DNA from: a virus
DNA: 30,517 bases
Strand: one strand, 5' to 3'
Virus record (IMG/VR): IMGVR_UViG_3300025705_000013
Coordinates: 1-30,517 of that record
Positions within the stretch are counted from its first letter, which is position 1; each line of letters begins with the position of its first letter. The position numbers and the translations under genes were made by a program. Below are positions 1-30,517 of this stretch, one piece after another. The notes beneath the pieces are model-generated. The model saw only the letters and a list, made by a program, of their open reading frames with translations. It was not told where the DNA came from and did not search any database.

Positions 1-145
1 TTGCCATATTACAATACTTAGCATAGTCTTCAACACCAACCATTGCTAATGTCATTAACACAGGCAAAGCAGTTAGCATAAGCACGATAATCAATAATGC
101 CCAACCAAGTCCTTTAGTTGTGCAATAGTTTGTTTGTTCACTCAT
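1..145 (-). CDS. Small membrane protein, 3' end cut off by window edge
   Basis: The reading frame starts at 145 and is still open at base 1, giving 48 residues. It begins MSEQTNYCTTKGLGWALL and holds one hydrophobic stretch at about residues 13-36, so it is probably a single-pass inner-membrane protein. GGGAG lies 7 bases before the ATG at 145; a second in-frame ATG at 148 is only 4 bases from it and is less likely. The start overlaps the end of the upstream gene by 8 bases, the usual tight packing here. I do not recognise a family. Confidence 0.6.
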   Translation of the reverse strand, partial: MSEQTNYCTTKGLGWALLIIVLMLTALPVLMTLAMVGVEDYAKYCNMA

Positions 146-326
146 CATCTGTCTCCCAATAACGAACATAAAAATGATCCCCACATGCGTCAATCTCTGC
201 CTGTGGATAACCTTCGCTCAACAACCATTCTAATGTATTGTTTTTCTTGTGAACCTCCATTGGCAATGGTTTAGGAAATCCATACTTCCATCCGCTGGGT
301 GGATCACACATCAATACTTTATTCAT
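138..326 (-). CDS. Conserved-looking small phage protein, unknown function
   Basis: A 62-residue soluble acidic protein beginning MNKVLMCDPPSGWKYGFPKP. I chose the start at 326, not the longer frame from 353, because GGAGAG sits just before this ATG and the shorter start leaves only an 8-base overlap with the gene before it. The Cys-Asp-Pro-Pro-Ser-Gly-Trp opening is distinctive and, from memory, similar openings occur in small proteins of marine T4-like phages. No catalytic motif is visible. It is the middle gene of a three-gene unit driven from the promoter at 744-772. Confidence 0.6.
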   Translation of the reverse strand: MNKVLMCDPPSGWKYGFPKPLPMEVHKKNNTLEWLLSEGYPQAEIDACGDHFYVRYWETDDE

Positions 327-681
327 GCTCTCCGCCGTTTGCACGACCGTCATATTTACGACCAGATTTCAAAAGATTATTAAGAGACTCAGGATTGTTT
401 TCAGCTTGACGAAATGTTACAACTGTAATTGTAATACCACTAATAAGCAATAGGTGGAATGCAGCACTAAGACCGAAAGCGACATAGCTTCCTACCATTA
501 GGGCAAAGATACCAGACCAAATAAAGAACAGACATTGAAAGATCATATGTCCTACCATTGGGTCTAAGTTTCGTAGTGGGGATTTTTCAATTGTCATTAC
601 ACTGTCCCACATATCTTTAGGGATTGAACTAATTTCAGTCAGTGTAGTTGCCCATCCAATGGGCTTTGGTTTATTATCCAT
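319..681 (-). CDS. Predicted two-helix membrane protein
   Basis: A 120-residue protein with a soluble N-terminal half (about 1-45), two adjacent hydrophobic segments (about 46-68 and 72-92) and a charged C-terminal tail, so it is probably an inner-membrane hairpin. Family not recognised. CGGAGAG lies shortly before the ATG at 681. It is the first gene after a strong sigma70-type promoter at 744-772, and its leader carries a perfect 9-bp hairpin. That suggests early, host-polymerase transcription. A role in the host envelope is only inferred from the membrane segments. Confidence 0.6.
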   Translation of the reverse strand: MDNKPKPIGWATTLTEISSIPKDMWDSVMTIEKSPLRNLDPMVGHMIFQCLFFIWSGIFALMVGSYVAFGLSAAFHLLLISGITITVVTFRQAENNPESLNNLLKSGRKYDGRANGGEHE

Positions 682-704
682 AGTACTCTCCGTGTGTGTT
701 GAAA

Positions 705-727
705 GTCAAACCCAAGAAGGGTTTGAC
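705..727 (-). promoter_or_regulatory. Perfect 9-bp hairpin in the 5' leader of the 681-1 unit
   Basis: Arms GTCAAACCC (705-713) and GGGTTTGAC (719-727) are exactly complementary around a 5-base loop. The hairpin lies between the promoter at 744-772 and the start codon at 681, so it would form near the 5' end of the transcript. No T-run follows on the minus strand, so I favour a transcript-stabilising or translational element over a terminator. Confidence 0.55.
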
Positions 728-743
728 CATTACTTATAGAATC

Positions 744-772
744 AATATAACATTAATTTAAGTATTTGTCAA
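744..772 (-). promoter_or_regulatory. Consensus sigma70-type early promoter
   Basis: On the minus strand this reads TTGACA (767-772), a 17-base spacer, then TATATT (744-749). It sits between hsp20 and the small membrane gene starting at 681. Such near-perfect host-type promoters mark early transcription units in T4-like phages. Confidence 0.75.
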
Positions 773-778
773 TAGTAA

Positions 779-1231
779 TTATCCGTTGAGTTGTTCAACT
801 GCAGATGCAGCATTACTAATTTCAATTTTACGAGGTTTCTTTTCTTCAGGGATTACGTTCTCAAGTGAAATCGTAAGGATACCGCTATCAAGTGTTGCAC
901 CATTTACTACAATCGTATCCGATAATGTAAAGGTCCTGCGGAAGTTACGTGCGGAAATACCGCGGTGTAGGTAAGCAGGTTCATCTTCTTTGGGAGATTG
1001 ATTTCCATCAATAGTGAGTGTTCCATCTCTCAATTCAATGTCCAAATCATCATAAGTAAAGCCTGCAATTGCTAACTGCAATTCATAGGTTTCATCTGAT
1101 GTTTTGATAATATTATAAGGGGGATAGTTTGCTTGACTTGGTGTTTCTTGTCTCATTCTGTCAATCATTCGGTCAAAGCCGATGAAGAATGGATCATTTA
1201 ACATAGACGTATCTAATCTGCGTGTATTCAT
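779..1231 (-). CDS. Hsp20 family small heat-shock protein
   Basis: A 150-residue alpha-crystallin-type chaperone. The N-terminus MNTRRLDTSMLNDPFFIGFD resembles IbpA-type proteins. The crystallin domain spans about 38-138, with strand motifs YELQLAIAGF and IELRDGTLTI and the conserved L-x-x-G-I-L-T-I-S-L segment before the C-terminus. The I-E-I near the end matches the I-x-I/V oligomerisation motif. Phage homologues are thought to keep virion or host proteins soluble during infection. AAGGAG precedes the ATG, and its own promoter lies at 1294-1321, so it can be expressed apart from the replication genes upstream. Confidence 0.93.
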   Translation of the reverse strand: MNTRRLDTSMLNDPFFIGFDRMIDRMRQETPSQANYPPYNIIKTSDETYELQLAIAGFTYDDLDIELRDGTLTIDGNQSPKEDEPAYLHRGISARNFRRTFTLSDTIVVNGATLDSGILTISLENVIPEEKKPRKIEISNAASAVEQLNG

Positions 1232-1293
1232 TTTATTTCTCCTTAAATAAGCAAGATTAATGTAAGGAACCCTTTACGGCATTCCATACACTA

Positions 1294-1321
1294 TATATAA
1301 TACATTTTTCTAAAATGTCAA
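1294..1321 (-). promoter_or_regulatory. sigma70-type promoter for hsp20
   Basis: On the minus strand TTGACA (1316-1321) is followed after 16 bases by TATATA (1294-1299); an overlapping TATATA gives 18 bases. The leader just downstream carries GGAA and TTCC arms that could form a short 5' hairpin. It lies between the secreted-protein gene and hsp20. Confidence 0.7.
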
Positions 1322-1330
1322 TGGTTTTAA

Positions 1331-1651
1331 TTAATTATTTTCAGTATAAGGCTCAAAATTACTTCCATTGGCAACCATACAGGCAATACCATTAGGATAT
1401 AATGAAACTAAAGTCCATGAACCTGTATCCTGATTAACCGTGAAAACAAATTCAGTTTTGATGGTTTGTCCTGAGGCATGAATATTCAATATTTGCCCAT
1501 TAAACAATATCGGTTCTTCATGCTCTTTAGCAATTTCTGCAATCTCTTGCATCGTGGCACAGTTTTGCTTTGCATAAAATGGTGGGAAATTCGATTCTTG
1601 GGCAACAGCGGGTGCCGCAAGTAGTGCTGTAAGTAGTATTAGATATTTCAT
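1331..1651 (-). CDS. Exported small protein with signal peptide
   Basis: A 106-residue protein whose first 18 residues (MKYLILLTALLAAPAVAQ) form a classical Sec signal peptide with a probable cut after AVA. The mature part has two cysteines, about residues 31 and 91, that could pair in the periplasm. I recognise the general look (mature start near a Cys, a central W-T-L strand, a late N-G-x-A-C) from marine phage genomes, but no function is established. AGGAAG precedes the ATG. It follows the dUTPase gene after 9 bases. A periplasmic role during infection is inference. Confidence 0.7.
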   Translation of the reverse strand: MKYLILLTALLAAPAVAQESNFPPFYAKQNCATMQEIAEIAKEHEEPILFNGQILNIHASGQTIKTEFVFTVNQDTGSWTLVSLYPNGIACMVANGSNFEPYTENN

Positions 1652-1660
1652 ATCATCTTC

Positions 1661-2170
1661 CTATTCTCCAGTACTACCAAACCCTCCGTCTCTTTCGGTT
1701 TTTTGTTCTGGACGTTCGTTGGTTTCATTTAATTCAATGTTTGTTGTTGGTTCAATTAAACATTGAGCTAATCGCTCACCGTGCTCAATAGTAATAAGAC
1801 TATCACTAAAATTAGTGAGCATTATAAACGACTCCTCGACATAATCAGAATCAATTATGCCAACACCATTTGCCATGGCTAAACCTTTTTTAAGTGCAGT
1901 ACCTGACCTAATATACATCTTCATAACGTGACCTTTTGGTACGTCAAAGATTAAACCTGTAGGGACGAGTACTCTCATCTCTGGTGGTAGTTGAAAGGCA
2001 TCAGGTTTTTGGCCAACACCTTTCACTACAATATCCAACTTCTTGTTCCATGTATTGTAAGCAACAAGTCTTTGCTTATGTTCAATACAGGCTGCTACAT
2101 CAAAACCTGCTGATCCTGCCGTTGCGTATTCAGGCATTGTAGCACGCTCATTCATTTTATAAACATTCAT
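1661..2170 (-). CDS. dut: Trimeric dUTPase (dUTP diphosphatase)
   Basis: Hydrolyses dUTP to dUMP and pyrophosphate, keeping uracil out of DNA and feeding thymidylate synthesis. All five family motifs are visible: AGSAGFDVAA (about 18-27), IRSGTALKKGL, GVGIIDSDY, RLAQCLIEP and the C-terminal ERDGGFGSTG arm. Length is 169 residues with an insertion of about 40 between motifs 1 and 2. I chose the ATG at 2170 over the frame start at 2203 because GGAAAG precedes it and it begins right at the end of regA. T4 itself uses the unrelated gp56 for this job. Confidence 0.93.
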   Translation of the reverse strand: MNVYKMNERATMPEYATAGSAGFDVAACIEHKQRLVAYNTWNKKLDIVVKGVGQKPDAFQLPPEMRVLVPTGLIFDVPKGHVMKMYIRSGTALKKGLAMANGVGIIDSDYVEESFIMLTNFSDSLITIEHGERLAQCLIEPTTNIELNETNERPEQKTERDGGFGSTGE

Positions 2171-2171
2171 A

Positions 2172-2579
2172 TTATTTCTTTCCAATATTATATTTTGCTT
2201 CAAGTATCCAATTATCTTTTTCTTTATGTGAAAGAATTTTGATTTGGTTTAAAGGTGCAATTGGGTCTTGCGCCTTTTCAGTGTTCACAATATTAACCAA
2301 ACCCCATTCTTCCAATAAGTTAACTATTGTATTACGTCTTGCATTATCTTCTTCGATAAACGTGTCCTTTTTACCATCTAGGATAAACAATTCTTTAAAG
2401 TGTAGAATTGCATAGCGACCTTGTTTGTGTAGGATGTGGCAAGATTGGTATAGTTTCTTTTCTTTACGAGATGAAATACCAATACGCGTGAGTGTTTCTT
2501 TAATTTTTAGAAAGCTGTCCTGCGTTGGTAGGGTAATTTCAATACCGACTCCTCTAAAAATGTTTTCTTCAATTTGCAT
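2172..2579 (-). CDS. regA: RegA translational repressor of early genes
   Basis: RegA binds the start regions of early phage mRNAs and blocks their translation. The 135-residue protein aligns by eye with T4 RegA (122 residues): I-E-I-T-L near the start, FLKIKETLTRIGI, LYQSCHILHKQGRYAILHFK, then RRNTIVNLLEEWGL. It has about 10 extra residues at the N-terminus. Gene order after gp44 and gp62 is as in T4. The 71-base gap upstream is long for this operon and may hold a control site. AAAGGTG lies 8 bases before the ATG. Confidence 0.95.
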   Translation of the reverse strand: MQIEENIFRGVGIEITLPTQDSFLKIKETLTRIGISSRKEKKLYQSCHILHKQGRYAILHFKELFILDGKKDTFIEEDNARRNTIVNLLEEWGLVNIVNTEKAQDPIAPLNQIKILSHKEKDNWILEAKYNIGKK

Positions 2580-2650
2580 AACGATAGCACCTTTATTATT
2601 GTTATTATTTAGGCGATGCTCTCATGACCATCCGAATATTTATCATTTTC

Positions 2651-3046
2651 TTACCCTCCTGTGCTCAATTTGGAATGTACCTCTTTGAGATCAGCGGTTG
2701 ATAATGCTTTGAGATAGAGTTTAGCAATTGTTCTATTACATTGGTATACTTCTTGAATGGCATCAAGGTCTTTACTTTTATCAGCTTTTGGCCATTTGCT
2801 AAACCGTTTACGTTTACGCAATACACCTCGGTAATATTGAAATTGAGCATCTTTGAATAAGTGTGCTCTTTGATTCATTTCGTTTGCGTGAAGAATAGAA
2901 TCCTCAAAGTTAGTAAACCCACGGTTAACAATATATGGAACATATAGATTTTCTGCCATCTCAGGATTTTCATGGTTTGCAATCAAATCATCCTTTGAGA
3001 AGGATGCCGCGTTCATAAAATCAAAGGGTGTTATTTCTTTGACCAT
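2651..3046 (-). CDS. 62: Clamp loader small subunit (gp62-like)
   Basis: One gp62 subunit joins four gp44 subunits to load the gp45 clamp at primer-template junctions. The 131-residue protein has the family start (P-F-D-F-M-N), the central Y-Y-R-G-V-L-R-K-R-K-R-F and W-P-K-A segments and a helical C-terminus. It is shorter than T4 gp62 (187 residues), as I recall for marine relatives. GAGGAG lies before the ATG. The start overlaps the preceding zinc-ribbon gene by 26 bases, and it follows gp44 with only that gene between. Assignment rests on motif and gene order. Confidence 0.88.
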   Translation of the reverse strand: MVKEITPFDFMNAASFSKDDLIANHENPEMAENLYVPYIVNRGFTNFEDSILHANEMNQRAHLFKDAQFQYYRGVLRKRKRFSKWPKADKSKDLDAIQEVYQCNRTIAKLYLKALSTADLKEVHSKLSTGG

Positions 3047-3230
3047 TTAGTTTCTCCTCAAGATCTTTAAGCATATCATCAAAATCATCAGCGCAATTTT
3101 GACATAGCTTTAGGTGTAGCGGTCCATCCGCGGTATCAATGTCAACACTATAAATGTCTTTCTTATTAACAGTGTTTTCACAATTAAAACAAGTATGTAT
3201 GCCTATTAGTTTTTTGATCCATTCACTCAT
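3021..3230 (-). CDS. Small zinc-ribbon-like protein between clamp-loader genes
   Basis: A 69-residue acidic protein with two Cys pairs, C-F-N-C (14-17) and C-Q-N-C (43-46), spaced as in a treble-clef or zinc-ribbon fold, followed by a predicted helix rich in Asp, Glu and Leu. The ATG overlaps the gp44 stop (ATGA), so its translation is coupled to gp44, and it runs into gp62. T4 has no gene at this place. It may be a clamp-loader or replisome accessory factor, but that is inferred from position only. Confidence 0.7.
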   Translation of the reverse strand: MSEWIKKLIGIHTCFNCENTVNKKDIYSVDIDTADGPLHLKLCQNCADDFDDMLKDLEEKLNGQRNNTL

Positions 3231-4180
3231 CTGAAACTCGTTTCTATCATAATTTCAGTTAAGAATGCAACCATGTTAACTTCAAGGTCAGCTACAAAGT
3301 TGGCCTTATACATATAGTCAGCAAGTGTTACAACAAAACCTGGCATTGATCTCATTTCAATTTTATCGTTTGACATATCATAGATACGACGGAACATCTC
3401 ATTCATATCCTGGTCACTGTTTTTAGCAACCCATTTACGCATATTGGTAAAATCTTTTGCTTTGAGTAATTCAAACAGCGTATCCATTGATTCTTGTTTA
3501 AGATTAACAAAAATACCTTCATCAATTTTACCTGAAGCTGCATATGATTGCAGTTCAGTTAGAACACGACGGAAGTCAGGAAAATGTTTTTGGATTACTT
3601 TTGCAACTACCGCTTTATCGTGAGCGACGTTTTCCGTTTCAAGAATTGCCTCAACTCGTTTCATAAATTGCATCGCAAGTTTAGGACGGTCACTGGTTTC
3701 AATACTGAAATCAACTTCTGATAACCGAGAACGGAGTGGTGCAATAATACGGTTTTTGAAGTTACACGTAAAGATGAAACCGCAATTGGATGAGAATTCC
3801 TCAATAAAATTACGGAGTGCGGGTTGCACGTTAGCAGCATTTAGATAATCTGCTTCATCAAAGATAACGTATTTACGGCCACCTTGAAGTGATACCGCTG
3901 ACGCATATGTTGAGATATCATAGCGAAGAGTATCAATGTTTACGTTCAATGATCCGTTCTTAACAATATAGTCACAACCCATTTCTTCGAGCATTGCTTT
4001 TGCAATTGTTGTTTTACCAACACCTGGTCCACCACTCAATAACAGATTAGGAATACTATCATCGGATACGAATTTTTTAAACATATCTTTAGTTTTTTGC
4101 GGAAGAATTGTGTCTTCGATAACCTGAGGTCTATATCGTTCAACCCACAATACTTCATTTGCTTTTGCATCTACAGCCAT
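3227..4180 (-). CDS. 44: Clamp loader large subunit, AAA+ ATPase (gp44-like)
   Basis: ATP-driven motor of the T4-type clamp loader. The 317 residues match T4 gp44 in length (319). It starts with the W-V-E-R-Y-R-P box and carries Walker A GGPGVGKTT (50-58), Walker B VIFDEADYL (105-113), a sensor-1 segment near FIFTCN and the arginine-finger motif as S-R-L at 151-153 (often S-R-C). A C-terminal collar domain follows. It is separated from the upstream 86-residue gene by 56 bases that hold a GC-rich hairpin (4213-4229). Confidence 0.96.
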   Translation of the reverse strand: MAVDAKANEVLWVERYRPQVIEDTILPQKTKDMFKKFVSDDSIPNLLLSGGPGVGKTTIAKAMLEEMGCDYIVKNGSLNVNIDTLRYDISTYASAVSLQGGRKYVIFDEADYLNAANVQPALRNFIEEFSSNCGFIFTCNFKNRIIAPLRSRLSEVDFSIETSDRPKLAMQFMKRVEAILETENVAHDKAVVAKVIQKHFPDFRRVLTELQSYAASGKIDEGIFVNLKQESMDTLFELLKAKDFTNMRKWVAKNSDQDMNEMFRRIYDMSNDKIEMRSMPGFVVTLADYMYKANFVADLEVNMVAFLTEIMIETSFR

Positions 4181-4212
4181 TTAATCACCATTTCATAATA
4201 TAAAAATAAGGT

Positions 4213-4229
4213 GGGGGCATTTCACCCCC
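4213..4229. terminator. GC-rich hairpin with T-runs, possible attenuator
   Basis: GGGGG (4213-4217) and CCCCC (4225-4229) pair around a 7-base loop. On the minus strand TTATTTTTAT follows three bases after the stem; on the plus strand a five-T run follows close by. It lies between the clamp-plus-86-residue pair and gp44, where it could trim read-through and lower clamp-loader expression relative to clamp. Confidence 0.5.
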
Positions 4230-4236
4230 GAAGTTT

Positions 4237-4497
4237 TTACTGAACTTTATCAGCGAGCGGTGCATCTGCCGGAATATCAGCAGGCGCATCCATAGCCATC
4301 CGGCCTTGAGGTGCCTCACCTTGTGGAGCGTTCTGTTGCAAAAACATTTCCAATTTGTTGCGGAGCATACCTACTCCTGCCAATTCACGGCCTTCAATAC
4401 CGCCTCGGCGTGATACCACATCAATCATTTGAACAACTGTTGCGATATCTTGTAGCGAGAGTTGTACCTTCTCTTGCTCTTGATTTTCGTTTTCCAT
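4237..4497 (-). CDS. Small Gln/Glu/Ala-rich protein between clamp and clamp loader
   Basis: An 86-residue protein with a helical N-terminal half (about 8-60: S-L-Q-D-I-A-T-V-V-Q-M-I-D) and a low-complexity tail rich in Ala, Pro, Asp and Met. The ATG follows the gp45 stop directly (TAAATG), so translation is likely coupled. Family not recognised by name. Its place between gp45 and gp44 suggests, but does not show, a replication role. Confidence 0.65.
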   Translation of the reverse strand: MENENQEQEKVQLSLQDIATVVQMIDVVSRRGGIEGRELAGVGMLRNKLEMFLQQNAPQGEAPQGRMAMDAPADIPADAPLADKVQ

Positions 4498-5163
4498 TTA
4501 GGACCCTTTCTTATAAGTCGACTTTGTGTCAATTGCTACGTAATATGTAGCTTCGTTACCTTTGAACTCAGAGATACCTTTACTTGAAAGCGTAACTTTG
4601 TAATCCTGAGGTAGGAGTTTCAAATTATCAGTCTTGATGATAATTTTGAATGTATCAGATGTTTCACCGATTTCTACACCATAATCATCAGCCTTTTCGG
4701 TAGATGAGTCAAGCGCTTTAAGATAGCATTTGCCATCTTGTCCAACAAATGCAACTTCAGAGAATTGAAGCACACCTGCTGCTTTCACCACTGATTGGAT
4801 ATCTTCCCACGATACCGCCACTTCAACGTCAGCGTCCGTGATCTGAATGTCTTTCTCAGGTGGTGTATGAATCATAGAGATATCAGCAAACGCATAACGT
4901 GTGCGCTGTTTACCTTCTGTGATAATAAAGTATTTATCATGGAATTCTACATCCGGTTGCGAATGAAGTGACAAAATTGATAGAAATCTTGACAAATCAT
5001 AGATACAAGCTTGTGATGGAATTTGATCTGGGATTGTTGCTGTTGCGAGCAATGTTTTCTCAGGTGTAATTGTTTTCAATGTACTACCTGGTTGCATCAA
5101 GATTGATTTATTAATAGTAGAGAAACTCTTCAGAATAGTTAGAGTACGGTCAGAAAATTGCAT
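4498..5163 (-). CDS. 45: DNA polymerase sliding clamp (gp45-like)
   Basis: Trimeric ring that tethers the phage polymerase and, in T4, also activates late transcription. The 221 residues fit T4 gp45 (228). By-eye matches include the start (F-S-D-R-T-L-T-I-L-K-S-F), N-K-S-I-L near 18-22, the long central linker and the C-terminal Y-Y-V-A-I-D-T-K. AGGAG precedes the ATG. Gene order gp45, small gene, gp44, zinc ribbon, gp62, regA is the T4 core with two insertions. The clamp is the presumed docking partner for the tails of the genes at 6700-7923 and 7937-9187. Confidence 0.93.
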   Translation of the reverse strand: MQFSDRTLTILKSFSTINKSILMQPGSTLKTITPEKTLLATATIPDQIPSQACIYDLSRFLSILSLHSQPDVEFHDKYFIITEGKQRTRYAFADISMIHTPPEKDIQITDADVEVAVSWEDIQSVVKAAGVLQFSEVAFVGQDGKCYLKALDSSTEKADDYGVEIGETSDTFKIIIKTDNLKLLPQDYKVTLSSKGISEFKGNEATYYVAIDTKSTYKKGS

Positions 5164-5186
5164 TATATAAGACTCCTGTCATTGTG

Positions 5187-6080
5187 TTATCTGTTTATTT
5201 TATTACGCTTTTGCTTTTTTGTCAATGGCTTTTTTGCCTTTTGAGATGTTTTATCAGCAGTTAGTGGTGCACCGAGTGAACCGATATGTGCCATTGAACC
5301 TTTGAATACATATGCTCCAATATGTTGCAACTGCATCCATGGGCAAGTCCAAATTCTTAATCCAATATCACGTGCTTTGCGGCAGAAGAAGTAATCTTCC
5401 GATAGATACCGTTTTGACACTGGGTCAATGATACAATCAAAGTATGCATGGATCATTGTTTTACCATCAAAGTTTTCAGTACGAACATGGTCAGGTTTGT
5501 ATTCCATCTCAGGATATGCTTCTTTCCATTTGGTAAATGTTTCACGTGGGATGAGCATAAATCCTGTACCTGCTTCTGCAACCTCCATTGGTTCACCGAC
5601 ATTAAATGTTGCCTGTCCTTGAACCGGGTTCATAACATAATCAGCAGTATAGTTTTCTAATTCAAACGGATCTTTATCAGCACGACCTTCTTTGGCAGCA
5701 CGTGCTACCTTTTCCCAAGCAATTGTTTTCTTTGGGTAAGGACCTGTTACGATATTATAATTCTCAGGATCTGAAATGTTAACCGCAAGCATTGCAAGAA
5801 TATCTTTTGCATTGAAACCAATATCAGAGTCAATAAAGACCATATGGGTACATTCTGACCTTAGGAATTCATCAACACAATAGTTACGTGCTCGCTGTAC
5901 AAGGCTTTCATTAAACAAATAATAAAACTTTACGGTGATACCATTTGCAGCGCACATCATAGCCAAATCTGTTGAGGCTTTTGTATATGAGCCAGCACAT
6001 TGGGCTCCATACATCGGTGTTGCTATGAAGAGGGAGTACTGCCGTAATTCCTCAACTGTTACTTCTATTTTATTACTCAT
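5187..6080 (-). CDS. GT-A-fold glycosyltransferase-like protein
   Basis: A 297-residue protein with a nucleotide-sugar-transferase look: an N-terminal strand S-L-F-I-A-T-P, the conserved S-L-V-Q-R-A-R-N segment and a metal-binding D-S-D at 84-86 (HMVFIDSDIGF). A second acidic cluster S-E-D-Y-F-F-C lies in the C-terminal half, typical of a catalytic-base region. The tail is very basic (K-K-Q-K-R-N-K). The ATG overlaps the dexA stop (ATGA). The acceptor is unknown; it could act on DNA, sugar or protein. The basic tail would suit nucleic-acid contact, which is inference. Confidence 0.72.
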   Translation of the reverse strand: MSNKIEVTVEELRQYSLFIATPMYGAQCAGSYTKASTDLAMMCAANGITVKFYYLFNESLVQRARNYCVDEFLRSECTHMVFIDSDIGFNAKDILAMLAVNISDPENYNIVTGPYPKKTIAWEKVARAAKEGRADKDPFELENYTADYVMNPVQGQATFNVGEPMEVAEAGTGFMLIPRETFTKWKEAYPEMEYKPDHVRTENFDGKTMIHAYFDCIIDPVSKRYLSEDYFFCRKARDIGLRIWTCPWMQLQHIGAYVFKGSMAHIGSLGAPLTADKTSQKAKKPLTKKQKRNKINR

Positions 6081-6703
6081 ATCATCTCCATATCATTTTC
6101 AGCTCGATGGATTGCCTGTAAACGCATAACGTCCGCAAGAATATCCCATGAGCTATCGTGTTCTTTAAAATTATTTTCCCACACTTCTGTATTATTGATT
6201 GGACAAAAACCATTGATCTTTGGGAAATCCAATTTTGCATCAATATAAGTACGTGTATCTCGTACTCTCCAAAACTTTAGGTATTCTTCCATATGTAGAA
6301 GTTTGTTTTGTGATTTAAACAAACGACCTAGAATAATAGGATCAAACGTATTTGATCTTGACCACCAATATGTAATGTTTGGTTGGCTAATCAAATAATC
6401 CATAAACTCTGAACAGAACATTTCAACAGTTAAGTCGTTGGGTGTTGGTTTGATATGCCTACGCACCTCAGGACCTAGTGACTCCCACCAACTAACTGTT
6501 GATGCATCGACTTCAAATCCATACTTTTTAACCTGATTAACAACATCAAGTTTAAATCGTTTTGCTTTTACAACATCGTTGAAGTTGTATGGATCATCAA
6601 GAAACTTATCCCAATTGAATACCATAACCGAGCAGTCGATTACAGCACATTTATTAGCATCCTTTCCGAATGTTTCAAAGTCGATTATAAGATCGTTTCT
6701 CAC
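6077..6703 (-). CDS. dexA: DexA-like 3'-5' exonuclease (DnaQ fold)
   Basis: The 208 residues align by eye with T4 DexA (227). Exo I is I-I-D-F-E-T-F-G (D8, E10), a TFDPII segment near 119 fits exo II, and the C-terminal HDSSWDILADVM matches T4's HDSIHDCAKDIL. TVSWWESLGPEVR parallels T4's TIEWWKNQSPEAR. T4 DexA degrades single-stranded DNA and oligonucleotides. The frame starts with GTG at 6703, with AGGAG 8 bases upstream; that GTG overlaps the methyltransferase stop (GTGA). No usable ATG precedes the first exo motif. Confidence 0.9.
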   Translation of the reverse strand: MRNDLIIDFETFGKDANKCAVIDCSVMVFNWDKFLDDPYNFNDVVKAKRFKLDVVNQVKKYGFEVDASTVSWWESLGPEVRRHIKPTPNDLTVEMFCSEFMDYLISQPNITYWWSRSNTFDPIILGRLFKSQNKLLHMEEYLKFWRVRDTRTYIDAKLDFPKINGFCPINNTEVWENNFKEHDSSWDILADVMRLQAIHRAENDMEMI

Positions 6704-7923
6704 GCAAAGAACTCCTCTAATGTAGGTTGATTACTTGTACCTCTAACATCAAATTCTGTCTTTTCAGTATGATTATTCTGACGCAGATAGTTTGTTTCAG
6801 ACATAGGTAGTTCACCGTTAAGGAATTTTGCAATCTGCAAGTGCATATCACGAGATGTTGGTACAGGAACATTTTGGGCAATGTGGTTCATAGAAGTCAT
6901 TCCATTAAGCAACTCAAAATCATCAGGGAAACCCATCAAATACAATGCTTCACGGATTGTTAGTGAACGGTCATAGTGCGGATGTACTGTGTCTGCAAGG
7001 TTACGTCCAATAACAGCATTCATACAATCATCAAACACATGGACTGATGCATCCCAAACACCCAAACCTTGAGCAAACTTTTTGATGGCATGGTCAGTTA
7101 CGTGTATACCACGTGTATGTCCTGTCTCGTGCATCCATTTATTTGCCTCTTGAATTTTACCTGATTTGTTTACATATCCAAATGCCGTTGCCGCAATCTC
7201 ACGGATAACTTGACGTGCTGTCATATTTGATCCTGGTGGTAGCATTGCTTCAACAAAATTATAATAAGGTTCATCCATTAGGTTTTTGTTTACAACCAAA
7301 TCTTGGTGTAGTGCATCATCTTTGACATCGTTTACATATTCATCAAATCTACGGCGTGGGCGTTTATGCCAATCCATAATAGGTGCAGTTTCTGATTTCC
7401 AACCAATAGCAAAGGTACGGTCACGTGCTTGTGGGATACCATGATATTTTGTTGATGTTTTATATAATGTCATACTATAACCTGCTTTGCTGCAAATGTC
7501 AAATAGTTTATCTGCTACAGGTCGACCTTTATTAGTAAATAGTGCAGGAGCGTTTTCAACAATAATAGCTTTGGCTTCAAACCTATTAATACCTTCTTTA
7601 AAAACTTCGTACATCCATTCGTTCTTTTCACAACCTGCACCTTTTGCGTCAGGCGCCTTTGCAGTATTCAATTGTGACAATGCAGCACAAGGTGGTGTAC
7701 CGCTGACAACATCAAGTGATCTTTTTGCGGCTTCAGGAATCATTGTATAGGCAATATCTCGACCTTTTGTTACAGTCTGATAGTTAACATAATGACTATC
7801 GTTTGCTCCAAAGTCAGGATAAGAATAGATTGTTTCAGGTGGCTTTCCGAATGCTTTTTCCGCTCCTAGCATTTGACCGCCGATTAGCGGAATGATTGGA
7901 GCCCAGGTAATTTCTTTGTTCAT
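6700..7923 (-). CDS. C5-cytosine DNA methyltransferase with C-terminal clamp-binding-like tail
   Basis: A 407-residue SAM-dependent DNA cytosine-C5 methyltransferase. Motif IV is TPPCAALS with the nucleophile Cys79, motif VI is E-N-A-P (123-126), motif VIII is QARDRTF (165-171), and a late R-E-A-L-Y-L-M-G-F-P-D-D-F fits the conserved C-terminal motif. Motif I is unusual: P-L-I-G-G-Q-M-L-G in place of F-x-G-x-G-G. The last nine residues, QPTLEEFFA, match the PIP box QxxLxxFF. AAGGA precedes the ATG. It lies between a glycosyltransferase with the same tail and dexA. It may protect phage DNA or act in hypermodification. Confidence 0.88.
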   Translation of the reverse strand: MNKEITWAPIIPLIGGQMLGAEKAFGKPPETIYSYPDFGANDSHYVNYQTVTKGRDIAYTMIPEAAKRSLDVVSGTPPCAALSQLNTAKAPDAKGAGCEKNEWMYEVFKEGINRFEAKAIIVENAPALFTNKGRPVADKLFDICSKAGYSMTLYKTSTKYHGIPQARDRTFAIGWKSETAPIMDWHKRPRRRFDEYVNDVKDDALHQDLVVNKNLMDEPYYNFVEAMLPPGSNMTARQVIREIAATAFGYVNKSGKIQEANKWMHETGHTRGIHVTDHAIKKFAQGLGVWDASVHVFDDCMNAVIGRNLADTVHPHYDRSLTIREALYLMGFPDDFELLNGMTSMNHIAQNVPVPTSRDMHLQIAKFLNGELPMSETNYLRQNNHTEKTEFDVRGTSNQPTLEEFFA

Positions 7924-7936
7924 AATATATCCTTAT

Positions 7937-9187
7937 TTAAAAAAATGCCTCGAGTGTTGCTGGTTTTTGAACTTCATATCCAGATAAATCGGGTCTCTTG
8001 TAGTTACTATCAAATGCGGTGAAGATTTTATCATTAATAAAACTGCCGTCATAATATTCAGGTTTAAGAACAGCTTTACGCAATTCTGTGATTGTTTGCT
8101 CATATGCCAATTTGTTATCAATGAGATATTGAAGATTTTTATGGAATTCTTCAGGTGTTTTTGGGCGCAAGATCTCAGGAATAGGAGTGTGACCTTGCAT
8201 ATCATATGACGGATGTAAGAATGGAATAACACCAGCATGGATCATTTCAATATACTTTGATGTTACCCAACCTTCTTTAATAGGAATGATAAACGTAAAC
8301 TTAACATCCTGTAGTTTGTTCTGCAACTGTTTCAGATGCATTGATCCTTTAAAGCGCTCATCTCCTTCTACATTGTTACCCCATTTGCCATAGATCTCAA
8401 CATCATCAAATTTGTCGAGTACCCATTCCTTTAAGAGTTTATAACGTGATGGTTTACCTTCATTAAGAACAACCATAAAGTCAGTGTTACGATTAGTATT
8501 TACTTCTTCTGTGTATTCGTAATCAACACAGAATGCCGTTTCCATTGCAGCATATTCACAGTCGACAGGAATGTCTTGCCGTGATTGATCTTCAATGCTT
8601 TTAATTGGATGAGCAGTATAGGTATAGTCATATTGGCTCAAACCTTTAAACGGTAGGTGCATAAAGTCACGTGCTTGCCGCATTGTGTATCGAGGATCAT
8701 TGATAACTTCAACATAATGTGGCTTACATTCATTTAGCCAAAAAGTCAATGGAGTAACATACCATTTTGTCATATCAAGAACAAATGCTGGTTTGCCATC
8801 ATCGTTTTCTTCACGAACCTTTTTCATCTTTTCAGGAATACTTACGTTACCGATTTGACCTACCATCATTACCGTGGCATCAAGCGTGATATTATTTTCT
8901 TCAAAATATGTTTTAATCCACCAAAAATACCGATCAGTTGGTACTCTTTCAATTTTCATTTCTGCCCAAATATCAATAACATTATTATAAGGAAACAGAT
9001 CTGCTTTATCCGTTTCAGTTAATGAAGCGAAGTCAGATCTTCCTACAATATAAAATATTTTATCGGGGTTGTTGTTTGCAATAGCACGAAGAACACAAGA
9101 TGCCTCATTGTCACCACCGACAGGAGAATATTTGTTTGTCCTTAGCTTTACTGATTTACCAATTTTGGCAAAGGCAATATGTTTCAT
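7937..9187 (-). CDS. GT-B-like glycosyltransferase with clamp-binding-like tail
   Basis: About 416 residues. The start K-H-I-A-F-A-K-I-G, then Y-S-P-V-G-G-D-N-E-A, fits the sugar-nucleotide fold entry. The C-terminal half has T-S-K-Y-I-E-M-I-H-A-G-V-I-P-F, like the donor-binding segment of retaining GT-B enzymes and comparable with LELGACGTIPVF of T4 alpha-glucosyltransferase. The last residues are PATLEAFF, a PIP-like peptide. I prefer the ATG at 9187, just after the HAD stop, over 9199. T4 alpha-glucosyltransferase has been reported to bind gp45, so a DNA acceptor is plausible. A polysaccharide acceptor remains possible. Confidence 0.75.
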   Translation of the reverse strand: MKHIAFAKIGKSVKLRTNKYSPVGGDNEASCVLRAIANNNPDKIFYIVGRSDFASLTETDKADLFPYNNVIDIWAEMKIERVPTDRYFWWIKTYFEENNITLDATVMMVGQIGNVSIPEKMKKVREENDDGKPAFVLDMTKWYVTPLTFWLNECKPHYVEVINDPRYTMRQARDFMHLPFKGLSQYDYTYTAHPIKSIEDQSRQDIPVDCEYAAMETAFCVDYEYTEEVNTNRNTDFMVVLNEGKPSRYKLLKEWVLDKFDDVEIYGKWGNNVEGDERFKGSMHLKQLQNKLQDVKFTFIIPIKEGWVTSKYIEMIHAGVIPFLHPSYDMQGHTPIPEILRPKTPEEFHKNLQYLIDNKLAYEQTITELRKAVLKPEYYDGSFINDKIFTAFDSNYKRPDLSGYEVQKPATLEAFF

Positions 9188-9189
9188 AA

Positions 9190-9552
9190 TTAAATCCATT
9201 CCATAGTTTTAACGAATTGCTCAGGAGTCATTGCTTTATCGTCAATATAGTAAACGCCGTATGGTTTACCCCAAACAATTTCATCATAAGGAACGTCGTA
9301 CTTTTTTAGCCAATCGACTGTAATCTGTCCGACGTCTTCAATAATTTTATTTATGTCACCGCCATGAGTCAACATTCTGCGTGCTGTATGTAGCACAATC
9401 CGAAAACCTTTTGACTTTGCCTTTTGTAGACTTGCAATCATAGGTTCATTGGGTAGAGCCATAGCATACTTCTGTTCTGATTCTTTTTGGTTATGTCTAG
9501 GGTAACATATAGTATCGTCAATGTCAACCACAATTGTTTCTTGCGTACTCAT
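9190..9552 (-). CDS. HAD-superfamily phosphatase, capsule-phosphatase type
   Basis: A 120-residue HAD hydrolase without a large cap. Motif I is VVDIDDT with nucleophile D10 and acid D12; motif II Thr lies in LHTARR; motif IV is the late Y-Y-I-D-D-K. Its closest look is the small sugar- or polyol-phosphate phosphatases of bacterial capsule loci. It overlaps the nucleotidyltransferase-kinase gene upstream by 29 bases and abuts the glycosyltransferase downstream. Removing a phosphate during activated-sugar synthesis is the likely role; the substrate is not deducible. Confidence 0.82.
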   Translation of the reverse strand: MSTQETIVVDIDDTICYPRHNQKESEQKYAMALPNEPMIASLQKAKSKGFRIVLHTARRMLTHGGDINKIIEDVGQITVDWLKKYDVPYDEIVWGKPYGVYYIDDKAMTPEQFVKTMEWI

Positions 9553-10999
9553 TAATATAATCTCTCATTCTTTGTTGTCTGTCTTCGCAATCATAGTGAA
9601 GTTTAATGCAAGTTGCGATTAACAGTGCACCGCCATCAATGATTTCGTTATAATCATCAGGAAAGTACTCTTTAATTAATTCAGAAAAACATTCCCGAAC
9701 CGCTGTGGGGTATTTATGCCCCGTAACTAGTTCGCTATATCCATGATATAGGTCGTGTGACAATTTGCACATATCGTAAAGATAATCACCACCGATACCT
9801 ATATAATCACCGTAAGATCCTCGTGGATCCAATAATGTAAAAGCATCATTATATGGGTTATACAGAATGTTGCCAAAGTGCAAGTCACCATGCATAGCAT
9901 CAACAGGTTTTGCCTTTTTCAAACAGCGTTCCGCAACACTTCGGTAATACGGACTATCAGTTTCTAATCGTTCTTCTGTTTTATCAATCCACATCTTTTT
10001 TGCATTGTCAGGAAAATTAGCAGTAAACTCAAGAGTTGGTTTACGGTGAAAATGGTTCCACATTGTAAGTATAACTCTTTCAATCAAATACCGTATAGTA
10101 CTTTTTGATATGTCCTCATGAGCAAATAGATCAGATAGCAGAATGCCTGACTCATAGGACATGGTCAGGGAATAATCATCTTTTAATACTTTAGGAATGA
10201 GCATGCTTTGAATAGGTGACAGTGATGTATACCAATTCTTTTCATTCATAATAGTTCTTGTGGCAAAACTGTTATTTGCAGTCGGAACCTTTGTAATCAT
10301 ATTGAGATCGGCATGATATTCAAACGAATTAAACTCACGTGCCTTTAGTGTCAACAATGTAGCACAAGTTTTATGGTATGAGGCAATATCACCAATATCA
10401 TACCACAATTCTGTACTTACGTTATTAAAGTTACCATAATCTTCAAGTGCATCGGAAATATCATATCCTTTACTCTCACAAAAAGCAACGGATGCAGTTT
10501 GCCCACACGCAAAACTATATAGACCTACAAGTGCGGTTGCGTTATCAATGTTTTCTTTTGGTTTATTGTAATATTTTTGACCATCCCACATACACCAAGC
10601 AAAGTGATCTTCAACTTGTTTTGTTAAAAGGAAGTCTGTACCCAATGGCATATTTTCTTCAAGGATAATTGCATCACCCAACCAAACAACAAGAGGACAT
10701 TCCCAATTACCCAAATTTTCAATACCAACAGCAATAGCGTCACGGGGTCCATTTAACGATCCTTGTTTTACACATTTAATATTTTTATATTTTGATTTTT
10801 CAACCCAGTCACGAATATCATTATGCTTACCATCAACAATAACGATCTGTCCAACTTGATCAGCATTCTTATAAATTGATTCAATAATATATTCAATAGT
10901 AGGTTTACCGTGGACACGGATCATAGCCTTGCTACAATTTGACGTTAGCGGTTTAAGGCGTGTTGCTTCTCCTGCCGCTGGTATCACTACATTTATCAT
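9524..10999 (-). CDS. Bifunctional sugar nucleotidyltransferase - APH-like kinase fusion
   Basis: 491 residues with two domains. Residues 1 to about 230 are a nucleotidyltransferase: I-P-A-A-G-E-A-T-R-L-K-P-L-T (6-19) with Lys24, and the metal region W-L-G-D-A near 106-110. Residues from about 240 are an aminoglycoside/choline-kinase-like fold with catalytic loop HGDLHFGN (370-377) and metal motif DPRG (391-394). Together they could phosphorylate and then nucleotidylate a sugar or alcohol. GGAG precedes the ATG. With the HAD phosphatase and glycosyltransferase downstream it forms a compact donor-making and transfer set. Substrate unknown. Confidence 0.85.
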   Translation of the reverse strand: MINVVIPAAGEATRLKPLTSNCSKAMIRVHGKPTIEYIIESIYKNADQVGQIVIVDGKHNDIRDWVEKSKYKNIKCVKQGSLNGPRDAIAVGIENLGNWECPLVVWLGDAIILEENMPLGTDFLLTKQVEDHFAWCMWDGQKYYNKPKENIDNATALVGLYSFACGQTASVAFCESKGYDISDALEDYGNFNNVSTELWYDIGDIASYHKTCATLLTLKAREFNSFEYHADLNMITKVPTANNSFATRTIMNEKNWYTSLSPIQSMLIPKVLKDDYSLTMSYESGILLSDLFAHEDISKSTIRYLIERVILTMWNHFHRKPTLEFTANFPDNAKKMWIDKTEERLETDSPYYRSVAERCLKKAKPVDAMHGDLHFGNILYNPYNDAFTLLDPRGSYGDYIGIGGDYLYDMCKLSHDLYHGYSELVTGHKYPTAVRECFSELIKEYFPDDYNEIIDGGALLIATCIKLHYDCEDRQQRMRDYINEYARNNCG

Positions 11000-11633
11000 A
11001 ATTTAATCTCCACTCGTCATATTCATCTTCAAGGTTAACCCATTGCGGTTTGCATAGACCTGACCATGTATGTCTCTTATCCCAAACAAACCACGCATAA
11101 GCAATCATACCACCTATTTGATGTTTCTTTTCAATCGGCTCAATAGAATCCTTTTTGAATTGAACTCGGTCCGATAGAAATATTATATCACTAGGCGGGT
11201 GGTTTGTAAACAACTTTTTTCGTTTTTTTCCTTCTAAAAAGGTTAAACGTAGAAACATTGCTACATAGTCATATTCACCTATCCATTTTTCCGCCATCTT
11301 TCGCGGCAAGTCTTTATGATATGGTGGGTTTGTCACTACTCCATCAAAACCTGTTGGCTTTGGCAATTCCATTGCATCATAAGAAGTATTTATGCTACAT
11401 AAAGAATCGGAATATTCATTGAGATCATAACTTAAAACATTGTGACCATTCCGTGCAAGCTCAACTGAAATGTTACCACGGCCTGCACATGGTTCAACTA
11501 TATCTCTTGGTGGTTTACAATACTTTGTGAGAACGAATGTTGCGAGTGGAGGTGTTGGGTAAAAATCATTCGTTCTTCGGTTAGGATCATCTTTCTTGAC
11601 CCCAACATAAACATCAGTTAGACTATTCGCCAT
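10953..11633 (-). CDS. N6-adenine DNA methyltransferase-like protein
   Basis: 226 residues from the ATG at 11633, which has GGTGA 8 bases upstream; the frame also extends to a TTG at 11651. Family marks are DFYPTPP (23-29), motif I EPCAGRGN (47-54) for SAM and the catalytic NPPY (102-105), all typical of class I amino-methyltransferases on DNA adenine. No separate recognition domain is evident, so it is small for a sequence-specific enzyme. It overlaps its neighbours on both sides. Likely role: protection from host restriction. Confidence 0.85.
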   Translation of the reverse strand: MANSLTDVYVGVKKDDPNRRTNDFYPTPPLATFVLTKYCKPPRDIVEPCAGRGNISVELARNGHNVLSYDLNEYSDSLCSINTSYDAMELPKPTGFDGVVTNPPYHKDLPRKMAEKWIGEYDYVAMFLRLTFLEGKKRKKLFTNHPPSDIIFLSDRVQFKKDSIEPIEKKHQIGGMIAYAWFVWDKRHTWSGLCKPQWVNLEDEYDEWRLNYDKCSDTSGRRSNTP

Positions 11634-12144
11634 CTGATCGGTCACCGACAATGGAAACCATTACACCTGCTTCTTTAAACATAGGAGCTGATTGCTCATC
11701 CCATCTGTCAACCCAGGTTTGTGGAGTCATTGGAGTGTTTGGTTTAATTACAACTCGACGAACACCTGATTGGATAATAAGCTTTGCACACTCAGGACAA
11801 ACTGGCAAACCGTAAACGTATATAGTAGCATCCTTAACTGATACACCTGAATAAAGAGCATTCATTAACGCATTTGATTCAGCATGGACAATTAACGGAT
11901 ATTTCAATTCTCGATTGTTAAGACGTTCTTCAGTATCTTCAACACCTTTAGGAAAACCGTTATAACCAGTTGCTAGGATACGCCGCTCATCATTAACAAT
12001 TATAGCACCAATTTTACTCGAAGGATCTTTACTCCAACAGGCCATCAATGAAGCCATTGTCATAAATCGCTTATCCCATTTGAGTTGACGTTGATCTTCC
12101 TCACGGTATTTTCTCATTACAAATTTGTCATATGGTTCTTGCAT
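11623..12144 (-). CDS. cd: dCMP deaminase
   Basis: Deaminates dCMP to dUMP, the precursor for dTMP. The 173 residues (T4 Cd has 193) show the zinc site H-A-E (His87, catalytic Glu89) and P-V-C-P-E-C (Cys116, Cys119), with SKDPSSKIGAIIV and GYNGFPKG typical of the phage/eukaryote dCMP deaminase group. The ATG overlaps the FabF-like stop by one base (TAATG). It competes with the dCMP hydroxymethylase at 14058-14756 for dCMP, so the pair would set the split between thymine and modified cytosine. Confidence 0.94.
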   Translation of the reverse strand: MQEPYDKFVMRKYREEDQRQLKWDKRFMTMASLMACWSKDPSSKIGAIIVNDERRILATGYNGFPKGVEDTEERLNNRELKYPLIVHAESNALMNALYSGVSVKDATIYVYGLPVCPECAKLIIQSGVRRVVIKPNTPMTPQTWVDRWDEQSAPMFKEAGVMVSIVGDRSDGE

Positions 12145-13379
12145 TACATACCTCGAATAGCAATAGTTGAATTTAAACCACCAAACGCAAAGTTATTGCT
12201 AATTGCAACATTAACCTTCTTTTCCTTTGCGGTATTTGGTACAACGTCAAGATCACACTCAGGATCAGGTTCTTCATAGTTAATTGTTGGTGCAATAATT
12301 CCATCATTTACTGCCATGATTGCCGCAAGCAATTCAACTGCACCTGTTCCGCCAATACAATGTCCATGCATAGATTTGGTTGAACTTACACTCAATTTAT
12401 GAGCATGGTCACCGAATGTTTGTTTGATAGCATCAATTTCAGTTCTATCATTTGGAACTGTGCCTGTACCATGGGCATTTATATAATCAACTTGATCTGG
12501 GTTAATTGATGCATCTTTAAGGCATTTTTCCATTGATCTAATCAATCCTGAAACTTCAGGCATCACAAGATCACTTGAGTCTGCGGTACACGCTGCACCT
12601 AATACTTCACAGATGATATTTGCGCCGCGTGCCTTTGCGTGCTCATATTCTTCAAAGACAAATACGCCTGCGCCTTCACCGTGAACAATACCTTGACGGC
12701 CAAGAGAAAACGGTCGACAGTAACCTGGGCTTACAACACGCAAACCTTCCCATGCTTTCATTCCTGATAGATTTAGAATTGCTTCTGAACCGCCTGTAAG
12801 CATAACAGGAGCCATACCGTATTTAACCATATGGAATGCTTGTGTCATTGCATGGTTAGCAGAGGCACATCCTGACGTTACAGTAAATGATGGACCTTTG
12901 ATATTATGTTCCATTGAGATATGGCAAACAGGTGCGTTACCCATAACACGTGGAATAATAAAAGGATTAGCACGGCGTTTTGGATTATCAGATGCAAAGT
13001 AATTATGATATGTCCGTTCCCAGGTTTCAGCACCACCACTACCGTTACCCATAATAATACCTGCTTCTTCAGCAAGTTCACCATCAAATTCTAAACCTGA
13101 TTGTTCTACTGCTTCACGAGCTGCAAGTATATTGAGTTGTGTAAACCTATCAAAGATTGCAATTTGCATTCTTGTCCAATGGTCTTTTTCATCATAGCCT
13201 TTAATTTGGCCACCACGAGTGTAACGCATATTTTGGATTTCTATGATGTTTTGGAGTTCGCTAATGCCGTCGGTACCTTCGGCCATTGCTTTCATTGTAT
13301 CTTGGGCAGTCCATCCCAAAGAATTTATAGTGCCCATGCCTGTAATAACAACACGGTTAGTCTGTCTTGTTGAGCTCAT
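12144..13379 (-). CDS. Beta-ketoacyl-ACP synthase II-like protein (FabF family)
   Basis: A full-length (411 residues) thiolase-fold ketosynthase. It has the family start V-V-I-T-G-M-G and the complete catalytic set: Cys171 in TSGCASANHA, His303 in NAHGTGTVPND, and His340 with Lys335 in STKSMHGHCIGG. FabF condenses malonyl-ACP with acyl-ACP. No acyl carrier protein or other fatty-acid gene is visible nearby. I start at ATG 13379 because the base triplet at 13382 is TTG. It ends coupled to dCMP deaminase. Role in a phage is unclear: lipid change, or building an acyl group for modification. Confidence 0.92.
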   Translation of the reverse strand: MSSTRQTNRVVITGMGTINSLGWTAQDTMKAMAEGTDGISELQNIIEIQNMRYTRGGQIKGYDEKDHWTRMQIAIFDRFTQLNILAAREAVEQSGLEFDGELAEEAGIIMGNGSGGAETWERTYHNYFASDNPKRRANPFIIPRVMGNAPVCHISMEHNIKGPSFTVTSGCASANHAMTQAFHMVKYGMAPVMLTGGSEAILNLSGMKAWEGLRVVSPGYCRPFSLGRQGIVHGEGAGVFVFEEYEHAKARGANIICEVLGAACTADSSDLVMPEVSGLIRSMEKCLKDASINPDQVDYINAHGTGTVPNDRTEIDAIKQTFGDHAHKLSVSSTKSMHGHCIGGTGAVELLAAIMAVNDGIIAPTINYEEPDPECDLDVVPNTAKEKKVNVAISNNFAFGGLNSTIAIRGM

Positions 13380-13560
13380 CAATTATTGTTTTCCTTTTTT
13401 CACTACCCATTGCTCCATCAAAAAGTGATTTGGCAGAAGTCATAAGACAACTACCAAGCATTAGGATTTCTTCATTATCATCGCACATCATAACAAGACG
13501 ATCTATTTCAGCATTAAAATAAGTCATTCTTTTTACAACGTGGTTTGCGGAATGTGGCAT
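13357..13560 (-). CDS. Small helical protein, unknown function
   Basis: A 67-residue protein, mostly helical, with a hydrophobic Met/Leu-rich middle (E-E-I-L-M-L-G-S-C-L-M) and a charged end. Its ATG overlaps the preceding stop by one base (TAATG) and its end overlaps the FabF-like gene. I checked whether it could be the missing acyl carrier protein; it lacks the D-S-L phosphopantetheine site. No family recognised with certainty. Confidence 0.55.
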   Translation of the reverse strand: MPHSANHVVKRMTYFNAEIDRLVMMCDDNEEILMLGSCLMTSAKSLFDGAMGSEKRKTIIDELNKTD

Positions 13561-13832
13561 TACTCTTCAACGAGTTCCACTGAAATCACTTTCTTTACTT
13601 TAATACCATCCCACCGATCCTTGCGGATATCATAACAACCAGTATGAGAAGGTGTCAACAAAGGTGGATTGTTTACTCGGCCGCGCTTGTTTGGCATATC
13701 AGGAATTAGTTCAGGCTTGAGTGTGTAATGCTTACTGCGTGTACCAGTTTTATCATTACGTTCCCAGGTGACAAGGCATTCGCCTTCCTGTAATTTAGCT
13801 TTAAATTCTGCTTTAGTCCATGTCCCTAGCAT
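13560..13832 (-). CDS. SH3-like beta-barrel phage protein (WYL_2/DUF2693-like)
   Basis: A 90-residue protein with the pattern T-K-A-E-F-K-A-K-L-Q-E-G, a strand C-L-V-T-W, then Y-T-L-K-P-E-L-I-P and a final W-D-G-I-K-V-K-K-V-I-S-V-E. This is the layout I recall for small T4-like phage proteins annotated as SH3 beta-barrel or DUF2693. Function is not established; barrel folds of this kind often bind nucleic acid. AGGAG lies 6 bases before the ATG. Confidence 0.7.
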   Translation of the reverse strand: MLGTWTKAEFKAKLQEGECLVTWERNDKTGTRSKHYTLKPELIPDMPNKRGRVNNPPLLTPSHTGCYDIRKDRWDGIKVKKVISVELVEE

Positions 13833-14049
13833 CGAATTCTCCTATCATTCGTTTTTCCATATTTTCTTTTACGTCCATTACTTTTTCATTTTCAATTATA
13901 TTAATAATGATATTAGTAATGTCTAAATCTTTTTGTAGGAAAGACATTTTGGTTTTTATTTTTTCAATCTGTTCTCGATAAAATTCAAGCTCTTTTTCTT
14001 TTCTGAGCTTTGTCTCGATAACATCTGATATTCGTATTAATTTACTCAT
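13813..14049 (-). CDS. Coiled-coil protein, unknown function
   Basis: A 78-residue, highly charged protein. Residues about 12-45 have a heptad pattern of Ile and Leu among Glu and Lys, so a coiled-coil dimer is likely. No Shine-Dalgarno sequence is visible before the ATG at 14049; instead a TATAAATA box lies 6 bases upstream (14055-14062). Its end overlaps the SH3-like gene by 20 bases. Family not recognised. Confidence 0.55.
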   Translation of the reverse strand: MSKLIRISDVIETKLRKEKELEFYREQIEKIKTKMSFLQKDLDITNIIINIIENEKVMDVKENMEKRMIGEFDARDMD

Positions 14050-14054
14050 GGATA

Positions 14055-14062
14055 TATTTATA
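14055..14062 (-). promoter_or_regulatory. Candidate T4-type late promoter box
   Basis: TATAAATA on the minus strand, overlapping the last codons of the dCMP hydroxymethylase gene. A start at the usual distance would fall at or next to the ATG at 14049, giving an mRNA with little or no leader. The match is exact but the region is AT-rich, so chance is possible. Confidence 0.35.
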
Positions 14063-14756
14063 CAACAAGATCAAAATGACGTTCGTATACGTGCAGGTTC
14101 ATCACTTGCCATGTCAGCATGCCTTTTTCAATAGTAAAGTGTTTATTACCAGGAAGCTCACAACGGTTATTCCATCGAGTAACAAGTTGATCCATTAGGT
14201 ATTGAGCCCATGCGTAATCATTCTTGTAACCAAATACAACATCATTAGAACGCATTTGCGATACCATATGTAGAATACCTTCACGGATATAGAATGTTTG
14301 AGCATTGGTACAAATGAAATCAGACTTACCGTTTTCATCAAACTCAACCCAGATAGATGGACGGTTGTAAACCATTTGAGCACGACGGCTGTCAGGATTA
14401 CGCCATAGTTCATCAAAGGCATTTTCAAATTGATTAAAATACTTTGGTGAGTTTACAAGGTGACCATAGTTTGAATTAATTTCACCGTTTGGATCAGAAG
14501 CATATTGCCATGCCGCAGGTGGTTCTTTAGATGGTCCGTAAATATCATTAATATTTGTTGAACCTGATTTGTACCAATCCAATTCTGATTGAATATAACT
14601 TTGACTTGGGTTACCAAAGATTGCTGGTTCAGTTGCAAGAAAGTTTGCACCGATTAATTCAATAGTACGTTGGCCTGTTTTATCAATAGTGAATGCTTCA
14701 TCTTTAAGTTCACCTTTGAAAAACTCACGGATATCATATACGCTATCAATTCTCAT
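14058..14756 (-). CDS. 42: dCMP hydroxymethylase (T4 gp42-like)
   Basis: Makes 5-hydroxymethyl-dCMP from dCMP and methylene-tetrahydrofolate. It aligns by eye along nearly its whole length with T4 gp42: DKTGQRTIELIGANF, GEINSNYG (91-98), NPDSRRAQMVY, the nucleophile Cys149 in F-I-C-T-N, and MRSNDVVFGYKNDYAW. Thymidylate synthase has Asn where T4 gp42 has Asp179; here it is Asp180, which argues for dCMP over dUMP. At 232 residues it ends soon after HVYERHF and lacks about 20 C-terminal residues of T4 gp42. ATGA overlap with the nuclease gene upstream. Confidence 0.92.
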   Translation of the reverse strand: MRIDSVYDIREFFKGELKDEAFTIDKTGQRTIELIGANFLATEPAIFGNPSQSYIQSELDWYKSGSTNINDIYGPSKEPPAAWQYASDPNGEINSNYGHLVNSPKYFNQFENAFDELWRNPDSRRAQMVYNRPSIWVEFDENGKSDFICTNAQTFYIREGILHMVSQMRSNDVVFGYKNDYAWAQYLMDQLVTRWNNRCELPGNKHFTIEKGMLTWQVMNLHVYERHFDLVV

Positions 14757-15253
14757 GCGAATGTCCTTTTATAGTTTGACTTGTCTATTTCTTTAATTCT
14801 ATTATACAACGGTTCGTTATCAATGTCAATAATTTTATTAAATGTTTCGAGAGCAAATCCTGCGGTATGCCTATTATCTCGTTTGTTTTGAATAACTCTA
14901 AACCTACGTTGACCAGGTGGAGGTGCTTCCCATAATGTAACAAGCTTTGATCCAGGCCGTGGGTTTTGAACAATAATCCATCGGTCGGCATTTAAACACT
15001 TATCAAGTTGATTACTTACGGCACCACCTTTAGTTGTTGTAATCGGAACGGTAAATGCCTCATATGTTTCCATGTTAGGTACTTTAAAATGATAATAAAT
15101 TGTTTGGAATTTAACTTCGGTATGTCTGCCGTCAATCATCATATCCTTTGACATATCAAACGGATCTTCCGACATTTCAACTTTGCAATTTTGCATCTCA
15201 AAGTATTCTTTTACAATACGTTCACCTAATTTACCTAACCGTTCTATGCTCAT
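14753..15253 (-). CDS. PD-(D/E)XK nuclease-like protein
   Basis: A 166-residue protein with the restriction-nuclease core: an N-terminal helix with Glu11 (L-G-E-R-I-V-K-E-Y-F), Asp37 at the end of a strand, then E46-V-K48 (H-T-E-V-K-F-Q), giving the D-x(8)-E-x-K signature. A basic Q-R-R-F-R-V-I-Q-N-K-R segment may contact DNA. It sits directly before dCMP hydroxymethylase, overlapping it by four bases. Degrading unmodified host DNA, as T4 nucleases do, is a reasonable but unproven role. Confidence 0.72.
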   Translation of the reverse strand: MSIERLGKLGERIVKEYFEMQNCKVEMSEDPFDMSKDMMIDGRHTEVKFQTIYYHFKVPNMETYEAFTVPITTTKGGAVSNQLDKCLNADRWIIVQNPRPGSKLVTLWEAPPPGQRRFRVIQNKRDNRHTAGFALETFNKIIDIDNEPLYNRIKEIDKSNYKRTFA

Positions 15254-15561
15254 TTTTTAAACCTATCATCAGTATCAATTGGATCAGACTCAATTGTTGT
15301 CATAACAAGAATCATCATTTGAGTTAAGGCATGAGACAAATGTGGCAAACCTGATTCAGGATCTTGATCTTCACCTGACATATATGCTAACAAATGACGC
15401 TGAATAGATGAGTAATGACGAGAGACAGGAAACTTTTCAATGTCTTGTCGCCAATTGTTTTCACCGTACTTTTCAGCACCAAAACCAAATACCTTTGCTG
15501 CTTCGATAATAGCTTCAGGTGGAACTAAATGGATTTTGGGTTTGTCATTATCATATTTCAT
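15250..15561 (-). CDS. dATP/dGTP diphosphohydrolase N-terminal-like (MazG-related)
   Basis: A 103-residue helical protein with K-P-x-x-x-L-V-P-P-E-A-I, then G-A-E-K-Y-G-E-N-N-W-R and R-H-x(6)-R-H-L-L-A-Y. This matches my memory of DUF5664, now named dATP/dGTP diphosphohydrolase N-terminal domain and related to MazG-type pyrophosphohydrolases. Acidic residues in S-G-E-D-Q-D-P-E-S-G-L-P-H could bind metal. Probable nucleotide-pool housekeeping. It overlaps the genes on both sides. Confidence 0.75.
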   Translation of the reverse strand: MKYDNDKPKIHLVPPEAIIEAAKVFGFGAEKYGENNWRQDIEKFPVSRHYSSIQRHLLAYMSGEDQDPESGLPHLSHALTQMMILVMTTIESDPIDTDDRFKK

Positions 15562-16081
15562 TACGAGAGCCTCTACCTTTTATTTGAGAATTGAGTAGTG
15601 GCTGATAATGGTCAATAGATGCATCTTCAATTAATGGAGCAATCTTTAAGTCATAATCAGCGGTGTTAATGTATTTTATCACAACATCCATAGTTTGTAA
15701 ACCATTTTCTTTTAGATATTGTCTATATTTTCTACCTGTTACTTCATGGTGTGAGTCAGGTTTAGTAAACGAACTGCGGTGATTGCCCATCCGTGCATGG
15801 ATTGAAGAAGTCTTACCATCCGTTTTGCCAATATAAAGTATTGTACCTGTGGATTTTTCTTGCCACATATAAACACCTTTATGTTCAAATGCCGCTATTC
15901 GCCTACCGTGATTACAGCGACGCAATGGAGTTACAATATCAGCTTTATATTCTGTCTTATAACCATGCTCTATGATTTGTAAACAGACTTCACCGTATTC
16001 TATGGCTTCCTCCCAATACTCTTCAATATTGGAAAGAATTTTATCTTGCAGCAAAGCCGCAAGGTCATCAAGTTTTGACAT
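15551..16081 (-). CDS. GIY-YIG endonuclease-like protein
   Basis: A 176-residue protein. The GIY-YIG core starts near residue 68: GVYMW, then LYIGKT, the catalytic-type Arg in H-A-R-M-G-N-H, and a late Glu-Asp region (I-E-D-A-S-I-D-H-Y-Q-P). The first 60 residues are helical and acidic. No intron surrounds it, so it is either a free-standing homing-type nuclease or a recruited DNA-processing enzyme. AAAGGA precedes the ATG. It sits among nucleotide-metabolism genes. Confidence 0.8.
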   Translation of the reverse strand: MSKLDDLAALLQDKILSNIEEYWEEAIEYGEVCLQIIEHGYKTEYKADIVTPLRRCNHGRRIAAFEHKGVYMWQEKSTGTILYIGKTDGKTSSIHARMGNHRSSFTKPDSHHEVTGRKYRQYLKENGLQTMDVVIKYINTADYDLKIAPLIEDASIDHYQPLLNSQIKGRGSRNEI

Positions 16082-16093
16082 AACGCCAGTCCT

Positions 16094-16264
16094 TTATGAT
16101 TTATGGTTACGATCCTGTAAACCGATCTTTTTAGCACCTTTATTCCAGGCGCCTGATTTACCACGCCATGTTTTGAAACGTGTCTTTGAAGGCTCACATT
16201 TGGTGATCTCGCCACCATCTTTTACAAAGCTTTCAATCATTTTTTGAATATCAGAATTAGTCAT
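16094..16264 (-). CDS. Small basic phage protein, 56 residues
   Basis: An unlisted short frame beginning MTNSDIQKMIESF, with AGGAG 7 bases before the ATG and its stop 12 bases before the GIY-YIG gene. The middle G-G-E-I-T-K-C-E-P-S-K and the basic end W-R-G-K-S-G-A-W-N-K-G-A-K-K resemble small conserved T4-like proteins I remember as G-G-x-V-T-K-C-P-P-G-K. Probably nucleic-acid or ribosome associated because of its charge, but that is inference. Confidence 0.72.
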   Translation of the reverse strand: MTNSDIQKMIESFVKDGGEITKCEPSKTRFKTWRGKSGAWNKGAKKIGLQDRNHKS

Positions 16265-16274
16265 ATTATAGCTC

Positions 16275-16559
16275 CTATGTTACGTTATACACATATACGT
16301 CAGCAGTAGTCGATAAGCTCAACGGCAAACCTGTTGTATACTTACGACCATTATGATTACGAGGACCACGACCTTGAAGTTTAACACGCTGTTTGCGATT
16401 TCTCATATAACCGTAGCAGTCAATTTCATTGTTATAGTTTCTAACAATGCCTTTGAGCTGATCAAGCATAGGTTGATCTTTAGGTGAAACTTGACCATCA
16501 ACCATATTAACAGTGAAACGGTAAGATTGCGAAGAGCGGTTTTTAGATGTTATTTTCAT
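16275..16559 (-). CDS. Basic protein of unknown function
   Basis: A 94-residue protein, strongly basic through its middle (Y-M-R-N-R-K-Q-R-V-K-L-Q-G-R-G-P-R-N-H-N-G-R-K). It begins with predicted strands and ends with T-A-D-V-Y-V-Y-N-V-T. It is the first gene after the promoter at 16591-16619, so it is probably early. The charge suggests RNA or DNA binding. Family not recognised. The stop is TAG, 10 bases before the next ATG. Confidence 0.6.
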   Translation of the reverse strand: MKITSKNRSSQSYRFTVNMVDGQVSPKDQPMLDQLKGIVRNYNNEIDCYGYMRNRKQRVKLQGRGPRNHNGRKYTTGLPLSLSTTADVYVYNVT

Positions 16560-16590
16560 TTTGATTCCATTTTAATTTGTTTATACAATC

Positions 16591-16619
16591 AATATAACTG
16601 ATTCTAAAGCATTTGTCAA
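16591..16619 (-). promoter_or_regulatory. Consensus sigma70-type early promoter
   Basis: On the minus strand TTGACA (16614-16619), 17 bases, TATATT (16591-16596). The 19-base stretch TTTAGAATCAGTTATATTG is identical to that in the promoter at 17456-17484. It drives the basic gene at 16275-16559 and the genes below it. Confidence 0.78.
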
Positions 16620-16633
16620 TAGTTAATTTGAAA

Positions 16634-16795
16634 TTAAATCAAATTAAGTACACCTGCCATACCTAAAAACAAAATTAAACCTGTTAATGACCATGCCAAT
16701 ACTTCTAACTCAGCACCAACTTTTTTGTCATCCACAATATATGCACCAAACAGTCCACCTACCATAAGGCCTGCTATAATAAAAACTACTTCCAT
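16634..16795 (-). CDS. Two-helix small membrane protein, 53 residues
   Basis: A short frame not covered by any longer one. It begins MEVVFIIAGLMVGG and has hydrophobic segments at about 3-20 and 35-53 joined by a short charged loop (D-D-K-K). AGGAG precedes the ATG at 16795, three bases after the previous stop. Probably an inner-membrane hairpin protein. Function unknown; small proteins of this type in early regions often act on host membranes, which is inference. Confidence 0.65.
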   Translation of the reverse strand: MEVVFIIAGLMVGGLFGAYIVDDKKVGAELEVLAWSLTGLILFLGMAGVLNLI

Positions 16796-16798
16796 CAC

Positions 16799-17032
16799 TT
16801 ACTCCTCTAATTGGAATTTTGAACCAAATCCAATCGCGTCTTGTTTATATTCAAAAAAGAATGTATCTTCATATACATCCGTAAATTTTCGGTGAACCCA
16901 TTGCTGTTTATGCAATTGTACTTTGCACCATTGAGTGGCAGCCCACCTATTATCAGAATGAACAGCAACGACATAAAATTTACCGCTGCTCATCCATTTC
17001 TGTTTATGATCTGCTATTTCTTGCGGCGTCAT
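16799..17032 (-). CDS. Conserved-looking early phage protein
   Basis: A 77-residue protein starting MTPQEIADHKQKW. It is rich in Trp and aromatic residues (W-A-A-T-Q-W-C-K-V, W-V-H-R-K-F-T-D-V-Y, T-F-F-F-E-Y). The ATG at 17032 overlaps the previous stop (ATGA) and is 6 bases from AAGGA; the longer start at 17038 has no room for a ribosome site. From memory similar proteins occur in cyanophages. No function known. Confidence 0.65.
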   Translation of the reverse strand: MTPQEIADHKQKWMSSGKFYVVAVHSDNRWAATQWCKVQLHKQQWVHRKFTDVYEDTFFFEYKQDAIGFGSKFQLEE

Positions 17033-17430
17033 GCCCATTCCTTATATTCAACAATACCCAATAGATCTTCAATTAATTTCTTACCATATTGAGTAAACAA
17101 AATTCCTTGTTCCCATACAAAATGCTCAACATCTTGACTATGGTAAAAGGTTTCTTGACCAGTAATCCAACTTAATGCTGTTTTACGGTCACCGGCACCA
17201 AAGTACATAACTTCTTGAACACGTGCTTCAAACTTTGCAACATCACGTTCTTCCTGAGATTTTGTTTCAGCGTTTTTGACCTCAAGCTCATCACAAAGAG
17301 CATTCCATAGCTCCTGTTTTTGGCGAGGAGTGCGATCGTGCCACTCATCCATTAGAACGCCACGAGGACGAAACCCATAAACATCTTTATGAAGGTCTGA
17401 GAAGCAATCATCTGAATATGTATAAGTCAT
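17029..17430 (-). CDS. Conserved-looking early phage protein (SDLHKDVYGFRPRG type)
   Basis: A 133-residue protein. The frame opens further at 17484, but that start lies inside or before the promoter at 17456-17484, so I use ATG 17430, preceded by AAGGAAC. The N-terminal Y-S-D-D-C-F-S-D-L-H-K-D-V-Y-G-F-R-P-R-G motif is one I recall in many T4-like phages without a function. The rest is helical (W-N-A-L-C-D-E-L-E-V, then a Glu/Arg-rich coil). First gene of an early unit with two tandem promoters. Confidence 0.72.
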   Translation of the reverse strand: MTYTYSDDCFSDLHKDVYGFRPRGVLMDEWHDRTPRQKQELWNALCDELEVKNAETKSQEERDVAKFEARVQEVMYFGAGDRKTALSWITGQETFYHSQDVEHFVWEQGILFTQYGKKLIEDLLGIVEYKEWA

Positions 17431-17455
17431 TGTTTGTTCCTTTGTTGATGATTCC

Positions 17456-17484
17456 AATATAACTGATTCTAAACCAAATGTCAA
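17456..17484 (-). promoter_or_regulatory. Consensus sigma70-type early promoter (proximal)
   Basis: TTGACA (17479-17484), 17-base spacer, TATATT (17456-17461) on the minus strand. It is 26 bases upstream of the ATG at 17430 and shares a 19-base identical core with the promoter at 16591-16619. Confidence 0.78.
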
Positions 17485-17515
17485 TAGGAAACATCATTTT
17501 TTAGTAGATAAATCT

Positions 17516-17544
17516 ATGATAACACAGCTATGATAGTCTGTCAA
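17516..17544 (-). promoter_or_regulatory. sigma70-type promoter (distal of a tandem pair)
   Basis: TTGACA (17539-17544), 17-base spacer, TATCAT (17516-17521) on the minus strand, 60 bases upstream of the proximal promoter. It fires away from, and partly beneath, the leader of the plus-strand gene at 17572. Confidence 0.6.
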
Positions 17545-17571
17545 CAAAATAAATAAGACATGGAGGAGTAA

Positions 17572-17673
17572 ATGAAACTAAAGTATAGAATCAAGTTCTT
17601 TATGTCTAAATTAAAGTTTTGGAAAAAAGGAAGTTACGGTAAAGGTACATTCATCTACGAAGATGATGATTAG
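17572..17673 (+). CDS. Tiny basic protein on the opposite strand, 33 residues
   Basis: Begins MKLKYRIKFFMSKLKFWKKG and ends in an acidic F-I-Y-E-D-D-D. A very strong GGAGGAG lies 4 bases before the ATG. It is one of only two plus-strand genes in the window. Its end overlaps the convergent GNAT gene by four bases. From memory, small cyanophage proteins share the K-L-K-F-W-K-K and F-I-Y-E-D-D pattern. An amphipathic basic helix plus acidic tail suggests a binding or inhibitor peptide, which is inference. Confidence 0.65.
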   Translation: MKLKYRIKFFMSKLKFWKKGSYGKGTFIYEDDD

Positions 17674-18131
17674 GTTGGTATCTTATACACCGCATAAGCA
17701 TTCTCACCGTGTTTAAAATCCATCCATTCAGTTATACGGACAAACCCAAACTCCTCAGCATGAGAAAATGTTGGACGGCGTGGTAAACACCAAAGATATT
17801 CGCATCCTTCACGTTTAGCTTGGTCAGCAACAGCTTGCCACATTATCTGTGATAGCTTTTGTCGCCTATATGCATCATCAACCCAAACACCTCGACCACG
17901 GTAATAGTTATCGGATGTTTTATGACCTGAGTTTGAAGCAATTAATTTATCACCATCATATAATCCCCAATAGGTACCTTTGTACTTTGTAAAGATTTCT
18001 TTATCATTGCCAAGATCAGGAAAAGTCATATCAGAAATATAGTAGTGCTCATTACCAGGCCACAACTTGTCCCAGGCTTCTTTAATCTGTTCTTTGGTTA
18101 TTTCTCTAAGCTGATAATTCTGCATAGTCAT
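17670..18131 (-). CDS. GNAT-family N-acetyltransferase
   Basis: A 153-residue GCN5-type acyl-CoA transferase. The central strand R-G-R-G-V-W-V-D-D-A-Y-R-R-Q-K-L-S-Q-I-M is the acetyl-CoA pyrophosphate-binding motif A (R-R-x-x-L-S), and the C-terminal F-G-F-V-R-I-T-E-W is motif B. It is the last gene of the modification cassette and overlaps the oxygenase gene by 26 bases. No Shine-Dalgarno sequence is clear, so it may depend on coupling. Substrate unknown: amine sugar, peptide or nucleotide. Confidence 0.82.
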   Translation of the reverse strand: MTMQNYQLREITKEQIKEAWDKLWPGNEHYYISDMTFPDLGNDKEIFTKYKGTYWGLYDGDKLIASNSGHKTSDNYYRGRGVWVDDAYRRQKLSQIMWQAVADQAKREGCEYLWCLPRRPTFSHAEEFGFVRITEWMDFKHGENAYAVYKIPT

Positions 18132-18654
18132 TCAGTACATTTACCACGAGGTGTATTCTATCTTCTTTACTTGAATTAAAGGCAGTGTGCTTTAACATAG
18201 TATTGGTTAAATACCACGTGTCTTGTTTGAGATGCATAATCTCATCATCTATAACCATAAAGCATCCTTCCTGTGTTTTTACAGGATAATGTATTCTTAT
18301 TTGAGAATCAGTATGCCATGATAAACAAGTAAACGGTAAAGATTTCATTAATCTGACTCTACCGATTTTATATCTTTCATTCAACATATTATAAACAGTT
18401 TCAAGTACGGTACCACGGAACACTGAACACACTGTGTTGAAATCTTGCTCTTTGAGTTCTGTTTCTCGTAGCGGTACTATAGTCTGACCATTTTCATAAA
18501 CCTTTTTTGACCAATCATATTTTAAACTACCGCATGCCATATTCGTGTTATCAGGTGCATCCGATGTAGTTGTAATACCGATCTGTGTTCGGTCACCCCA
18601 TTCAATATAATCCAGTGCAAATGGCGGTAATTCTAATTCAGTAAAATTTTTCAT
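18106..18654 (-). CDS. Aspartyl/asparaginyl beta-hydroxylase-like 2OG oxygenase
   Basis: A 182-residue double-stranded beta-helix oxygenase. The iron and co-substrate motif is present: H114-x-D116-x3-R120-x-H-x-P (SWHTDSQIRIHYP), then W-Y-L-T-N and the distal H156 with R166-I-H-L-V. This matches Asp_Arg_Hydrox proteins, which hydroxylate Asp or Asn side chains using 2-oxoglutarate, iron and oxygen. The ATG overlaps the methyltransferase stop (ATGA). The target may be a protein or a small molecule made by the cassette. Confidence 0.82.
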   Translation of the reverse strand: MKNFTELELPPFALDYIEWGDRTQIGITTTSDAPDNTNMACGSLKYDWSKKVYENGQTIVPLRETELKEQDFNTVCSVFRGTVLETVYNMLNERYKIGRVRLMKSLPFTCLSWHTDSQIRIHYPVKTQEGCFMVIDDEIMHLKQDTWYLTNTMLKHTAFNSSKEDRIHLVVNVLNDYAELSA

Positions 18655-19343
18655 GGTTCAATCACAAGAAAAGGATATTCTAATTCGTGTACGATTTGGA
18701 TAGTGCCACCAAGATGGCCTAATACGAATGGTGGTCTATACATTGTCAAAAATGTTTGGCATGGAGTATTGTTTGCTTGTATCTGATCTCGTATCAATAC
18801 ATTGTTATCGGTAAGATAAGCTATGTTTGTATCGGTCTCATTCTCTAAGTTACGTATATCAATACTTGATCCATCTCTTTCAACACGTGCCTTATAAAAC
18901 CTATCAAGTAATTTTGTACTATTCGTTCCTATAAGACTAATAATGATTTTCTTATAAGTAAATGTTTCTTTCATCCACCGAACGGTTTGTTTGAACTCAT
19001 TAAAATCTGTATGGGTAAATACACTAAACGCAAAAATAATATCTTGCTTTGTATTGATATTAGGAAACGGTTCGTCAAGATTGCCAGTCTGATTATAAAC
19101 TTTATTGTATTTGTTATAATGAAAAAAGTTAGCATCAGGATAATTTTTTGCACCAACATCCAATGCACCTTTATCAACATCAACACAAGTATAGTTACTT
19201 TGTTTGATTGGAAAATTATCAAACGATAATAGGTTGCCTTGATTGCCACCCCAATCTAAAAATGTTGTTGTGCTTGATAAATCATCAACCTCTAAAAGGC
19301 TGTTAAGACTGATTACCGATTTTTCTACTGGGTATAAATCCAT
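18651..19343 (-). CDS. Class I SAM-dependent methyltransferase
   Basis: A 230-residue protein. The SAM-binding start is T-F-L-D-W-G-G-N-Q-G-N (about 28-38), with acidic V-D-V-D after the second strand and D-I-I-F-A-F-S-V-F-T-H as motif IV/V of small-molecule methyltransferases. Its start overlaps the PP-loop gene by 41 bases. Methylation of a sugar or surface metabolite is likely from context; a DNA target is less likely because no N-P-P-Y or P-C motif is present. Confidence 0.75.
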   Translation of the reverse strand: MDLYPVEKSVISLNSLLEVDDLSSTTTFLDWGGNQGNLLSFDNFPIKQSNYTCVDVDKGALDVGAKNYPDANFFHYNKYNKVYNQTGNLDEPFPNINTKQDIIFAFSVFTHTDFNEFKQTVRWMKETFTYKKIIISLIGTNSTKLLDRFYKARVERDGSSIDIRNLENETDTNIAYLTDNNVLIRDQIQANNTPCQTFLTMYRPPFVLGHLGGTIQIVHELEYPFLVIEP

Positions 19344-20034
19344 AATCCCAATCTCCCCATATTAATTTACGTTCACCGCAGGACCAACATACACCACACG
19401 GTTTTTCTGTATCAGGTATGTTAGAACAGCACGACCTTGTTTCCTGTAACAAATCAAACAAATCAAATCTCTTGTAGATTGACGCAACAAATCTTTTATC
19501 AACATTTGCAAATGGAGAATAATACGGATATCCAAATCTATCAATTGTAATAGGAATATCGTTTTCATTCCGTATACCAATCATTGGATCACATTCTTTC
19601 CAAAGATTAATATGTGTACCATCTTTTAATTCAATGTCAACATCAAATCGAGGGTTAGCTGTATTACCGCCAATAAGCATATCATACTCACCGCGGCCAA
19701 ACACTTCTTTTTGATATTTATGTAGGTGAGAGTCGTTATAATCATCACCGTAGACTGTATGGTGAGACAAGATGTTGTGGTAATCAAACTTGCTAATCAT
19801 ATATTCAATGATGTTGGCAGACCTTCGTGCCTGCCATCTATACCGCTTGTCAAAGGCTAGAGTAAGGCATCCAATCGTTGTATCGTGTCGGTTATTTTCC
19901 GTTAAGTATTTGATTAGCAAATAAAAAACCAATGCCGAATCAGCACCACCGCTCAAATTAAAAAGTATTCTTTTACATTCTAACGGTATTTCAAAGCTTA
20001 TAGATTGACCAAACTCATCCTCAAGATACATCAT
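19303..20034 (-). CDS. PP-loop ATPase, QueC-like (7-cyano-7-deazaguanine synthase-like)
   Basis: A 243-residue protein with a PP-loop SGGADS (28-33) that adenylates an acid group, and a C-terminal zinc site S-C-C-S...C-G-V-C-W-S-C-G-E-R (about 202-222). The spacing resembles QueC (S-C-x-G...C-G-x-C-x-x-C-x-x-R). QueC converts carboxy-deazaguanine to preQ0. No FolE, QueD or QueE partner is visible here, so a related nitrile- or amide-forming step on another acid is equally possible. The track start at 20037 is TTG; ATG follows at 20034. Confidence 0.75.
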   Translation of the reverse strand: MMYLEDEFGQSISFEIPLECKRILFNLSGGADSALVFYLLIKYLTENNRHDTTIGCLTLAFDKRYRWQARRSANIIEYMISKFDYHNILSHHTVYGDDYNDSHLHKYQKEVFGRGEYDMLIGGNTANPRFDVDIELKDGTHINLWKECDPMIGIRNENDIPITIDRFGYPYYSPFANVDKRFVASIYKRFDLFDLLQETRSCCSNIPDTEKPCGVCWSCGERKLIWGDWDYGFIPSRKIGNQS

Positions 20035-20854
20035 CAATCCACTTGTTTATCGCTGCACCGAGGTTTATTTGTCCTTTTGCATCAGGATGAGAGTCAAGTT
20101 CTGAAATTTTACTTTCTGCTGATAGCCATTTACCGCCAATCTCTTTCCATACAGGCCAACCGTATACTTCAACAGGATTAATCTTTTCAACTTTTGCAAA
20201 TTTCTCACCTGAGATTAATTCATCGAGAACTGCATTAGTTAAAAAGCAATTTTCAATTCTTTCATCAATCATTAAGTTAAAAACTTTCCATTCCTTAGGA
20301 TGCTTTTGTCTAAAGTCATCGAGGTACCACCACCAGTAATCAGATGTAAATGGCCACATAGGAACATCTGATTGAAATATATTTAATTTAATATCAAGTT
20401 TACGGCATAACATAATTACCTTCTCAATATAAAACAGTGTGTTTTCTAATATAGGTATAGGTCCGTCGAGTGCTAATGGCAATGTATGTAAACCCATTAA
20501 GTATTCACCACTTGCATTATCTTTTCTGAATTTCTTTTCAGAATTAGATTCCATTGCAAATGTATCCCACCTTTTGCAAGGCATTATTCTGCGCCTACCT
20601 AATTGTAATCTTGACCAATCGGTAAGTTGCCAACAAATGTGTGATGGAGGATCATCTGATAATACCGCGTCCATTATTTCAATATAAGCATACTCATTTG
20701 AACTACCGGATCTACCTTTATTAACTGCAGGCAACCCCAAATGCTTTCCAACATATTCTGGCCATTTCGGCCATGAGCAATCAAGTTCTTCATGCTGAAA
20801 AGAAAAGTAATTATGGTCAGTCCAACTACATCCTACCGCAAGCAAATAACTCAT
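20021..20854 (-). CDS. SGNH/GDSL-like hydrolase
   Basis: A 277-residue protein. The N-terminal A-V-G-C-S-W-T-D holds the block I serine (Ser10), N-K-G-R-S-G-S-S-N-E-Y fits block II, and the C-terminal D-S-H-P-D-A-K-G-Q supplies the Asp-His pair of block V. These enzymes remove acyl or acetyl groups from sugars and lipids, and some act in reverse as acyltransferases. The start overlaps the double glycosyltransferase stop by one base (TAATG). Next to a GNAT and glycosyltransferases, editing of sugar acylation is a fair guess. Confidence 0.75.
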   Translation of the reverse strand: MSYLLAVGCSWTDHNYFSFQHEELDCSWPKWPEYVGKHLGLPAVNKGRSGSSNEYAYIEIMDAVLSDDPPSHICWQLTDWSRLQLGRRRIMPCKRWDTFAMESNSEKKFRKDNASGEYLMGLHTLPLALDGPIPILENTLFYIEKVIMLCRKLDIKLNIFQSDVPMWPFTSDYWWWYLDDFRQKHPKEWKVFNLMIDERIENCFLTNAVLDELISGEKFAKVEKINPVEVYGWPVWKEIGGKWLSAESKISELDSHPDAKGQINLGAAINKWIDDVS

Positions 20855-22563
20855 TACATTATCAACCCAAAGTTTTTAGAAATAAAGTGTATGAACTGAA
20901 GTTCTTTAAACTTTATGTTTGTTTCTAACTCATGCTTTCTTTGTTGGAAATGACGGCTGGTTGGATCATATGCGGCAAGCCTAGTAGTATCGTGTTTGAA
21001 ATGCCATTTCTCTTGTAAACGCATTATAGGTACATTATTGATAGTAGTCTTATATGACATTATGGTTTCATTATCATGGCCGAATGATCCACGGATCTCA
21101 TCAGTATACATTGAGAATTCTTTAACCTCATCCATTAGATCTAACAATTCATCAATGTCACCAAAGTAATCGAGTTGTTCCATAATCTTTCGACTTGTCA
21201 TCATAATCCCGGTATTGAATACCCAATTATCACCGTCAAGATCTTGTTCAGACAATAGTGCGTGAGCATTCCAATACTTTGCTTGTGGGTTACGGAAATC
21301 TTTTCTGTAGTTTTTGAAATATAATGGATCTCTTACATTAACTCCTGCTTCATATGCGGTATTTACATCACAGCAAAATCCTTGTTCTGCTCTCAAATAA
21401 TTAAATGCATCAAACTTATCGGCAAAATATACATCGTAATCAATATACAAAACTAAATCATAATCGTGAGTTAATTTATCGAGTAACCAAACTTTATATA
21501 GATTAATAATATTGTATTCTGTTAGTTGTGGAAATCTTGCGGCAAAGGTTTCGTATTGCTCATCACGCCCAAACTGAATAAATTCTGCACCACACAAATC
21601 TGCATATTCTCTATGGTTTTTATCTAACTTATCTTTATATTCTGCAAGCCGTTGTTTAACACGGAGACTTTTTGGAACAGCATCATCGGCAGGTCCACGA
21701 GGATTGTCGAGACGTTCGTCAGGTATTTCAATATAAATTGAATAGATGCATTTAGTTTTATCGTTAAAGAAATGATTGAACTTTTTATTAATAAAATGAG
21801 CAACTTTAATTGTTGACCAATCAACGGTTATAAGATCATCGGATACAATGTAATGCCATTCTCTATCCATCAAAACATATGGGACATTGAATTCTTCCAT
21901 AATCCATGAAAACAATGATTCGTTGTTTGGATAATAATACATTCTTAAATAAGTACTATTAACACCCATAAGATTATCGTGCTTTATTTTATTAATCTTT
22001 GCGATGCCTTTTTTAATTCTTGCGACGTATTTAATCTTTTTAATGTGTTCAGACTTGCCAATCATAATACCTGTATTCATCACATGGCAATCAGGTTTAT
22101 CATTAAGTAGATCTCTTGTGATATGGTATTTTAATGTTGGGTTACGTGCTCCGATTTCCTGAAAGACAACTTCATTGATATTTCTATTCAATATCTTTTC
22201 ATCTTGATCTTTAATATGAATACCTTTACTCAAATCTAATCCATCAAACATATTCTCATCGGTATTGAATACTACATCCATATCAATATACATTACTTCG
22301 TCGTATTCTTCCGCAAGTTCAGCAAATAAGTGATGTTTATATAAGTTAACCTTTGTAAACTCAACATCATGCTCAACAACAAAGTCTTTCATTGTGTTAT
22401 GGAATAATTTAAATTCTACACCAATCTTATCGGCATAATCTTTTTTATTGTCAATTAGTTTATCCCAATAATCTTTTTGCTGTTCGTGTGACCAATGATT
22501 AACATTCCACGCATCATCTTCGCGTTCAATGTCATCCCAAACTGTAAATATAATTCGTTTCAT
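20854..22563 (-). CDS. Tandem-duplicated GT-A glycosyltransferase
   Basis: 569 residues made of two copies of one glycosyltransferase domain. Copy 1 (about 1-270) has Y-I-D-M-D (D94, D96), V-M-N-T-G-I-M-I and a closing A-H-F-I-N-K-K-F. Copy 2 (about 275-569) has Y-I-D-Y-D (D375, D377), V-F-N-T-G-I-M-M and I-H-F-I-S-K-N-F. Order and spacing resemble GT8-type enzymes. Both metal sites are intact. I start at ATG 22563, which overlaps the preceding stop (ATGA), not at 22623. Two linked sugar additions by one protein are likely. Confidence 0.82.
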   Translation of the reverse strand: MKRIIFTVWDDIEREDDAWNVNHWSHEQQKDYWDKLIDNKKDYADKIGVEFKLFHNTMKDFVVEHDVEFTKVNLYKHHLFAELAEEYDEVMYIDMDVVFNTDENMFDGLDLSKGIHIKDQDEKILNRNINEVVFQEIGARNPTLKYHITRDLLNDKPDCHVMNTGIMIGKSEHIKKIKYVARIKKGIAKINKIKHDNLMGVNSTYLRMYYYPNNESLFSWIMEEFNVPYVLMDREWHYIVSDDLITVDWSTIKVAHFINKKFNHFFNDKTKCIYSIYIEIPDERLDNPRGPADDAVPKSLRVKQRLAEYKDKLDKNHREYADLCGAEFIQFGRDEQYETFAARFPQLTEYNIINLYKVWLLDKLTHDYDLVLYIDYDVYFADKFDAFNYLRAEQGFCCDVNTAYEAGVNVRDPLYFKNYRKDFRNPQAKYWNAHALLSEQDLDGDNWVFNTGIMMTSRKIMEQLDYFGDIDELLDLMDEVKEFSMYTDEIRGSFGHDNETIMSYKTTINNVPIMRLQEKWHFKHDTTRLAAYDPTSRHFQQRKHELETNIKFKELQFIHFISKNFGLIM

Positions 22564-23231
22564 ATACCAATCACCATATATCTTTGATATTGAGCATTCT
22601 CTGGTGTAGTAAATCCTGACCAAAATACTCTCGTTAAACCCAATGATTTTTCAAATTCTTCAATACTATTATGCGTATTAATATGCTCAGCTTCATTATG
22701 AAAGTTATTACTTTGAAAGCATACAATGCAATTTGGTTTCTTAAGGCGGATAATCATTTCAATATCCTCCTGTTCCATATGCTCACAACTTGTGTTGATA
22801 ATGAGTTGAAAATTTTGTGACCGTTCAATAAAATAATCTATTGCATCATCATGCTGCCAATGGATATTTTGGCAATGCTCAATATCTTTATGTAACATAG
22901 GACCGTATATTTCACATTGGTAATCTGAGTCAACATTCCATACCGCCACATCCTTACCGAGATGTTCTTTCATTAATAATCCGGCAATGCCATACCATGC
23001 ACCCATAACTAAAACGTGCTCAATTGGCCCGTCCCTTAGGAAGGTTTCGTCGTTTACAAATTCTTTGAGGTTTTCAACCAGCCATTGCTTACTTGTTGTT
23101 TGGCTAGGATTAACAGCAGTCATAATATCGAGTGAACGGTATAAATCTACATCAGGATTATACTTTGACTCGACATATATTTCTTCAACTGTTTTGAGAG
23201 CATTTTTATAAAGTGTTTCTAGGTAACTCAT
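22560..23231 (-). CDS. SAM methyltransferase-like protein
   Basis: A 223-residue protein with a Rossmann-type core: V-L-V-M-G-A-W-Y-G-I-A-G-L-L-M (about 73-87), acidic N-V-D-S-D after the next strand, then I-I-N-T-S-C-E-H-M. The glycine motif is unusual, with Trp-Tyr inserted, but the pattern is one I recall in cyanophage methyltransferase-like proteins. GGAATG precedes the ATG. It is fused by overlap to both neighbouring glycosyltransferases, so a sugar acceptor is likely. Confidence 0.68.
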   Translation of the reverse strand: MSYLETLYKNALKTVEEIYVESKYNPDVDLYRSLDIMTAVNPSQTTSKQWLVENLKEFVNDETFLRDGPIEHVLVMGAWYGIAGLLMKEHLGKDVAVWNVDSDYQCEIYGPMLHKDIEHCQNIHWQHDDAIDYFIERSQNFQLIINTSCEHMEQEDIEMIIRLKKPNCIVCFQSNNFHNEAEHINTHNSIEEFEKSLGLTRVFWSGFTTPENAQYQRYMVIGI

Positions 23232-23814
23232 ATTTCATTCCATTATACATATCAATTGGTGCAGTGCCATTATAAGGATTGGCAATTGAGTTTACTAATC
23301 CGTGTTCAAATGTATTAAATTTAATACCTTCATGGACAAGAAACCGATCTATACCTGCGTACTTTCTCATAAAGTAATCTTTATTTGACATAAAGTGATC
23401 CCAGATATGATTCTGTTCACCAGCAGTCCATGTGATTACTGAACTATTTATGTGAACATCATAAGCATGGGGCGCCATGTATAAATCGTCTTTCCAATAA
23501 TCTTTAATGATTGTTAACCCATCCCAATTCAACCATGGCCGCGGATCAGCTTTAATATCCATGTCTAAATCAAAGAATAAACATTTGCCTTTGACTGGAA
23601 AATCTTTACTAAACATTGCAAGTTTATTCCACCAAAATCTAAGTGATGGTTTTTTGAAACATGGAATACACTCAATCTCAACATTTAATGGATTATCAGT
23701 ATAGCACAAGTATTGAGAATTAGGATAGTATTCCCGTAGCTGATCTCTCAATCTGTTAACGTGTTCGGGGTCGTACTTATCACCATGTTTCACAAATATA
23801 ATATTATCGGTCAT
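23206..23814 (-). CDS. GT-A-fold glycosyltransferase-like protein
   Basis: A 202-residue protein. It starts with a strand I-I-F-V-K-H-G-D and Y-D-P-E-H-V-N-R-L, has a small Y-L-C-Y-T-D-N strand and the metal motif F-F-D-L-D-M-D (D-L-D). That order is typical of compact GT-A enzymes. ATG 23814 is preferred over 23823 because GAGGA lies 9 bases upstream. It follows a radical-SAM gene with an overlap. Donor and acceptor unknown. Confidence 0.72.
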   Translation of the reverse strand: MTDNIIFVKHGDKYDPEHVNRLRDQLREYYPNSQYLCYTDNPLNVEIECIPCFKKPSLRFWWNKLAMFSKDFPVKGKCLFFDLDMDIKADPRPWLNWDGLTIIKDYWKDDLYMAPHAYDVHINSSVITWTAGEQNHIWDHFMSNKDYFMRKYAGIDRFLVHEGIKFNTFEHGLVNSIANPYNGTAPIDMYNGMKYELPRNTL

Positions 23815-24904
23815 TGATTGCATTCCTCAATAAGTTCATAATTTTTGTAACTGCCATCTTACTGTTGCGGTTTGAAATGTTTAGTGCTTGCACTCTATTC
23901 ATTGTATCTTCTAATACATCTTTTGATAACAAGTTAATATTCCAATCTTCAGTATGTGTTCGTCCTGCTCTATCATATGCATTTATAAACGCACCGAAAT
24001 GATTATCCTCAGCATACTTTAGAAACAAATCAATATTTTTGGCATTGACTTTCATAAGAGTTGAATTAACTTTAATCCTATTAGGACCTAACACATCTTT
24101 AAACTTTTGAATGTTGTCCATTGTTTCACTATACTTGCCACCAATTCTAATCATATCATATTCTGATTCAACAACAGTATCTAATGAAATTGAAAGATTT
24201 AAATTGTTTTCTTGGCATATCCTTACAACTTTTTTATTAAACACACTACCGTTAGTGCAAACCTGTATTTTTAAACTAGGATTAATTTCGGCAATCAATG
24301 CGCAAAGTTTATATGATGCTTTATGAGAAAATGGTTCACCGCCAACAAATCTTATCTCTTTTAGGTGTGGAATAAACTCAACAAACTGTTCAAGTAATTG
24401 TTCCAAGTTCTCATCATTATCAAATACGTTTGGATCATATTGTCTAATATCTTTGTCACGCCCTAGCATATGTTTTGATGATAATTCACCAAAGCACATT
24501 GGACATGCCATATTACATAGATTACTAATTTCAAATTCAAAAACGCGTGGCCAGGAGTCACCATCAAGGGCATGCTCTAATCTATCTTCGCCAACATTGT
24601 AATCGTATTCAATAATAGGTGGCGTTTCACCTTTATCAATTCTTTTTTGGCAAGCAGCCTGACAACCTGCACTTAATTTGTTTTTAAGAAAGTCATCTTT
24701 ATAAGTGTTGTTTAATTCGCCAAACCAATAATCTTTTAAACCAAACCGATCCTTTTTCCATATTTTCATTTTACGACTAAAGCAGCAAGGATGCATCCCG
24801 CCATTTCTTCTTATTCGCATATGATTAAATGCGGCATAGCAAGATATTATTTTATGATGCTCTGGTATAGTTCGTTTGCTTTGAAACAAATCCCATTCAT
24901 TCAT
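23804..24904 (-). CDS. Radical SAM protein with N-terminal Cys cluster (twitch type)
   Basis: A 366-residue radical-SAM enzyme. The [4Fe-4S] motif C130-x3-C134-x2-C137 (LCNMACPMC) follows E-F-E-I-S-N, and R-F-V-G-G-E-P-F gives the SAM-contact motif. An additional set of cysteines lies before the core (C22, C40, C41, C81, C85), as in proteins with a twitch or SPASM-like auxiliary cluster placed at the N-terminus. It overlaps the next radical-SAM gene by eight bases. It may form C-C, C-S or dehydrogenated groups on a peptide or sugar. Confidence 0.87.
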   Translation of the reverse strand: MNEWDLFQSKRTIPEHHKIISCYAAFNHMRIRRNGGMHPCCFSRKMKIWKKDRFGLKDYWFGELNNTYKDDFLKNKLSAGCQAACQKRIDKGETPPIIEYDYNVGEDRLEHALDGDSWPRVFEFEISNLCNMACPMCFGELSSKHMLGRDKDIRQYDPNVFDNDENLEQLLEQFVEFIPHLKEIRFVGGEPFSHKASYKLCALIAEINPSLKIQVCTNGSVFNKKVVRICQENNLNLSISLDTVVESEYDMIRIGGKYSETMDNIQKFKDVLGPNRIKVNSTLMKVNAKNIDLFLKYAEDNHFGAFINAYDRAGRTHTEDWNINLLSKDVLEDTMNRVQALNISNRNSKMAVTKIMNLLRNAINDR

Positions 24905-26108
24905 TGTTTTTGTATTCCTTCAAATATGGAGCCAAATCCCATATGTCTTCATTATTTTCACGTGCCACTAAACAAAAGTCAATCCATTCAACCATTCTTT
25001 CTTGTATTTGTAACTTTTCACCCCAGAAACCTTCTTCTTGTGGTACAACACTTAATACGTTATTAGTATTACTCAAATCAAGTTTTGGGTTTCGCCAATA
25101 AAATTTATCGACTTGTTCAAATTTAGAATTAAGATATTCAAATAGTTTATCAATACCTTCTTTTTGATGATGGTCATCTAACCAAACAGGTGAACAATAT
25201 TTTGGAAATGTAACAAGGTTTGCCATACTTACACGAGGTACACCTGGTACATCAATAAAGTAATCAATCAATTCTGGCAAGTGCATCCAATTATAAATTG
25301 AGACCGTTGCAACAACTATTACGTTACGTCCTTCGACGGCATGGTACCGATTGATATTATTTATTGTGCGCTCAAAGTTACCGCCACGGATCCAATCATA
25401 TGTTTCGTGTACTCCGTCAATACTTGCTTGAATATGTACTTCTTCAATTTGATGTAAAATATCAATAACAGTATTAGTAACCAATTGAAAGTTGGTGCAA
25501 ATCTCAACACGGCATTTAGGATTTGTTTCTGCAACCTTTTTCAATATTTTTATATTGTTTGGATCGGCAAATGGTTCACCGCCTTTAATAGTCAGGTGTT
25601 GTAAATGTGGAACAAGATCAAGTACTTTATCAACATCGGCGTCAGTCATCTTATACATATCAGTATGGAATTTATGATTTTGGTTTCGCCAATCTAAACC
25701 AGACTCAACCGCCACTTTTTCATATGGAGCCCACTTTGATGAGTATTTACCTGAACAAGTTACACACATTTGGTTACAGATATTACTTGTTGTAAGCTCA
25801 AGAAACCTTATCGGTGTTACTTCCGCGGCAGCGTCTTCTTCATATGTTGGAAATTTAAAACGGTTGTAAGTATCAAACCGTGCAAGGCGCCCGGCATCCC
25901 AATGTCTCCAACAAACATCACATTGAGGTGGGAATTTCTTTTCTTTAAAATCTGCTCGGATTTGATTGTATATATCACCGTTAAAGAATTCGGTTAAATC
26001 AGGAACATCTTTAATATGTGATACCGCGGTGTTATCACCGGCACAACATAAGACAATTTCTCCAATAGGATTGATTGTCAATCCAGTTTCAGGTACCATA
26101 CATTTCAT
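24897..26108 (-). CDS. Radical SAM protein with N-terminal SPASM/twitch-like cluster
   Basis: A 403-residue enzyme. N-terminal auxiliary-cluster cysteines are at 21, 22, 63 and 66 (I-V-L-C-C-A-G-D and P-P-Q-C-D-V-C-W). The radical-SAM motif is C111-x3-C115-x2-C118 (ICNQMCVTC), followed by T-I-K-G-G-E-P-F (163-170). The start M-K-C-M-V-P-E-T-G-L-T-I-N-P-I-G-E is one I recall from twitch-domain phage proteins. It is first in the cassette after the tail genes. Two such enzymes side by side suggest successive or paired radical steps. Confidence 0.88.
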   Translation of the reverse strand: MKCMVPETGLTINPIGEIVLCCAGDNTAVSHIKDVPDLTEFFNGDIYNQIRADFKEKKFPPQCDVCWRHWDAGRLARFDTYNRFKFPTYEEDAAAEVTPIRFLELTTSNICNQMCVTCSGKYSSKWAPYEKVAVESGLDWRNQNHKFHTDMYKMTDADVDKVLDLVPHLQHLTIKGGEPFADPNNIKILKKVAETNPKCRVEICTNFQLVTNTVIDILHQIEEVHIQASIDGVHETYDWIRGGNFERTINNINRYHAVEGRNVIVVATVSIYNWMHLPELIDYFIDVPGVPRVSMANLVTFPKYCSPVWLDDHHQKEGIDKLFEYLNSKFEQVDKFYWRNPKLDLSNTNNVLSVVPQEEGFWGEKLQIQERMVEWIDFCLVARENNEDIWDLAPYLKEYKNNE

Positions 26109-26113
26109 AATAA

Positions 26114-26683
26114 TTAATCCAATACTGTGTTAATAATAGAGATTGCCTCAGTAATTTTAGTTGAGCGTCGGATTTTAGATTTGATTTCTTTTGGTGCCTT
26201 TTTAATTATATCTTGTTCTAATGACCACAGTTTAAATTTAAATACTGCTTCTTTATTAGTATTGTTATCAAAGATATATTCAAATGCGACACTATCAACC
26301 TTATTCGTTTTAATTTTAAATGCTTGATCCAACGTCGTCAAGTCATCTTTTGTTTTCTCAAGGTCAGCACGTTTTGTATGCAGATCTTTAAGTACACGAG
26401 CCTTTTCTTTTTCTAGTTCTTCAATACCAAGGATCTCCCTTGCCCGCATATTAACACGGGAATTAAACTCACGAGAATAGCGGCGTTTAAATTCTACCGT
26501 GTCATCAAGGATTGCTTCTTCATCCCATCCTTCTTCAATTAATGCTTTATAATCTGCGCTATCGGGATTGTTTTCAATAACGTGAGCAACTTTAGTGTCA
26601 CCATCCTGGAATACAATCTCAATTGTATTATAGTCCTCATTTATATAATGTGCTTCAATTACATTACCACTAAACACTGCCAT
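26114..26683 (-). CDS. Tail-region protein, paralogue of the next gene, with coiled-coil insert
   Basis: A 189-residue protein starting M-A-V-F-S-G-N-V-I-E-A-H-Y-I-N-E-D-Y. This matches the gene at 26670-27179 (M-A-V-F-S-K-R-I-V-T-A-Y-Y-I-S-N-D-Y). The two also share E-E-G-W, the F-K-x-K-L-W-S/A-L-E segment and the final I-I region. This copy has an extra charged helix of about 25 residues in the middle. AGGA precedes ATG 26683. I recall similar genes beside tail-fibre genes in marine phages. Function not established; a fibre chaperone or virion part is possible. Confidence 0.68.
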   Translation of the reverse strand: MAVFSGNVIEAHYINEDYNTIEIVFQDGDTKVAHVIENNPDSADYKALIEEGWDEEAILDDTVEFKRRYSREFNSRVNMRAREILGIEELEKEKARVLKDLHTKRADLEKTKDDLTTLDQAFKIKTNKVDSVAFEYIFDNNTNKEAVFKFKLWSLEQDIIKKAPKEIKSKIRRSTKITEAISIINTVLD

Positions 26684-27179
26684 CTTTGTCATCCTCATCA
26701 ATAATTTTTTGGATTATGCCTAACGTGCTCAAAATTGTTTTACTTTTACGAATGTCTCGTTTTAATTTTGAATCACTGTCTTTAATAAAAGGCAATTCCA
26801 ATGCCCATAATTTAACTTTAAAGATCTCTTCTTTTTTTGTATTGTTATCCATGATAGCTTCATACTTGTCGAGACCCATCAGTTTGATCTTTTTCTCAAC
26901 CTTCATATTTTGTTGGACAATTAATTCCTTTGCCTGAGCATTAATAAAGGTTGCAAATTCTCTTTTTGTCTGCTTCTTATATTCTGCTGTTGAATCAAAC
27001 AGTTTATCTTGTGTCCATCCTTCTTCAACGAGATCAATATAATCAGGATTCTCGGTATCATCTGCGGGAAGGTAGAATACGTGCTCTTTGCCATTATCAT
27101 CAAGCCATTTGACAAAAATAGTATCGTAGTCGTTACTGATATAATACGCCGTAACTATGCGTTTGCTAAATACTGCCAT
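26670..27179 (-). CDS. Tail-region protein, paralogue of the 26114-26683 gene
   Basis: A 169-residue, highly charged protein with an N-terminal beta part (about 1-55: T-A-Y-Y-I-S-N-D-Y-D-T-I-F-V-K-W-L) and a helical C-terminal half. It is a divergent tandem copy of the next gene downstream, which starts 14 bases before this one ends. It lies just after the second fibre-like gene. No motif points to an enzyme. A structural or assembly role is inferred from position. Confidence 0.65.
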   Translation of the reverse strand: MAVFSKRIVTAYYISNDYDTIFVKWLDDNGKEHVFYLPADDTENPDYIDLVEEGWTQDKLFDSTAEYKKQTKREFATFINAQAKELIVQQNMKVEKKIKLMGLDKYEAIMDNNTKKEEIFKVKLWALELPFIKDSDSKLKRDIRKSKTILSTLGIIQKIIDEDDKDGSV

Positions 27180-27194
27180 AATATATTCACTTTC

Positions 27195-28244
27195 TTATGA
27201 TTTTACAATTCTTAAATAATATGTTTCTCTTGTTTGTGTTACGCCGTTTGGAAATTCTTGTGAGCGGTAATCATTTTGATTAACAAATCTTGTTTGATAA
27301 CCGTCTTCTGATGCACCTGCTAAATATGTATCCGCCATACCTGTACCACGTTGTAGTCCATCACCTGTATATGTCGAGTCAGTGATTTCATATGTAATCT
27401 GATAACCATTAACAGTACGAGCAACAAGGTTGAGTTCATATGAAAGTATATCTTGGAATTCTTCCAACGTATATGTTTGCACTGATCCATCGGCAGCGGC
27501 ATAGCATGGAATTTTTACACCAAATTCTGTTCCATCTTCTGAAACATTAATCTCGCTTACTGCATCTTTTTGATATAGAAAATAACTACTTATAATAACA
27601 GGTAGCAGATCATCAGGACCCCACCCAGATTCACCAATCTGATCTCCAGGTGTGAGAATATAACCGCCATCTATGTCATATCTTAAATCTTGGAAAACAG
27701 CACGTGTTCCTACTTGAGTAAAACCAGATTCAGCGCCAGTACCAATTTTATATGTGCCTTGCTGATTATCACCAACAGATCTCAACACCATTTCATCAAT
27801 CGTGGGATAAATGTATGTATCACGGAAATCTTCACGAGACATAGAACGCAAATTAGAATCACTATCAACATATAATGGATAGCGGTGTGTTTCTTGTGAT
27901 ACTGGATATGTTGGCTCAACTATAGAATTAAATCTTTGTTTAATACCACGCCAATACGTTTCAACCAATTCAATGTCAGGTGTTTCTTCAGGAGTGTCAA
28001 AATTTGTTACGTCAGTGGTATCTTCACCTGCTTTATAACGTGTATCCTTAATAGTACCGATAATATCAGGATCGGAGGCAAGCTGTGTAAACGGGTTTAC
28101 TACATATAACTCAACTGCGGGGTTTAGTGCATATTGCCGTGTTGCTTCGCGTCGCCAAAACAATTGTTCGTTAGATGGTGATTCTCGAAACGATAACACA
28201 CCATCAGTGTCAACTGAAACATAGGCTGCGGTGCGTAAGGTCAT
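27195..28244 (-). CDS. Virion structural / tail-fibre-type protein, copy 2
   Basis: A 349-residue beta-rich protein. It shares with the 331-residue gene upstream the segment S-M-S-R-E-D-F-R-D-T-Y-I-Y-P-T-I-D and the ending Y-R-S-Q-E-F-P...Y-L-R-I-V-K-S. Repeated T-Y, V-D-S-D and Y-L-Y strands with few Lys suggest an extended virion protein. Its ATG overlaps the stop of the 70-residue gene by one base, as expected for a co-translated pair. Which tail part it forms cannot be told from the sequence. Confidence 0.7.
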   Translation of the reverse strand: MTLRTAAYVSVDTDGVLSFRESPSNEQLFWRREATRQYALNPAVELYVVNPFTQLASDPDIIGTIKDTRYKAGEDTTDVTNFDTPEETPDIELVETYWRGIKQRFNSIVEPTYPVSQETHRYPLYVDSDSNLRSMSREDFRDTYIYPTIDEMVLRSVGDNQQGTYKIGTGAESGFTQVGTRAVFQDLRYDIDGGYILTPGDQIGESGWGPDDLLPVIISSYFLYQKDAVSEINVSEDGTEFGVKIPCYAAADGSVQTYTLEEFQDILSYELNLVARTVNGYQITYEITDSTYTGDGLQRGTGMADTYLAGASEDGYQTRFVNQNDYRSQEFPNGVTQTRETYYLRIVKS

Positions 28245-28456
28245 TAGTCATCACTTCCACAATAAAATGTTTTAAGAACGGTACCGTCTGAAGCTTTAAC
28301 TTCAAACTTGTGATCCTTATTAACAACACCAGAGTTAATTGTCGCTGTTGTAATTTTTTGGTTAATGATGGTAGACGTTCCTGCGTCAATATCGGCAATG
28401 TTTTCTAAATGCCGAGTATCATCAATAACTATGCTGTTTCCTACTTTTAATGGCAT
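28244..28456 (-). CDS. Small fibre-associated protein, copy 2
   Basis: A 70-residue protein: V-G-N-S-I-V-I-D-D-T-R-H-L-E-N-I-A-D-I-D, then T-T-A-T-I and an ending T-F-Y-C-G-S-D-D. It is a paralogue of the 59-residue gene at 29486-29665. The pattern V-I-D-x-x-R-x-L-x-N-I is one I recall in short repeats of phage tail fibres. AGGAGG lies 5 bases before the ATG, and a late-promoter-like box lies at 28475-28482. First half of a duplicated two-gene module. Confidence 0.68.
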   Translation of the reverse strand: MPLKVGNSIVIDDTRHLENIADIDAGTSTIINQKITTATINSGVVNKDHKFEVKASDGTVLKTFYCGSDD

Positions 28457-28474
28457 CCTTGCCTCCTATGAATT

Positions 28475-28482
28475 TATTTATG
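28475..28482 (-). promoter_or_regulatory. Candidate late promoter box (CATAAATA)
   Basis: CATAAATA on the minus strand fits the looser NATAAATA late box described for marine T4-like phages. It overlaps the stop codon of the 331-residue gene and sits 18 bases before the ATG at 28456, leaving a short leader with AGGAGG. Confidence 0.45.
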
Positions 28483-29473
28483 CTTTTGCAATACGAAGAC
28501 CATATGCAACTAGAGTTGTCGGTGAACCAACCGGGAATTCCTGTGTGCGATATAAGTCATTACCTGTTGTTCCAACTTGCCTTGTTGTATAACCTGCCGC
28601 TGATGTCCCATCAAGGACTGTATCATTCATTAATGTACCTTTAAGGGTAAGAGCACTTGCACCACTTGTAAGACTATATTGAATTTCATTTCCGACAGAA
28701 TCAGACGCAATGTGTTTTAACTCACCAAGAATTAAAGCATCAAATGCCGCAACAGTATACTGTCTAATATCTCCATTTGTGTCAATATAAAAAGGTGGTT
28801 CATATGCTACCGCCGACGTATTAACTTTATGTAAGTAATACTGATTAGCAATGAGTGGCTGATCTTCATTCTCAGGAATACCGCCTGACGTATAAATTGC
28901 GGAATCAGCACGCCTATCAATAAACACAGGGTTGGAATTTTGGAGCGTCGCACCAGCAACACTGTTTGTTGACGCAATAAAATATGTACCACCTTGGTCC
29001 GCGGTTTCACCTGAAGAAACAAGTGCATTGATTGTAGGCAAAATAAACGTATCTCTAAAATCAGCTTTAGACATTGCTCTAATTCCAAGTGATCCTGTCC
29101 CAACCGCATATACCGGAAAGGCAATGTTCTCATCGGTGTATGTAGGAGCGGAGGCAAGTGTATAATCAACTTGTAATGTAGTATAGGTAATTGTTTCACT
29201 GCCTGTATTAGGTGTGGCTGCCTCAGATGCATAGTTAGCAACAGTAGAAGGACCGTTTTCTGTTGACGCACCAGCTGTCCTACGGGTATCAGTCATACTA
29301 CCCATATTACCGCCACTTGCAACACGAGAAACTGTAACTACTTCATCGCTTGCTAATAGGTGTGCTGCATTTTGAAATATGGATTGCAGATCTGTACTTG
29401 TCATTTCAGTAAGTCTTGTCACTGCAGTATTGGAATTTGCTTCATCCCAATATAATGGTAACCTTGCTGTCAT
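28478..29473 (-). CDS. Virion structural / tail-fibre-type protein, copy 1
   Basis: A 331-residue protein beginning MTARLPLYWDEANSNTAVT and rich in Thr, Ala, Ser and Tyr. The A-M-S-K-A-D-F-R-D-T-F-I-L-P-T-I-N segment and the end Y-R-T-Q-E-F-P...Y-G-L-R-I-A-K-A tie it to the 349-residue gene downstream. AAGGACA precedes the ATG. It is in the unit driven by the palindromic late promoter at 29703-29714, which fits a virion part. Baseplate, whisker or fibre cannot be separated by eye. Confidence 0.72.
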   Translation of the reverse strand: MTARLPLYWDEANSNTAVTRLTEMTSTDLQSIFQNAAHLLASDEVVTVSRVASGGNMGSMTDTRRTAGASTENGPSTVANYASEAATPNTGSETITYTTLQVDYTLASAPTYTDENIAFPVYAVGTGSLGIRAMSKADFRDTFILPTINALVSSGETADQGGTYFIASTNSVAGATLQNSNPVFIDRRADSAIYTSGGIPENEDQPLIANQYYLHKVNTSAVAYEPPFYIDTNGDIRQYTVAAFDALILGELKHIASDSVGNEIQYSLTSGASALTLKGTLMNDTVLDGTSAAGYTTRQVGTTGNDLYRTQEFPVGSPTTLVAYGLRIAKA

Positions 29474-29485
29474 TTTATTGTCCTT

Positions 29486-29665
29486 TTATAAGGCGCAATA
29501 ATACGCAGCAATAATTGTGCCTGCTGCATTATAAACTGTTAGAACATTTGCTTGGTTTTTAATTGAGTTATTAATCGCGGTATCAGTTGTTGTATCTGTG
29601 CTTGCCACATTTTTTAACTGTAACGCATTATCAATTACTTCAGTGCCTGCTACTTGAATCGCCAT
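29486..29665 (-). CDS. Small fibre-associated protein, copy 1
   Basis: A 59-residue protein starting M-A-I-Q-V-A-G-T-E-V-I-D-N-A-L-Q-L-K-N-V and ending A-A-Y-Y-C-A-L. It is a paralogue of the 70-residue gene at 28244-28456. I start at 29665 because AAAGGAG lies 6 bases before this ATG and touches the earlier one at 29671. It is the first gene after the late promoter at 29703-29710. Confidence 0.7.
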   Translation of the reverse strand: MAIQVAGTEVIDNALQLKNVASTDTTTDTAINNSIKNQANVLTVYNAAGTIIAAYYCAL

Positions 29666-29702
29666 CTTCATCTCCTTTGACTATTAGCAATCTTATTAGT
29701 TT

Positions 29703-29714
29703 TATTTATAAATA
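29703..29714. promoter_or_regulatory. Palindromic divergent T4-type late promoter
   Basis: The 12-base palindrome TATTTATAAATA holds TATAAATA on both strands (plus 29707-29714; minus 29710-29703). It lies between divergent genes, 38 bases before the minus-strand fibre gene at 29665 and 52 bases before the plus-strand gene at 29766. TATAAATA is the T4 late -10 box read by gp55 with gp33 and the gp45 clamp. Confidence 0.72.
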
Positions 29715-29765
29715 TTCTCAGTGAGTTATTTGCTATGTTACTGATTTTTTCACAGGAGCTATTAT

Positions 29766-30137
29766 ATGGCTTATGTCAACGCCTTTGGAGTGGAGATGAA
29801 AACTATGGCAAAGAAAGAAATAACAGTTGATGCTGAAGCAGCAGCTGCACTCGATACAAATAATGACGGTCATATCTCGGCAGAAGAGCTGAGTATGGAT
29901 TTGGAATTTAAACGCAAGCGCCTTGAAGATCAAGATGCTCAACGAGATGCAATGCGTAAAATGACCTGGTTTGCACTGTTTGGAATGTTATTGTACCCAG
30001 TAGGTATTGCTATAACATCATGGTTAGGATTAGATGAAGCATCAGGATTAATTGGGGATATTGCACCGACATACTTTGTTGCAATTTCTGCACTTGTTTC
30101 TGTTTTCTTTGGTGCTAACGCATACAGCAGTAAATAA
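29766..30137 (+). CDS. EF-hand membrane protein
   Basis: A 123-residue protein. Residues 30-41 (DTNNDGHISAEE) form a canonical EF-hand loop with D30, N32, D34, S38 and E41 as calcium ligands. A charged helix follows (E-F-K-R-K-R-L-E-D-Q-D-A-Q-R), then two membrane segments at about 66-84 and 99-118. AGGAG lies 7 bases before the first ATG. I recall close relatives in marine T4-like phages near tRNA genes, without a tested function. The late promoter and membrane span would allow a lysis, holin-like or virion-membrane role. Confidence 0.8.
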   Translation: MAYVNAFGVEMKTMAKKEITVDAEAAAALDTNNDGHISAEELSMDLEFKRKRLEDQDAQRDAMRKMTWFALFGMLLYPVGIAITSWLGLDEASGLIGDIAPTYFVAISALVSVFFGANAYSSK

Positions 30138-30142
30138 ACAAA

Positions 30143-30174
30143 AATAGGGAGGCTAACTTAATAACCTCCCTATT
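30143..30174. terminator. Bidirectional terminator between convergent units
   Basis: A perfect 10-bp stem, AATAGGGAGG (30143-30152) with CCTCCCTATT (30165-30174), and a 12-base loop. On the minus strand the stem runs into TTTGTTTA, a good T-run that ends the tRNA transcript. It also lies 5 bases after the EF-hand gene stop. Confidence 0.82.
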
Positions 30175-30187
30175 ACTTGGGTCTTCT

Positions 30188-30237
30188 AGGTGATCTTTAG
30201 GCTGTGTGTTACACCTCTCCTTGGCTGATCCTGCCAA
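30188..30237 (-). ncRNA. Structured 3' tail of the tRNA transcript
   Basis: Between tRNA-Pro and the terminator, no frame is evident, but two hairpins can form: TTGGC/GCCAA (30221-30225, 30233-30237) and AGGTG/CACCT (30188-30192, 30212-30216). T4 encodes stable small RNAs of unknown role beside its tRNAs, so a similar product is possible. Confidence 0.35.
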
Positions 30238-30243
30238 TTCTTT

Positions 30244-30320
30244 TGGTCTCGGTGAAAGGATTTGAACCTCCGACCCTCTCGTCCCAAACGAGATGCGCTA
30301 CCAGACTGCGCTACACCGAG
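30244..30320 (-). tRNA. tRNA-Pro (anticodon TGG)
   Basis: A 77-base cloverleaf on the minus strand: 7-bp acceptor CTCGGTG/CACCGAG, D-stem GCGC/GCGC, anticodon stem TCTCG/CGAGA with loop TTTGGGA, a T-arm with TTCAAAT and two G-T pairs, discriminator A and an encoded CCA (30244-30246). It would read CCA and related proline codons in this AT-rich genome. Confidence 0.93.
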
Positions 30321-30325
30321 TAATT

Positions 30326-30399
30326 TGGCAAGGGTGGTAGGAATCGAACCCACGCCAACGGGTTTGGAATCCGTTGTACTGCCATTATACTACACCCTA
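30326..30399 (-). tRNA. tRNA-Trp (anticodon CCA), with two weak pairs
   Basis: A 74-base cloverleaf with encoded CCA and discriminator G, the identity base of bacterial tRNA-Trp. The anticodon loop is TTCCAAA. Two flaws are visible: the first acceptor pair is T-T and the anticodon stem closes on an A-C mismatch. The D-arm looks more like a tRNA-Gly, but numbering from the D-arm puts CCA in the anticodon position. Confidence 0.78.
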
Positions 30400-30408
30400 T
30401 CAAACTCC

Positions 30409-30517
30409 TTAATACTGAATAGTAGTCTTAACTTAGTCCCTCACCAGGATTTTACGGGTTCGGTTGCTAGCACCTACCTACCTGTTACGTTTCTTTGCTC
30501 GTACTATGCAGTATTAA
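30409..30517. repeat. Long inverted repeat closing a structured region at the window end
   Basis: TTAATACTGAATAGTA (30409-30424) pairs with TACTATGCAGTATTAA (30502-30517) at 15 of 16 positions, enclosing about 77 bases with no reading frame of note. It lies next to tRNA-Trp. It may be a stable RNA like those in the T4 tRNA cluster, a processing signal, or part of a larger repeat cut by the window end. Confidence 0.55.

Follow-up and report, generated by a model that had tools for sequence, protein, structure and literature searches.

The window analysed here is the whole stretch of 30,517 nt, positions 1 to 30,517 of IMG/VR record IMGVR_UViG_3300025705_000013. Its minus strand encodes a C5-cytosine DNA methyltransferase (DCM) of 407 aa (6700..7923) next to a GT-B-fold glycosyltransferase (GT) of 420 aa, a probable DNA glycosyltransferase (7937..9199), and each enzyme ends in a clamp-interacting-type tail, TLEEFFA in DCM (6703..6723, minus strand) and TLEAFF in GT (7940..7957, minus strand). 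The gene of the presumed binding partner, a gp45-type sliding clamp (4498..5163, minus strand; PF09116, 62.5 bits; phrog_223, E 3.7e-69; PDB relatives 1b77/1b8h, 1czd and 6drt), lies downstream of both in one shared minus-strand run, as the first-pass annotation of this DNA had claimed. The same strand carries the clamp loader large subunit gp44 (3227..4180; phrog_168, E 5.5e-106) and small subunit gp62 (2651..3046; phrog_225, E 1.7e-30); the gp43 polymerase gene is not part of the window itself. Three further minus-strand genes may bear on base modification. A dCMP-hydroxymethylase-like protein of the thymidylate synthase family (14058..14756; PF00303), closely resembling T4 gp42 around MRSNDVVFGYKNDYAW, could possibly supply an hmC acceptor, while a HAD-type phosphatase-like protein adjoining GT (9190..9552; phrog_1238, with PF25109 below its cut-off) and a nucleotidyltransferase plus kinase-like protein (9524..10999; PF00483, 45.4 bits) might have roles in sugar and sugar-nucleotide supply, respectively. 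The order of these last two genes in the window differs from that in homologues.

The identity of DCM rests on a PF00145 match of 79.1 bits against a cut-off of 22, on its assignment to phrog_116 and on PPC, ENAP and QARDR motifs found by eye (AF2 model, pLDDT 88.5); PPC, ENAP and QxRxR are the names of C5-methyltransferase motifs. A CmoX-type carboxymethyltransferase was considered and rejected, as the SPPC motif of that group (PMC12783734) is not met by the TPPC of DCM. The presence of a C5-methyltransferase beside a gp42-like hydroxymethylase is a biochemical puzzle. Tet_JBP was matched in 0 of 7 relatives of this lineage, and since the control search also matched nowhere, the absence of TET is not shown. 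For GT, Pfam and PHROG searches gave no family at E 0.001, the T4 beta-glucosyltransferase family included. Its AF2 model (pLDDT 82.7) has T4 beta-glucosyltransferase as best PDB fold, with E 4e-7 and TM 0.54/0.64 against 1j39 in Foldseek and Z 20.0 over 310 residues against 1nzd (rmsd 4.2, 12% identity); bacterial GT-B enzymes come next at Z 17-18. From this fold and its neighbour we infer that GT is likely a DNA glycosyltransferase, and possibly one acting on hmC produced by the gp42-like enzyme.

DCM ends SNQPTLEEFFA and GT ends VQKPATLEAFF, and the codons of the two tails are not the same. On both points the first-pass annotation (QPTLEEFFA and PATLEAFF, spelled by different codons) held. 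Its assignment of the tails to the PIP-box pattern QxxLxxFF had to be corrected: at the column three before the Leu only 4 of 21 DCMs have Q, and 16 of 25 GTs have V or A, so that a eukaryotic PIP-box with Gln is ruled out. The motif is instead of the T4 type, [ST]L[DE]x[FL]F, hydrophobic-acidic and at the C-terminus of both enzymes, which makes the substitution of Pro for Gln in GT immaterial. In T4 the clamp-interacting peptide is SLDFLF; removal of the last six residues abolishes clamp association, and a peptide of this type has been solved in the gp45 pocket (PMC12746103). The AF2 models place a short helix on each tail (DCM residues 402-406, GT residues 416-419), with confidence falling from 92 in the preceding part to 66 in the last block of GT, and from 85 to 75 in DCM.

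In relatives at 50-71% identity the residues L, E, F and F are largely kept, while codons diverge and the linkers before the tails vary in sequence and length. Pairwise identity among GTs (n=25) is 1.00 for L, 0.92 for E, 0.44 for x and 0.92 for each F, against 0.12-0.64 in the 18 columns preceding the tail, and the Leu codons are unlike in 73% of pairs. In DCMs (n=21) it is 0.90 for L, 0.73 for E, 0.73 for x, 1.00 for F and 0.59 for the last position, which is F, M or L; the preceding columns range over 0.08-0.65. Of the aligned sequences, 25 of 27 GTs and 21 of 24 DCMs entered these sets; one locus (L102) and near-duplicates were omitted, with a second (L063) also left out of the DCMs, and no row was dropped for failing the pattern. 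Among non-redundant family members the relaxed pattern is met by 48/49 GTs and 53/54 DCMs, and the strict pattern by 44/49 and 39/54, respectively. The clamps found in the same loci are 56-98% identical to that of the window. A tail not conserved among homologues whose phages share this clamp had been named beforehand as a result that would refute the proposal, and by the relaxed counts the tail is conserved there; distant homologues in phage XG4 lack it.

The same peptide is found on the polymerase of this lineage. In G001, a close relative represented by a 221-kb contig (279 predicted ORFs, 71,264 aa), LxxFF occurs 16 times, three of them within two residues of a C-terminus, and the only three ORFs concerned are DCM, GT and the DNA polymerase gp43, which ends INTLEDFFG. 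Polymerases of other relatives end TLESFFV, TLESFFM or SLESFFM, and all listed tails fit in the 13 loci (about 7 distinct) that combine a polymerase with GT and/or DCM. Neither the gp55 homologue of G001 (ending KDKAKKK) nor its gp33 homologue (ending DITELCK) has a polymerase-type tail; therefore in G001 the tail is common to polymerase and modifiers and not to transcription factors. Elsewhere gp55 ends GLDLLIEEE (XG4) or DLSEWMED (C48C1), which are possible tail variants. Cr30 has a shared private variant, its polymerase ending DLSSLFD and its TAGT-like protein DLSKLF. In T4 itself the core motif picks out 4 of 268 ORFs, namely the known clamp binders gp43, gp55 and gp33, and gp32. The conservation of tail residues behind divergent linkers and in spite of diverged codons shows that the tail peptide is under selection, as had been suggested; codon divergence and the polymerase tail exclude copying between the neighbouring genes.

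The tail is not confined to these families. A set of 224 loci yielded 2388 non-redundant predicted proteins, with ORFs called mechanically. In this set the core motif L[DE]x[FLM][FLYM] was observed 114 times at most three residues from the end, where its internal rate predicts 2.5 occurrences; many of the proteins concerned are homologous to one another. Chance similarity is excluded by this excess and by the three C-terminal LxxFF occurrences of G001. The polymerase, C5-methyltransferase, this GT, TET, TAGT, alpha-glucosyltransferase, 5hmU-DNA kinase and amino-acid:DNA transferase families account for 108 of the 114 carriers. Counted by family, the strict tail is present on at least half of the members in 7 of the 194 families with more than one member. 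When proteins from tail-bearing families were searched against Pfam, 8 of 10 matched DNA-modifying families (Tet_JBP, TAGT, AGT, HMUDK_hel, ADDT and C5-MTase). Among isolates, the tail also occurs on Mom and D12 Dam proteins (Pfam); these two and the Cr30 TAGT-like case were picked up through their tails. Isolate TETs found by homology (7 of 13 records, one per phage) meet the relaxed pattern in 3 of 4 phages with a gp45 match and in 0 of 3 without, those of DLP6 and Melnitz by the relaxed pattern only. A further set of 78 TETs, 71 of which fit, was retrieved with a tail-bearing query and is not independent. Alpha-glucosyltransferase relatives in other contigs carry the tail in 2 of 4 cases (L219, and L217 by clustering). 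The DCM and GT tails are thus near-identical to that of the polymerase, and the tail is present on several unrelated DNA-modifying families in gp45 phages and absent from others, confirming the original observation and extending it from two adjacent genes to several unrelated DNA-marking enzymes of related phages.

The exceptions show the tail to be an optional feature among gp45 phages. In the Pseudoalteromonas phage XG4, gp45 is divergent, the polymerase ends ASLDDLFM and the distant GT and DCM homologues are both tail-less; the tail is therefore not universal. Neither glucosyltransferase of T4 has a tail despite gp45 (alpha-glucosyltransferase ends KEQFDIITK), and tail-less modifiers occur in other gp45 phages as well: the alpha-glucosyltransferase of Cronus, the C5-methyltransferase of Melnitz, the TET of Cr30 and the sole PF00145 protein of S-B43, which we take to be its CmoX. 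The annotated polymerase ORF of S-B43 is also tail-less, ending MIEI. The C5-methyltransferase of Klebsiella phage Matisse has no tail, the clamp status of this phage being undetermined, and a search of DLP6 with the T4 query found no polymerase. All patterns were tuned once the first tails had been seen. In whole genomes, six gp45 phages gave 12 matches to the looser core pattern among 1426 ORFs, and two phages scored as gp45-negative (no phrog_223 match) gave 3 among 400, one of these three being a TAGT ending HELEDLLP; the core pattern alone therefore does not discriminate gp45 genomes. Only a tight pattern, which is post hoc, separates them, with 0 of 400 ORFs in the two gp45-negative genomes. 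An FF ending is likewise seen in a family of about 235 aa, which we take to be a baseplate protein (2 of its 9 members in one scan, and 2 of the 15 tight-pattern matches).

We propose that the DCM and GT tails are a docking peptide, gained repeatedly, that tethers DNA-modifying enzymes to gp45. We regard this as likely, with binding and replication-coupled action inferred in the absence of binding data. The TLExFF peptides would be T4-type clamp-interacting peptides, the same docking peptide as that of the lineage's polymerase. Each tail, behind a variable and probably flexible linker, would form a single helical turn and fit into the hydrophobic inter-domain pocket of a two-domain gp45 subunit. 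With one such pocket per subunit, a clamp ring offers three sites, on which the polymerase, the methyltransferase and the glycosyltransferase could sit together or take turns. The enzymes would thereby be concentrated on newly made DNA and may modify its bases ahead of host nucleases. The earlier interpretation is supported to this extent; that modification is tied to the moving replisome stays an inference, because a clamp tether is compatible both with the fork and with clamps that stay behind on fresh DNA.

It is possible that the tails bind gp45 mainly for a role other than marking DNA at the fork, such as modification from left-behind clamps, a link to late transcription or to packaging, or simply keeping the enzymes on phage DNA instead of host DNA. 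In favour of this, gp45 tracks DNA away from forks and activates late genes by way of gp55 and gp33, whose tails are interchangeable (PMC2988020, PMC7892883), and the gp45 contact of T4 alpha-glucosyltransferase is not what chiefly determines the alpha/beta ratio (PMC13216743). Against it, the gp55 and gp33 homologues of G001 are without the polymerase-type tail, although the possible variants on gp55 of XG4 and C48C1 indicate that this is not so everywhere.

Two other readings appear very unlikely. The tails might bind a different partner, such as the host beta clamp, the clamp loader or a single-strand-binding protein, given that short hydrophobic-acidic tails serve many partners and that the motif scan picks up T4 gp32 too. 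Moreover, in phage P12024L, which has no gp45 match, the TAGT ends NQLEIF and a neighbouring methyltransferase QQTLF; such tails resemble the bacterial clamp motif. However, the lineage's polymerase has the same tail as the modifiers, its T4 equivalent has been solved in the gp45 pocket, the tight motif is missing from the two gp45-negative genomes, and a QLxLF-type pattern occurs at no C-terminus of the 2388 proteins, so that host beta-clamp-type tails were rejected for this set. The P12024L lead itself rests on very few sequences, three related loci of which one (L425) is a copy of P12024L, and the one other visible TAGT end is NQTQLF. The tail might also belong to the enzyme fold or serve as a dimer contact, its likeness to a clamp peptide being accidental, or have been copied between neighbours, as the genes are adjacent and both models place a short helix on the motif. 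This is opposed by the diverged codons at kept residues, by similar tails on unrelated families and on a distant polymerase gene, by the drop in model confidence at the tails and by linkers variable in sequence and length.

The docking hypothesis can be extended to a bolder reading, which we put forward only tentatively, the balance of evidence tipping slightly against it. Phages with gp45 would run DNA modification as a clamp-mounted assembly line, in which unrelated modifiers (C5-methyltransferase, TET, several glycosyltransferases, 5hmU kinase, amino-acid:DNA transferase, Dam and Mom) repeatedly gained the polymerase peptide, its spelling can follow the resident polymerase (DLSxLF in Cr30), and the enzymes of one pathway work on nascent DNA in succession, seated in the three pockets of a single ring; clamp-less phages may use host beta-clamp peptides, as in QLEIF and QQTLF of P12024L. 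Phage base modification must outpace host restriction, and if unrelated enzymes have one docking peptide in common, their early access to fresh phage DNA would be accounted for. The question of replication coupling, raised for T4 alpha-glucosyltransferase in 2004, would then become testable by point mutations. The tail may also act as a classifier: since 8 of 10 tested proteins of tail-bearing families fell in DNA-modifying families, it hints at a DNA substrate for carriers without annotation, this GT among them.

The T4 clamp-interacting peptides and the gp45 and PCNA contacts of other modifying enzymes were already known; of the tails on these phage DNA modifiers, no report was found in the literature searched. 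The tails of DCM and GT share with the gp43, gp55 and gp33 peptides of T4 the C-terminal position, the [ST]L[DE]x[FL]F motif, a variable linker and a gp45-type clamp of the same phage, but here they are on DNA-modifying enzymes, and the G001 gp55 and gp33 homologues lack them. Several enzymes of the phage TET/C5-methyltransferase/TAGT hypermodification and CmoX/CmoY pathways, which act on cytosine post-replicatively, are tail-bearing in our data, whereas the C5-methyltransferase of S-B43 is not; the main text of the CmoX paper contains no word beginning with "clamp". T4 alpha-glucosyltransferase is a DNA glycosyltransferase contacting gp45, both of which are inferred for GT. That interaction is reported to have been described by Sommer in 2004 (known to us through citing papers), and the claim that it exists held as a precedent, with caution: in a 2026 paper the enzyme pulled down gp45, beta-glucosyltransferase did not bind it, and expression strength rather than the contact mostly made alpha-glucosylation predominate (PMC13216743). 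Unlike GT, alpha-glucosyltransferase is without the motif, and GT is closest in fold to the beta enzyme. Finally, DNMT1, also a C5-cytosine methyltransferase, docks on PCNA, the eukaryotic replication clamp (PMC9690074); the phage case differs in its clamp lineage, in the C-terminal position of its peptide and in the pairing of DCM with a glycosyltransferase.

The minus strand of the window (a virus record of 30.5 kb) holds a T4-type replication block, with genes for a nucleotidyltransferase, a HAD protein, the glycosyltransferase (GT), the cytosine methyltransferase (DCM), an exonuclease, a conserved unknown protein, the gp45 clamp, gp44, gp62 and RegA in transcription order and small ORFs interspersed. 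The first-pass annotation had claimed that DCM and GT carry like tails, and this held: the two proteins end PTLEEFFA and PATLEAFF, respectively. A beta-ketoacyl synthase (PF00109/PF02801; 12144-13382) is also encoded within the phage replication/nucleotide block. Separately, two adjacent ORFs (23804-24904 and 24897-26108) have CxxxCxxC-like motifs that by eye recall radical SAM enzymes, and a QueC-like ORF (19303-20037, scoring below the cut-off) lies fairly near them.

In G001, a 221-kb contig from a close relative whose GT and DCM are 99% identical to those of the window, LxxFF occurs 16 times among 279 predicted ORFs and is terminal only in DCM, GT and the DNA polymerase gp43, which ends INTLEDFFG. 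A first set of 1101 non-redundant predicted proteins, drawn from the first 102 related loci, the window and G001, contained 85 matches to the tail pattern: 38/39 GTs, 33/35 DCMs, 8/9 gp43 proteins, 2/9 members of a family of ~233 aa, and four singletons. Diverse clamp loci (clamp identity 37–78%) were then added, which brought the set to 2388 proteins (224 loci plus G001 and the window). Here the core motif L[DE]x[FLM][FLYM] lay at most three residues from the C-terminus in 114 proteins, compared with 2.5 expected from its internal rate. Named by Pfam where members were tested and by clustering otherwise, 108 of these were GT (44), DCM (39), gp43 (15), TET (4), TAGT (2), AGT (2; the family of T4 alpha-GT), HMUDK (1) and ADDT (1); the other six comprised two members of an unknown family, a fragment and three chance-like cases. 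Among the 194 families with at least two members, there were 7 in which at least half of the members had the strict tail. For the unknown family, the PHROG matches were phrog_13881 and one end of phrog_17781. The HMUDK protein encoded next to one of its members aligns with the other portion of phrog_17781, so other phages probably carry both as a single fused protein.

When 25 GTs and 21 DCMs were aligned on the motif, L and F were fixed and E and the final F mostly so, the last position in DCMs being F, M or L; the preceding linker was variable and codons changed synonymously. This is the pattern typical of short linear motifs under selection. The T4 polymerase clamp peptide is SLDFLF (PMC12746103), and T4 gp43, gp55 and gp33 end SLDFLFG, SLDFLYEAND and TNTLDFLL; aligned, SLDFLFG and the TLEDFFG of this lineage are the same peptide. 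A control scan found the core motif in 4 of 268 T4 ORFs, namely these three and gp32. The gp43, gp55 and gp33 tails are freely interchangeable, and a divergent linker precedes that of gp55 (PMC2988020). AF2 models of DCM and GT place a short helix on the motif, and the T4 peptide, when bound, forms one helical turn (PMC12746103).

DCM is a C5-cytosine methyltransferase by Pfam family match. GT matched nothing in Pfam or PHROG; its model (pLDDT 82.7, pTM 0.85) has T4 beta-glucosyltransferase as top structural match, but since other GT-B enzymes score close behind, the acceptor cannot be read from the fold by itself. Hydroxymethylcytosine (hmC) is a plausible candidate, as a gp42-like dCMP hydroxymethylase is encoded nearby. 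The pairing of this hydroxymethylase (14058-14756) with a C5-cytosine methyltransferase (6700-7923) in one genome is unexplained, because the latter would be short of substrate if hmC replaces C. In Enterococcus phage 9183 and in XG4 the GT homologue likewise adjoins HAD-like and nucleotidyltransferase-like genes (identified by eye in XG4); their order is HAD, nucleotidyltransferase, GT, as against nucleotidyltransferase, HAD, GT in the window. These neighbours hint at sugar supply.

A function-blind scan found the tail near gp45 also on other families that modify DNA, namely Tet_JBP, TAGT, AGT, HMUDK, ADDT and further C5-MTases. Whole-genome scans of isolates added two proteins of C48C1, a D12 Dam with the tail STLDAFFG and a TET with SLEEFFV; two of Melnitz, a Mom (TATLEGFF) and, under a relaxed pattern, a TET (NLNDFLGE); and one of DLP6, a TET (TLGDFFV). 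With a tight pattern chosen post hoc, eight gp45 genomes (1976 ORFs) gave 15 matches: six polymerases, two members of a presumed baseplate family, and seven DNA modifiers (window-type DCM and GT, two TETs, Dam, Mom and one TAGT-like protein); two genomes without a gp45 match gave 0/400 ORFs. In Cr30, DLSxLF is common to the polymerase and a TAGT-like protein, the latter assigned below the Pfam cut-off (19.7 vs 27.5 bits). In an amino acid:DNA transferase-type family (6339-7331 of related locus L241), the three members end GLEEFM, GIERFT and GVELFAG, which could be degenerate forms of the tail.

Several observations weigh against the inferred docking of the tails on gp45. The core pattern fails to separate genomes, matching 12/1426 ORFs in six gp45 phages and 3/400 in the two without a gp45 match, one of the three being a TAGT of S-CBWM1. 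Modifiers without a tail occur in gp45 phages (GT and DCM of XG4, alpha- and beta-GT of T4, alpha-GT of Cronus, TET of Cr30, and the C5-MTases of Melnitz and S-B43, the last of which we take to be CmoX), showing that the tail is dispensable in evolution; the annotated polymerase ORF of S-B43 also lacks it. TETs of isolates fit the tail pattern in 3/4 cases with gp45 and 0/3 without, numbers too small for statistics. For T4 alpha-GT, contact with gp45 is confirmed, whereas a role of this contact in governing alpha predominance is not (PMC13216743). The ~233-aa family (G001 67384-68085, plus strand), which we take to be a baseplate protein, has members ending xxFF, such as IEGMRSFFT; this is probably an unrelated C-terminus.

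The G001 homologues of gp55 (130547-131119, plus strand) and gp33 (146687-146872, plus strand) lack the T4-type tail, ending KDKAKKK and DITELCK. No tail was seen on gp55 of DLP6, Cr30 or Melnitz, and variant tails are possibly kept on gp55 of XG4 (GLDLLIEEE) and C48C1 (DLSEWMED). Given this variation, the coupling of late transcription to the clamp may not be the same in all these phages. In Nonlabens phage P12024L, which has no gp45 match, a TAGT (5595-6353 of locus L348) ends NQLEIF and the adjoining N6/N4 MTase (6355-6990) ends QQTLF; the TAGT of a relative ends NQTQLF. The two P12024L ends resemble bacterial clamp motifs.

Docking of a C5-MTase on a clamp has a precedent in DNMT1-PCNA (PMC9690074), and contact of a DNA glycosyltransferase with gp45 has one in T4 alpha-GT (PMC13216743; PMC6024577). 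No report of clamp tails on phage C5-MTases, TET, TAGT, Dam or Mom was found in the open-access literature searched, subscription papers being mostly outside its scope. In view of the two precedents, the tails would be a variation on known clamp docking, and they suggest a broad, testable generalisation about phage DNA modifiers.
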